From: Bombyx mori
Lineage: Eukaryota > Arthropoda > Insecta > Lepidoptera > Bombycidae
DNA: 64,000 nt
Direction of reading: 5' to 3'
NCBI RefSeq assembly: GCF_030269925.1
Contig: NC_085133.1
Span: forward strand, 206,001 to 270,000
Below, piece after piece: positions 1-64,000 of this stretch (positions are counted from its first letter, which is position 1; every line of letters starts with the position of its first letter). The notes below the pieces were generated by a model, which ran no database searches, was not told where the DNA came from, and worked only from the letters and a program-made list of their open reading frames with translations. A program made the position numbers and the translations under genes.

Positions 1-1
1 T

Positions 2-88
2 GCACAACACTTTATCGCCGTTGTGCAAGAATACGCCGACGTATACGCGTCATTAAATACGTACGTCCTCCCCTCACTCCGCCGGTAA
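2..88 (+). CDS. 3' end of LINE ORF1 (gag-like), partial
   Basis: The open frame from base 2 ends at the TAA at 86-88 and encodes 28 visible residues ending LPSLRR. The ORF2 ATG follows after a single codon (TAA TTA ATG), the close spacing typical of two-ORF Jockey-type LINEs, where downstream initiation probably uses reinitiation. No zinc knuckle is visible because the N-terminal part is outside the window. Identification depends mainly on position directly before ORF2. Confidence 0.6.
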   Translation, partial: AQHFIAVVQEYADVYASLNTYVLPSLRR

Positions 89-91
89 TTA

Positions 92-2968
92 ATGGCGTAT
101 ATAAGTAGAATAAAGCCCCTATCCGTAACGATAGGATTTTTTAACGCTTACGGTCTCGCAAATCAGCGTGATCAGGTTTCTGACTTTTTGCGTGACCATC
201 AAATTGATATCTTTTTAGTGCAGGAGACCCTACTTAAGCCCGCGCGCCGTGACCCTAAAATCGCGAACTATAACATGGTCAGGAACGACAGGCTCTCTGC
301 TCGTGGTGGTGGTACCGTCATTTACTATAGAAGAGCCCTGCATTGCGTCCCACTCGATCCTCCCGCGCTCGCTAATATCGAAGCATCAGTGTGCCGAATC
401 TCACTGACGGGACACGCGCCGATCGTTATCGCGTCCGTTTATCTTCCACCGGATAAGATCGTTCTAAGCAGTGATATCGAGGCGCTGCTCGGCATGGGGA
501 GCTCTGTCATTCTGGCGGGCGACCTAAATTGTAAACACATCAGGTGGAACTCACACACCACAACCCCGAATGGCAGGCGGCTTGACGCGTTAGTCGATAA
601 TCTCGCCTTCGATATCGTCGCTCCGCTAATCCCGACTCACTACCCGCTAAATATCGCGCATCGCCCGGATATACTCGACATAGCGTTATTAAAAAACGTA
701 ACTCTGCGCTTACACTCGATCGAAGTAGTTTCAGAGTTAGATTCAGACCACCGTCCCGTCGTTATGAAGCTCGGTCGCGCTCCCGATTCCGTTCCCGTCA
801 CGAGGACTGTGGTGGATTGGCACACGCTGGGCATCAGCCTGGCTGAATCTGATCCACCATCGCTACCGTTTAGCCCGGACTCTACCCCGTCTCCTCAGGA
901 TACCGCTGAAGCCATAGACATCTTAACGTCACACATCACCTCGACATTAGATAGGTCATCGAAACAAGTTGTAGCGGAGGACTTCCTTCACCGCTTCAAA
1001 TTGTCCGACGATATTAGGGAACTCCTTAGAGCTAAGAACGCCTCGATACGCGCCTACGACAGGTATCCTACCGCGGAAAATCGTATTCGAATGCGTGCCC
1101 TACAACGCGACGTAAAGTCTCGCATCGCCGAAGTCCGAGATGCCAGATGGTCTGATTTCTTAGAAGGACTCGCGCCCTCCCAAAGGTCTTACTACCGCTT
1201 AGCTCGTACTCTCAAATCGGATACGGTAGTAACTATGCCCCCCCTCGTAGGCCCCTCAGGCCGACTCACGGCGTTCGATGATGACGAAAAAGCAGAGCTG
1301 CTGGCCGATACATTGCAAACCCAGTGTACGCCCAGCACTCAATCCGTGGACCCTGTTCATGTAGAATTAGTAGACAGTGAGGTAGAACGCAGAGCCTCCT
1401 TGCCACCCTCTGATGCGTTACCACCCGTCACCCCGATGGAAGTTAAAGACTTGATCAAAGACCTACGTCCTCGCAAGGCTCCCGGTTCCGACGGTATATC
1501 CAATCGCGTTATTAAACTTCTACCCGTCCAACTCATCGTGATGTTGGCATCTATTTTCAATGCCGCTATGGCGAACTGTATCTTTCCCGCGGTGTGGAAA
1601 GAAGCGGACGTTATCGGCATACATAAACCCGGTAAACCAAAAAATCATCCGACGAGCTACCGCCCGATCAGCCTCCTCATGTCTCTAGGCAAACTGTATG
1701 AGCGTCTGCTCTACAAACGCCTCAGAGACTTCGTCTCATCCAAGGGCATTCTCATCGATGAACAATTCGGATTCCGTACAAATCACTCATGCGTTCAACA
1801 GGTGCACCGCCTCACGGAGCACATTCTTGTGGGGCTTAATCGACCAAAACCGTTATACACGGGAGCTCTCTTCTTCGACGTCGCAAAAGCGTTCGACAAA
1901 GTCTGGCACAACGGTTTGATTTTCAAACTATTCAACATGGGTGTGCCGGATAGTCTCGTGCTCATCATACGGGACTTCTTGTCGAACCGCTCTTTTCGAT
2001 ATCGAGTCGAGGGAACCCGCTCCTCCCCACGACCTCTCACAGCTGGAGTCCCGCAAGGCTCTGTCCTCTCACCCCTCCTATTTAGCTTATTCGTTAACGA
2101 TATTCCCCGGTCGCCGCCGACCCATTTAGCTTTATTCGCCGACGACACGACTGTTTACTATTCCAGTAGAAACAAGTCCCTAATCGCGAAGAAGCTTCAG
2201 AGCGCAGCCCTAGCCCTAGGACAGTGGTTCCGAAAATGGCGCATAGACATCAACCCAGCGAAAAGTACTGCGGTGCTATTTCAGAGGGGAAGCTCCACAC
2301 GGATTTCCTCCCGTATTAGGAGGAGGAATCTCACACCCCCGATTACTCTCTTTAGTCAATCCATACCCTGGGCCAGGAAGGTCAAGTACCTGGGCGTTAC
2401 CCTGGATGCATCGATGACATTCCGCCCGCATATAAAATCAGTCCGTGACCGTGCCGCGTTTATTCTCGGTAGACTCTACCCCATGATTTGTAAGCGGAGT
2501 AAAATGTCCCTTCGGAACAAGGTGACACTTTACAAAACTTGCATAAGGCCCGTCATGACTTACGCGAGTGTGGTGTTCGCTCACGCGGCCCGCACGCATA
2601 TAGACACCCTTCAATCTCTACAATCCCGCTTTTGCAGGTTAGCCGTCGGAGCTCCGTGGTTCGTGAGGAACGTTGACCTACACGACGACCTGGGCCTCGA
2701 ATCTATACAGAAATACATGAAGTCAGCGTCGGAACGGTACTTCGATAAGGCTATGCGTCATGATAATCGCCTTATCGTAGCCGCCGCTGACTACTCCCCG
2801 AATCCTGATCATGCAGGAGCCAGTCACCGTCGACGCCCTAGACACGTCCTTACGGATCCATCAGATCCAATAACCTTCGCACTAGACGCCTTCAGCTCTG
2901 GGAGCAGGCTTAGGGACCTCGGTAACCGTACTCGTCGAACTCGACAAAGAGTTCGCCGTGCAACCTAA
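92..2968 (+). CDS. LINE ORF2: AP endonuclease plus reverse transcriptase (Jockey-like)
   Basis: A 958-residue uninterrupted protein that would nick target DNA and reverse-transcribe the element RNA at the nick. The N-terminal apurinic-type endonuclease spans about residues 11-225: QET at 44-46 supplies the catalytic Glu, GDLNCKH at 143-149 the Asp/Asn pair, and SDHRPV at 218-223 the terminal catalytic Asp-His. The reverse transcriptase covers about residues 440-770, with the first catalytic Asp in FFDVAKAFD (594-602), then GVPQGSVLSPLLF, and the FADD box at 682-685. The C-terminus is basic and lacks an RNase H domain. The start at 92 sits three bases after the ORF1 stop. All catalytic residues appear intact, so the protein could be active; that is inference. 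Confidence 0.95.
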   Translation: MAYISRIKPLSVTIGFFNAYGLANQRDQVSDFLRDHQIDIFLVQETLLKPARRDPKIANYNMVRNDRLSARGGGTVIYYRRALHCVPLDPPALANIEASVCRISLTGHAPIVIASVYLPPDKIVLSSDIEALLGMGSSVILAGDLNCKHIRWNSHTTTPNGRRLDALVDNLAFDIVAPLIPTHYPLNIAHRPDILDIALLKNVTLRLHSIEVVSELDSDHRPVVMKLGRAPDSVPVTRTVVDWHTLGISLAESDPPSLPFSPDSTPSPQDTAEAIDILTSHITSTLDRSSKQVVAEDFLHRFKLSDDIRELLRAKNASIRAYDRYPTAENRIRMRALQRDVKSRIAEVRDARWSDFLEGLAPSQRSYYRLARTLKSDTVVTMPPLVGPSGRLTAFDDDEKAELLADTLQTQCTPSTQSVDPVHVELVDSEVERRASLPPSDALPPVTPMEVKDLIKDLRPRKAPGSDGISNRVIKLLPVQLIVMLASIFNAAMANCIFPAVWKEADVIGIHKPGKPKNHPTSYRPISLLMSLGKLYERLLYKRLRDFVSSKGILIDEQFGFRTNHSCVQQVHRLTEHILVGLNRPKPLYTGALFFDVAKAFDKVWHNGLIFKLFNMGVPDSLVLIIRDFLSNRSFRYRVEGTRSSPRPLTAGVPQGSVLSPLLFSLFVNDIPRSPPTHLALFADDTTVYYSSRNKSLIAKKLQSAALALGQWFRKWRIDINPAKSTAVLFQRGSSTRISSRIRRRNLTPPITLFSQSIPWARKVKYLGVTLDASMTFRPHIKSVRDRAAFILGRLYPMICKRSKMSLRNKVTLYKTCIRPVMTYASVVFAHAARTHIDTLQSLQSRFCRLAVGAPWFVRNVDLHDDLGLESIQKYMKSASERYFDKAMRHDNRLIVAAADYSPNPDHAGASHRRRPRHVLTDPSDPITFALDAFSSGSRLRDLGNRTRRTRQRVRRAT

Positions 2969-3216
2969 CCCATGAATCAGCCCGCTGAGTTTCTCGCCGG
3001 ATCTTCTCAGCGGGTCGCGATTCCGATCCGGTAGTAGATTCATTCGCGAAGCAGCTACTCTTGAGTTGTTAGGTCTCCTTCGGAGGCGCTCGGGTAGCTG
3101 TTAGCAAATCCCACCCCTCCTGGCTGAGCCTTTGCTCGCCCACCTGTCCTGGTGAAACTGGAAAGGCCTCCGGGCCACCAGTAATCCTTCAATCACAAAA
3201 AAAAAAAAAAAAAAAA

Positions 3217-3346
3217 CCTTCATATTGAAGTATAGTTACAACAGCTGCCCCACCCTTCAAGCCGAAACGCATTACTGCTTCACGGCAGAAATAGGCAGGG
3301 TAGTGGTACCTACCCGCATGGACTCACAAGAGGTCCTACCACCAGT
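3217..3346 (-). mobile_element. Bm1 SINE fragment
   Basis: Reverse-oriented middle section of Bm1, from about TATAGTTACAACAGCTG to CCTACCACCAGTAA. It directly abuts the LINE poly(A). Both the tail and the tRNA-like head are missing, which suggests the LINE landed inside or beside an existing Bm1. Confidence 0.85.
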
Positions 3347-4325
3347 AAGCTGGACAATACTATGGAGAATTCCAGCTCATCTCTCGCGGAGAGCGCTAAC
3401 GTTTTGATGTCCACAGGCCGCAATAGAGGCTCATCACTAGACGTGCTGTAAAATCGGTTACAATTAGTAATTTACTTGTACCATGTTAAAAAGTAACCGA
3501 TTACCAAAATTAACTAATTCTTTGAGACATTTAGAAAGTCCTAACTGTTTTGTGATTCTGTGATTTTCAACTCATAAGGAAACTACTATTCCTTTATATA
3601 ATTATATATGAACAGAAGTCAGAATCAAAAGTTATATAAACTTTGTCTGCTATATTCGGCATAGTTCGGGTTCGTTCGGGAGAGTTCGGAATCCAATGAC
3701 GTCAGAACATCAAGCAACGCAACTGCGACAGCCCCTATATGAAAATACCGCAGGTGCAGTCAGTGTGGCCAGATGTATTACAATAAATTTATGGCCTGTA
3801 GGGGTTTTTTTAAGTTTGACACTTGTGTGAAATTGAAATTATATTAAGGTTACTACGGGTGTTTTTGACTTTTTATGGAACTAAAATTACATAATTTAAA
3901 ATTAAATTGTTGACTGTCGAAATATAAACAAATTCTAAATCTAAGAGTAGTATTATTGCTGGATGATTAATATCTTAGGTATTGAAATTTAGGCGCCCTC
4001 CAAGTTCGCATGGTTTGGGACTATCGCCTAACTGGTTGTACCATATTTGCTTACACAAAGTCAATACCACCATCTCCATCATTATGTATAACGGTTATTG
4101 CACCTCTGCTGTAAAGAGCGACTGCCTCCTACCATTTATAAAAAACGTTTCAGTAAATTGAAGGATATTTCTAATTCGCTGTATTACTTTGGAACACTCA
4201 AAAGTAAGTTAGTTGTTTTGATCCGGTGTAGCCCGGTAAATGACGTCACTCTGATCCGATGCAACCATGGCGACAGTCGGTCGCGACGTCATTCCAGGTA
4301 CGACACGCGTCGAAAAGCAATAATT
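3347..4325. other. Stretch without a recognised gene; CRE-like octamers
   Basis: About 1 kb of mostly AT-rich DNA with no convincing coding frame. It holds TGACGTCA at 3697-3704, overlapped by CCAAT, inside a locally GC-richer patch (3650-3775) with repeated GTTCGG words. Another TGACGTCA occurs near 4241 and a GACGTCAT near 4286. No transcript can be assigned. Confidence 0.4.
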
Positions 4326-4987
4326 TTGTTTATCGCATTCTGAAAATGCGGTCTTAAAGCATAAAAGAGAAAATTGAATTTTGGTTAGTACGACATAACA
4401 CCTAACAATTTTACGAATTGTAAATGTATTAAAGTATATCTAGCTAGTAAATTTGCTGGTTCTCCATATTCAGTTACGGAGCGGGGACCTGGACACTGAA
4501 AAAGGTCGACAGAGACCGCATAGACGCCTGCGAAATGTGGTGCTGGATGAAATTGCTGCAGATTCCATGGACTGTCTTTAGCACCAAATGTGTCGATACT
4601 AAAGGAGTTTAATGTTAAAACTAGACTCTCCACAATATGACGCAGTCTCACGAGATGGTCGGACCAATTTCGGTCTTGTCTGGACATCAAGCTCTACGAT
4701 GCCCTCCACGAAGCCAAGGTTCGCAGTATATGGAGAACAATCGTACAAGAGAGATTGATGCAGCGAGGGAGTCACGACCCTCAGTAATGAGGAGAACGAC
4801 GCAAGGAGGAGCTAGTAAATAAGCTACTAAGTACTACTAAGTAGTATTATTATTAGTGAAGCTACTAGTTAGCTAAGTAGTAATTTTAAATTTAAGTACA
4901 GTTCGTAAAATTTTTAGGTGTTATGTCGTACTAATCAAATTTTCTCTTTTATGCTTTATGACTGCATTTTCAGAATAAATTACAAAA
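4326..4987. mobile_element. Inverted-repeat element enclosing a retrotransposon fragment
   Basis: About 90-bp imperfect inverted repeats at 4326-4420 and 4900-4987 share ATTCTGAAAATGC, AAGCATAAAAGAGAAAA and TTAGTACGACATAACACCTA (read from the outside inward). Between them sits a decayed LINE reverse-transcriptase C-terminus and a (CTACTAAGTAG)-like degenerate repeat at 4820-4880. No transposase and no clear target duplication were found, so the superfamily is unknown. Confidence 0.75.
4499..4787 (+). pseudogene. LINE reverse-transcriptase C-terminal remnant (RTE-type)
   Basis: One frame reads VDRDRIDACEMWCWMKLLQI and then PWTVFSTK, the conserved cysteine-tryptophan segment near the C-terminus of many RTE-type LINE proteins, and hits a TAA shortly after. 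After a frame change the text continues as TRLSTI, then TRWSDQF, LYDALHEAK and IWRTIVQERLMQRGSHDPQ, ending at a TAA. A segment between LSTI and RWSDQ that is present in complete relatives is missing. It is therefore a frameshifted, internally deleted fossil, enclosed by the inverted repeats listed above. Confidence 0.65.
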
Positions 4988-5456
4988 ATATTTTAAACGA
5001 AATTTACTTTTAAAATTCACCAACACGATGAATTTGAATTTTTTTACTGTAGCCTAAAATTCTAAACAGGACCACAATAAAAAAATACTTATTTACTTTT
5101 TTATACTAGCTTGCTATTAAAACGTTCCTTTTAGTCTTGAGACCATGTATTGTAGCAAAAACAATTTCTCTTTTATATTTTTTATTTCAGAGCTGACAAC
5201 ACTGAACTCATTCATTATGCTTTCATCAGATACCATACGTCACATTTATATACCGAGATAACTGCTGTACGTGCTGCATTCGATATTATTTTAGTCTCGT
5301 CTGTCGTACGGGATAACGAACGGTGTCTTGGAGAAGGTTTGTCTGATAACATTTATATGTATTTTAAAAAAGAGGCAAGTGGAGATTGAAAAAGGCTAGT
5401 AAGCTCTTACATGTAATAATTTGTAAAATAAATATTCCACCACGACTTTTTTACCT

Positions 5457-5590
5457 ATTGCCTTTTGTAGGCAGACGTGCCTAGGGCCCACCAGGTCGTA
5501 AGTCAGCGACGCCATGCAACGTCAGCAATTCCAGGGACAAACCGCTGCCTACCGCCGAGTAATCTCCGCAGGCCTTGTTTGAAGAAGGAC
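5457..5590 (-). repeat. Second interspersed repeat family (TGTAGGCAGACG tail), diverged
   Basis: Reads ATTGCC..TGTAGGCAGACG, GGGCCCACC, then ACCGCTGCCTACCG. The same order is seen at 18229, 22550, 37555, 46850 and 62335. It differs from Bm1 in tail and body, and is probably the 3' part of a LINE or SINE. The similarity may run on to about 5700 with the block at 18360-18500. Confidence 0.55.
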
Positions 5591-5730
5591 ATGTTACAGC
5601 ACTTGGAAACTACCATTGAGGACAGTTCATTCCAAAGCCGGATAACACGTGACAGAAAAGTACTCGGCAATTCATGCATTGGTGCATTCAGTGCAATGGT
5701 GGTGCATAGGTAGTAGGGTGAAATAACTAC

Positions 5731-5980
5731 TTACTGGTGGTAGGACCTCTTGTGAGTCCGCGCGGATAGGTACCACCACCCTGCTTATTTCTGCCGTGAA
5801 GCAGTAATGTGTTTCGGTTTGAAAGGTGGGGCAGCCGTTGTAATTATACTTGAGACCTTAGAACTTATATCTCAAGGTGGGTGACGCAATTACGTTGCAG
5901 ATGTCTATGGGCTTCAGTAACCACTTAATACCAGGTGGGCTATGAGCTCGTACACACATCTAAGCAATAAAACAAAAAAA
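5731..5980 (+). mobile_element. Bm1 SINE, 5'-truncated
   Basis: Starts at TTACTGGTGGTAGGACC and runs through the whole body to AAGCAATAAAACAAAAAAA. The tRNA-like head is missing, as in most LINE-mobilised SINE copies. Confidence 0.92.
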
Positions 5981-6601
5981 TATATATAGTAAAAATATCT
6001 TCCACGGAGCTTGCAGCTTGCGAGGTTGCTAAAATGAAATTGCTGGATAGACCGTCACTCCGTAGGTTATTGTTTGGAACTTCTATATGCAAATTTATCT
6101 TAGAAATGTCTAGCAAAATTCTGGCGTCTGTCAAATATATCGTGCTCTATGATAGCTATCCGCTATAGTTTCACCAACAAAATGATTACTAATTCAGAAC
6201 ATCGGTGAATTGACAAGAAGGTACATGATGAACGTCATCTCAAATTTAGTTCGGTAAATAAACGACACTTAGTTGTATAAATGAACGATATGGACCATGG
6301 CCTTCCTTGCACAAACATTACCAAATTACTCAGCAATGGTTCATACATCAAATGTCACACTAAACAAAGATAACTAGGTTCGTGCGCTACTTATTGTGTT
6401 CCAAATGACACTTGCTTGGGTTACAGCTTTTGCTGTTTGTATTAAAAAAAAATTTAATAACAGACTAGTCGGCTGGTCTGCCTTGGGCATGCGATTGGAA
6501 GTCAAGGGTGCAACAAAAAGGAAGGATAGACGAGATCTGGGCAATTTCGCAATGGAAACCATCAAAGCCTTTGGAGACACAAGCGATATCGGAGAGCCGT
6601 G

Positions 6602-6703
6602 ACCGGTGGTAGGGCGTCTTGTGAGTCCGCACAGGCAGATACCACCACCTTACCTACTTCTACCGTGGAGCAGTATCGTGCAGTATATGAAGCGTGGTTA
6701 CCG
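6602..6703 (+). mobile_element. Bm1 SINE fragment, diverged
   Basis: CCGGTGGTAGGGCGTCTTG, then a degraded match of the first 100 bp of the Bm1 body. It lacks both the head and the tail. Confidence 0.7.
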
Positions 6704-6807
6704 AAGTACATGGACATCACGACATGAATACTGCCCCCGTACCTTAAGACATAAGGTCGAATTCTCAGATACATATACTGTAAAAAATTGAGAGCATAAA
6801 ACTCTTC

Positions 6808-6924
6808 ACTGGTGGTAGGACCTCTTGTGAGTCCGCACGGGTAGGTACCACAGCTCCACCTATGTCTGCCGTGAAGCAGTAATGCGTTTCGGTTTGAAGG
6901 GTGGGACAGCCGTTGTAACTATAC
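6808..6924 (+). mobile_element. Bm1 SINE, 5' part of a copy split by another Bm1
   Basis: Runs from ACTGGTGGTAGGACC to GTTGTAACTATAC, where a reverse-oriented Bm1 interrupts it. The sequence resumes at 7387 with TTGAGACCTTAG, exactly the next Bm1 bases. Confidence 0.9.
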
Positions 6925-6928
6925 CTAC

Positions 6929-7378
6929 TTTTTTTTTTTTTTTTTTTTATTGCGTTGATGGTTGGACGAGCTCACAGCCCACCTGGTGTTAAGTGGTTAC
7001 TGGAGCCCATAGACATCTACAACGTAAATGCGCCACCCACCTCGAGATATAAGTTCTAAGGTCTCAGTATAGTTACAACGGCTACCCCCACCCTTCGAAC
7101 CGAAACGCATTACTGCTTCACGGCGGAAATAGGCGGAGTGGTGGTACCTACCCGTGCGGACTCCCAAGAGGTCCTACCACCAGTGATTACGCAAATTATA
7201 ATTTTTGCGGGTTTGATTTTTATTACACGATGTTATTCCTTCACCGTGGAAGTCAATCGTGAACATTTGTTGAGTACGTATTTCATTAGAAAAATTGGTA
7301 CCCGCCTGCGGGATTCGAACACCGGTGCATCGCAACATACGAATGCACCGGACGTCTTATCCTTTAGGCCACGACGAC
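6929..7378 (-). mobile_element. Bm1 SINE, full length, nested in another Bm1
   Basis: Reverse-oriented, with a poly(T) run at 6929-6950 and then the whole body and the tRNA-like head. The head contains the A-box-like TGGCCTAAAGGATAAGAC and B-box-like GGTGTTCGAATCCCGC (both read on the minus strand), the internal RNA polymerase III promoter of tRNA-derived SINEs. It ends at GTCGTCGTGG near 7378. A flanking target duplication is not clear. Confidence 0.93.
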
Positions 7379-7386
7379 ATCAAAAC

Positions 7387-7513
7387 TTGAGACCTTAGAA
7401 CTTATAACTCAAGGTGGGTGGCGCATTTACGCTGTAGATGTCTATGAGGTCCGTTAACCACTCAACACCAGGTGGGCCGTGAGCTCGTCCACCCAACTAA
7501 GCAATAAAAAAAA
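7387..7513 (+). mobile_element. Bm1 SINE, 3' part of the split copy
   Basis: Continues the copy that began at 6808: TTGAGACCTTAGAACTTATA through to GCAATAAAAAAAA at 7513. Confidence 0.9.
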
Positions 7514-7627
7514 CTCATATTTCAAGGTAGGTGACGGCATTTACTTTGTAGATGTCTATGGGCTCTGGTAACCATTTCACACCAGGTGGGCCGTGAGCTC
7601 GTCCATGCATCTAACCAATCAAAAAAA
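7514..7627 (+). mobile_element. Bm1 SINE 3' fragment
   Basis: A second 3' end follows immediately: CATATTTCAAGGTAGGTGACG to ATCTAACCAATCAAAAAAA. It is more diverged than its neighbour and is therefore a separate, older insertion. Confidence 0.85.
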
Positions 7628-8747
7628 TTTGTATTGTTTGTCCTCTTTCGGACCGAAATTATCTATCGTTTTTGTGGTCGAAATATGCTGGGTGGTACGT
7701 CGTATATCGACCTTTTCTGACATATTCTTCGATGTGATGGTTCCTATGAAAGACTAATGGTTGGTCAGAACTAGAGCTAGCCAGACGTCACCTATGCGGT
7801 GAACAAATAAGACTGAAGCTGAGCATCCGATCAACTTTAATGTATCTGCCGCAGCAGATATCAGTGAGGCCTTGAAGAGGTTACTTCGTTGTAATCCAAC
7901 GACATTAAGCTTAACTTGTCGGCCGCAGACTTGAGCTTGATCCGTCAGTGTACTGAAGAAGTCTAATGCAAAAACTCCACAATACGGCTATACCTAATCT
8001 AAATTATGTTAAATACGAGAACCATGGGCTCGCCGATCTAATAAAATAGACAAATCTAAGCCAGCCCTAAATCTAGGGCGCGGTCCGGAAATGACTGTCC
8101 GATTGACGAGGCTCTGCCCCGCTGACACGCGGAGATGAATGAACCACAAATGTAACGTGACGTGTGAATTATTCATGAGCTCATTCTGCAAGCTCATGCT
8201 TTTTGTCCTTTTCAATTCGGTTCTATAATATTAGATATATTAGACTGTGTAATCTTACTCTTTATTTGACAATAAAAGGAGCTATTCCGTTTTTTTTTTC
8301 ATTTACTTTATAATTTGGGACTTTTTGGCGGGAACGCGAGGAGTGACGTTGTGTGATTTGTTTTATTTTGTTTATTTAGTGTTTCTTCAGGTTTAAATGT
8401 GTAATAACAGTGGCTTATTAACTGTTTAATATCTGTAAAAGTGCACAAATGTGGGAAAATGAATCAAAGCTGCTGGACGTAACTTCTAGGGATCCCTCAA
8501 AAAGTCAACTGAAAAAACCTCAGTAAATGACCATCATTTTACTGAGATTATATTTCATCCCATATCATCTCATCTCATTTCATTTAATTTCATCCCAGTT
8601 GATCTCAAATTAATCATCTTCATTTCATATCACTCCATAATGCCATTTTTCATAAAAATAAGAATAAAAATTAAAATAAGATATGACTTAAAGATCTTAG
8701 TTACCAGGACATAAAATCCATTAAAAAAAATTTATGATTATTTTTTG
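7628..8747. other. No recognised gene; degenerate TTTCATC repeat
   Basis: No coding frame here has support. The stretch 8540-8640 is a degenerate pyrimidine-rich repeat of TTTCATCTCATC-like units. The rest is AT-rich unique sequence. Confidence 0.4.
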
Positions 8748-8978
8748 ACAGAGCGTCTTGTGAGCTCAGTCAGGCAGGTACCAACCCCTTCCAAATGTAT
8801 TCCGTTAACATTAATGCATTTTGGTTTAAAGCTTGGAACACTCATTATACTATACAAATGAAACTTAGACCATCATGTTTTAAAGGGGGCGGTGGCGTTC
8901 CTGTAGTGATGTCTATGGGCTCAGGTAACCAATTAATATCAAGTGGGTCGTTTCTCCATTAGAGCAATAAACAAAAAC
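8748..8978 (+). mobile_element. Bm1 SINE, old diverged copy
   Basis: Recognisable landmarks in order: GCGTCTTGTGAG, AGGTACCA, TTAATGCATTTTGGTTTAAA, GATGTCTATGGGCTC, TCAAGTGGG and GAGCAATAAACAAAAA. Numerous substitutions and small deletions lie between them. Confidence 0.8.
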
Positions 8979-10552
8979 TTTTTTGAGTTTTTTTTTGAAT
9001 TCACTAGCTCACGAGCGCTTGAGCTCACACAGGGTCACGCTAGTCAACAGTATCATAACCGCATACCGTTTCTAGTATTGAAAATTAAATTAGTGTCTCA
9101 GTAATATGAGATAGATAAATCGAGGCAGCTACACGACGAGCGCAAGACAAATGCAAACACGTAGAGCACGAATAACTATTTGTTCCGGTTCCGGTCCGGT
9201 TATTTCCAATCCCGGGCCCCGGATCTGTGACCGAGAACAAACAAACGGCTGACAAACGGATACCTCATAAACTGGAACGGCTATCGGGGAAGACGTCGCG
9301 AAAACAATGAGCAGAGCTGAACTCAGTGTGAGAATTAATCTTAACTTTATTTTACTATTAATAGCCGAGTTTTCTGTGGCCATTTAAGCCATTAGGGAGG
9401 CTCCGCAGTGCGGGTCTGGTGCGTATGCGAGAATGAACACTAAATATCAAGCATATGGAACCGGCGCTTGTGCAAACATTTTGTTCTACTATAACGATAA
9501 AGTCGAATTTATAACTATCATCATTCATCATTATACAAGTCACAAGGAAAATGTTTACCAATTATTTTTCAAAAGTTTTTTCTGTTTTTCTTGATTTCCA
9601 AAGCCATTTCGTGGATCCCACACCTCTCTGTCAGGGTAAAAAATGTCAAGTTCTCTTTCACCAGTAGCTCGCCGTGCACTGTAGTCGCAACCACTCCCGC
9701 TGCCGCTAAGTTACCACGCATTCAGTGAGGGTGGACACTATAAGATAAACGTGTTTCCGCTTCGCTTTAAAATTTAGCCTTATCCACGAAGCGACATTCC
9801 CCTCCAGCAATACATCTCTAGCAACTTTATTTCTCGCACAATTCACTATTCCGCATTGAACACAAACGTGTGAAACGCCGGCTCAACCGCACAAGTCGAA
9901 TTCCGCCACGCGCCTTGCAGGATGTCACTGATTTGAGATTGTGAACGTACTAATTTGTTACTGGCCCTTACAAAAGACTCATAATAATAATCTTCGCAAC
10001 TTAAAAACGGGTTCATGTGCAGCCTGTTATCAATGTATCAATGTATGATGATACATGACGTTGGTGGCTAATTACAGTAATCAAATAAAAATTCCAAGAG
10101 TCACACAACGCTGTTTATAGAATCAACCAAAAAAAATAAGTTAGCTGGACTTCTCCTCGGTCTGCATACGTCCCAAGCCCTCAACTGCGAGGAAACTGTA
10201 ACTTTTATCGAAAAGATCCAGGCTTCCCGGTTCGAGATGGAAAGGTTGCATGTGCTTCACACAGAAAAGTAAATTCAGTCTGTATTGTCTCGCCCAGAAA
10301 AGCGATTTTTCGTCGCTCCACAAACACCCCTCCAACTTTATTAAATTTAGTCTCAGGAGATTCATCTAAAACGAATTTCGTTTGAATTTTTATGCTGAAT
10401 AGAAAAATTTTCTGTGTGGAAAATGATTTTATCTTTAAATTGCATCTCCTGTGTTTGGATCGTCGCAACAGAAATGTATTCTGTACAGTTACGGGATTAA
10501 TTTTACACTATACATTATTTATTAAAAGTCGTAATAAACATATTATGTTTAA
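8979..10552. other. No recognised gene
   Basis: Several short open frames exist, including a leucine-rich 84-residue frame on the minus strand near 9129-9383. None has recognisable domains or splice signals that can be argued. No repeat family was recognised here. Confidence 0.35.
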
Positions 10553-10680
10553 TTTTTTTATTTATTGCTTCGATGGTTGGACGAGCTCACAGCCCACCTG
10601 GTGTTAAGTGGTTACTGGAGCTCATAGACATCTACAACCTAAATGCGCCACCCACCTCGAGATATAAGTTCTACGGTCTC
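10553..10680 (-). mobile_element. Bm1 SINE, tail part of a copy split by an R1-like LINE
   Basis: Reverse-oriented Bm1 from its poly(T) end through AGTTCTACGGTCTC. It is interrupted at 10681 by a LINE and resumes at 11585. The last 15 bases (10666-10680, AAGTTCTACGGTCTC) are repeated at 11570-11584 as the target duplication. Confidence 0.93.
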
Positions 10681-11569
10681 TTTTTTTTTTGGGTATGTGG
10701 GTGTTGAACCTCACTAAAAACTCCTGCCGCTCACAACCGGCGCCCTACCTCGGACCGGGCCGGAGCCCAGTCGGGGCTATTGAAACGGCGGGACAGGGTT
10801 GACGCAGAGCACATTACATCCATCCCACCGTCCCACGGACGCTGGACCGGTGGCCGCCAGCGAAACGACCACCGGTTCCCTCGTTCAGCGGGCCGAGAGC
10901 CCGCTTTGATGGCGCCGCGTTACACCTTCCCCCAGAGCGGTCGGGGGAACGCGGTCTACCATCACCCGGCTTCCTATTGCGGGTGAGCGTGCAGAGCACG
11001 CCACCCCTCGTCTGGGTCCCTCCCCGCACAAAACGGGTTGGACCCCTAGCTCTTAGGGGGCCAGGTCACGGATACGACCCCGGTCCCGACCCCCTGCTCG
11101 GCGGCGGCGGGTTTCTGCGTAGTGAGGAGAGCTTTCCCTCACTCGCCCCGCCGCCTTCTTCTGCGAGATGGTGCACTCGCAGAAGTCGAGCATAGCCTTC
11201 CATGACTCATCGCTGCCAAGCATCGACGCCACGACGCCAGGCAGCGACAAGTCAGGTCCTATCTTTGCGACCAGGACACGGCGCTGCACCTCCCAAGCGG
11301 GGCAGACAGCGAGCGTATGCTCCGCCGTGTCCAGGTCGTGTCCACAATGGTGACACCTCGTCGTCGGCTCAGCCCCTATCCGGCGCAGGTACTTCCCGAA
11401 GCATCCGTGCCCGGTCAGCACCTGCACCAGACGAAAGGTGAGACGTCCCTCGCCACGATTCACCCAGTCATCAAAGACCGGGTAAACCGCCTCGACGGTC
11501 CGTAGCCCCCACGTGGGGTTGGCCAATCGCCTCGACCACGACTCGAGCACGGACCGCCGAGAATGGGCC
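10681..11569 (-). mobile_element. R1-like LINE, 5'-truncated, inserted in Bm1
   Basis: An 889-bp minus-strand insertion with its poly(A) tail visible as T's at 10681-10690. It is bordered by a perfect 15-bp target duplication (10666-10680 and 11570-11584), the signature of target-primed reverse transcription. The GC-rich content contrasts with the flanks. The 3'UTR (10691-11052) follows a C-terminal coding segment with a zinc knuckle. Confidence 0.9.
11053..11569 (-). pseudogene. C-terminal part of an R1-like LINE ORF2 (truncated)
   Basis: The open frame of about 172 codons has no true ATG: its first codon lies at the truncation point, and the element lost everything upstream, including the reverse-transcriptase domain. 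The visible part has WGLRTVEAVYPVFDDWVNRG, then LTGHGCFGKYLRRIG, and the knuckle CHHCGHDLDTAEHTLAVC (Cys73, Cys76, His85, Cys90). A CX2CX8HX4C knuckle after the RT, preceded by the TGHGCF text, is characteristic of R1/RT1-type LINEs. The terminal part is Arg/Gly-rich. It is dead as a retrotransposon because the catalytic domains are absent. Confidence 0.8.
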
Positions 11570-11584
11570 AAGTTCTACGGTCTC

Positions 11585-11895
11585 AGTATAGTTACAACGG
11601 CTACCCCACCCTTCGAACCGAAACGCATTACTGCTTCACGGCGGAAATAAGCGGGGTGGTGGTACCTGCCCGTGCGGACTCCCAAGAGGTCCTACCACCA
11701 GTGATTACGCAAATTATAATTTTGCGGGTTTGATTTTTATTACACGATGTTATTCCTTCACCGTGGAAGTCAATCGTGAACATTTGTTGAGTACGTATTT
11801 CATTAAAAAAATTGGTACCCGCCTGCGGGATTCGAACACCGGTGCATCGCTACGTACGAATAAACCGGACGTCTTATCCTTTAGGCCACGATGAC
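11585..11895 (-). mobile_element. Bm1 SINE, head part of the split copy
   Basis: Continues the copy from 10553-10680: AGTATAGTTACAACGGCTAC through the body and tRNA-like head (GGGATTCGAACACC, CCTTTAGGCCACG) to about 11895. It was full length before the LINE insertion. Confidence 0.92.
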
Positions 11896-12133
11896 TACAT
11901 TGATAATTGAAAACAACAGAAATAGAGGATATCAGGCGTGCAGCGCGGTCCTACGCACTGACTGATGGGGCTACTTGAACTCGCGCTGGTAGGTGGATCC
12001 TGACGGCTTCAGACTTAGCGACTTCTAGTATACATGCTAATTTTAGACCTAAATACAATTTTATGTGGAACCTCCGGATTTAAGGAGGGAGTTCGATTCT
12101 TTCGGGGCTTTGTACCAGATGCTCCCCCAAATA

Positions 12134-12435
12134 TTTTTTTAGACTATCGCACTCTCAATCTGCCTAGACGAATTAACGATCTCATGACACATCTGGTGTG
12201 AAGGGATTACCAGCCCATAGACATCAACAACGTAAGTGCCACTACCCTGTTTGTGACATGAAGTCTAAGCCACAGCTCTATAGTAGAACGGCTTCACATC
12301 ACACCACAAGAATAACTGCTTCACGGCAGCAATACGCGGGGTGGTGGTACCTACCCGGGCGAACTCAAAAGACGCCCTATCGCCAGTACCTAAGTCAATT
12401 ACCTATATAATTGTGGAAGTCATTCGTGAACATAT
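12134..12435 (-). mobile_element. Bm1 SINE, diverged
   Basis: Reverse-oriented old copy with landmarks ACATCTGGTGTGAAG, CCCATAGACATCAACAACGT, ACTGCTTCACGGCAG, GTGGTGGTACCTACCCG, GCCAGTA and GTGGAAGTCATTCGTGAACAT. The tRNA-like head is mostly gone. Confidence 0.8.
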
Positions 12436-12593
12436 AATGAGAAAATCTTTTTTTAACATATTTTTGTGTCTGGTATTGAGACATTGTCTTGAGGCCTGGC
12501 GAGTTGAGGCATGTCGCCTGTGTTACATAACGCACACTAAGCGTCGCGCTTCATGTATTAATGTAATAAACTAATAACTTAATAAAAACAACT

Positions 12594-12656
12594 ACATTTA
12601 TATTTTTTTAATATTTTAATATTTTTAATATTTTTAGCTTTTTTTTTTTTTTTCAG
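12594..12656. repeat. AT-rich simple repeat
   Basis: Irregular TTTTTAATA units followed by a 16-base T run ending in TTTCAG. The pyrimidine run plus CAG resembles a splice acceptor, but no exon follows that I can support. Confidence 0.5.
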
Positions 12657-13032
12657 CCACCAGCTTCTTGTTGAAAACTGATGATGAGAATTTGTATGGA
12701 GGGCCATAAATCAGACTTGGGTCAGCTTTAAAGTTACCGCGATAAGGGCCTATTCAGGCATCTTGAGATTACTCGAACGTTTGAAAATTTCATTATTAGA
12801 CGAAGGAGCGGCTTCAGATTTTATCTACATCAGCATATAGTTCAAAATTAGTTGCGCATTTCGGAAGGCCAGATCAGGAAATTTCATTACAAACTTAAAT
12901 TTATTCCGGATCAAGAAATACTGTGCGATGTGCATTTTTCTCTCATTTATTTGCTTTTACATGCAGATATAGACTGAAAAATACAAGTTTAATAGTTTGT
13001 AAATTCAGCTTAATTTTTGAGTGTATGTGTTA

Positions 13033-13462
13033 TTATGAGATTTTTACAGATTTCATCAGAATTACTACCTGTTCATAGATTTAAGAAAACTGTCAAGGAA
13101 CGTTTGTGCAACAAGGCATACTATAAAGTTAAGGATTATTTACTAGATGGCACTACGTGAGAATGAGGCGTTCGCTCCTGGCCTTTTCATTTTTCATTAT
13201 TATTATTATTATTTTTAATTGTATTTTTTGACTTGTTCTTTCCTTTATTGTAAATATTTTTAATTATATAAAAAAAAAAGAAAATATTTGAGAAAAAACA
13301 AAAAAAAGCCCGCTGAGTTTGTTTCGCCGGTTCTTCTCAGGACTGTGGCTTTTTTTGGAACCGGTGGTAGAGTTAACATTGTTATTTATATTTTGACATT
13401 TAACAAGTGTGTCATACTGACATCTAAGTTGAAATAAATGATTTTGAATTTGAATTTGAAAG
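13033..13462 (+). mobile_element. LINE 3' end with TTTGAA tail (CR1/Jockey-like), 5'-truncated
   Basis: C-terminal coding remnant (separate entry), then a T-rich 3'UTR and the block AGCCCGCTGAGTTTG..CGCCGGTTCTTCTCAGG at 13308-13340. It ends in short tandem units, GATTTTGAATTTGAATTTGAA, near 13440-13460, rather than poly(A). Reverse-oriented relatives are at 16483-16620 and 38688-39033. Confidence 0.75.
13035..13160 (+). pseudogene. LINE ORF2 C-terminus remnant
   Basis: A 42-codon in-frame piece containing LLPVHRFKKTVKERLCNKAY and then YKVKDYLLDGTT before the TGA at 13158-13160. The FKK-V-K..L-NKAYY-V-DYL text matches the minus-strand remnant at 38939-39033, so the frame is conserved across copies. 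This tail is common at the C-terminus of CR1/Jockey-type insect LINE proteins. All catalytic domains are missing. Confidence 0.7.
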
Positions 13463-14549
13463 TTACAGTAAATTAGACTAAAGGGCGAACCCTGAATTTC
13501 AAAATTAGAGATAATGTATCAATGTAAGTATGTAACAGTGTGTGAAGACTATTCGTGTTTTTTCATGACGTATCGATGTGATTTCAATAGTTCGCATTAA
13601 ATATACCTGTCTTGTTCTGTCCGAACCATTCCTTAACATCACTTCTAGAAACTTCAAAATATTGAAATTGTTATGCGAAATTGTAAGTATAATTCAAGAA
13701 CCGGTTCATCAAAATATTTATTTTTAACTAACTACTCCAAAATATGGAAATCACACTACGCAATCTATTCATAAGCAGTGACATCTTGATCACGCTTCCT
13801 ACTGGGACCACTGGTGTCCAAGTTGACCAAACTTACTGGTCAAGACGATCGTCTGAGACACTACCAAGTAAAAACTTGAGCTTATTGCCGCAAATTATCC
13901 GACCTCACTTTCTTACCCAAAATAACTAATGGTACGGTCGACTCCAAATTGTTACAGAATAAATTAAAACTCAATATACCGACCGCACCACCAAATAACA
14001 ACGTTGTCTCCAGGCTCTACAGAAAACGTAGCAAGCACACTTCCAATTATCTATTTCAATATTAGTCAACATTTTAATAACTTCAAAAAGTTCCTACACG
14101 GTATTGTAATCGAGAAATGTATCTTTATAGAACCTAAATAAATGTCTGTTATCTCATGAAACGAAATCCCATATGAATCTTGCGCAGTAACAATGATGTC
14201 AAAGGACCAATAAAATACCCGATGCCCTAAAATCAGAGTAGGTATATTTCTCCCGCGTCAAGAGCGGCAGCAGTAAATAACGTGGCATACATCACTCCTG
14301 AAGTAGATTCCATTAAATCTCAAGTTTTTACGTGGAAACCGTCGGCTGGTCGTAAACTCGCCTCGTAAAACATTCGGTTAAGTGTTGTAAAATGTGTGAA
14401 AATGTCCGTCTGTTGATGGACGTTCCGCTCCGTGTGACGTGTGAACATCATGCGGAGCGGCAAGGGCGAGCTGGGAGGATCTCCACTCTCTGTGAGGACG
14501 ACGCGATTCCGCCGCGGCTGGGGTCCTGGGATATGTATGTGTTGAACTA
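13463..14549. other. No recognised gene
   Basis: AT-rich sequence with no supported coding region. A GC-richer island at 14330-14540 lies just before the Bm1 at 14550. No repeat relationship was recognised. Confidence 0.35.
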
Positions 14550-14926
14550 GTCGTGGCCAAAAGGATAAGACGTCCGGTGCGTTCGTATCTAGCGATGCAC
14601 CGGTGTTCGAGTCCCGCAGGCGGGTACCAATTTTTCTAATGAAATACGTACTCAACAAATGTTCACGATTGACTTCCACGGTGAAGGAATAACATCGTGC
14701 AATAAAAAAATTATAATTTGCGTAATTACTGGTGTTAGGATCTCTTGTGAGTCCGCGCGAGTAGGTACCACCACCCTGCCTATTTCTGTCGTGAAGCAGT
14801 AATGCGTTTCGGTTTGAAGGGTGGGGCAGCCGTTGTAACTATACTGAGACCTTAGAACTTATATCTCAAGGTGGGTGGCGCATTTACGTTGTAGATGTCT
14901 ATGGGCTTCGGTAACCACTTAATACC
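14550..14926 (+). mobile_element. Bm1 SINE with tRNA-like head, 3'-truncated
   Basis: Head GTCGTGGCCAAAAGGATAAG with B box GGTGTTCGAGTCCCGC. A small deletion removes the TCAAACCCGC segment. It stops at ACCACTTAATACC without a tail, which suggests a later deletion at 14926. Confidence 0.92.
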
Positions 14927-15248
14927 GTCAAACTGGCCAGCGGCAGTCACATTCTATTTGTTCTGGCTAATGTTTGTCAACAATCAGATTGACTATGCGC
15001 TTCTCTACCCAACTAGTTTAATAATCGCTGGTGACTGACTTGGCACGTTAAGTCTCTTGACCTTCGTGCGGTCGGCGATCCACCTGGTGGAGATCCTACT
15101 CACCAGCTCCATACCTAGAGCTCCAGCAGCTGCGCGGTCCGCTCACTGCCACTACGACTTGTGACTTAAAAGACAACATTTCCCCAAATTGTTATTTGTA
15201 GGACATAAGCGGAGATAATCAAAACCTCATTGTTTGGTTTATTAATGA

Positions 15249-15554
15249 CTAGCTTTTGCCCGCGACTCCGTCCGCGTGGAATACTTACTTTGGCATAACG
15301 CTAAATTTTACCTGTCTCTTTATTTATGTAAAAAGTGAAAAAAAAATTGAATTATAGAAGTATAAAAAGCTATTTAAACCCTTATTTTGAAACATTCTTT
15401 ATTGGTGCTCCACTTGTATTGGCCTTATCGTGATGTTATATACTCAATAAATGGGTTATTTAAGACTGAAGGAATTTTTCAAATCGAGCCAGTAGCTCCT
15501 GAGATTAGCGCGTTCAAACAAACAAACTCTTCAGCTTTATAATATTAGTATAAA
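15249..15554 (-). mobile_element. Non-autonomous Helitron
   Basis: On the minus strand the 3' terminus is ..GCAAAAGCTAG followed by T (CTAG at 15249-15252). The 5' terminus is a slightly degraded form of TCTATACTAATATTATAAAG, ending at 15554 and preceded by A. Insertion between A and T with no target duplication is the Helitron hallmark. The inner text (GGGCAAAAGC, GAGCTACTGG) is typical of lepidopteran Helitrons. No Rep/helicase is encoded. Confidence 0.75.
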
Positions 15555-15836
15555 TGATGAACAGTCTGAAAGCGATCCCTTGAAACGATAAGATCGCATA
15601 TTGTATTTTTGCGTTTACAGTGCGTTCGTGTTGCAGAGTTGTTAGGTGCTCAATAAAGCTCACGCTGGCCTGCCTATACGTCACGTGTGTGAGTGGCGGG
15701 CTGAGCGCGACGTGGCCTCGCTTCCTTTCAATTAAACACGATCGATATGGAGGAGGTTTACATTCCTCTACATGTTATTTGAACTTCGATACCTAGTGCC
15801 TTTTTTATTTATTCAATTCATTTTAAATAATTACAC

Positions 15837-16142
15837 AGTGAAGGAATTTACATCGTGTAGTAAAAATCAAACCCGCAAAATTATAATTTGTGCAATTACT
15901 GGTGGTAGCATCTCTTGTGAGTCCGCACGGATAGGTACCACCGCACCGTCCCGCCTATTTCTGCCGTGAAGCAGTAATGCGTTTCGGTTTGAAGGGTGGG
16001 GCAACCGTTGTAACTGTACTGAGATCTAGAACTTAATCTCAAGGTGGGTGGCGCATTTACGTTGTAGATGTCTATGGGCTCCAGTAACCACTTAACACCA
16101 GGTGGGCTGTGAGCTCGTCCACCCATCTCAGCAATAAAAAAA
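15837..16142 (+). mobile_element. Bm1 SINE, 5'-truncated
   Basis: Begins inside the linker (GTGAAGGAATTTACATCGTG) after the tRNA-like head and continues to CTCAGCAATAAAAAAAA. Confidence 0.93.
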
Positions 16143-16264
16143 ATCTACATTAATGAAGAAATTTATGACATTATTAGATTATGAAAAGAAATAATTGGCA
16201 GTTGTCAAACACACTAATTAGGGCAATAAATAAAAACCTAATTATAACAAATTGCCCATGTAAT

Positions 16265-16375
16265 TAACGGGGTCCATCACTTGACATCTGGCAGTGTTGT
16301 GGGGATGAGGTCGTCCGGTGATAGATTCTGCGAAGCACGGCTCTTGCTAGGGCTAGTGTTAGCAAAGAATTAGTC
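16265..16375 (+). repeat. LINE 3'UTR fragment
   Basis: GTGATAGATTCTGCGAAGCA followed by CGGCTCTTGCTAGGGCTAG and TTAGCAAAG. This is the sense version of the block seen in reverse at 24650-24860 and 37700-37925, related to the 3'UTR of the LINE at 1-3216. Confidence 0.5.
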
Positions 16376-16482
16376 TTTAATGTCTTTATTCTAGAATCGG
16401 TCCGCGCCATTGCTCCCGCAGTAACGCGCGAGTGAGATGCGTACAGTTTGCGTTAAGAAAACCTCCGAAGTGCAACTGTTCA

Positions 16483-16620
16483 AATCAAATCAAATTAAAA
16501 GTTTTTATTCAACATACTTGTTGAACGTCAAAAAGAACTACCGCCAATTCACAAAAACAAGCCTCCGTTCTGAGAAGAACTGGCAAGAAACTCAGCGGGC
16601 ATGTCTTTTTTTTTTAATAT
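16483..16620 (-). mobile_element. LINE 3' end (TTTGA-tail family)
   Basis: Minus-strand copy beginning with the tandem tail CAAATCAAATCAAATT, then TTTTTATTCAACATACTTG and CTGAGAAGAACTGGCAAGAA followed by ACTCAGCGGGC. It is the same order as 38688-38830 and the reverse of 13300-13460. It is truncated before any coding sequence. Confidence 0.75.
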
Positions 16621-16639
16621 TAGTTTTTTTTTTAAATTA

Positions 16640-17589
16640 GATTTATTTTAATATTAGTTAATATTAAAAGTATAAAAACGTAACGAATAACCTAACATTA
16701 ATCTCCAGCGCTATTTTCCAGTACATGCATGCATGCCGATGCATATGTGTTTACGGTTCATATAAATTACGAGACTAAGCGGCTTAGTAAATTTCATCGC
16801 AACTATTTGATTTCTGTTTTATATTAATTCATTCCTTAATCGTCTCCTCGTTGATCTTGATCTCGATTGTTTTGATGCTGTTCGTTGACTATCTCTCTCA
16901 GTCCGCTCATTCAGGGATATCTCCGCACACGAAGTGCTACAGTTAGTCTACCCATCATATATTATTTCTTCTATTTTTACTCAAATAAGTCTATTTTATT
17001 TATTTATCGTATGGCATTCGTTTACACTGCGTGGTTATAATTTAAATTTACAGTTTGTGAAATAATCGATAGCTTCTTCTGTTACATTTTTGAGATCTTC
17101 CACTTGGCCTGCGAATCTCGTTAGTGGGCATTCCATGACAATGTGGCGTATAGTCTATAAGTCTCTCTCTCTCTCTTATTGTGGTTACATTCTTTCTAGC
17201 ACTCTCAATCGCGGGTAACGCGAGCGTGTCATGTGTCACTGGTCACATTAAGACCGTGTCCTCGCGCAGGTCCTTGCGTGACTGTTAAACTAAAAACGTT
17301 TGGCTATTACGTATACGTTTTAGATCTTTATTGATGCAGTATCAAACAGTTCGTCATTGTAGAAAAGCGATTTCGGCGGTATGCTGTATGTATATTAGAT
17401 TATCATTATCTTTGCACATCTAAGCATACAACCGGCCTAGTGTTAAACGTGGCCTTTGGACAATACAACACAAATGTAGCTTTGAACGTGCTGGACTACA
17501 GGTCGATTTTTTAGTTCTATTGCTATAACAGTGATGTACGAGATGCGAGAGATTTAAATGAAAACAAAATAACATGCTATAGAAATAGT
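16640..17589. other. No recognised gene
   Basis: AT-rich unique-looking sequence with a short (CT)n tract near 17160-17180. Nothing here supports a gene. Confidence 0.35.
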
Positions 17590-17766
17590 ATGTATAATTC
17601 TATTAAGAGCGGACTGGGGTTCGGGCACAATTACTTAGAGCAGATCGAATCACTACACAAAAGAAGCCCCCACAAAGAAACCGATGCGAAGGGAGATAAA
17701 ATGGAACCCACAAGCAACACGCGCTCCGACCTCAAAGACGAGGCGTCGACCCAATATCACAAGGTG
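17590..17766 (+). CDS. Possible exon of an unidentified plus-strand gene
   Basis: An open frame from the ATG at 17590 encodes a hydrophilic Lys/Glu/Asp-rich segment including SLHKRSPHKETDAKG and NTRSDLKDEASTQYHK. The codons in 17700-17762 are GC-rich at the third position, unlike the flanks. CACAAG at the end is followed by GTGGGT, a possible splice donor, after which the frame becomes hydrophobic and intron-like. No domain was recognised and no partner exon was seen. A chance open frame remains quite possible. Confidence 0.25.
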
Positions 17767-18228
17767 GGTAACATTTTATTATGCTTATGGAATTCAGTAC
17801 TTAATATAAGCTGGGTACTTAATTTTTGTAATTAAGTAAGGCAAAAAAATGTTCTCGTCATATGCACTAATGTTTATAATTAAAACTGTTTCTTACAAAA
17901 AGAATTAAACTAAGTGGATCTTGAAATATAACCAAAAGAAAGGATGGTAGTAGATAAAACAAAAACTGGACAATCTTTCAGATATTTATCGTTTTGTGTA
18001 AAGGCTTATTTTACTTTTGTACTTGCCCAATTTTTATCGTTTCAAGGTACTGGCAGATCTATGGCATTCTTGGTGACCGACAGCTAATCACTCATGGACA
18101 TTGTAAATAGTTCTTCAAACATAATGGTTACGTCTCCTGTGCGTCAAGCCTGTTGGGTTTATTCACCAGTTCTCAGAATTATGGCTTCTCTAAAGACTGG
18201 TGATGGCGCCCAGCTTAACATTGAGTAA

Positions 18229-18500
18229 TTGTTTTTATTTATTTATTGCGTCTGTAGGCATACGACCATACGGCCCACCTGATGGTGAGTGGTTACCGTC
18301 ATCGTTATGTCAGCAATGCTAGCGGCAGAGCCAAGCCGCTGCCTACCGCTTAATACTTTCCACAAGCCGAAGGACAGTGTGCATATATCATTTGTATAAA
18401 CAGTTGTTATGGAAGTGCTTCTTCTAATGGAGACAAGCGCACGTGGGAACGGACCATCGAAAAGTATTAAAGAGATGAATGCAAACAAGGGTGAAGAGAT
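18229..18500 (-). repeat. Second interspersed repeat family
   Basis: Poly(T)-like start, ATTGCGTCTGTAGGCATACG, CGGCCCACCTGATGGTGAGT, GGTTACCGTC, GCAATGCTAGCGGCAGAGCC, AAGCCGCTGCCTACCGC. It then extends into a segment comparable with 5560-5700. No Bm1 body is present. This may be the 3' portion of a LINE. Confidence 0.6.
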
Positions 18501-18724
18501 CAATAATGCCTGGTTGGCATGCAAGCTCCGCCCGACGCTGATTGATGATGCGTTAAAGTGAGCCCATGAATATTGAAAGGGCTCGGCCCCCGCTCGGGGA
18601 TAATGCGATTACCACGTTTTTGTTGGTAATTAAATTTTAACTTTCAATACAATTTGAATTTTAAATTTGAATTACTTGGTGTCATAGTGTAATCAAATAA
18701 AACCTGCAAAGCTATTTTAGTCCT

Positions 18725-18840
18725 TTATTATTGCTTAGATCGATGAACGAGCTCACGGCCCGTCCGGCTTTAATTGGTCACCATTAACTACTTTGAGACG
18801 TGAGTTCTAAGTCCCAATGGTATAATTTAACCTCGTGAGA
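18725..18840 (-). mobile_element. Bm1 SINE remnant, diverged
   Basis: TTATTGCTTAGATCGATGAA, GAGCTCACGGCCC, then GAGTTCTAAGTCC. Only the tail quarter is recognisable. Confidence 0.6.
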
Positions 18841-18908
18841 AGTCCAGCTGCAAGATAATACCCAGGTTACATGATTAAGCGTATTATAGTTGAAACTCGT
18901 TAACTACC

Positions 18909-19308
18909 TAGTCAGGTCATAAATTCTGTCACATGTTTAATGTAAAATAATTGAAACAAGTTTATTCATTATGTAACCATTCATATACCAAAATGAACTT
19001 AACAAAACATAGATTCTTATGACACTAAAGTTTATTCAAAATGACCTCCGTGATTTTGAATACAGGCCTTCAATCTGCACGGCCAGTCGTTTGAAATTTG
19101 AATTGGCGCATAACCACAACGATGCAACGCAATAACTGCAACACGGTCTTCTTTAAGCGTCCACTCCATATTTAAAAATGAGTAAAATTCTAAAAGTATA
19201 CATTTTTATTTTCATGAACAATTCGAAATTCGAATTCAATAAACTTTTTTGTGGCCAGCATTCTAAAAGAAAAGTTTTTACTGTGTGACAATACTTACGA
19301 CCCGACTA
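18909..19308 (-). mobile_element. Tc1/mariner-like miniature element with TA target
   Basis: Terminal inverted repeats are TAGTCAGGTCATAAATTCTG (left) and, read inward from the right, TAGTCGGGTCGTAAGTATTG. Both continue as TCACA, and both ends lie on TA. The 400-bp element retains only a tiny transposase frame, so it depends on a full-length relative. Confidence 0.8.
19032..19169 (-). pseudogene. Internally deleted transposase: N-terminus fused in frame to C-terminus
   Basis: A 45-codon uninterrupted frame starts MEWTLKEDRVAVIALHRCGY, the beginning of the N-terminal helix-turn-helix of Tc1/mariner-like transposases. It passes through WPCRLKACIQ and stops right after NHGGHFE, the usual extreme C-terminus of such proteins. 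The whole DDE catalytic core is missing. The junction keeps the frame, so the product would be a short DNA-binding-like peptide, if it is made at all. It lies inside the inverted repeats listed above. Confidence 0.7.
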
Positions 19309-19309
19309 G

Positions 19310-20119
19310 TTATATCAATTTGACAATCGGCCACATTCTTCGCGCTAATAGATGGTCGCGGTAATCACGGATTATTTCCAAGGGAACATGCTATTGAAAT
19401 GATATGGCATTGACAAGTCCCAAATCTCTCATTCAATATAAACAGAGCCAGTACCTCCATATACCGAAAGGTTTATCTGGACCCAAGTCTATCAGCGACA
19501 ATGTAATACTTCCCTCGGTTTGCCTGAACCATGAACAAAATGAAAATTGCTTTACGATCTTTTTAGTCTTACTGCTTTTAGTCATGAATATATTGTCTTC
19601 ATTCTGATATTGAAGACGTTTAGAATGATTTACAGTGTACGTGTCCCGCGCCCTCGAGCGAGTCGTCCTTGGCCACGCACGCTGGGTCAATGTAATTTTA
19701 ATTAAAGGAGAATAAGTTTACGAACGTTTGTCATTACTCGCGATACGGTCGTCAGTGTGGGTACTGTTACACGGCCTTTCTCAAACTTCTTTTTAAAAAA
19801 AAACAAAACAACTTTTCACAACTAAACTGTCTTTTATTAGACTTCACAATTTACAATACTATTGTTGACTTCTCAAACTTTAGTATGTTTTAAATGTGTG
19901 CCCGCGACGGCTTCCAGATTCTAAATGTTTTTTCATACGATTTGATTCAACAAGAAAACTAAAAATGATGACTCTAATGGAAAAACACAGTGAACTCGTA
20001 AACGAGCTGATTAAGGCAAAGCTGCTTTATAGAATAGTGTGTAACAGTACGAAACTGTCATATTCTAATTAGTTATCTGTATATTTATCTCTAGGACTCT
20101 TGACTGGTTGATTTGACTT
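19310..20119. other. No recognised gene
   Basis: Two antiparallel short open frames (19404-19690) overlap and lack features. The rest is AT-rich with no repeats recognised. Confidence 0.35.
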
Positions 20120-20294
20120 GAATGCGTTTCGGTTTGAAGGGTGGAGCAGCCGTTGTAGTTATACTGAGACCTTAGAACTTATATCTCAAGGTGGGTGGCG
20201 CATTTACGTTGTAGATGTCTATGGGCTCCAGTGACCACTTAACATCAGGTGGGCTGTGAGCTCATGCACCCATGTAAGCTATAAAAAAAAAAAA
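20120..20294 (+). mobile_element. Bm1 SINE, 5'-truncated
   Basis: Begins at AATGCGTTTCGGTTTGAAGG and runs to the tail with a 13-base A run (20282-20294). Confidence 0.92.
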
Positions 20295-20616
20295 AGCACT
20301 AACATAAATACGTTTAATATTAATTGATAGTATCCTTTCAATATATAATTCAGCGCGTCGCGTTGTCCATTTTTTTATTATTAACAACGATGGCCTCCCG
20401 TCTACATCTATAATGCAACGCCAAGGACCTCACGTACTTTCCAAAGAAGGACGCATTATAAAGCTCGCGACAGCTTGAGAAAGCTTGTGTTTGTAGGATG
20501 GGTTGTGGTTCCTGGATTTGTGTTAGCCGCCAAACAACCATACGATTAGATTTGAAGAACATTACAGATGTATTGCGCATTAATTCGTACCAAACCCTTG
20601 AACTCAAATTCTTGAA

Positions 20617-20985
20617 GTCGTTGTGGCCTAAAGGATAAGTTGTCCGATGCATTCGTATGTAGCGATACACCGGTGTTCGAATCCCGCAGGCGGGTACCAT
20701 TTTTTCTAATGAAATACGTACTTAACAAATGTTCACGATTGACTTCCACGGTGAAGGAATAACATTGTGTAATAAAAATCAAACCCGCAAAAGTTATAAT
20801 TTGCGTAATTACTGGTGGTAGGATCTCTTGTGAGTCCGCACGGGTAAGTACCACCCACCTATTTCTGTCGTGAAGCAGTAATGGGTTTCGGCTTGAAGGG
20901 TGGGGCAGCCGTTGTAACTAGTAACCACTTAAAACCAGATGGGCTGTGACCTCGTCCACCCATCTAAGCAATAAAAAAATAAAAA
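20617..20985 (+). mobile_element. Bm1 SINE with head and internal deletion
   Basis: Complete tRNA-like head (GTCGTTGTGGCCTAAAGGAT, GGTGTTCGAATCCCGC). The body jumps from CCGTTGTAACTA directly to GTAACCACTTA, deleting about 85 bp between two short related words (CTA / GTAAC). The tail ends at 20985. Confidence 0.93.
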
Positions 20986-21502
20986 TTGATTACTTGTTTT
21001 ATTACCCATGTGAAATGTTATTAAATGTTAATAAAATGGTAAAAATAAACGTAATGAATTCCAGAAAGATATTACAGGTTCAAGCCCTTATTGCTCTGTT
21101 TACGCAAAACCACTAAGCAGTCGATAAAAAAAATGACGACTCATATTAATAAAAATATTAAAAAGCTCCGAGTTATAAATAAGCTCACCGCGTATAGAAG
21201 CTGTGAGTGTGCTTTCGATCATGATTAATGTACTGAAAGTTTATTATTAGAACACAGTCGATGTGCTTTTATCTCGAGCTTTCGGCGTAACACAGCTGTT
21301 TTATACAAATACAATCGCTTTATACGCTACAGTTCAGTCATCTGTGACTATCAAAGTAGAAACATTGTAAATCGTAAAATGAAATCAATTAACATCACCC
21401 GTCAGAGATTTTTTTGAGATAGAAAAATGAAAGATCGTAGTATACCATTACTGATGCTCATAAGAGGACGATTTGCGTCAGCCGTCGGACTAATTAGATA
21501 TA
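20986..21502. other. No recognised gene
   Basis: AT-rich intergenic or intronic sequence without features that I can support. Confidence 0.3.
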
Positions 21503-22349
21503 CTAGTGGTCCCGCAGTAGTGGAAATTCGACTATAATTAACTGAAATTGTAAGTTTGTTCACTATTATGATGCTCTTTTCAAAGATTATTAAACTTCTA
21601 TAATCACAAAATTCGCCAAGACTACACTATAGAAAAATCTATATATTAATACGTGAAGCAAAAACTTTGTATCCTTTTTTACGAAAATTGCGCGGACGGA
21701 GGAGTATGAAATTTTCCACACTTATAGAGAATATATAGAAGAAGTGCACAATGCTAATATTTTTTTTAAATAATGCATAAAAGGTACATTAAATCAATAA
21801 AGAAAACATTACACACACTACATACCATGTATTTGACGCACACACGCATGCATACTATTTATTGTCAAACTTTTGTTCTTGACGTCTGTGGTCAAATTGG
21901 GAATAGGTTAAATATTGTTTGTTTTTGTTAATATTTTTTATAGTATAGTCTTGGCGAAGTTTGTGATTATAGAAGTATAAAATACAATCATAATAGTGTA
22001 GAAACTTACAATTCCAATTAATTATAGTCGAATTTCGACTACTGCGGGACCTCTAGTATTAATAAAGACAAACAATATTTAATCTATTCTCAATTTGACC
22101 ACAGACGTCAAGAACAAAAGTTTGACAATAAATAAATAGTATGCATGCGTGTGTACGTCAAATACATGATAGTGTGTGTAATGTTTTTTTTTTTTGATTT
22201 AATGTATTTTTTAGGTATAATTGAAAAAAATATTAGCATTGTGCACTCCTTCTCTATATTCTCTATAAGTGTGGGAAATTTCATACTCCTCCGTCCGCGC
22301 AATTTTCGTAAAAAGGGATACAAAGTTTTTCCTTCACGTATTAATTAGA
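21503..22349 (-). mobile_element. Non-autonomous Helitron, split by a second Helitron
   Basis: Minus-strand element made of 21503-21637 and 22057-22349 (about 430 bp without the insert). Its 3' end is CTAG at 21503-21506, preceded by a short GTCGAAT-type stem region. Its 5' end, TCTAATTAATACGTGAAGG, lies at 22349. The flanks are A and T as expected. Same family as 35266-35698. Confidence 0.85.
21638..22056 (+). mobile_element. Non-autonomous Helitron nested in a Helitron of the same family
   Basis: 5' end TCTATATATTAATACGTGAA at 21638, preceded by A. 3' end is the stem AGTCGAATTTCGACT followed 12 bases later by CTAG at 22053-22056, then T. It interrupts the minus-strand copy exactly between A and T, so the pair forms a long natural inverted repeat. 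Confidence 0.87.
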
Positions 22350-22549
22350 TGTATAGGGGTGACAGAGAGCACTCTTTTTCAGGTTTATATTGTTTTGGAT
22401 TAACAAAATCCGACGTGGTCATGCCACTGCGGCCGTCACAAATTGTGTTAGAAGGATCAATTTCCTGCAACTACTCGCGCGTCGCCTGTCACCATCGCCA
22501 AACTGTTACACGATACAATTACATCTGCAAGGTCCCACGCTTCAACTAC

Positions 22550-22672
22550 GTTTTTTTATTGCCCCTGTAGGCCGACGAGCATACGGCCCACCTGATGGTG
22601 AGTGGTTACCGTCGCTCATGGACATCAGCAATGCCATGGGCAGAGCCAAGTCGCTGCTTACCGTTACTCAGA
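22550..22672 (-). repeat. Second interspersed repeat family
   Basis: TTTTTTTATTGCCCCTGTAG, GCCGACGAGCATACGGCCCA, CCTGATGGTGAGTGGTTACC, GGGCAGAGCCAAGTCGCTGC. The best-preserved minus-strand copy of this family in the window. Confidence 0.7.
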
Positions 22673-23879
22673 ATTATCATCCTAGAAATGTTTTTCTGCT
22701 TAAATTATTAGTTAACCCGAGTGAGTGATATACCGTTCGAACGCCGTCTCGAGGGAAATACTCAAAGTGTCCTGTTCAGAATTTTATATACGACTTTTTG
22801 CTAATATGTATTTATTAACACCCGTCGGTTTTGTCTGTTCTACACAGCAATGGGATCCTGACGTCTTACCGTGAGCGATCGGCTTGTGTCAGGCCCTCAT
22901 CGCGTCCTCCAAGCTCATTATTAACTCTTTGTGACATTGTTAGATACTGCGTCTGTCCCGGCCGGTATTTATCTAAGTGAGCACGTGCCTAACACGCGTT
23001 TACTAATGATATCAATGATGAAACTTTAATGTCTTCTGATTTAATGGAAAATACTGCGTAATAGCGCATCCGCAATATTCGTGTCAAGTTGTCGTGTCCG
23101 GCCCTGCGGCTCCAACCGGATGCTTCTACCTTTTCCTTTTAATATGCCCAAAACTTAGCCGATTTCTACTTTAAATCCTATACGAGTAATTGCGCTCGAA
23201 GAGTTTGGTCAGTCCTCCTGGCTCCATAAAGGCAGCCTGTTTCTTCTATTACTAATCAAGCTTATTGTGTACCGATCTCTGACACTTTTGACAGGCACCT
23301 GTCAAATATCTTGTGTTCGGTGATGACTACTGCCACAAGTTTGTTACCGTTTATTCTCAGTGGTAAAACTGTATTCAGAATCGGTGGTCCTTACTATTAG
23401 TTGATTATCTTACCCGATTAGCTCTGTTTCCAAACACGAGGACACATCCAATGCATAAAAGTAAGACACGATCACACAAAAGACACCGTACCAAACATTT
23501 AAAAAAAAAGAGAAAACAATAAATTACAAAAAAATCGTTCTTAACGACCAACTCGTCATTAACCGGTAAGGTTGAAAAACAATAAACAATATTGTTTTCC
23601 GAGTCAAACGTCGAGTTAAAACAATTTCAAATAACAAAAACGCCGAATGCTGGCGCCACGCCAAGCACGCGGTCGCCATCCAGCGCGCGCACGGTGTGGC
23701 GTCTCGCACTAGGCGTCGCGGCGGGCACAGATACAAACATCACTAGTGTTCGTACCCCCATACTGCGGACTACGCTTAGGTACTCGCTTGAACTATACCG
23801 TGGAGCGGTCCAGGGGCAGCTTGTGTCTAAGCAAACTGAAACTTTACTTCTTTTGGGAATGGTTTTTTACTATGAGGAC
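22673..23879. other. No recognised gene; GC-rich patch
   Basis: 23640-23720 is GC-rich with several GCGC words, in otherwise AT-rich sequence. Overlapping short frames on both strands give no recognisable protein. Confidence 0.3.
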
Positions 23880-24160
23880 AAAATCAAACCCGAAAAATTT
23901 TAATTTGCGTAATTACTGGTGGTAGGACCTCTTGTGAGTCTGCGCGGGTAGGTACCACCACCCAACCTATTCCTGCAGTGAAGCAGTAATGCGTTTCGGT
24001 TTGTAGGGTGGAGGCAGCCGTTGTAACTATACTGAGACCATAGAACTTATATCTCAAGGTCGGGTGGCGCGGTTACGTTGTAGATGTCTATGGGCTCCAG
24101 TAACCACTTAACACCAGGTGGGCTGTGAGGTCGTCCAGCCATCTAAGCAATAAAAAAAAA
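23880..24160 (+). mobile_element. Bm1 SINE, left partner of the tandem duplication
   Basis: 5'-truncated Bm1 beginning near AAATCAAACCCG. Diagnostic variants are GAGACCATAGAAC (A at 24040), AAGGTCGGGTGGCGCGG and GAGGTCGTCCAGCC. The 3' half of the junction Bm1 at 28146-28576 carries these same variants. Confidence 0.93.
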
Positions 24161-24639
24161 TTGATTTTGGGATGGGATTGGGGTTATTATAATCGCGCTC
24201 GGGTTGGTTCCATCGTCTTGGCAATTACTGCCGCGCAACAATATTATTGAGACTACAATGACAATCACAATTATATTCACGTTGTAACTATCTATGAGCT
24301 CAAGTACTCGTTGAGTACCAAGTGGAATTTAGAGCATTTATTTACATTTAGAACTTTGAATTCCTATCTTTAAGCGGGCACATTCACATAATTATTTCAG
24401 CAGGCCGCGCTGACAGATAATGACAAAAGTAAATGTTAGTGTTTAAATTACAGTCTCAAGTCGAGTTAAATACCCTTTCATAACACATCTCCTCGGACAT
24501 TTCAAGAATGCTAAATATTCTCACAGCACTCCAGGATGGTATTTGGTGCTAAACATTGCGAAATGTATGGAACACACAGTTGTGTAGGATCAGCCTGCGT
24601 GACGCCTCTCGCGCGTCGCTCGTACTGTGACTATTCTAC

Positions 24640-24860
24640 CTATGCTGATAGCTTTGAGAGGCTATTTCAGCTTCTTGACGTGTAGGTGAACTCACGGGGC
24701 TTAAACCGGAGTGTTGCTAATACTGGGCAAGAGCAATGCTTCGCAGAATCTACCACCGGATCGGAAACGCGACCCACTGAGAAGATCCGGCTAGAAACTC
24801 AGTGGGCTGTGTCTGTGGGTTAATTTACTCGTCGAGCCCTTCGTCGCAAGCCACGGCTTC
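24640..24860 (-). repeat. LINE C-terminus/3'UTR fragment (unit 1)
   Basis: On the minus strand a short frame ends TLAEAVACDEGLDE at a stop near 24823. It is followed by GAGTTTCTAGCCGGATCTTC, TCAGTGGGTCGCG and CCGGTGGTAGATTCTGCG, the 3'UTR block related to that of the LINE at 1-3216. The copy in unit 2 is at 29056-29276. Confidence 0.6.
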
Positions 24861-25579
24861 GGCGAGGGTGGTGACCGCTAGTACTGTGACATACACCTTT
24901 GAAGTGATAACAATAATATTTGAACTGAATCGGAGAAATGAAGGTGCAGACGTTGCGCACAGAACACGATCCAATAGAAAAACAACAGTATTCATTATTA
25001 TATTTCACAGACAGGGCTATATAGGTTTATCAGAATCACTATTGATAGTAAAATACCATATTAATAAAATACAGCAGATTTCGAGACGGATCTAACAGAG
25101 TAGTGCGAAACAGAAATAGACAAGTTGGTGGAAAAACCAAACGGCTTACCGCACAGCTTATAACTAATAGTACATTTCAGTTTAATTTAAAAAACTGTAA
25201 CCAAATTCGTGTCTGCTCTCGGGGCGGTCGGTAATTAATTAGACGCGCGCGACGGGTACGGACGAAACAATTTAATCTTCGCCTTCAACAGAAATGCTTT
25301 ACGAGATGTATCATTAGGCGTATTTGGTTTTATGAAGCTTACAAATTTTCCAAGCTACGTCAGTAATGTTACATGCTACCCACAATACACTAACGTTAAT
25401 CTGAAGGCGCGCACCGGGAGCCCGGATTATGCGATGGAGTCCCGTTTCTAAAATAATAATACATATTTTTAAGAATTACAGCTGCCACATATCGTGACTT
25501 GAAGAATTAAAACAATAATAGCTCTTGAAATTGAGATTTACAATTAACTAACGCTAACTTTATAGTTATCTTAACTAGA

Positions 25580-25819
25580 TTTTTTTTAATGCTTAGATGG
25601 ATGGACGAGCTCACAGCTCACCTGATGTGAAGTGGTTACTGGAGCCCATAGACATCTATGGCGTAAATGCGCCACCCGCCTTGAGATATAAGTTTTAAGG
25701 TCTCAGTATAGTTACAACAGCTGCCCCACCCTTCAAACCGAAACGCATTACTGCTTCACGGCAGAAATAGGCAGGGCGGTAGTACCCGTGCGGACTTACA
25801 AGAGGTCCTATCACCAGTG
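25580..25819 (-). mobile_element. Bm1 SINE, 5'-truncated (unit 1)
   Basis: TTTTTTTTAATGCTTAGATG through to CCTATCACCAGTG, reverse-oriented, without the head. Confidence 0.92.
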
Positions 25820-26592
25820 AAAATATTTGGAGAGGATAAAACCTGGTGACGGAGACTTAAAATTGATTCAAAAAACTTAAACCCAATGTTGGACTCTTCA
25901 GCTCTACTCTTTCGCAAACAGTCTTGCTTTCCTGAGTGTGGCGTAAATTCAGCCAACCACATTCACGCGTACACTTGAAGTCTCATTTAGAAGATACGGA
26001 GGAGAAGAGTGAGAATTTGGTCTAGTAAATAATAAACCACTACTGAAGAATTTGTAAGAGTGTTCGTAGATGGATGAACAACTATCATCATGAAAGATCT
26101 TCTGAGCTGAGAACCTGCGACCCAAGCCACATGCCTTCGTTAAATACCTTCAGTGTTAGTAAAATTCGTTAAAACTCATAAAACGGATCCAAACGAAATG
26201 GGTCGCCGTTCTCGGGAACTGTTCAAAAAGTGTAAAAATAGTTTCGCTCTCAGACCTCCAGTAAACGGCGGCGGCGCGCGCGGGGCGCCCAATTAACAGA
26301 GCCCCGGTAACTGGGTCGAGCGGTTATTGCAGGGGATGGCTTATTGCAAACATAACTTAGTTTTAGTGGTCTCGGTGGTAAGCCGACCAAACGTAAGATC
26401 CCTGCCTTGCACCCGAAACTTCAACGAAACCCGAACCTTTCATATTACGCGGTCCAGGGAAAATGGTCGGTTTCGTCTTTTTATAAATATTCGAAATTAT
26501 TTTAGTGAATAGCGCTATTGATAATGACGTAAGTGAAATCTTTTACTAAAAATTTAAACCACATAAAGTTTGTGTAATCACACGTCCATATT

Positions 26593-26725
26593 GTCAGGTC
26601 TCCTTCGGAGGCGTTCGGGCTGTTAGCAAATCCCACCCCTCCTGACTGAGCCTTTGCTCGCCCACCTGTCCTGGTGAAACTGGAAAGTCCTCAGGGCCAT
26701 CAATAAACTCTCAATCATAAAAAAA
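26593..26725 (+). mobile_element. LINE 3'UTR, severely 5'-truncated (unit 1)
   Basis: GTCAGGTCTCCTTCGGAGGC to ATCATAAAAAAA. It matches the last 130 bp of the LINE ending at 3216, apart from a small deletion in the GGTAGCTG segment. Confidence 0.85.
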
Positions 26726-27378
26726 CGTCCATATTGGAACGCGATATAGCTATGTAAAGAAAATCCTTTATACCTTCATTATTTAAAATTCTTTAGTTTT
26801 TAGGATTTTAGGAGTTTTCTTCAGTGTCATGAAGTGAAGTCTGTCATTAAGTAAAAAGAGAGTTCAGTTTTGTATATTTTATAATACTATTTGCTATTTA
26901 ATTATTAATATTATTTTTTTAAAATATTAAGAGCTTTATATATTGTTTTCTTTTTATACATATAACAGAAAACGAAATTAAGTATTTTATTGTTTAGTCA
27001 TTCTGAAGTACTCCATATCGTTATATAGGCATGTAGATAACATATAACACGAATGATACTCTCTCAGAGATCTAATAGTATGGACTGATGAGATACACTA
27101 CGCTCTCTTCGAATATTGCAGTACATTATATTTCCTATTAATTAAAAAAGCCATAGAGACGGAGATGAACACTAAAACAATTTAATGTTGATTTTTCTAA
27201 TTGCAATTTAAAAAAAAAGATCTTTCTTTCAAAAAGATCACACAATTTTTCAGCACAGACAATAATAATTATTTATTTATTTATGTACACACAGAAAAGA
27301 AGACATAGTACAATACTGATGTTTTAAAAATAAAATCAGTAAAACTACATAAACATACAGTTAACTTATTAAGATAAA

Positions 27379-27643
27379 CTAGCTGACCCGCAGACTTTAG
27401 TACCTCAATCGATAAATAAAAGACCTAAACTTTTGTATAAAATAAACTTAAATCATACACATCAATAAAAAAACAAAATTGTTATTTTTATTTTATTCCT
27501 AGTATTTTCATATTTATCTACTTTTTAAACCTTCCCTGGACTTCCACAAATAATTCAAGAGCAAAATTAGCCAAATCGATCCAGTTCTCGAGTTTTAGCG
27601 AGACTAACGAACAGCAATTCATTTTTATATACTCGTATATAGA
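27379..27643 (-). mobile_element. Non-autonomous Helitron (unit 1)
   Basis: CTAG at 27379-27382 (minus-strand 3' end, ..GGGTCAGCTAG then T). The 5' end, TCTATATACGAGTATATAAA, lies at 27643, with the expected A next to it. 265 bp, no coding capacity. Confidence 0.75.
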
Positions 27644-28145
27644 TTATTAAGAGTACATTAACTCTTAACTGTGAAAATTAAGCGTCCCATGAGATGAACT
27701 GCATGTATGTGTGAACGACGCAGCGCCCCGGGTCTCGGCCCGGTTACATTCATTACGGCGCTTCCGTTTACCGGGATGAAGACGGAGAATTAATTTTCAA
27801 CTTCGGATTCTGGGAGAGACGGGCGCACATAGTATTTGTGGAGTATTTCGTGAGCTAGTCTTTAGCATAGAGCACAAGTGCAGTAGTAAAAGATCTACTA
27901 CCGAGAGTTTAATACTGACAACATCACTCGGGTCTGATGAAACTAGGTAGATAAATCCCGTCATTGTATTATGTTTTTAAGTTATCATTTAGTAAACAGA
28001 AAGTTAAAGTTATTTTTGCTTAAATATTTTTTATATTTCTATCACCCAAAATAGTATCGACACATATCTGCCGGCGCAGTGGTAATTTTTCAACGGCGTT
28101 CTTGAAAAAGTCAGGTGAGTCAATAAACTATTCAAAGGCATTGAA

Positions 28146-28576
28146 GTTGTCGTGGCCTAAAGGATAAAACGTCCGGTGCATTCGTGTTGAGCGATGCATC
28201 GGTGTTCGGATCCCGGGCGGGTACCAATTTTTCTAATGAAATACGTACTCAACAAATGTTCACGATTGACTTCCACGGTGAAAGAATAATATAGTGTAAT
28301 AAAAACCGGCAAAATTATAGTTTGCGTAATTGCTGGTGGTAGGACCTCTTGTGAGTCCGCGCGGGTAGGTGCCACCACCCAACCTATTACTACCGTGAAG
28401 CAGTAATGCGTTTCAGTTGGAAGGGCGGGGCAGCCGTTGTAATTATACTGAGACCATAGAACTTATATCTCAAGGTCGGGTGGCGCGGTTACGTTGTAGA
28501 TGTCTATGGGCTCCAGTAACCACTTAACACCAGGTGGGCTGTGAGGTCGTCCAGCCATCTAAGCAATAAAAAAAAA
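28146..28576 (+). mobile_element. Chimeric Bm1 SINE at the duplication junction
   Basis: The head and first two thirds carry the variants of the right-hand Bm1 (CGTGTTGAGCG, CAGTTGGAAGGGCGGGG, AATTATACTGAGACC). The last third carries those of the left-hand Bm1 (ATAGAAC, GGTCGGGTGGCGCGG, GAGGTCGTCCAGCC). The switch lies in the 12-bp shared tract at 28444-28455. Confidence 0.9.
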
Positions 28577-29055
28577 TTGATTTTGGGATGGGATTGGGGT
28601 TATTATAATCGCGCTCGGGTTGGTTCCATCGTCTTGGCAATTACTGCCGCGCAACAATATTATTGAGACTACAATGACAATCACAATTATATTCACGTTG
28701 TAACTATCTATGAGCTCAAGTACTCGTTGAGTACCAAGTGGAATTTAGAGCATTTATTTACATTTAGAACTTTGAATTCCTATCTTTAAGCGGGCACATT
28801 CACATAATTATTTCAGCAGGCCGCGCTGACAGATAATGACAAAAGTAAATGTTAGTGTTTAAATTACAGTCTCAAGTCGAGTTAAATACCCTTTCATAAC
28901 ACATCTCCTCGGACATTTCAAGAATGCTAAATATTCTCACAGCACTCCAGGATGGTATTTGGTGCTAAACATTGCGAAATGTATGGAACACACAGTTGTG
29001 TAGGATCAGCCTGCGTGACGCCTCTCGCGCGTCGCTCGTACTGTGACTATTCTAC

Positions 29056-29276
29056 CTATGCTGATAGCTTTGAGAGGCTATTTCAGCTTCTTGACGTGTA
29101 GGTGAACTCACGGGGCTTAAACCGGAGTGTTGCTAATACTGGGCAAGAGCAATGCTTCGCAGAATCTACCACCGGATCGGAAACGCGACCCACTGAGAAG
29201 ATCCGGCTAGAAACTCAGTGGGCTGTGTCTGTGGGTTAATTTACTCGTCGAGCCCTTCGTCGCAAGCCACGGCTTC
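29056..29276 (-). repeat. LINE C-terminus/3'UTR fragment (unit 2)
   Basis: Copy of 24640-24860 in the second duplication unit, apparently identical. Confidence 0.6.
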
Positions 29277-29995
29277 GGCGAGGGTGGTGACCGCTAGTAC
29301 TGTGACATACACCTTTGAAGTGATAACAATAATATTTGAACTGAATCGGAGAAATGAAGGTGCAGACGTTGCGCACAGAACACGATCCAATAGAAAAACA
29401 ACAGTATTCATTATTATATTTCACAGACAGGGCTATATAGGTTTATCAGAATCACTATTGATAGTAAAATACCATATTAATAAAATACAGCAGATTTCGA
29501 GACGGATCTAACAGAGTAGTGCGAAACAGAAATAGACAAGTTGGTGGAAAAACCAAACGGCTTACCGCACAGCTTATAACTAATAGTACATTTCAGTTTA
29601 ATTTAAAAAACTGTAACCAAATTCGTGTCTGCTCTCGGGGCGGTCGGTAATTAATTAGACGCGCGCGACGGGTACGGACGAAACAATTTAATCTTCGCCT
29701 TCAACAGAAATGCTTTACGAGATGTATCATTAGGCGTATTTGGTTTTATGAAGCTTACAAATTTTCCAAGCTACGTCAGTAATGTTACATGCTACCCACA
29801 ATACACTAACGTTAATCTGAAGGCGCGCACCGGGAGCCCGGATTATGCGATGGAGTCCCGTTTCTAAAATAATAATACATATTTTTAAGAATTACAGCTG
29901 CCACATATCGTGACTTGAAGAATTAAAACAATAATAGCTCTTGAAATTGAGATTTACAATTAACTAACGCTAACTTTATAGTTATCTTAACTAGA

Positions 29996-30235
29996 TTTTT
30001 TTTAATGCTTAGATGGATGGACGAGCTCACAGCTCACCTGATGTGAAGTGGTTACTGGAGCCCATAGACATCTATGGCGTAAATGCGCCACCCGCCTTGA
30101 GATATAAGTTTTAAGGTCTCAGTATAGTTACAACAGCTGCCCCACCCTTCAAACCGAAACGCATTACTGCTTCACGGCAGAAATAGGCAGGGCGGTAGTA
30201 CCCGTGCGGACTTACAAGAGGTCCTATCACCAGTA
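29996..30235 (-). mobile_element. Bm1 SINE, 5'-truncated (unit 2)
   Basis: Copy of 25580-25819. The only difference between units seen by eye falls at its right edge (GTAAAAAAATA instead of GTGAAAATA). Confidence 0.92.
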
Positions 30236-31010
30236 AAAAAATATTTGGAGAGGATAAAACCTGGTGACGGAGACTTAAAATTGATTCAAAAAACTTAAAC
30301 CCAATGTTGGACTCTTCAGCTCTACTCTTTCGCAAACAGTCTTGCTTTCCTGAGTGTGGCGTAAATTCAGCCAACCACATTCACGCGTACACTTGAAGTC
30401 TCATTTAGAAGATACGGAGGAGAAGAGTGAGAATTTGGTCTAGTAAATAATAAACCACTACTGAAGAATTTGTAAGAGTGTTCGTAGATGGATGAACAAC
30501 TATCATCATGAAAGATCTTCTGAGCTGAGAACCTGCGACCCAAGCCACATGCCTTCGTTAAATACCTTCAGTGTTAGTAAAATTCGTTAAAACTCATAAA
30601 ACGGATCCAAACGAAATGGGTCGCCGTTCTCGGGAACTGTTCAAAAAGTGTAAAAATAGTTTCGCTCTCAGACCTCCAGTAAACGGCGGCGGCGCGCGCG
30701 GGGCGCCCAATTAACAGAGCCCCGGTAACTGGGTCGAGCGGTTATTGCAGGGGATGGCTTATTGCAAACATAACTTAGTTTTAGTGGTCTCGGTGGTAAG
30801 CCGACCAAACGTAAGATCCCTGCCTTGCACCCGAAACTTCAACGAAACCCGAACCTTTCATATTACGCGGTCCAGGGAAAATGGTCGGTTTCGTCTTTTT
30901 ATAAATATTCGAAATTATTTTAGTGAATAGCGCTATTGATAATGACGTAAGTGAAATCTTTTACTAAAAATTTAAACCACATAAAGTTTGTGTAATCACA
31001 CGTCCATATT

Positions 31011-31143
31011 GTCAGGTCTCCTTCGGAGGCGTTCGGGCTGTTAGCAAATCCCACCCCTCCTGACTGAGCCTTTGCTCGCCCACCTGTCCTGGTGAAACTG
31101 GAAAGTCCTCAGGGCCATCAATAAACTCTCAATCATAAAAAAA
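31011..31143 (+). mobile_element. LINE 3'UTR, 5'-truncated (unit 2)
   Basis: Copy of 26593-26725 in the second unit. Confidence 0.85.
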
Positions 31144-31796
31144 CGTCCATATTGGAACGCGATATAGCTATGTAAAGAAAATCCTTTATACCTTCATTAT
31201 TTAAAATTCTTTAGTTTTTAGGATTTTAGGAGTTTTCTTCAGTGTCATGAAGTGAAGTCTGTCATTAAGTAAAAAGAGAGTTCAGTTTTGTATATTTTAT
31301 AATACTATTTGCTATTTAATTATTAATATTATTTTTTTAAAATATTAAGAGCTTTATATATTGTTTTCTTTTTATACATATAACAGAAAACGAAATTAAG
31401 TATTTTATTGTTTAGTCATTCTGAAGTACTCCATATCGTTATATAGGCATGTAGATAACATATAACACGAATGATACTCTCTCAGAGATCTAATAGTATG
31501 GACTGATGAGATACACTACGCTCTCTTCGAATATTGCAGTACATTATATTTCCTATTAATTAAAAAAGCCATAGAGACGGAGATGAACACTAAAACAATT
31601 TAATGTTGATTTTTCTAATTGCAATTTAAAAAAAAAGATCTTTCTTTCAAAAAGATCACACAATTTTTCAGCACAGACAATAATAATTATTTATTTATTT
31701 ATGTACACACAGAAAAGAAGACATAGTACAATACTGATGTTTTAAAAATAAAATCAGTAAAACTACATAAACATACAGTTAACTTATTAAGATAAA

Positions 31797-32061
31797 CTAG
31801 CTGACCCGCAGACTTTAGTACCTCAATCGATAAATAAAAGACCTAAACTTTTGTATAAAATAAACTTAAATCATACACATCAATAAAAAAACAAAATTGT
31901 TATTTTTATTTTATTCCTAGTATTTTCATATTTATCTACTTTTTAAACCTTCCCTGGACTTCCACAAATAATTCAAGAGCAAAATTAGCCAAATCGATCC
32001 AGTTCTCGAGTTTTAGCGAGACTAACGAACAGCAATTCATTTTTATATACTCGTATATAGA
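31797..32061 (-). mobile_element. Non-autonomous Helitron (unit 2)
   Basis: Copy of 27379-27643, with CTAG at 31797-31800 and the TCTATATACG 5' end at 32061. Confidence 0.75.
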
Positions 32062-32563
32062 TTATTAAGAGTACATTAACTCTTAACTGTGAAAATTAAG
32101 CGTCCCATGAGATGAACTGCATGTATGTGTGAACGACGCAGCGCCCCGGGTCTCGGCCCGGTTACATTCATTACGGCGCTTCCGTTTACCGGGATGAAGA
32201 CGGAGAATTAATTTTCAACTTCGGATTCTGGGAGAGACGGGCGCACATAGTATTTGTGGAGTATTTCGTGAGCTAGTCTTTAGCATAGAGCACAAGTGCA
32301 GTAGTAAAAGATCTACTACCGAGAGTTTAATACTGACAACATCACTCGGGTCTGATGAAACTAGGTAGATAAATCCCGTCATTGTATTATGTTTTTAAGT
32401 TATCATTTAGTAAACAGAAAGTTAAAGTTATTTTTGCTTAAATATTTTTTATATTTCTATCACCCAAAATAGTATCGACACATATCTGCCGGCGCAGTGG
32501 TAATTTTTCAACGGCGTTCTTGAAAAAGTCAGGTGAGTCAATAAACTATTCAAAGGCATTGAA

Positions 32564-32990
32564 GTTGTCGTGGCCTAAAGGATAAAACGTCCGGTGCATT
32601 CGTGTTGAGCGATGCATCGGTGTTCGGATCCCGGGCGGGTACCAATTTTTCTAATGAAATACGTACTCAACAAATGTTCACGATTGACTTCCACGGTGAA
32701 AGAATAATATAGTGTAATAAAAACCGGCAAAATTATAGTTTGCGTAATTGCTGGTGGTAGGACCTCTTGTGAGTCCGCGCGGGTAGGTGCCACCACCCAA
32801 CCTATTACTACCGTGAAGCAGTAATGCGTTTCAGTTGGAAGGGCGGGGCAGCCGTTGTAATTATACTGAGACCTTAGAACTGATAATATATTTCAAAGCG
32901 GGTGGCACTCGTAGATGTCTATGGGCTCCAATAACCACTTAACACCAGGTGGGTTGTGAGCTAGTCCACCCATCAAAGCAATAAAAAAAA
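32564..32990 (+). mobile_element. Bm1 SINE, full length, right partner of the duplication
   Basis: tRNA-like head (GTTGTCGTGGCCTAAAGGAT; B box GGTGTTCGGATCCCGGG, one base off consensus) and the complete body. The 3' part has its own variants: ACTGATAATATATTTCAAAG, a short deletion (GGCACTCGTAG), and GGGTTGTGAGCTAGTCC. These are absent from the junction copy. Confidence 0.93.
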
Positions 32991-33443
32991 CGTAATTGTC
33001 TACATCTATCCCGTATCTACCTATCGCCTGTGTTGATTCCTATAATTACATAAACATTTCACATAATCCAATTCACTAATGTGTGAAACGTCTGCCGGGC
33101 TGTTTACATTTTTTTTTCATAAATGATTCACCTCAGTAAACTGTTTACCGTTCCGAATATAGTGGCCATGCAATGCTTGGGACAAATTATATATTTATAA
33201 GATACCGGTGTGTCCCGTGACGTACAGCCGGTTGTACTCACGCAGTGCTCTGACAGAGCTCCATGTACTTGGAACAACGTGTACAAATTGCTAACCCAAT
33301 AGAATAAAAATACAATTAAAAAACAACCTATTGCAAAAGAATAAAGCTTACTGGTCGTTCAGAAGCAATCACCTTCCTAATACAAACAATAACCGATTTG
33401 TTTGATGACGACTTTTTTAGACAGCCGATTAAGTTCACGTAAA
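32991..33443. other. No recognised gene
   Basis: AT-rich sequence with no coding or repeat signal recognised. Confidence 0.3.
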
Positions 33444-33775
33444 TCTATACATATAAATAAAATTGGAGTGTTTGTTTGTAATATTGAAATAACCGCTTTT
33501 TACTACATGCATATGAATGTATATACGGTACATACACCAAAATATTTTTTTTTACAATTTTTGTCTGTCGGTCTCTCTGTCTGCTTGTTCCGGCTATTCT
33601 CTGGAACGGCTGGACCGATTTTGACGAGACTTTCACTGATAGGCTACTTTTTTTAAGACTAGCTTCGCCCCTCGGCGTCACCGCGGTACGACAATAACCG
33701 CAGGTAACATCACGGGACTCAGCTATCAATAATAAAATTTAATGTTTCCGAAGCGAAGCGAGGGTGGGTCGCTAG
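33444..33775 (+). mobile_element. Non-autonomous Helitron
   Basis: 5' TCTATACATATAAATAAAAT at 33444, preceded by A. The 3' end ..GGGTGGGTCG-CTAG is at 33772-33775, followed by T. The inner phrase GGAACGGCTGGACCGATTTT is common to lepidopteran Helitrons. A second, reverse-facing terminus-like word (ACTAGCTTCGCCCCTCGG at 33658) suggests a mosaic or an inner deletion. Confidence 0.8.
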
Positions 33776-34261
33776 TGTTCAATAAATTTCTAATTACATA
33801 ATTTGTTTTATCATACATAACTTGGTATTTATGTGTTGTTGTTTTATAGATTACTTTTATATATTTTCATGTTATATACATTAAAATAGCTAGTGAAATA
33901 AGAGATTAATCTGTTTTCATATTATCCCCAGTTGAAAGAGTAGTGTGTGGTCACAGCAACGGCGACAGTACTGGCCGAGCTCCAGCACGGTCAGCTAATA
34001 ACTGAAATTCACGGCGGGAGGCGGATTTAGAACGACTTCTGCGTTCAGAGACTAATTGACAGAATCATTATTGGTCTTTCGAGACAGCTCACCGCGACCA
34101 CGGCGACGCACGGACTCAGGAGCGCCCGGAGTCTAATCGATGACGGGCTCAATGCTTTCTAACATATACACGAATTTTTTAACTCACAGATAAATTCCAC
34201 AACGACAAATAAATCCAACAATTATAAGACTTTGGTCAAAACATATCATTAACACATTTAA
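33776..34261. other. No recognised gene
   Basis: AT-rich, then a GC-richer stretch at 33950-34145. No supported feature. Confidence 0.3.
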
Positions 34262-34640
34262 CGGCCGTCTGGTGTAGTGGTAAGTGGCATGGTCACTACA
34301 CAAGAGGGTCGCGGGTTCGAATCCCGCCAATGGAGGTTTTTTTTTTTTAAACAATCACGCCACGTTAACTGGTCCCGTGATAAGTTTGTAAAGAACTTGT
34401 GTTACAGGTACCAGATAATGGAAATAAATGTAAGATTTTTATTATAAGCATATTACATATATTTAATATACATCCATAGCCCTGGAAAAGACATTTTATA
34501 TTTATCATATAAGATATCTTCCCTTGGCTGGATTCGAACCCACGACCCCCTTGTGTGGTGACCATGTCACTTATCACTACACCAGACGGGCGTTTGTATG
34601 ATAAATATAAAATGTATTTTCCAGGGTTGTGTATACAGGG
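34262..34640 (+). mobile_element. tRNA-headed SINE (second family), split by an inverted copy
   Basis: Parts 34262-34336 and 34593-34640. The head has A-box TGGTGTAGTGGTAAG and B-box GGGTTCGAATCCCGCC. The 3' strand of the acceptor stem does not pair with the 5' side, so it is a SINE head and not a tRNA gene. The remainder, GATAAATATAAAATGTATTT and TCCAGGG, continues after the insertion. Confidence 0.7.
34337..34592 (-). mobile_element. tRNA-headed SINE (second family), full length, nested
   Basis: Reverse-oriented: poly(T) at 34337-34348, body, then the tRNA-like head ending ACACCAGACGGGCG at 34592. On the minus strand the head reads CGCCCGTCTGGTGTAGTGAT with B box GGGTTCGAATCCAGCC. The body, with CTGGTACCTGTAACACAAG, is probably borrowed from a LINE 3' end. 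It is distinct from Bm1. Confidence 0.75.
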
Positions 34641-35110
34641 TTACAGGTTAAGTCGACCTATTCCCGTTAAGAGCGTGTAGCTTACATCGTTTCTGACTGA
34701 TTTGACTATGAAACACCCTACCCTAAATCTTACCGCTCGGTGGAAGATCTTCCCTTTGTCGTCTAAACGAATTACTAGCGACAATTGCAGCGGTACGAAG
34801 CTAGGCGATGGTGCAAATAGAGACAATCAATTACCCTTCACTTGCGCGCTTTAACAAGCATCAAAGTGATATTTTTATCATAACAACTTTTTTTGAAATC
34901 AGAACTTCATAAATACGACCTCTCTAATGTTTGTGAATGCTAATGGGAACGCCAGCCTAAAAATCTGAAGTACTGGAGCAATAACACATTTCAATAAATG
35001 CTGTCTAAATGTGAGCTGTGAGATAAGCGTTCGTTCTGACCGTCCGATCTATGTGAAAGGACCTGTCTCCCTGTTAACGAATCAACGTCGCGTCATACAT
35101 TGATGGCTGT
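34641..35110. other. No recognised gene
   Basis: No supported features. Short frames on both strands without recognisable content. Confidence 0.3.
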
Positions 35111-35148
35111 GATTGGCCAACGATGACGTCATATCGCACGAACCAATC
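35111..35148. promoter_or_regulatory. CRE palindrome flanked by inverted CCAAT boxes
   Basis: GATTGG at 35111-35116, TGACGTCA at 35124-35131 and CCAATC at 35143-35148 are arranged almost symmetrically. This combination (NF-Y sites around a CREB/ATF site) is seen in animal promoters. No adjacent transcript is recognised, so function is inference. Confidence 0.4.
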
Positions 35149-35265
35149 ACAAATCAAGAAAGGCGATAGTGGCACCAATAGTTAAAATTTTAAAAAAATA
35201 TTACACTAAGAAAAAAGATGGACGCGCACGTCTATTCTATATTTGTAAAATAATTAAAAATAATA

Positions 35266-35698
35266 TCTATATATTAATACGTGAAGCAAAAACTTTGTAC
35301 CCCTTTTTACGAAAATTGCGCGGACGGAGGAGTATGAAATTTTCCACACTTACAGAGAATATAGAGAAGAAGTGCAGAATGCTAATATTTTTTTTAAATC
35401 ATGGATTAAAAGTACATTAAAGCAATAAAGAAAACATTACACACACTACCATGTATTTGACACATACACATATACTCTTTGTTTATTGTCAAACTTTTGT
35501 TATTGCTTAAAGTCTGTAGTCAAATTGAGAATAGGTTAGTATTGTTTATCTTTAGTATTACGACTATTTGTCTATAGTGTAGTCTTGGCGAAATCTGTAA
35601 CCGTTACACATCAAGAACTAACAATAGGATCATAATAATGTTGAAACTTATAATATCAATTAATTATAGTCGAATATCGACTACTGCGGGACCACTAG
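35266..35698 (+). mobile_element. Non-autonomous Helitron, complete
   Basis: 5' TCTATATATTAATACGTGAA at 35266, preceded by A. The stem AGTCGAATATCGACT at 35669-35683 is followed 11 bases later by CTAG at 35695-35698, then T. 433 bp. It is the intact reference copy for the nested pair at 21503-22349. It encodes no Rep/helicase. Confidence 0.87.
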
Positions 35699-35907
35699 TA
35701 ATTATAATAGTATTTGAAGAAGTAAATGCATTTATTCATTTTCCTTGCCATCACAGGATACCTCTAAGAAATAGATGCAACACTGCAATGTAAGCACTCG
35801 TTACGTACGAATGTACTGAGAGCGCGAAATAAGTCATAGAATTGTTTTAATCATAACCAAATGATGATTTATCTTTTGTTGTAGGTGCGGATGCTGTACA
35901 AGTCAAA

Positions 35908-36385
35908 TAATAGGTTGGGGAAAAAGTTTCTTCGCATTTTTTAAGAAAGTTCACAACATTTTTTAATATAGTTTATTTACATTTAATTAAAGTATGTAGG
36001 TACCATTTTGTTCGATAACTTTTTGCCATCTTGTAGGTAGGGACATGATCCCATTGCTATAGAAATTTTTGGGCTTCTGATCAAAATTCCGCGACAATTG
36101 GTTTTGGCAGTCCTCTCGTGATGTTAACCTGACACTGCCTAAAGAATTCTAAAGAGACCGAAACAGTTAGAAATCTAAAGGTGCAAGGTCAGGACTATAC
36201 GGCGGATGCATTAACACCTCCCAGCCAAGCTCTCTTAATTTTTGCTGAGCGGCTAAAACGTGTTGTTTAAAATTTAAACTTTTAATGATACCAAAACCAG
36301 CCAGATACAAATAGTATAGCCAAAGAGATTTTATTACAAGTTCATACATACTCTAATGCGAAAATACTTTTTCCCCAACCTATTA
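35908..36385 (-). mobile_element. mariner-family element, internally deleted
   Basis: Inverted termini: TAATAGGTTGGGGAAAAAGT on the left, and the same word (ATAATAGGTTGGGGAAAAAG) read inward from the right, both on TA. The inner sequence is a decayed mariner transposase on the minus strand. At about 480 bp it is far below the usual 1.3 kb. Confidence 0.87.
36167..36262 (-). pseudogene. mariner transposase remnant
   Basis: The frame reads QHVLAAQQKLRELGWEVLMH and then PPYSPDLAPLDF, the conserved mariner stretch carrying the third catalytic Asp. The preceding DNARPH-like motif with the second catalytic Asp is not recognisable, and the N-terminal DNA-binding half is missing. Non-functional. It is flanked by the intact-looking inverted repeats of the host element. 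Confidence 0.75.
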
Positions 36386-36784
36386 TGACGGCTCAAGGTT
36401 ACATTTCGAAGTCTTTGTTACGCTTTTGATAGAGCTGAGGCACTTGGTCACACATCAGTCCTCCGTGTTGGGATACACGTTACGTGCGGGACGTGTGTAG
36501 TGCAGACATCCCCGTAAACTATCAGAGCACTCGCGTACACAACATAATAATTCTGAATTCCAACTACAGATATATATTATGATGATTAAAGAATCCTTAC
36601 CGGTGCACTACGACAAAGTCTACGCTAAAGATAAGTCGCTAATAAGCTTTCACAACTGACATACGTTATTAACATGAATCTTACAGTTTACTCTTGTATT
36701 GAATATTTTATGTAAAATGCAAATATGTAGTTGTACATTGCAGTTCTACACGTGTCACATTATTATACGAAATTTATATTATGA

Positions 36785-37017
36785 CTAGCTGTACCCGTCC
36801 GTTTCGCTGGCTATTTAAAATTAACATTATTATTTCTCACCCCCACAAAGATTCTCATCATTAACGCCCCCGCAACTGGTGTAGGGAGTCCAACACTCAT
36901 ATAAATAATAGCCTATCCATTAAGTACATGTATTTTCTACATGAATACCAAGTTTCAAGTCAATCGGATCCATGGTTCAGTAGTTATAACGGAACATCCG
37001 TAAAAACCACTGTAGAT
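36785..37017 (-). mobile_element. Helitron fragment, 5' end missing
   Basis: Minus-strand 3' end ..GACGGGTACAG-CTAG at 36785-36788, next to T. The inner words AATCGGATCCATGGTTCAGTAG and GGGAGTCC are typical. Similarity stops where the RTE fragment starts at about 37018, so the RTE may have landed in the Helitron. Confidence 0.65.
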
Positions 37018-37480
37018 TATCCAGCTCAAGGGCAAAATTTACAAAACGATCATTAGACCTGTCGTGCTGTATGGATCTGAGTGTTGGGCGACGAAAGTTA
37101 AGCATGAAAGAGGAGTGCATGCGGCAGAGATGCGAATGTTGAGATGGATGTGTGGAGTAACAAGAATGGATAAGATAAAGAATGAGTACATCAGAGGAAG
37201 TGTGAAAGTGGCCCCGGTAAACAACAAATTAAGGAGCGGACGGTTAGCGTGGTATGGACATGTGATGCGTAGAGAGAAGATGCATGTGACTAGGAGATGT
37301 ATGGAAATGGTAGTGCAAGGTAGAGGGGGAAGAGGTCGACCGAAGAAGACATGGATGGAGTGTGTGAATGACGATATGAGAGAGAGAGAGGAGTGAGTGT
37401 TGAGATGACGGCTGACAGAAGAGAATGGAAGAGAAAAATTAGCTGTGCCGACCCCACATAGTGGGATAAGGTGGAGAAAA
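37018..37480 (+). pseudogene. RTE LINE ORF C-terminus, truncated and frameshifted
   Basis: Encodes KGKIYKTIIRPVVLYGSECW, AAEMRMLRWMCGVTRMDKIK, RLAWYGHVMRRE and RGRPKKTWMECVNDD, colinear with the C-terminus of the RTE protein at 58192-59715. The frame breaks in a (GA)n tract at 37378-37393. After the break another frame continues GVSVEMTADRREWKRKISCA to a stop near 37461. It ends with GAGAAAAAGAAGAAGAA, an RTE-like short-repeat tail. The endonuclease and the RT catalytic core are absent (5' truncation). Confidence 0.85.
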
Positions 37481-37554
37481 AGAAGAAGAATATGTTTGCA
37501 AAATTTCTTTGTTGAACCTAAAATGTTTGTTCAAAGAGAATTTGCCCCTTCTTT

Positions 37555-37640
37555 CTCTTAATGCCTTTGATGACTATGTATTCCGCCTGATGGTGAAAGA
37601 CTCCCGATACTCATGGTCAGCAGGAAGCCAGCTTGATTAT
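37555..37640 (-). repeat. Second interspersed repeat family, remnant
   Basis: Diverged match to the tail segment (CCGCCTGATGGTGAAAGACT, CATGGTCAGCAGG). Weak. Confidence 0.35.
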
Positions 37641-37699
37641 AGTTGGACCACGGCCTATCGGTTAGGGCTCTTTTAAATTTGTTTTGTTGTTGTTGTTTT

Positions 37700-37925
37700 T
37701 TTCCTACCTTAGCTGAGAGCCTTGAGAGGCTATTTCAGCGTAACCTTAACTAGTAGGTGAGCTCACGAGGCTCAAACCTGACGACGTTGCTAACACGAAT
37801 CCTAGCAAGAGTCGTGCTTAGCAGAATCTACCACCGGATCAGAAACGCGACCCACTGAGAAGATCTTGCAAGAAACTCAGTGGGTTGTGTCTGTGGGTTA
37901 ATTGAACGATGACCGGTGCTTCAGG
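37700..37925 (-). repeat. LINE 3'UTR fragment
   Basis: Minus-strand copy of the 24640-24860 block: ACTAGTAGGTGAGCTCACGA, AGAATCTACCACCGGATCAG, CCCACTGAGAAGATCTTGCA, AACTCAGTGGGTTGTGTC. More diverged than the duplicated pair. Confidence 0.6.
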
Positions 37926-38399
37926 TACCGAAAAGCACCGTTAGTGGATCGGGAGGATCCGAAATGACGTGTTTTGGGCCTTTGTTGAAGTGAACATGTC
38001 GTAGCGTTAGGAAGCCCAGCGGAAAGAAGTTAGCGGCAGGTAGCGGCAAAAAAGAATTTGAGTAACGCACTGGATCGAACAGAATCCCTTAAAGATAATG
38101 CGCTGCTGGATTTCGTAATCGAATTCACTAAAAATAATAACGGCCAGGTATTTCTGATGTCGAACCTTGGTCCGTGTGACGCGCGACCAGGCAATGACCT
38201 ACATCAGAATGATTGTAAACACCAATAGCTGGACGACTTCGAAACATGATGGCGTAACGTGAGTGTTTCACTCCAGGGCGGGAGCAACCACCCGCGTGGG
38301 CTCGAAGCGAAGGATTTCACACCCAAAATATACGTGCAGTTCCTATGCAATGAAACAAAAACTTTAAGAAGTATTCTCGTTCGTACATTGCCTCGTTTT

Positions 38400-38505
38400 T
38401 TTTTCTCTATAAAAGTGCGAGCTTACAGCCATCGGGTGTGAAGTAGCCACTGAAGCGTAGACATCACAATATCAACGCTGCCATCCACCTTGACACATGA
38501 TACAC
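38400..38505 (-). mobile_element. Bm1 SINE remnant, strongly diverged
   Basis: GCGAGCTTACAGCCATCGGG, TGTGAAGTAGCCACTGAAGC, GCCATCCACCTTGACACATGA. Order and spacing match the Bm1 tail, with many changes. Confidence 0.5.
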
Positions 38506-38687
38506 ACACACACATCCTAAGATGGCTTTGGTACAGAAATATGTAGGTAGATGATACTTACCCTTTACTTATTATCGAATAAAGGGGCCTTGACTTGACG
38601 AGCCCTAGAGTATAATAAATAAATAGATGGGTTTGGTACCTAAGCAATAAAAAAAAATAAAAAAATCTCTGTAGAGCGGTCCCAGTA

Positions 38688-39033
38688 TCAAATCAAATCA
38701 AATAATTTTTATTCAACATAAATGAAAGTACATACTTGTTGAATGTTAAAAAGAACTGCAGCCAATTCACAAAAACTAGCCTCCGTCCTGAGAAGAATTG
38801 GCAAGAAACTCAGCGGGCTTGTCTTTTTTTTTAAATGTTAGATATTTCTTTTATATTAATTTTTTTTTATATTCAATTTTACAATGAGTATTATAACGTA
38901 ACAATTATTGCAATATTGAAATGCCAAGAGCGAGCAACTCATTCCCACTTTGTGCAATCATCTAGATAATCATTGACTTTATAGTAAGCTTTATTGCACA
39001 GATGTTCTTTAATAGTTTTCTTAAACTTAGTAG
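38688..39033 (-). mobile_element. LINE 3' end (TTTGA-tail family)
   Basis: Minus-strand element with tandem tail ATCAAATCAAATCAAAT, the CTGAGAAGAATTGGCAAGAA / ACTCAGCGGGC block, then 3'UTR and C-terminal codons at 38939-39033 (FKKTIKEHLCNKAYYKVNDY, LDDCTKWE, stop). The same C-terminus occurs at 13035-13160. 5'-truncated. Confidence 0.78.
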
Positions 39034-40686
39034 TTCAGAGTTCTCGTAACCACGGACGTTGATTGCGCGTACCGAGCGTCTCGACCGGGCGGGGCACGGG
39101 TCTGCAGCTCGTCAACGTACTCCGGATATCGACGCCAATAATTATGAATACATATACGTTTGATAATATCCGAACACGCGTTGAAGAAAACAACGCCAGC
39201 TGCGTCTACCTAACGCCCCAGCTCTCTCACCGCGAGGAGGAAACTCCGAGTCAAATAAACTTGTAAGCCTCCATGATCTAATTTAAAAAAATGTTTAAGT
39301 GATCTTGCCAAACTCAGGTGTGCCCGTTGGGATGGTCAAAACGACCTCAAGCTTCAAGGTGCGCGACGGTATTCAGATTTTTACATCGCTCAATCGATGT
39401 ATTTTGAATCCACTTTTTTGTGTAGTTTTAACTAATTTTATTCTATGTATTACAAAAGTAGACAGGACTCCATTATATTGTGAATTTATTTTGTTGTGCT
39501 CTCTAAGCTACCGACGGTCTGCTGGTTTGTGATCGATATTTGTTATATGTATGTTTAATTCCAAGCCCGTTACCTTTGTTATTATTAATTCTAATGTTCA
39601 CGCGACCGAAAAAACAATTTATCTTTGTTTAAGTTACTTTTATTATTAATTGATAACTATCTAACTAAATATAGTTTTGTGACTTCGCTTATATTGCCAA
39701 TTTCTGTAAAAGAATTGAAGATAATTAAGTTTCTTCATGTAATTATAATATTTCCATACTCTGAATGACTCTAGCATTTTATAAAAAATTAAAAATTTAC
39801 GCCGTATCACAAGATGACAGTCAGGTAAATCATTGAGTAAAGAACATAATTCTTCATTAGGGAACCATTTTGGGATGATTGAGGAAACGGGAGCTCATGA
39901 ATCGTAAATGCCGCTGCTGAGGGCTCACTAGATGATCAGGATGAGTTACTGTTTAAGGCGGACCAGCAACTAGGAGGCTCGGGGTGACATGATCACGTGC
40001 ATTCTCACACTTCGTGCCGTATAAATTCAATTGTTTTAAAGTAAGCTCCATTGTGATCACATGTACCTTCTCCGAGTGAGAAGACTATTGTGATCAGATT
40101 TATTTATTATTTGCACGTAAAATGTAATGAAAATATAATACTTACAATCCGAATCAGGTAATGAGCATGGTAGAAGAAGAATTTCTTACTGCTTTTCCGT
40201 CAGTCCAACAACAAACGATCTCATCATAATAATTAATATTATACGTAATACTATTTACAAGTAGCGTGTTTATAGTTGTTGATGTATTTGGCATCCATCC
40301 AGAATTAAGGAGATAAAGTGGTGGAGAGGAAATGAAATTGCCATAATGAAGATATTCTAGGTAAAGTGTACAACTATGTTCGTGCGAGCTTTCTTGCCAA
40401 GAATTTAAAGCTTATGTTTTTTTTTATCGTTGTATTATGGGAGCAATATTGAAACTAATATGTTTGTAGTATTTCCTGATGTCTTCGGGAGTCATAAACA
40501 TGATTTGTGGCGAGGAAAATTGAAAAACTTTTGAAATGTTTCTGAATTAATTAATTTCGAATTGGAGTTTGATTGAGTAAAGCATTTCTAATAAGAAAGT
40601 AGATCATAAAATGCTGACGCTCTGTTTAGTTCCGTCCTAGTACTGATGCTGGTGGCTGACCGAAGGTGAACAGTCGAGAAGGTAGG
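39034..40686. other. No recognised gene
   Basis: AT-rich stretch. Two short frames (39063-39266, 39299-39532) have no recognisable domain or splice context. No repeats recognised. Confidence 0.35.
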
Positions 40687-40830
40687 ACTAGTGGTAGGAC
40701 CACTTGTGAGTCCGCACCTTGCTTATCTCAAGGTGGGTGGTGGCATTTACGTTAAGGTATATATGCTCTCCGATAACTACCTAACCCCAGGTGGGCCGTA
40801 AGCTCTTCCACGCATCTAAGCAATAAAAAT
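40687..40830 (+). mobile_element. Bm1 SINE, internally deleted
   Basis: GTGGTAGGACCACTTGTGAG, then a jump from TCCGCACC to CTTATCTCAAGGTGGGTGG, tail AAGCAATAAAAAT. About 110 bp of the body is missing. Confidence 0.8.
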
Positions 40831-41332
40831 ATTGATAATAATCGTAGAAGCGATATTCTTGTTACGATTTCTATAATATATAACTCTTTTGTTTTTGAAA
40901 GAGAATTTGGTATTCAAACCCTTTACAATACAAGGCTTTTTATTTTTAGTTGTGGTCCGTTTTAAAATTACAATGAGAACAAGGTCCTTATTCGTGTTCG
41001 TTCGAGTAGATTCAGATATATTATCGTAAGTACTGTATAAATGATGTTAACTAGTCACGGAACCTTATGGCACGGTTTATTTCGGGAATAATTGTGATCT
41101 AGATAGGAAAATAGTTTTTATGGGCATCATAATTAACCGACCCCCTGACGTTAAATGACCACGAGAGCTTATAGACATCAGAGCGTGAGTCCACCGCGAA
41201 GCATGAGCTCGTTTATTGGAACATGCCTATCATACAGAGGAATGGTAAAGCCGTCCATTGGCAGTGTGCCAATGTGTCGCCAACTTATGGTTCCATCCAG
41301 AGATTTTTTTTTTACATTCACTTTATCAGACA

Positions 41333-41771
41333 CTAGCGGCCCACTCCGGCTCCACTCGGGTCTTTAAAGAAATTTCAACGATATTTGACGTTGTTTTATT
41401 TTTTTTAATAAAAGAACACTTATTGTGGTTTAACTGTAATAGTTAGACACATACTGTCGCGCTAGTTTTTGTAAATAATAATGTGTTCTACAAAGTCGTA
41501 GTACAATATTTTATTCTATCATCAATAGTTTTCGCAGGGCACGCGATGTAAAGAATATTTTAGGTATTTTTTTTATACTTTGGGTTACATTATTGGAGTT
41601 TTAGTAAGGATCCCAAATTTTTTTCAAAAAAGATTATAGCCTATGTCACTCGGGAATAGTGTAGCTTCCAAACAGTGAAAGAATTTTTCAAATTGGTTTC
41701 GTAGTTTCGGAGGCTGTTCAATACAAACAAACAAACGAACAAATATGTCCTCTTTATAATATTAATATAGA
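41333..41771 (-). mobile_element. Non-autonomous Helitron
   Basis: CTAG at 41333-41336 with the GC-rich 3' end (ACTAGCGGCCCACTCCGGCT in plus orientation). The 5' terminus TCTATATTAATATTATAAAG lies at 41771, next to T on the plus strand. 439 bp, non-coding. Confidence 0.78.
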
Positions 41772-42070
41772 TAATGTATAAAATAAGTCGGTATCGTCAT
41801 TGTGGCTAATCATTAATAAATGCTGTTTATAATTTTATATACTGATGATAAGTACTTCATGGGGCAGCGCTGGAGGCCTAGCTAGCCGCTGCCCACCATT
41901 GTGGGTTGTTAAAGGCTTAACGACAATGATCTTTATCCGAAATAAGACTTCAGACTAATAAGGCTTACAGTAAAAAATACTATGAATTATATCTACGCGA
42001 AGTAACGCAAAACATGGATTCTCCTTCACAGACCGAACGGATGAACTCCTTAACCCATGGATTCATCTTT

Positions 42071-42232
42071 ACCGCTGGTAGGACCTCTTATGAGTCCGCA
42101 CGAGTAAGTATCACCGTCTTGCCTATTTGTGCCCTTAAGCAGTAGTGCGTTTCAGTTTGAAGGGTGGGGCTGCCGTTGTATAGTCAAAAAAGACTTAGAA
42201 TTCATGCCAACTCATCTAAACAATAAAAATAA
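42071..42232 (+). mobile_element. Bm1 SINE, internally deleted
   Basis: GCTGGTAGGACCTCTTATGA through GAAGGGTGGGGCTGCCGTTG, then a collapsed 3' half ending AAACAATAAAAATAAA. It lies about 0.5 kb from the Shal exon, inside the intron. Confidence 0.8.
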
Positions 42233-42234
42233 AC

Positions 42235-42713
42235 ATAAAACAAAAACATGCACTAGTATTTAACGTAATATAATTACAAGAGCGAACTCTTACAATTCCT
42301 AACTCAATCAATAACCGTGTAACAAATGTGTGCGCGAATATAACGCACCGCTCGCCTCACAAAGAAATCAATTCAAATAACATAATTTAATAAAAAATAC
42401 ACCGCTCAGTCACGCGCGTTCCTGTTATTAATGTTCGTAATGCAACCTCGACTGTCGAGTACCTGAAGCGTAATACGAAGCCCCCGGCCGCCGCCGACAA
42501 CACTGTTGCTCCCCAAAACGCTTTATGATTACAGACTGCACTCATCCGGTCCACTAATGGGAAAGAAATTAAAACGCACGCGTCCACGTCCATATTTAAC
42601 GAACATAATCATTAATGGGGGGAAAGCGACGCCATGACAGTTATTTTCCCGCGTACATTTTTAATGGCGGCGACAGGTGGCAAATTTGCGACCAAAGTAA
42701 AATAATCACTTAC
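42235..42713 (-). other. Start of the Shal intron
   Basis: Begins with the consensus donor GTAAGTGATT (minus strand, 42713 downward). A GC-rich patch (42475-42525) and a 68-residue open frame lie within it but show no recognisable protein. No exon encoding YGDMVPET-type pore sequence was found between here and base 1. Confidence 0.6.
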
Positions 42714-43828
42714 CCGAGCGTGGTCATCGTGACGATGGTGTACCAGAAGGCGGCCGGAATCGACGTGAAGTTTGTGTCCTGCTCGTTCTTCTCCGCGTAG
42801 AACATCACTGTCGCGAATATAATGATGGCCATCGCGAGCGAGAACACCAGGAAGCCGAGCTCGCTGGCGCACGACTTGAGCGTGTAGCCCAGGATCCTTA
42901 GTCCTTGGGAGTGCCGCGAGAACTTGAAGATCCGAAACACTCGGAACACTCTGAGGGTGACAAACGCACCCGAGACGTCGTCGTTGTCAGTGATACCCAG
43001 GCCGATGTAGTACGGCAGGATCGCGACCACGTCGATGATGGACATCACCGAGCGAACGAACTTGCAGCGGTCCGGGGCCGCGAACAGTCGCAGCAGGTAC
43101 TCCGCCGTGAAGATCATCACGCACGCCGTGTCCAGGCAGAAGAACACTATCTTGTAGCGTTCGCCGCACGGCAGGGTCCCGGCCCGGCCAGGTCGGTGTC
43201 CGCACGGTACCGTCTCCACTACGTTAGCCATCACGGAGACGGCAATGAAAAATCCAGTCACATAGTAAAACACGAGGGCAGCCGTTGACGTGTGGGGGTT
43301 CTCGAAGGCCCTCCACATTTTTTGTCGTAAGTCCGTGAGCTGAGGCAGACTCTGGTCGCCTGCTTCACTAAGCTTGTCATCCATAAGACGTTCGGCATTT
43401 TCTCTCTTCCTGTCTCTGTAGTCTTCGTAACAACAGTCACCGATGACATCGGGAAGGATGCCGAAGAACGCGAGTTCCTCATCGTAGCCCGTGAGGCACT
43501 CGTGTTTGGGGTAGTGGAGTTTACCAGTGCGGTAATAATTCAGAATATGCCTGAATATGTCCGGGTCTCTGTCAAAAAAGTACTCTCGGCTGTCTTCGTC
43601 GTAAAAGAATTCGCGTTCTGAGGAACCAAGCAGCGAGTCCGGGTACTTCTCGAGAGTGTTCCGCCAAGTCTCAAAGCGTCGTCCGGAGACGTTGATGAGG
43701 AGCTTCTCGTCCTCGGCACGGCGGCGGTCCTTGGGCACGGGCGGCGGCGGAAGTGGATGGGTCGCGATGGGGACCCACCCGATGGCTGCTGCTCTGGCGA
43801 AGGGCAGCCAGGCGGCGACGGACGCCAT
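42714..43828 (-). CDS. Shal: Shal (Kv4) A-type potassium channel, first coding exon
   Basis: Pore-forming subunit of a voltage-gated, rapidly inactivating K+ channel of the plasma membrane, used in neuronal dendrites and muscle. The ATG at 43828 opens [20 protein letters not shown], the diagnostic Kv4 N-terminus that also binds KChIP-type partners. The T1 tetramerisation domain spans about residues 41-145 with the non-Shaker zinc motif HX5CX20CC (H105, C111, C132, C133). Membrane segments: S1 near 183-203, S2 226-247, S3 258-278, S4 288-311 ([19 protein letters not shown]), S5 322-345, pore helix 357-370. The exon ends after the first two bases of Gly372 in the TTLG part of the selectivity filter, at the donor GTAAGTG. 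The YGD half, S6 and C-terminus must be in later exons, not seen to the left. Very sure. Confidence 0.97.
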
Positions 43829-44837
43829 AGCGTCTCCTCACGGCACCGTCGCCGCGACAACTGGTCCCCCCGCGCCGGTTATTTCGGTCTCCCGCCCAGA
43901 TGGTGAGAGTGTTGCCACACGATCACTATAATTAGCATTTAAAGACATTGTTTTCGTTTATGATTTCATGTCGACCGAGATTTATAGCTCGCGGAGCATT
44001 TCGTGTTTAGTCTGCAGCCGGTTTCATGACGAGTCCGTTTTGTTTGTGTTATGACTTCGCTTAGATTAGCGGTCAGAAACTATTTTAATATTAATGCGCA
44101 ATAAAACGCTAACAACTGTGCACTTTTATTTCATGACTCGGAACAACAGTTTATTGCAATAATTCATTTACAAGAATCATAAATGTTTGTTTTATGTTGT
44201 GCGAGTGAATAATGTATGAGATCAATCATTTTAATATGTTTGTTTGATGTCGAAACACTAATTTTAAATTAACAGAATTTTGTATTGCCATTCGAATAGT
44301 TGAAACAGCAGACGCTATTTTTATTTGATATAATATCTTATTATTTAATTATAGTATTAATTAAGTTTCCCTTATTTTGCAGATTACATTGAATGTGCCA
44401 GCAACACTGTCCCGGGAACAAGCGGAGTGCGCCTGCGTGACTCGTGACGTCACTGCCTAATAAATTGATTTTCATACTTCTATCTCACTTCAGCACTACC
44501 TTAGTTCCGTAACACTGTCTCTCTTCCACGGCTTTAAGCTCTTGTGACCTTTTGTACATTTTTCACTGCTTCCAAAGAGTTTCTCAAAGGCCTTTGTCTT
44601 GGGGTAGTGAAAAGGCCTGAATTTAGCTTGAAGCCGGATCTAAAGCTGAACATTCAGCATCCAGCATTTAGCACTATTAACGAAATAAAAATTCCAAAAA
44701 TACCGGTCAACAAAATGTTCGTAAATATGAAAGTTACTGATAATTTTCATTACAGACGGTGCACGAATGTAATTGAACTTTATTGTTCCTTCAACTGAAC
44801 TTTTAAATAAACTTGCATTACGTATTTGGAAGTTATT
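43829..44837 (-). promoter_or_regulatory. Shal upstream region with a CRE octamer
   Basis: Sequence 5' of the Shal start codon on the minus strand. The first 130 bp is GC-rich, as expected for 5'UTR, and then AT-rich. A perfect TGACGTCA lies at 44445-44452, about 617 bp before the ATG, near another GC-rich patch (44400-44460). An activity-regulated CREB input would fit an ion-channel gene, but that is inference. No TATA box can be assigned. Confidence 0.35.
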
Positions 44838-44923
44838 AGAAAAAAAATTGCCTAGATGGGTGGACGAGCTCACTGCCCACCTGGTGTTAAGTGGTTACTG
44901 AAGCATAGACATCTTTTTTTTTT
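44838..44923 (-). mobile_element. Bm1 SINE tail fragment, interrupted by another Bm1
   Basis: TTGCCTAGATGGGTGGACGA to AAGCATAGACATC, where a second same-strand Bm1 begins with its poly(T). The older copy may continue at 45240-45556. Confidence 0.8.
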
Positions 44924-45150
44924 ATTTTATTGCTTAGATGTGTGGACGAGCTCACAGCCCACCTGGTGTTAAGTGGTTACTGGAGCCCATAGACATCTAC
45001 AACGTAAATGCGCCACACACCTTGAGATATATTTCTAAGGTCTCAGTATAGTCACAACGGCTGCCCCACCCTTCAAACCAAAACGCATTACTGCTTCACG
45101 GCTGAAATGGTAGCTATCCGCGCGGACTCACAGGTGGTCCTACCACCAGT
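44924..45150 (-). mobile_element. Bm1 SINE, nested
   Basis: Poly(T) at 44924-44933, then TTGCTTAGATGTGTGGACG and the whole body to CCTACCACCAGTAA. A short deletion removes part of the GGCAGGGTGGTGGTACC block. Confidence 0.9.
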
Positions 45151-45239
45151 AAAATACTCTCCGGCACTGGGTTTTCGATAATGCGTTACGATTTTGGTTA
45201 CGATCCATCCGGTATTAGGCGGTTACAAAATGCCAGCAT

Positions 45240-45556
45240 TGCCTTGTGACAAAATGTGAAAATCTCAGTTGTATTACCGGCCGTAACACCCGTCAACCCT
45301 TCAACCGGATCGTATGACCGCATCGCGGCATAAATAGGCAAGACGGCAGTACCTACCCGCGCGGCCTGACACGCCTTCCAGGAAATAGGTATTTTTTATT
45401 ATGTATAAATTTTGCGAGTTTATTACTGCCACATGTTTCTTTTTCGTGGAAGTCGTTTCTATACACAATCAACCAGATAAGTACATGCCTGAGAAAGACT
45501 TGCATCTCTGGATACGAATGCACCGGGCGTCTTATCCTTCAGGCCGCAACAAGAGG
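45240..45556 (-). mobile_element. Bm1 SINE, old head portion
   Basis: Degraded body (GCATAAATAGGCAAGACGGC, AGTACCTACCCGCGCGG) and head (TACGAATGCACCGGGCGTCT, TATCCTTCAGGCCGC). Probably the remainder of the copy that starts at 44838. Confidence 0.65.
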
Positions 45557-46019
45557 ACAGATTCTCTGTCGCTTCAACAAAAAAATTCTACATCGCCAAC
45601 AACGATATAACCTTTTTCATTCTCAAGCTTTAGGAGTCCAGTTTGAATAATTTATTCGTCGCTAATATTGGAGATAGACCCAAAAGCTCGTGTAAGCTCC
45701 TAAGCCGTAACTAAGCATTGGATTAAAGCTTTTGGTTTTATTATGCATTTTCTTTCGCTGTAAGAACAAGACTTTGCCACAGATTTACGTTTTCCTAGCT
45801 CTATAGGTGAGTCTGCAGCTCACCCGATGTTAAATGACTACTTTTTTACAAGGATAAACCCCCCGCTCTAGTTGGAATACACGTTTACGTCAGAAAAAGT
45901 TTAAGCGTTGTCCTAAGCTCTGTGCTTTTTATAAGTAGTTAAGCAGTGCCAAGAACTAGGCAGAATTTCAAGGGCTTGTTATTCATCGAGGGAGCTAGCT
46001 AGTCGGGTATTTGTGGTAC
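45557..46019. other. No recognised gene; short Bm1-like remnant
   Basis: Only 45800-45845 (GTGAGTCTGCAGCTCACCCG, ATGTTAAATGACTAC) resembles a Bm1 tail. The rest is unassigned. Confidence 0.3.
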
Positions 46020-46262
46020 TTTTTTTTTTTTTATTGCTTAGATTGGTGGTCGAGCCCACAGCCCACCTGGTATTAAGTGGTTACTGAAGCCCATGGACAT
46101 CTACAACGTGAATGCGCCACCCACCTTCAGATATAAGTTCTCAGCATAATTACAACGGCTGCCCCACTCTTCAAGCTGAAACGCATTACTGCTTCACGGC
46201 AGAAATAGGCAGGGCGGTCGTACCTACCCGCGCGGACTCACAAGAGGTTCTACAACCAGTAA
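46020..46262 (-). mobile_element. Bm1 SINE, 5'-truncated
   Basis: Poly(T), then ATTGCTTAGATTGGTGGTCG through to TTCTACAACCAGTAA. A 13-bp loss in the GTTCTAAGGTCTCAG area. Confidence 0.92.
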
Positions 46263-46442
46263 AAAACGTTGTAACTTGTTTTTTAATTGCTTCCTACTAC
46301 AGAGCGAAGATCACTTCCACCCTGATACTGTTCTTGAGATGATCTCAATACCGTCATTCGGAGGTTGTAGATGCAATTTATTTTATTCAAATTTGTCATC
46401 TCGATTTAGTTTTTTATCTTCACAAATGCACTACTTTTAAGA

Positions 46443-46688
46443 TTTTTTTATTCCTGAAATAGTGCGACGGTCTCACGGCTCACCTGGTGTTAAGTAGTTA
46501 CCGAAGCCCATAGAAATAAGTAACGTAAAAACCTTCATCCACCTTCAGACATGATTCCTAAGTCTTCATTTTACAATAAAACGGCTGCCCCACCCATCAA
46601 ACCGAAACGTATTACTGTTTCGCGGTAGAAATAGGCAGGGTAGTGGTACCTACCCGTGCAGGTTCATACACCACCCTACTACCAGTAA
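46443..46688 (-). mobile_element. Bm1 SINE, diverged
   Basis: CACGGCTCACCTGGTGTTAA, GAAGCCCATAGAAATAAGTA, GCTGCCCCACCCATCAAACC, GGTAGTGGTACCTACCCGTG, ACTACCAGTAAAG. Older than its neighbour at 46020. Confidence 0.85.
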
Positions 46689-46849
46689 AGTTCAATTCAA
46701 CTAATTATAATTGATCAAAAACGATAAAGGGAAGGTCTTCAACTTTCAGATATCTTTAGGTAGATCGACGCAACGGCGGCAACATTGGTCCGATCGTACT
46801 AGACGCTTGCAAGTTTATCTTTTAAATGCCCTAACGCAATTCACGCAAC

Positions 46850-46984
46850 GGTAGGCAGCGGCTTGGAACGGTAGGCAGCGGCTTAGCTCTGCCCCTGGCA
46901 TTGCTGAAGTCCATGGGCGACGGTAACCACCCACCATCAGGTGGGCCGTATGCTCGTCTGCCTACAAGGGCAATAAAAAAAAAA
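46850..46984 (+). repeat. Second interspersed repeat family, plus strand, with poly(A)
   Basis: GGTAGGCAGCGGCTT occurs twice in tandem (46850 and 46870 regions), then GCTCTGCCCCTGGCATTGCT, GAAGTCCATGGGCGACGGTA, ACCATCAGGTGGGCCGTATG, CTCGTCTGCCTACAAGGGCA and ATAAAAAAAAAA. This copy fixes the sense strand of the family: it ends in poly(A), so it is retroposed. Confidence 0.75.
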
Positions 46985-47993
46985 CATGTTTTTTCTTGAT
47001 TATTTATATTGCTATTAGCATAATTATGGAAATTAGAAATTTAGGTCATCCAAAGAATAATAATTCATTAAGAACCAATCTTAAAACACGAAATTCGATA
47101 AGTTAGGAATTGTAAAATGAAAATAGGAAAGTACGGAAATGAGTGTTTTAATTGACTAGAGAAGGTTCATTAGTAAAGCCACTAGTGAAGACACGTCCGG
47201 CCCGTGGGTGACGTGGATAGATTCTGCCACAATCAAAGTCATACTTCATTGTAAAATTTACATTTAATCTTAAATTTAATCACGAACTATTTACATAAGA
47301 AAGCGAGCTACCCCTTTACTCTAGGTTTACATAAAAATATTTCTTCACTGCATTCGTAAAGTATGCTCTAAATTAAGTAAATAAAACACGATTCATATCT
47401 TGTAACGGAATGTCAGTTTAGTGAAAATAAATAGGTCTAATATTTGGAAATGAAATAACAACAACTCGACTTTGCGTCAGATTGTGTTGACGACAATCTT
47501 CTCCGCAATATCGAGTTCAATTTCAAGGTAAAAACGTATCATCTATCGATACTTTAATTATGAACGAAAATTATATAATTTAATTTCAGAATAACACGTT
47601 TTTTAATTGTATTTACAGTAAAAAAAATATGTTTTTGTCCTTATCTAACTTTCAATGTGGTGGAGATAGAATCTTCGATAATACTTTAAGAATTGTCTAT
47701 TAATACTGTCGCATTCTGTATAGTGGAGTGTCACAGAGAAAGCTCTTTTTCTAGATTAGCTAGACACAAATGTCGCTGACTGAATTCAAAAGAAGGCAAC
47801 TTAAGGAACCGCGCGTTAAGTTAGCTCAGGGACAGGTCGGAGATCGAAAGAGCTAAGTCACAGTTTGATTGAGCGCAGTTAGCTGTAACAATACATACAC
47901 ATATTAAAATTATACACTACTTCGTCATTTAAATTGTTCTATTGAAGCCGTCGCAGCAAAACTGCCTGCTCTACAAATGCTTCATAGTTCATT
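46985..47993. other. No recognised gene
   Basis: AT-rich sequence between Shal and onecut. No supported coding or repeat features. Confidence 0.3.
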
Positions 47994-48239
47994 ATTACTG
48001 GTGGTAGGACCTCTTGTGAATCCGCACGGGTAGGTACCATAAACCCGCCTATTTCTGCGCTGAAGCATTAATGCGTTTCGGTTTGAAGGGCGGGGTAGTC
48101 GTTGTAACTATACGGAAACCTTAGAACTTATATCTCAAGGTGGGTGGCGCATTTACGTTGTAGATGACTATGGGCTCCAGTAACCACTTAACACCAAGTG
48201 GGCTGTGAGCTCGTCCACCCATCTAAGCAATAAAAAAAT
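47994..48239 (+). mobile_element. Bm1 SINE, 5'-truncated
   Basis: ATTACTGGTGGTAGGACCTC to CTAAGCAATAAAAAAATA. Confidence 0.93.
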
Positions 48240-48582
48240 ACCCTAATACATTCTTCGTTTTATTATCTCTGACAGCACACACTGTCCGAAGTGATTCAGT
48301 CAGCGACTTGTTCCAAAAATATCGTTTACTTAACATATAAATTGCACGCGTAACATCTTTGGTGGTAATTACACAGACTAGTTTAAGTTGCTTAGTAATA
48401 AATTATTATAAAACTTAAACAGAGTAGGCGGAGCGTTAGCAACAACTAAACAGAAGCTGAACACAAGTATTCAGAATTTATACCAAATTATTTTAGTATC
48501 TGAAATTGTTATAGGAATACAAGATAAAAAAATATGGTTTCAATAATTTTCCTATGAGAGCAATGACAGAATGCGGCTAATC

Positions 48583-49088
48583 TTGGCCGTTTTCCAATTA
48601 CAGCACAAGAGATTATGCGGCATAATGCTCAACGTTGAATGTTCCAACTACAGCAACGCTTCGCACAATCGAGCACTCTCAAAAGTACTGCTCTCGCGTG
48701 ATACTCGCAATCGATACCAACTCAGTGACAGAAAATTGACAAGTGTTTTTCTTTAAGTTGGCATTGATCGAAATTTTGTTTATATTACCGTTAGTAGTAT
48801 TATTTAATGTTCAAAAAAATTGTAAGGCTTTCGTTTCGTCGTAGTTTCTTAGAAATAATCAATGTTAATTAAAATTGTGCTACTTAGCGCACTCTGCTGA
48901 TGCATTTGAAAACTAATTCACGTTCCAATTAAGCTTCAGCATAATTCGGCATTGTGCGTCACTGAGTCGCATTATGCTCTGTAATTGGAAAACTGCGCTC
49001 AGTGACGCACAATGCCGAATTATGCTGAAGCTTAGTTGAGCATTATGCCGCATAATGCGCTCTTGTGCTGTAATTGGAAAACGGCCCT
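48583..49088. mobile_element. Foldback/MITE-like element with nested inverted repeats
   Basis: Outer inverted repeats of about 50 bp (48584-48633 and 49035-49087) share GGCCGTTTTCCAATTACAGC, ACAAGAG and ATGCGGCATAATGCTCAAC. Inside, a second palindrome pairs AAGCTTCAGCATAATTCGGC + ATTGTGCGTCACTGAG (48930s) with its complement (48990-49032). CATAATGC/GCATTATGC words recur through it. No protein, and no certain target duplication. Confidence 0.78.
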
Positions 49089-50015
49089 TATTTCAGTTGC
49101 TATAAATCAAAATATGTTCAATAAGTATTTCGGATTACTTTACTAAAAACAATAACACGGAGCTCTCACTCGTGGCTGGCGGTACAAAACGCTTCGCTAA
49201 CCCTTTACTTAAATTAAAATAAATAAATTAAAAACTATAATAAACTTAAGATTACGGTTTGCACAAATTAGACTAGATTTAAAAAAAATGATTATTTTGT
49301 TTGGATTAGACACTTTGTTTCTTTTATAGTAAATGTTAAAATGAATGATTACTTGGATTTTCTCTTAACGCTGTCAGATTTTGAATATGTCCTCCATTTA
49401 AATATTAAATTAAACATGAAAATACATTAATTTAACCTAATAAACATAAACTATTTTAGTTAATAAAAAAATAAGACTTCATCTGAATGCAAAAAGTCAT
49501 TTGCTCATGAAATTCACCGTTTTGATATAACTGATAATGTAACACATTATGAAGCTTTCCTTAAATTTTCATTTAAAAGCGCTTTTCTGTTCCACTTTAC
49601 ATTCTAGTCATGATCATTAACATCAATAAAATAATATCATTTACAAAATGTTCACATTTTTGATTAATTGATCGATAGAATAACCACTTTTTTTTAATTT
49701 ATTTTAGAATCTTCGAAGTCTCGAATATTGTTCTAACAACTGGACGAATGGTCCGATGAAAATTAAAAACGAGATCCAATCGTACGTATGTGTCCGGCAA
49801 ACAAAAACATTAGCGCCCAATTTTCGACTTCATATGAAGGCCAATATGCGGATGCAAATCCCATCTCCAATCCCCTGACAACGCCTTAATGCATCATCAT
49901 GTTATATCATCAAATGGTTTCAAGCATTTCTTGTCTTCAGCCCTTTCATTCACGACACATTCAATTCAAATGATCAAAAGGACTGCAACACAACATGTAA
50001 ATGCAGAGTTTATTT
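49089..50015. other. No recognised gene
   Basis: Very AT-rich. Nothing supportable. Confidence 0.3.
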
Positions 50016-50098
50016 ATTTATTTTTTATTGCTTACATACGAGCTCAAAGTCCATCTGATGTTAAGTGCTTACTGGAGCCCATAGATATCTACAACGTG
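50016..50098 (-). mobile_element. Bm1 SINE tail fragment
   Basis: TTTTTTATTGCTTACATACG, TCTGATGTTAAGTGCTTACT, GAGCCCATAGATATCTACAA. Only about 80 bp of the 3' end remains. Confidence 0.75.
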
Positions 50099-52392
50099 TA
50101 GTAACAAAGATATATTGTTTGTAGTCTATTTTTTTTTCGTTTTCCAAAGGCAAAACGTGTGTGTCGGAATTAGTAACAGCACGTTTGTAATGTCGTAAAA
50201 GAATTGATACATATTTTTGTATAAACAAAGGGAATGTTTAGAATTCACTTGACTAGAGTACATTATATGTATAATAAAATTAAAAAAATTGTTCTAAATA
50301 ATATAATAGTGCCCACTGTATGATACAATACTGTGTGGATAGCTATTACCTCGGTTCAGAGTGGCTCACGGCTCCGCTGATGTTAATCGCTAATGCAATT
50401 AAATCAAGATTTCGCCTGCATGTCTCAAAATTAACTGCGTGGTGGTCACTGTGATGTTGTTGCGCTCTCACAACTTCTAAGCATCAGGGAGGCCGTGAGA
50501 TATTCTGACCATCTAAAATAATAAAAAGCTCACATATTCCAGAAAACGTCTCAATACTCAGATAAACCAGAATTCCTAAAGACTCAAGGCCCGATTTTAT
50601 CGGACATTATCTCTATAAAGTTCAAAACATAATTCCTACGTAGCTTTTAATTATATCTAGTCACTTGAGCTTACAGACGCTTTTGAAAAGGCTTCGACGG
50701 TATAATACATATGTATGTGGATATTAACAGCGCGTAGCCGCATTTTTTTTAAATTTCGAAATTTGAACCAAGTAAATGACATATCATTGCTTCTATTGTC
50801 TGTGCCTAATTCAGCAATAAGCTAATTATTCAAAAGACGCGCGTTGCGAGCATGTGGTCCGGTGCGGTGTAGAGCGTGGAGATCGATAATGTGAGGGGCA
50901 CAGTTAAGTCATCCAGATCAAGATCACCCAGGACATGTTGACACTGTTGAACTGTCTTTGGCGCCACACCACCGCACGCTTCAAGAAATTAAGGTGACTT
51001 ATTTCAAAAAATGCGGCCATCCCGTACTAACAATAATCGCGTAATGATTCTTACATAGTTTTAACAACCGTAATTTTGACCACGACATGGCTGCTTTGAT
51101 AATTAGCTATATTTCACGATTTCCATCACTCAATATTGCACATTTAAAATAAATAATCTGTAAAAAAATGAACTTAATTATTACAGTTCTGTAAAAAATA
51201 TTATAGTCTGGTAACACATTTTAACAAATCTAAAATGATAAAATATTTTAGTCTTACCACACTAATTCAATAAGTCTAGTAAATGTAAGCGTCTGTCAGT
51301 GATCATGCGCGAACACTAATAAATAATAAACACATTTAAAATATACTAAAAATCAAACCTAATTTATTTGTTCTGACTAGAACTTGATATAAAGAGATCC
51401 ATTGCTAAACATGGAGACAGCGCCGAGCTAACAGTCAAGATAAAGCTACATTAGATCCACAACCCGCACACGTGGTAGAGATATAAATATGTGCAGGATA
51501 GAGTAATAAAAAACAGGTATTACATGACAATGACGGTACTGCGTCGGAATACCGTTTTTAAAAAAGACGAACGTTCATAAAAACTGAAAATCGATTCGGT
51601 TTTAAATTAGTTAGTAAATTTCATTAAATGTTAGTTAACCTTAGTTTAAAGATCAGTTTTTCTGAAAGAGCTTTTCAAAGCTAATGCAAGGACTGTTCTG
51701 GCCACTGACTGAACCGTTATTGAGGCATTATTCGTGAACACTTAGGATCGATCCACCACCTCATGTACCCTCTCTATCTACCCAGTGCGCGGTGAATCTA
51801 ATGTGACTCCAAGCTCGTTGCTATTGTATATATTGCTCAGACTTCAAGTCAGACGTCAATTCACGTCTTACTTTCAGCCTGACGCCGTCACTTCGACCTG
51901 TCGAATCTTTGGAATGTCTATATAATCACAATTTTTCTGTTCTCATATTAATTTATGACTAATTTTCATAACGTTCAAGAAGATTGTAACAAAAAAATTA
52001 TTGAAAATAACTTAAGTATTTTTCTCTTAACGTAATGACTAGTTAATGACTATGACAGTACATGTGGGGAGCATCTTCACTGCTGCTGCTTCCGGATGTG
52101 ATCTGTGTGTTTTCGCCTTGGTACATTGCAGCGGTCGGTCGCGTCCTTACTTCGAGAGTCCAACGTACATGGCAAGCGTCTGGTTCGCGCGATTAAATCC
52201 CGTTTCTTTTGAAATACGCGTTTTTGAATAACGATAGTTTAAAATCACATAAACCAGTACAGTAAGAACTGACACCAGTCAACAGAACATTAACAGAACC
52301 TCCGTGACGTCAAGAGTCCAAGCGCTCGAGGGGCTCAACATCCGATACCAGCAACTCTACAGCACTAACAGCTGCTGGTGCGAGAGAGGGCG
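50099..52392. other. onecut 3' flank; no other gene recognised
   Basis: Downstream of the onecut stop codon (minus strand), so the 3'UTR must occupy an unknown part of the right end of this stretch. TGACGTCA occurs at about 52304. A faint Bm1-like word (CTCACGGCTCCGCTGATGTT) is at 50363. The rest is AT-rich. Confidence 0.35.
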
Positions 52393-52641
52393 TCACAAGA
52401 GATGGTCGTCGTGATCCTCGCAGCCGTCCTCCTCCGAGTCCGCCGAGTCCAAGCTCGGGACCTGATCCATGTCCTGGCTCTCGCACTGCTGGTCCAGCTC
52501 CGTGGACGGCGCATCGTCGTCCTTCCACTTGTCCATAGACCGCCTCCTGGCGTTCATAAAAAAGTTCCCGACCGTCGTCGGCTCTAGTCCTAGTTGTCTC
52601 GCTATCGTTACTTGCATTTCTTTTGATGGTCTTTTTGTTTC
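52393..52641 (-). CDS. onecut: ONECUT-class homeobox protein, last coding exon
   Basis: Nuclear transcription factor of the ONECUT/HNF6 class (one CUT domain plus a divergent homeodomain), used in insect neuron and photoreceptor differentiation. The exon follows the acceptor TTTTAAAATTCCAG and opens ETKRPSKEMQVTIARQLGLE, then PTTVGNFFMNARRRSMDKW: helices 2 and 3 of the homeodomain. The Phe48-Met50 pair (FFMNARRR), unique to this class, is present. After the homeodomain comes an acidic tail (DDDAPSTELD, DSADSEEDGCEDHDDHLL) and the TGA at 52393-52395. It joins in phase 0 to the exon at 54449-54555. Identity is very secure; the symbol follows the fly orthologue. Confidence 0.95.
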   Translation of the reverse strand, partial: ETKRPSKEMQVTIARQLGLEPTTVGNFFMNARRRSMDKWKDDDAPSTELDQQCESQDMDQVPSLDSADSEEDGCEDHDDHLL

Positions 52642-52814
52642 CTGGAATTTTAAAACGATTATTTATTACTTTAGCAAATCTATACGCACATACATATAAA
52701 CATATATAAGTGATCAAAAACAAACAGTTAAGGACTATTTACTCGACGCTTATCAACCGATGTTTCAATGGTCTAGTTTTTTGACGAGAGTAAGAGTAAT
52801 CAGAGAGAGTAAAG

Positions 52815-53255
52815 AAGTCGTCGTGGCCTAAAGGATAAGACGTCCGGTGCATTCGTGTTGAAGCGATGCACCGGTGTTCGAATCCCGCAGGCGGGTACCA
52901 ATTTTTCTAATGAAATACGTACTCAACAAATGTTCACGATTGACTTCCACGGTGAAGGAATAACATCGTGTAATAAAAACCAAACCCGCAAAATTATAAT
53001 TTGCGTAATCACTGGTAAGGACCTCTTGTGAGTCCGCACGGGTAGGTACCACCACCCCGCCTATTTCCGCCGTGAAGCAGTAATGCGTTTCGGTTCGAAG
53101 GGTGGGGTAGCCGTTGTAATTATACTGAGACCTTAGAACTTATATCTCGAGGTGGGTGGCTCATTTACGTTGTAGATGTCTATGGGGTCCAGTAACCACT
53201 TAACACCAGGTGGGCTGTGAGTTCGTCCATCCATCTAAGCAATAAAAAATAAAAA
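52815..53255 (+). mobile_element. Bm1 SINE, full length, in an onecut intron
   Basis: Intact head (GTCGTCGTGGCCTAAAGGAT; GGTGTTCGAATCCCGCAGGC), linker, body and tail (AAGCAATAAAAAATAAAAA). Antisense to onecut. The internal promoter boxes look intact. Confidence 0.95.
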
Positions 53256-54448
53256 GGTTATTGAAAACTAGTTTTTATTTTTTCTCTCTTTAGATTTAAT
53301 GTGTCGTAGCGAGCTGTTTCAGTTAACAATGAGCTATTCCTTTGGCTGAATTTAATCTTAATAGTGATATAAACAGAATCAGATGTCCAGTGACATCTTC
53401 ATCTTTTATTATAAGATTTAATTTCTATTCTAGGTTTCTTTTTTTTAAAGGCCAATCCATCGGAGAGAAAATGTATTGATAATCAGAAGTGTCGGTGATT
53501 ATGGTCTAATTTTGATTTTTTGGCGAACACTAGTGTAATTAAGTAATGACCAAAATTGTTTGATTTTCTTGCAATGCTGTTTCTGCTGGAAAGTTCTTGA
53601 TGAGACGAAACTGATTTTGGAAGAACTGAAACCGCTCCTAAGGGAACTTTCTTCAAAAAACTCAATATCACCTTTTTTTTTCATGACATTTGGTTTAAAT
53701 TTAAAATGGTAGCGGTCTAGGATATTGTTTAGTGCGACAAATTACATTTACGTCACACGTTTATCTAAAACACAACATTCAATTAACATAAGATAAAAAT
53801 ATGTACAATGTAGCTCGTATCTGAGAATATGTCTTACAAACTACTAATCAAAATTAGTCAATATCCGTCGAGCGAAAGTCGCTAATTATATGAAAAACAT
53901 AATCTCTTGATGAAATACTCACTCGCGCTAATCTGTCTGACATGTATGGTGCTCAAAAGAAAAATAAAATGTTTTACTATCTAAGAGAATCTGTCTCGTA
54001 ACCTTATCACCGGTTAAGAACGCAGTTACACCGCTGAGGACGATCGGAAAGAAAATCAGGACTTGCTCTTTTCCTATTTAAATAAATTTTCTTAATTGGA
54101 CTCCGCACGAAATTTACAAGATTCTTCAAATATTTTTTAAATAAAAATGACGAGGGCTAGAACAACTCTACACTCTGGAGTACCAAAAACTGTCATAGGG
54201 ACACTACTGTGACGGAAACTTTCCTTGGAGTGCCAAAGATAACCGGACTAAGTTTCATCGCAATCCGATGAATGATTTGGGAGCAAATTGTTTAAGCATA
54301 TAAACAATAAAAGGTACAGAATAGATGCACGCTCAACAATACTATTTGTCTGCGACATACTGCCGTCTATCCCTGTACCAATACATCAGTAATTTAAATA
54401 AGTTGAGGTGTTATTTTTTAGCTAATTTCTATTGCATTAGATAATTAC
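53256..54448. other. onecut: Rest of the onecut homeodomain intron
   Basis: Intron from 54448 (donor GTAATTATC on the minus strand) to the acceptor at 52642, about 1.8 kb in total including the Bm1. The remainder is AT-rich. 54230-54280 resembles generic decayed transposon text (TAAGTTTCATCGCAATCCGA). Confidence 0.5.
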
Positions 54449-54555
54449 CTTAAAAATAGCTTGTAGAGTACGCCGCTGGAGGTCGGTGAAAACCAAACGC
54501 GGCTTCTTCGGGGAAGGCAGGGTATCCGAGCCCATGTCCTCCTTGCGCTTGCAGC
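54449..54555 (-). CDS. onecut: ONECUT-class homeobox protein, exon with the start of the homeodomain
   Basis: A 107-nt exon between the acceptor TTGTATATCCCAG and the donor GTAATTAT. It encodes CKRKEDMGSDTLPSPKKPRL followed by VFTDLQRRTLQAIFK, the linker and helix 1 of the ONECUT homeodomain. Its two leading bases (GC) complete a codon from the exon before. It ends on a codon boundary (AAG), so it splices to the exon at 52393-52641 without a shift and rebuilds a continuous homeodomain. The CUT domain lies upstream and is not within the window. Confidence 0.93.
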
Positions 54556-54789
54556 CTGGGATATACAACATGCCTATTTTTAATGAGAAATATTGCAACT
54601 TTTAGGCTTAAAGCTATCATAATCGCATAAAAATTAAAAGTGAACGTCCAGAATCAAAGTTATAAGGAGCGAATTTAATTTAATTCAAAACATGAAATAC
54701 TAGAAAACCAATATGTAGCCATATAATTAATTGATTAGTCAGTGTATTGTTGAAATCTAAATTTAATTATAAAAATTAAACAAACTTAC

Positions 54790-54813
54790 TGCCTCTCTGT
54801 GGAATCTGGGCCG
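54790..54813 (-). CDS. onecut: Candidate 24-nt microexon of onecut
   Basis: Twenty-four bases between a strong acceptor (TTTGTTTTTGTTGCAG) and a consensus donor (GTAAGTTTG), 234 bp before the homeodomain exon. In the phase that fits the next exon it contributes AQIPQRG plus the first base of a Ser codon, giving AQIPQRG-S-CKRKED. Its length is a multiple of three and it carries phase 1 to phase 1, so it could be included or skipped without disturbing the homeodomain. It would change the linker between CUT domain and homeodomain. Splice sites and phase are seen; use in mRNA is inference. Confidence 0.6.
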
Positions 54814-56103
54814 CTGCAACAAAAACAAATTCACGTGTTATTAGCTTATGTTATAATATTTAAATTAATAATAATGAATTTAAAAAACTAAAATTATTTC
54901 ACAAAACTAGATACGACAAACATGCCTCTAAACATAACCTTCAATACGCACTAGATAACATTTACTATCACATGTGACTATTGCGTATCAAAGCTAAAAT
55001 TGAAATAGTAAAAGTTTAGTGGAAATCCTAAAATTCACCACTCCGGTGGCAAACTTTTTGAAGTTTTCTCGTTACTATAATTTTAAATTAACGTTTTGGG
55101 GCAAATTTTATATTAGGAAATGTAGTGAAATTATGTAGAGCACACAAAAAATTTAGACAGACAAATTTTGTTCCAAAACGCGGCAATAAAATCTAAAACA
55201 CCAAACGTATAATATGAAAACGCATACCTGGCGACAATGTAAACAACATTTAAAAAAGGAGTTCTGTCTCGCAGGCACCTATAAAATCATACGAAATAAA
55301 ACTATGGCAGCCCGGGCGTTGGGGGAAAACAAAATGGAAGGGAGGGGGCAGCGTTAGCAGTCTAACATTCATCTTGGCTTCTTAAAGCTAACAAAATACA
55401 CTTACCTACAACTATAAAGTTTATTCAACAACTTTTCTAAAGTAACATTTTCTAGACAGTATCGATGCCACGAAACACAAAGCTGTAAACGCTAGTACTA
55501 AAGCTCGGGAAAGGATACTGCCTATTCAAAACGATACGACATCTATTTCAGCATTTATATATACATTTTACGCAGGATTCGACAGAATTATAAAAATAAA
55601 GTTTCCATTCAGATATTCACTTTTCTATCGTTTGCTTGGCTTACACAAAGCGGTAGTTACTCGTTAGACAATCACGTGTTCCAATTACGATGAAAGGTTC
55701 AAGTATCGTGTATGCATGTGGTGTTTACCTTTGCGACAAGCTATTTACAAGTCAGTTAGTACCTATGTATAAGAAACCAAGTCCACTGCTACGCAGCCAC
55801 AGGCAAGGTTGTATGGGATTCGGATATTTCTAAAGGATATAAATATGGAATACATGAGCATTTTAAAACTATTATCAAATGCTTAAAGAAATGATGTGTC
55901 ATCTAAGTAAAAGATGAAAAAAATATGAGTAAAATCAGAAATTATGAAAATTATAATAATGTTTAAATTAAGTCATGATGAAGTTAGTCAACGGGAAAAG
56001 AACAATAAGTTATAGTAACTTGGAGTGTTAGTTACTAGGCTTTCGACAGGAAATAGGGATATGATGGAAACCAGGAGTCAAATCAAGAGTGGGGAGGACT
56101 CAC
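54814..56103. other. No recognised gene (probable onecut intron)
   Basis: AT-rich. A purine-rich patch GGAAGGGAGGGGGCAGCG is near 55338. No exon with CUT-domain text was found. Confidence 0.35.
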
Positions 56104-56287
56104 AAGCAAGAAACGTCCCCGGCTGGTTCATATGGCGTTTCCCAGGGTGGCGGAGGCCCCGGAGGGTACATTGTGGGGCATTGAGCCGGGGGCGGAGCAC
56201 CCTGGTACTCTCGGGGCTGGCAGTATGGCTGCTGAGGCATGCTGTTTACATTGTCGCCTTTTATCGTTTGATGCTGGTTTGGCGTAT
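56104..56287 (-). CDS. Possible proline-rich exon of unidentified gene
   Basis: A minus-strand open stretch with a good acceptor (TTTATAATTTTGCAG) on the right and a possible donor (GTGAGTCC) at 56103 on the left, or a TGA stop at 56100-56102 if it is a last exon. It encodes TPNQHQTIKGDNVNSMPQQP, then YCQPREYQGAPPPAQCPTMY and PPGPPPPWETPYEPAGDVSC: proline-rich, low-complexity, with aromatic residues. As an internal exon it would end in phase 2, which does not fit the onecut microexon or homeodomain exon. It is therefore either another gene inside the onecut intron or an alternative terminal exon. No family was recognised. Confidence 0.4.
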
Positions 56288-58145
56288 CTGCAAAATTATA
56301 AAATGGTGAATCCTTTCGTTTCCACTTCCCTTCTGTATTTAGTATTCTATAGTAATGAAGAAGGATATAATGTTTCAAGGCAGTAGGTATTTTCAAACAC
56401 TTGTTTGTGATATAGTAGTCAGTGGATATTGTGTTTCACCTTTCCTTTGTCTCGGTTTGTGTATATAAAGTTTTTATGGACTGCATGTTTGATATGTTAA
56501 TAGTATTCTATTTTGCTAAATATTGCTTTGCTAAATATTACTTTAAGCACCTTATTTACAACAATGTTTTACAGTAAATTACAGCTTCATTTAAAAATTC
56601 GTGAAATGGTTTTTGTTGTAATACAAAACTCATATTTAAAACCCGAAATCTAAATTATGAATAAAAACTTAACATAGGCTCCAAAGGTGAAAAGCTCGAA
56701 GAAAAAGCTCAGAACGAAGCACAGTTGTGCTACAACGGGGGAGAGGAGGGAGTCGATCGATAGCGAGGCGGACGTGGGGTGTGACGTCACAGGGGGAAAC
56801 CCGTGTACCAGTAATGTGGCCGTGTGAACGAATAATACGCGATATAGAGCGTTCAAAGAACTTCATCATGTATCATTTATTTTAAAAAATACATGTAGTC
56901 CCATTAATTATTTTGTAATAGATATTTTTGGGCTTTGATTAGTTCCAATTATAGAGAACAATAAATTTTAAAATACTAACAAAAACCATACTAAGATTAA
57001 AAGTTATTGATAGTTATTAGAAATTTGTTTAGTATTCAAATATAGAAATTATGGAACCTTGGAGCGCATGATACGCACCCACAGGTAAGTACAACCACCA
57101 TTCATACTTCTATTGAAAAGCAGACATACGCTCCAGTTTCAAGGGTTTTATTCAGCCAAAGGTCAAAGACTCAAGAAGGATGGTGGCATTGATGTAAATG
57201 GAATTTGGTAGTCATTTAACATTGGTTAGAATATGAGCTATTCACATATCTGATCCAAAAATGACTATTTTCTATGTGTATATTTCATTCTCTCAAGCAG
57301 CAAAATCGATTCAATCGAGCGATCCACACATCGTGTCCATACAATAAATGAAAATCTATATTTGTTAAACGTTAAACCCGGTCACTCTGCTGTGACCAAC
57401 ATAAGTTATATGAAAAACATTGATTGCCCACGCGTTACCTCTCGTACGTTGATGAGAAAAACCTACCCTGGAGTACCAGTAATGACTGCACTAAATTCTA
57501 TCACAACGGAATGAATAATTTAGAAACGCATAGAGAACGAACATATAAGCATTCATTTTTTATTTAAATAGTGAAATACTCGTACATAGGTACTAGTTAA
57601 ATAAGTAAGCATAGATAAAACAGTTATATAATAAATATTTTCTCCGCTTTTGTTAATTTGGTGTGTTTTCCAAGTCCAATTAATTTGAGATTGTTTTTTA
57701 CTGTTAATAACAAAACAAAAGAACAACAGTAAAACATAAAATTAATCTTGATGTATAAGAATTACGGTCGCATTTCGATCACTACGAACACCGTATTATT
57801 AAAATCATAAATCCTTACTAATTTAAGAATAAGCGCGGTCTTTTATACTCGTATTTTATTTCAACCAGACCTGAGTAATATAGAGTTAGAAACTTTATCA
57901 ATGTGGAAAGTAGGAATGCTTGTTTCAGGTGTGAATGGGTCTCAAAACTCCACTAAAATCTAAAGTCAGTTTAATCTTTTTGTGTACAAAATCTCAATTG
58001 AAATCATACTGAAAACTGATCTCAATAATGAATTAGGCAACTCAGTGCAAAGTGCTGAGTGGGAGACCTTCATTTCAAAGAAACTTTAAATTAAGATGCG
58101 TAGTCCGGGGCTCACACCGTACTTAATATCGTTGGGAGAAACTTT
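56288..58145. other. No recognised gene; CRE octamer and a faint Bm1
   Basis: A GC-richer island at 56720-56830 contains GTGTGACGTCACAG (TGACGTCA at about 56780). 57060-57250 has a very faint plus-strand Bm1-like order. 57430-57500 resembles generic transposon text (CTGGAGTACCAGTAATGAC). Confidence 0.3.
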
Positions 58146-58191
58146 CAGAATTACACAGATCATCATCATCATTATCCTGCCCTTCTCCCAG

Positions 58192-59715
58192 TCACCTGGG
58201 GTCAGCGCAACATGTTTTCTCCTTCCATACTCTTCTATCATATACCATTTCTTCGCTCACTCCCCTCCTACCCATATCGTCTTTCACACAATCCATCCAT
58301 TTCTTCTTAGGTCTACCTCTTCCTCTAAATCCTTCCACATTCATAGTTAACACTCTCTTAACAACCTCATTTTCATTCCGTCTCATCACATGTCCATACC
58401 ATCCCAAACGTGCACTCCTCAGCTTCTCTGTCACAGGTGCCACTTTCAGACTTCCTCTAACATATTCATTCCGTATTCTATCCATTCTCGTTACTCCACA
58501 CATCCATCGCAACATTCGCATCTCTACTGCATGCAATCGCCTTTCATCCGCCACTTTCGTTGTCCAACACGCTGATCCATACAAGACGGCAGGCCTTATT
58601 AAGGTCTTATATATCTTCCCTTTTAGGGGAAGAGGGATGTGCGAGTCACATATGGTGCCCGTGACCTGCCGCCATTTCATCCATCCTGCGTCAATTCTGT
58701 GCCTGACAGTACGATCCAGTTCACCGTCGCTTTGGATAACAGACCCTAGGTAGCGGAAGTCTTGACATACTGGCAAAGGTGTTCCGTCGAGGGAAATGGG
58801 TGCAAAATTGGAGAGACCGCCAAAATCACAGAACAGATGTTCGGTTTTCGATCTGCTGATTTTTAGGCCAACACTCTCCAACTTGCATCGCCATTTCTCC
58901 AGTATGTTTTGGACCTCGAGCCCGTTTTCTCCGACGAGCACTATGTCATCGGCAAACAGCATACACCAAGGGGGCTCTTCCTGTATCTCCGATGTCAAGG
59001 CATCCATCACAAGCAGGAAGAGATAGGGACTTAGTGCAGACCCTTGGTGTAAGCCCACTGCCACATTGAACTCGTCGGAATTCCCCGCGGCGGTTCGTAC
59101 ATACGTCCTGGCTCGACTGTACATGGCACAGATTAACCTCACATACTTACCAGGTATACCTTTCTCATTCAATGCCCACCACAAAACTGCTCTAGGTACT
59201 CGGTCGTACGCTTTCTCTAGATCAACGAACACCATATGCAGATTCCTGTGCACGTCGCGATGTTTTTCGCACACTTGGCGGAGTGCAAATATGGCGTCCG
59301 TTGTCCCGCGACCAGGCATGAACCCGAACTGGTTTTGGGTGATCTCACTTTCATCTCGCAACCGCTTTTCTATCACTTTCTCCCAAGCTTTCATACTATG
59401 AGACATAAGCTTTATTCCCCGATAGCTGCCACAGTCTTGCACATCCCCTTTATTTTTGTATATGGGCACCAGCGTACTGATGCTCCATTCCGTAGGGATC
59501 ACTTCTTCTTGCAGCAGCTTATTGAAGAATAAAGTCAGCCACTTATATCCGTCTTCTCCCAGTATCTTCCATACTTCCACTGGTATACCGTCTGGTCCTT
59601 CCGATTTTCCGCTTTTCATACTTCTCACTGCTTCTCTAACTTCATACATACTAATCTCATTCACAAGTCCGACGTTCTCTGGCTTCCTATTAATCACTCT
59701 AGTCGTTCTCCTCAT
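58192..59715 (-). pseudogene. RTE reverse transcriptase and C-terminus (frameshifted copy)
   Basis: A 507-codon frame with the RT fingers and palm: YKNKGDVQDCGSYRGIKLMS, QNQFGFMPGRGT, first catalytic Asp in VDLEKAYDRV (164-173), HQGSALSPYLF (223-233) and the FADD box at 254-257. The C-terminus has AVEMRMLRWMCGVTRMDRIR, GWYGHVMRRNE, GRGRPKKKWMDCVKDDM and ends KEKTCCADPR. All RT catalytic residues are present, but the frame is offset from the upstream part by one base near 59699-59715, so the full protein is broken. Colinear with the remnant at 37018-37480. Confidence 0.9.
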
Positions 59716-60171
59716 TCATTAATTTTTCAAAATATATCTTCCAGCGCTCTTTTATTTCGTCATCTCTCATTAAAACTTTACCTGTCTCATTTTTCATACA
59801 TCTGACATGCTTAATATCTTTCGCTCTTTCTTCTCTAGCTCTTGTAATACGGTAAAGTTCCTTTTGTCCACGAGGTCCATCTAAAGCGGCATACAACCGT
59901 TTCTGAGCGTCAGACCTGGCTATAGCAACCGCTTTAGTGGCCTTTTTCTTACATTCTCTATACTCATTCTTCCTAGCTTGCCTCTCACTTTCATTACCTC
60001 TTTCTAGTTGCCACTTTTTGAATGCATTCTTCTTTTCTTTCAATTCTCTCTGTACATTCTCATTCCACCACCATGTATCCTTGTCAATTATACCTTTCCC
60101 TTTTGATTCGCCGAGCACAGCCTTAGCTGTCTTCCTGACACTATTTGCCATTTCATCCCAACAATCATTCG
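59699..60171 (-). pseudogene. RTE linker region before the RT (5'-truncated)
   Basis: The frame is open from the truncation point (NDCWDEMANSVRKTAK..) through WWWNENVQRELKEKKNAFKK and LYRITRAREERAKDIKHVRC to KLMNEEND, then TAG. It is the highly charged helical region that links endonuclease and RT in RTE proteins. The Met at 60151 is internal, not a genuine start. The next 16 bases overlap the downstream RT frame, so one inserted or lost base separates the two halves. Confidence 0.85.
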
Positions 60172-60186
60172 CAGAATTACACAGAT

Positions 60187-61023
60187 AATTAACTGAAACA
60201 CATGGTTTTCATTCTATTAGTTCTTATAAAGTAGAATTAAATAACCTAAAACAGTACTCTATTTCGACAAGTATATGTTTGCATTGGGCGACGCTCAGTA
60301 TAGCAACAGAGTATCACCATTCAATCGGAGTCATTTTTAATTTTTTTTCAGAATATTGCTCTTATTCGGGATCATAAATCAATTAAATTTAAGGACAATA
60401 TCCATTGCTAGTGTTCTCTATGACTTAAGTGCTAAGTAATAAAAGAGCATTTTAAAGATTTGGGCATGATTTAAAAAAAATGAAAGTATTAAAACCACTC
60501 TTTTAATTAAAAATGCAAGTGAAGATGTAAGATGAAAGTGTTTTGAATGCAACTTCTCTCTCGGTGGGAGCGCGGCCTAGTGCCGTCAGCTGTGTGCATC
60601 GATTGTGCAGAATCGATGCCAGTCGCGCTTACCGAGTCGAGCGCGATCGATGCGACACGTCACTCCACACAGATACGAACTGAAGACGAGATCTTCTAAT
60701 ACAACTTATTATTAGAAGATGTATTATGCAACAACTACTCTACAGCATGCCCCCGTCTGATGTGAAACCTTCATGTATTATCGATGGGAAGATGTAGACA
60801 ATAACAAGATTTCAAATGAATTGGTCTTATAACAAGAATACGCATTCACCTGGTTTATATATGTATTTTATAATACCAAATGAACCGTGGGTTCAACTGC
60901 TGATCCATGTCGATAAATACAAATACTAAAAAAATCTTTGTCATCGTATCCAGAAAAAACAAATTTAAAAAGGAATCTAAATAAGATAAAGTACAAAACT
61001 AGTATGTTATAAGACATTCAAGG
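60187..61023. other. No recognised gene; contains dyad module 1
   Basis: AT-rich apart from 60555-60670, which holds the first ATCGAT dyad module. Confidence 0.35.
60586..60664. repeat. ATCGAT dyad module, copy 1
   Basis: CAGCTG at 60587-60592, then the stem GCATCGATT (60596-60604), a 6-base spacer GTGCAG and AATCGATGC (60611-60619). Further along is CGATCGATGCGACACGTCACT. Related to the two copies at 61858 and 63527. Most diverged of the three. Confidence 0.6.
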
Positions 61024-61275
61024 TTATTTTTTATTGCTTAGATCGGTGGATGAGCTCAAAGCTCACCCGGTATTAAGGGGTTATCGAAGCCCATAGACAT
61101 TAACAACGTAAATGTCGCCACCCACCTTGAGACATGAGTTCTAAGGTCTCAGTATTTACAGTACAACGGCCGCCCCACTCTTCACACCGAAACCCTTAAC
61201 TTGTTCATGACAGAAATACACAGGGTAGTGGTACCTACCCCTGCGGACTCACAAGAGGTCCTACTGCCAGAAAAA
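61024..61275 (-). mobile_element. Bm1 SINE, diverged, 5'-truncated
   Basis: TTTTTTATTGCTTAGATCGG, AGCTCACCCGGTATTAAGGG, CAACGGCCGCCCCACTCTTC, GGTAGTGGTACCTACCCCTG, CCTACTGCCAG. Confidence 0.88.
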
Positions 61276-61857
61276 AACGTTGAAGGTGTTAGTTAGAAAA
61301 TTGAAAACTCTAATTTGAATACTAGTTTTCTATTTCAGATAGTAAAGCCTTCGATTTTATTGAGAAAAACAATGACATATCTGAATAATAATTTAGTCCC
61401 TTATACAAATTGTATCGACCCCAAGGATCCTGAGAGGCTGAAAACCTTTGCAGAGATGCTCTCTTGGGATGGCAGGGGACATTAACAAACATAGATCGGC
61501 AGGGACCCTCCACGCTAAATCTGTGCTTAGAGGCAAAGTCTATGATACTATTTTCTTCAGAAGAAATAACAAAATAACTAATTTTAATTAGAAAGATGAT
61601 TCTTAATCTGTGAATTACAACCTAAGTCAAACAAACAACAAACAGACAGACTTCGAATTCTTTCTTTGTGCATTATAACACAAATCTCAGGAAAGATTCT
61701 TAAAGAAAAATAGACGGTAGTTAACAGAATACTCAAATGTTGTCTACGACCACGCAACTTGTATAGTATTTTAAACGTTAGAAGTATTAAAATTAAATCA
61801 ACAAACGGGTGATGAATCCGTAAGAGTAAGTTTGATTGTGAAGACTCAATAATCAGT

Positions 61858-61955
61858 TGGCGCGAACTCTTCTCCGCGGAGTCAGCTGCTCGCATCGATT
61901 CGCTACAATCGATGCATGCGGATCGATGTGTCGCGTCACTAGTCGCGCCTTCCGA
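61858..61955. repeat. ATCGAT dyad module, copy 2
   Basis: TTGGCGCG at 61858 region, GTCAGCTGCTC, stem GCATCGATT (61892-61900), spacer CGCTAC, AATCGATGC (61907-61915), then GCGGATCGATGTGTCGCGTC and AC. About 80% like copy 3 by eye. Confidence 0.65.
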
Positions 61956-62108
61956 TTTATTCCAAGTGAACTACAAAGCATTTACGGACTTCACGTTTTC
62001 GTAAATGTTCAAAAGTTTTGTTTGATTTGTTTTAAACAGAGTACAGTGCTGACGCACTTGGAACTTTTGAATTGTATGACTTTTTTGATTGAAAAAAAAT
62101 TACTTTTA

Positions 62109-62334
62109 TTAAAAAAATTTATTACTCTATTAGATAGATGGGCGAATGATTTTATAGCTTGCCGGGTATTACATAATTTCCGGAACTCACAGATATCACA
62201 ATGTAGATGCCACTACCACCTTAAGACATGGGTTTGGCAACTCAATTGTATTGTCACAACTACCCAACCTCCAAACCCAATTCGATGACTGCTCTTTGGT
62301 ATAAACAGTCAAAATGAAAAATTAAAACCCGTAA
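62109..62334 (-). mobile_element. Bm1 SINE, old, tail and body part, split
   Basis: GCTTGCCGGGTATTACATAA, CACAGATATCACAATGTAGA, CCACTACCACCTTAAGACAT, then a degraded body ending AAAACCCGTAA. The head continues at 62465, after a second-family repeat. Confidence 0.6.
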
Positions 62335-62458
62335 TTTTTTTTTATTGCCCTTGTAGGTAGACGGTCATACGGCCTGATGGTGAGTGGTTACCGACGCCTA
62401 TGGACTTCAGCAATGCCAAGGGCAGAGCCAAACCGCTGCCTACTGTTAAGTACTCTCT
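62335..62458 (-). repeat. Second interspersed repeat family, nested in an old Bm1
   Basis: Poly(T) 62335-62343, ATTGCCCTTGTAGGTAGACG, CCTGATGGTGAGTGGTTACC, GGGCAGAGCCAAACCGCTGC, CTACTGTTAAGTACTCTCT. Confidence 0.7.
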
Positions 62459-62464
62459 AATTGT

Positions 62465-62625
62465 CACTTTTATTGCACGGTGTTGTTTCCTTCATCGTTC
62501 GTAAACTCACGCTAGATACACGTTTCATTAGAAATATTGATACCTACGCGTAGGAATTAAAAAATCGTATAGTCGCATGGCCTGATATGAGTACCTTGGT
62601 CATTTCATCCTTTAGCCCACGACAT
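62465..62625 (-). mobile_element. Bm1 SINE, old head part
   Basis: TTTTATTGCACGGTGTTGTT, TCCTTCATCGTTCGTAAACT, ACGTTTCATTAGAAATATTG, then CATTTCATCCTTTAGCCCAC. This is the reverse of the Bm1 linker and tRNA-like head, heavily mutated. Confidence 0.65.
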
Positions 62626-63096
62626 CGCTTGGCCAGTGTCACTGGCAAGGAAAGCTTACCGTGGTAACAGTGTGAGCGGACATCACATCGCACCAAAGTA
62701 TACTCGTAGTAATTTTATTATAAGATTCAATATAGCGTATGTATGATTCATTTTGGAAAAACCTTTGTTTCCTGATTATTAATGTTCGCATCTATTCGCG
62801 TGAGCCTATGTGCCTTGGCGTTTGGGGTGGGAATGGTTGAATAACGCGTATTGAGTCACAAAGAAACCGCCACGCTAGTACTATTACTTGCTACACTAGC
62901 TTAACAAAGGTTGTGAATCAAGCCATCAGAAAAATAGATAGATAGCGAATCTTCACCAACTTCGTACCCCGCGCGCCACTTGTGGTACTACTGGGACAAA
63001 AACCTACCCTGTAGTGACAACAACAAAGTGTGGACAGGTTAAAATCAACCGCATAAATGAAGCTCGAACCCAAATTGCACAAACAAATGAAGAACC

Positions 63097-63226
63097 TTGA
63101 GACCTTAGAACTTATATCTCAAGGTGGGTGGCGCATTTACGTTGTGGATGTCTATGGACTCCAGTAACGACTAAACACCAGGTGGGCTGTGAGCACGTCC
63201 ACCCATCTAGTCAATAAAAAAAAAGA
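63097..63226 (+). mobile_element. Bm1 SINE 3' fragment
   Basis: TTGAGACCTTAGAACTTATA through to CATCTAGTCAATAAAAAAAA. Confidence 0.9.
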
Positions 63227-63526
63227 ATACACTTTTTTAAATTAAAAGCTAGAAGAGGAAGAACGAGTGAAAATAATATACATTTATGGGATTAATATAT
63301 TGTGTAACAGAAGCCACCCGCCACGGAATATGAAGGTGAAATTTTAAATGGTTTGAAATAACTATTAGCCGAGACGCATTTTATCGAAATAATAAAAGGC
63401 ATAATCTAAATACGTCACGCCAAAAGTAACAACTTTTTGATATTCTATTCACTAGTAAATATATATCAAAAAGATGTTTCTATTATAGTCACAGTGTTTC
63501 CGTTCAATAAAGATAGTGCTTGGTTT

Positions 63527-63630
63527 GTTTTGGCGCGCTATCTCGGCTACTACGTCGAGTCAGCTGCTCGCATCGATTCGCCACAATCGATGCGAGCGGA
63601 TCGAAGTGTCGCGTCACTGGCCGAGCCTTC
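63527..63630. repeat. ATCGAT dyad module, copy 3
   Basis: TTTTGGCGCG, GTCAGCTGCTC, stem GCATCGATT (63570-63578), spacer CGCCAC, AATCGATGC (63585-63593). With the flanking CTC and GAGC, the perfect hairpin has arms of about 13 bp. It is followed by GGATCGAAGTGTCGCGTCAC. Confidence 0.65.
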
Positions 63631-63744
63631 ATTGATATGCATTGCTCGGTTTCTGCTTGTTGTTAGTATACGGTCCCACGCAAAAACGGATTCATATTGA
63701 ATAGTGTTTTTAGGTGACGGCTAATCTCAAACAGGGTACTTCTT

Positions 63745-63987
63745 ACTGGTGGTAGGACCTCTTGTGAGTCCGCGCGGGTAGGTACCACCACCCTGCCTAT
63801 TTCTGCCGTGAAGCAGTAATGCGTTTCGGTTTGAAGAGTGGGGCAGCCGTTGTAACTATAGTTGAGACCTTAGAACATATATCTCAAGGTGGGTGGCGCA
63901 TTCACGTTGTAGATGTCTATGGGCTCCAGTAACCACTTAACACCAGGTGGGCTGTGAGCTCGTCCAATCATCTAAGCAATAAAAAAA
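63745..63987 (+). mobile_element. Bm1 SINE, 5'-truncated, young
   Basis: CTTACTGGTGGTAGGACCTC to CTAAGCAATAAAAAAAG. One of the copies closest to the apparent family consensus. Confidence 0.94.
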
Positions 63988-64000
63988 GGGTAATTTATGG

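Follow-up and report, generated by a model that had tools for sequence, protein, structure and literature searches.

A near-identical 4.4-kb tandem duplication with a hybrid Bm1 element at its center in a Shal/Kv4 intron of the silkworm

The closest described systems are the homology-driven events between human Alu or LINE-1 elements, termed TEMR-HR (PMC9675761). According to that study, human HR-type deletions and duplications arise between elements in direct orientation, the median repeat similarity of homology-driven events is 82.6%, and the tract of exchange is shorter than 40 bp in most of them, with a median of 16 bp for Alu events; microhomology of at least 5 bp is present in 93.3% of TEMR-HR events. 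Such short tracts were argued to favor RAD51-independent routes that anneal homologous sequences, and single-strand annealing, microhomology-mediated break-induced replication and end joining are the routes named (PMC9675761). For the silkworm, a pan-genome study gives an average of 120,216 structural variants (SVs) per genome, with transposable elements (TEs) as the largest component: TEs account for 67% of the SV sequence, and SV density tracks TE density (PMC9509368). In one silkworm assembly, 335,620 SINEs are annotated (PMC10085791).

We analyzed a window of 64,000 nucleotides from Bombyx mori (C27:206001-270000), which contains a 4.4-kb direct duplication (Table 1; positions are those of the window unless the contig is named). 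The elements at its breakpoints are high-copy short interspersed elements with an A-rich 3′ tail in the left, hybrid and right copies, traits of the Bm1 family, to which we take them to belong. In the surrounding 260 kb, we found 77 Bm1 matches, 44 of them at least 200 bp long, and genome-wide there were 41 matches from the 40 of 7001 candidates scored. The locus resembles the human TEMR-HR events in several respects: both breakpoints lie in directly oriented elements of the same family, the product is a chimera in homologous register without inserted bases at the junction, the tract is short (12 bp of microhomology), the parental elements are roughly 80-90% similar (86% identical at this locus), and the event is of kilobase scale (PMC9675761). 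It differs in the element involved, which is Alu in human and Bm1 in the moth, and its 4.4 kb exceed the human medians given in the same source (Alu events, 1,163 bp; duplications, 1,085 bp; PMC9675761).

Table 1. Features of the duplicated locus and its host gene (window positions)
Feature	Position	Strand	Remarks
Left parental Bm1-type SINE	23886-24159	+	5′-truncated compared with the hybrid and right copies; tail A-rich
Left (first) copy of the unit	24040-28455	+	4416 bp
Other interspersed repeat within the unit	24634-24877		copies on many chromosomes
Extra Bm1 fragment within the unit	25580-25817	-	opposite orientation; duplicated at 29996-30233
Sole unit difference, left side	25818-25819	+	global alignment
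Other interspersed repeat within the unit	27353-27655		copies on many chromosomes
Hybrid junction Bm1	28143-28576	+	from the right element, head, body and upstream flank; from the left element, tail and downstream flank
Exchange tract of the hybrid, TATACTGAGACC (12 bp)	28444-28455	+	also at 24028-24039 and 32862-32873
Right (second) copy of the unit	28456-32873	+	4418 bp; 99.93% identical to the left copy
Sole unit difference, right side	30235-30237	+	two extra A, plus A for G
Right parental Bm1	about 32561-32990	+	longer copy with head region
First coding exon, Shal/Kv4 voltage-gated potassium channel	42714-43837	-	frame 42713-43837; GTAAGT donor from 42713

BLAST joins the two units in a single full-length direct alignment. 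Its 4418 columns contain one mismatch and one gap, both of which a global alignment places at one position, within an A-run adjoining the internal Bm1 fragment. A preliminary description of this DNA had stated that 24040-28455 is repeated as 28456-32873 with almost no change, which is borne out by this comparison. It had also noted only one small difference, near 25818 versus 30234; the difference is indeed single, with its position in the right copy corrected as listed in Table 1. Any position within the 12-bp tract can serve as the boundary of the units.

Searches of the silkworm's own genome (assembly of 461.7 Mb in 30 contigs) with segments 24200-25200 and 26300-28100 returned two full-length matches of 100% identity for each query, all at this locus, and only short repeat pieces elsewhere among the 40 of 5189 and 40 of 6308 candidates scored; the number of two copies applies to these candidates and these two segments. 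Four direct repeats in the surrounding 260 kb reach a length of 250 bp and an identity of 95%, and only the duplicated unit is longer than 1 kb. With the same thresholds there are six inverted repeats, the one above 1 kb being a LINE. Screening 23000-34000 for short-period tandem repeats with periods up to 500 revealed none. Some 32% of the unit has counterparts elsewhere in the 260 kb, chiefly in SINE-like blocks. Two frames that span 90 codons or more from stop to stop start inside the first unit: 28160-28462 (-) lies almost wholly within the hybrid Bm1, and 24781-25092, considered for a coding role of the unit, was rejected as it has no Pfam match.

The origin of the junction element can be read from the identity on either side of the tract. 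Starting from 24028 and 28444, the sequences are identical for 1791 bp rightwards, tract included, and for 0 bp leftwards. For 28444 and 32862, the 2624 bp preceding the tract are identical; rightwards, identity stops with the 12 bp of the tract itself. Positions 24028 and 32862 have 12 bp in common and no more. These runs demonstrate that the junction Bm1 switches once, inside 28444-28455, confirming the earlier proposal of a hybrid with the head and body of the right and the tail of the left element. The limits of the parental elements required small adjustments: homology of the left SINE to the right one covers 23886-24159 (previously 23880-24160), and the right element starts at about 32561 (previously 32564). 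The left and right Bm1 are 86.0% identical over 279 columns with gaps counted, or 90.6% without gap columns. They share nine identical runs of at least 12 bp, up to a maximum of 25 bp, with the exchange tract at the short end of this range. Based on a comparison of shared flank words with 300 shuffles, a clear target-site duplication is missing beside both parental Bm1s: the longest common words were 8 bp (reached in 12 of 300 shuffles, and located off the element edge) and 7 bp (48 of 300). Target-site duplications, which would be expected to mismatch around the hybrid, were therefore dropped as a criterion for its origin. By eye, the two flanks of the left Bm1 (23876-23890 and 24160-24170) show an inverted rather than direct match of 9 bp, CAAAATCAA with TTGATTTTG as reverse complement.

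We compared the 400-bp flanks of all 52 Bm1 matches of at least 150 bp in the 260 kb on the same strand, filtering simple repeats and listing matches of at least 95% identity and at least 80 bp. The 5′ flank of the hybrid is that of the right element and its 3′ flank that of the left element, in each case at 400 of 400 positions. At these cut-offs, the hybrid is the sole one of the 52 matches with flanks borrowed from two others, and no second hybrid Bm1 was found among them. The pair 25580/29996 has both flanks in common (396 and 400 bp) because it is located inside the duplicated unit, and the one further 5′-flank match (80 bp, 96.25%) connects two other Bm1s out of register. Two minus-strand Bm1s 4.5 kb apart, 7051-7378 and 11570-11895, are 96.3% identical and thereby closer than the other listed pairs of the window outside the duplication; this pair was discarded as a similar event, as its flanks show no in-register match.

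As a second control, we drew 1,934,348 random pairs of positions, separated by 1-10 kb, from the 260 kb, with the second unit excluded. Sites were scored as homologous if they fell within 12 bp of each other, with positions interpolated on same-strand Bm1 copies. Only 255 of the pairs (1.3e-4) hit roughly homologous sites of two same-strand Bm1s, so that the breakpoints at homologous Bm1 sites are not a chance product. The frequency estimate for such duplications rests on the 260 kb around the locus.

Taken together, SINE-mediated duplication is well supported, and we consider it very probable that the locus is a real tandem duplication between two Bm1s that arose by template switching or crossover. 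Starting from the observed product and its single switch point, we infer an ancestral intron that would have carried the left Bm1, the spacer and the right Bm1, with the two elements oriented alike. A strand of the right Bm1 could then, in the course of replication or repair, have paired with the homologous place of the left Bm1 on the sister or homologous chromatid. Copying or joining resumed from there would duplicate the spacer and leave a Bm1 with the head of the right and the tail of the left element between the two copies. The chance that this occurred by annealing-based template switching, as in break-induced or microhomology-mediated replication, is in our estimate about even, which makes it somewhat likelier than a classical crossover; we favor it because the tract measures only 12 bp in repeats that are 86% identical. 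The product alone is compatible with template switching and reciprocal crossover alike.

The strongest competitor, itself a sub-case of real duplication, is classical unequal (non-allelic homologous) crossing-over at the two Bm1s, in which misaligned homologues or sister chromatids would yield the duplication and, as other product, the reciprocal deletion. We regard this as possible but tentative. It accounts for the direct orientation, the homologous register and the single, patch-free switch, and would lead to the same product. Female silkworms lack meiotic crossing-over, which would restrict a meiotic event of this kind to males. Moreover, the longest identical run of 25 bp and the tract of 12 bp fall short of the perfect identity of more than 100 bp quoted for mammalian NAHR (PMC9675761), a value that may not be the silkworm's or that of moths in general. 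The preliminary description had named unequal crossing-over between SINEs as the cause, stating that it gives exactly one direct duplication with a central hybrid. Its SINE-mediated direct duplication and the hybrid at the center stand; given the 12-bp tract and the 25-bp run, crossing-over as such is not established, and "exactly" is too strong for a product that template switching explains at least equally well.

An assembly artefact, that is, a false tandem copy created by haplotype stitching or a chimeric read, is unlikely. The copies are nearly identical, which fits this explanation, and the lone copy-specific change lies in an A-run, where sequencing errors are common. However, stitching should join identical sequence, and an in-register switch within 12 bp between repeats of only 86% identity would be unexpected for it. 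In addition, the joined 260 kb contain no N, and the candidates scored for the two unit segments include no third full-length match that could represent a stray haplotype contig. Gene conversion between adjacent copies is generally common and would erase differences between them, but an old duplication homogenized in this way is very improbable, as the whole 4.4 kb is uniform save for one place and partial conversion would usually leave diverged patches.

For a real tandem duplication, the near-identity also bounds the age. Outside the A-run event, we counted 0 differences in about 4405 sites between the units. With a silkworm mutation rate of 0.41e-8 per site per generation (PMC10048334), this corresponds to at most about 83,000 generations at 95%, a bound scaled from 117,254 computed at 2.9e-9. 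The event had been called very recent, and recent in the sense of this bound it is, unless gene conversion kept the copies alike; conversion or an assembly error would yield the same pattern of near-identity.

The duplication (C27:230040-238873) sits in the first coding intron of a Shal/Kv4 gene, a context absent from the earlier account. In the frame 42713-43837 (-), Pfam recognizes the Shal-type N-terminal, BTB and ion-transport domains, and the best of its matches to Kv4.2 (KCND2) chains has an E of 2.3e-202. Aligned to chain 7e83_C, the frame runs to residue 371, and the next exon on the same strand, C27:193404-193565 (exon start at C27:193566), begins at residue 372, indicating that no conserved exon lies in between. 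From the GTAAGT donor to the TTACAG acceptor, with ends counted by hand, the intron spans C27:193567-248713, or 55,147 bp. Many SINE copies are found in this 55-kb intron. The effect of the duplication is probably a longer intron and nothing more. The unit may contain a nested gene, an alternative exon or an enhancer, the scan for exons having covered one frame against Pfam. That it represents a real, still polymorphic allele from around or after domestication, which alters Shal/Kv4 expression or splicing through the doubled intronic sequence, seems to us highly improbable; if true, the locus could be used as a natural assay of how SINEs mediate rearrangement in a moth whose females are achiasmate.

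Elsewhere in the window, a 959-residue open frame at 89-2965 (+) encodes endonuclease and reverse transcriptase domains of a non-LTR LINE. The region around it, C27:204345-209214, has an inverted copy at C27:113301-118170 with 99.5% identity over 4870 bp, which suggests that this LINE moved recently. Antisense within its frame lies the only Rfam match in the window to reach its gathering score, mir-2822 (2484-2550, minus strand; 87.1 bits against a gathering score of 84), outside the duplicated unit; judged from this position, the mir-2822 family may be a retrotransposon fragment. Another LINE is represented by a reverse transcriptase frame at 58195-59715 (-), and a 403-bp stretch from 58162 overlapping this frame has a direct copy 38 kb away with 96% identity.

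In the literature we found, judged by titles and the openings of abstracts, the duplication appears to be undescribed, and the main text of the silkworm pan-genome paper does not contain the name "Bm1" (PMC9509368). The variants described there resemble our locus in being rich in TEs, but about 99% of them are insertions and deletions (PMC9509368), and a tandem duplication may have been catalogued as an insertion. Because the SV load of the silkworm is high and TEs are its largest component (PMC9509368), an intronic SINE-mediated duplication is expected rather than surprising. The type of mutation is thus ordinary, and the value of the locus is that of a textbook-clean, young insect example of SINE-mediated tandem duplication, with the tract resolved to the base. 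It suggests that Bm1 copies of 86% identity and a tract of 12 bp can suffice for a duplication. Given the number of SINEs annotated, such events could add to the high structural-variant load of the silkworm, for which one locus is an illustration and no proof.
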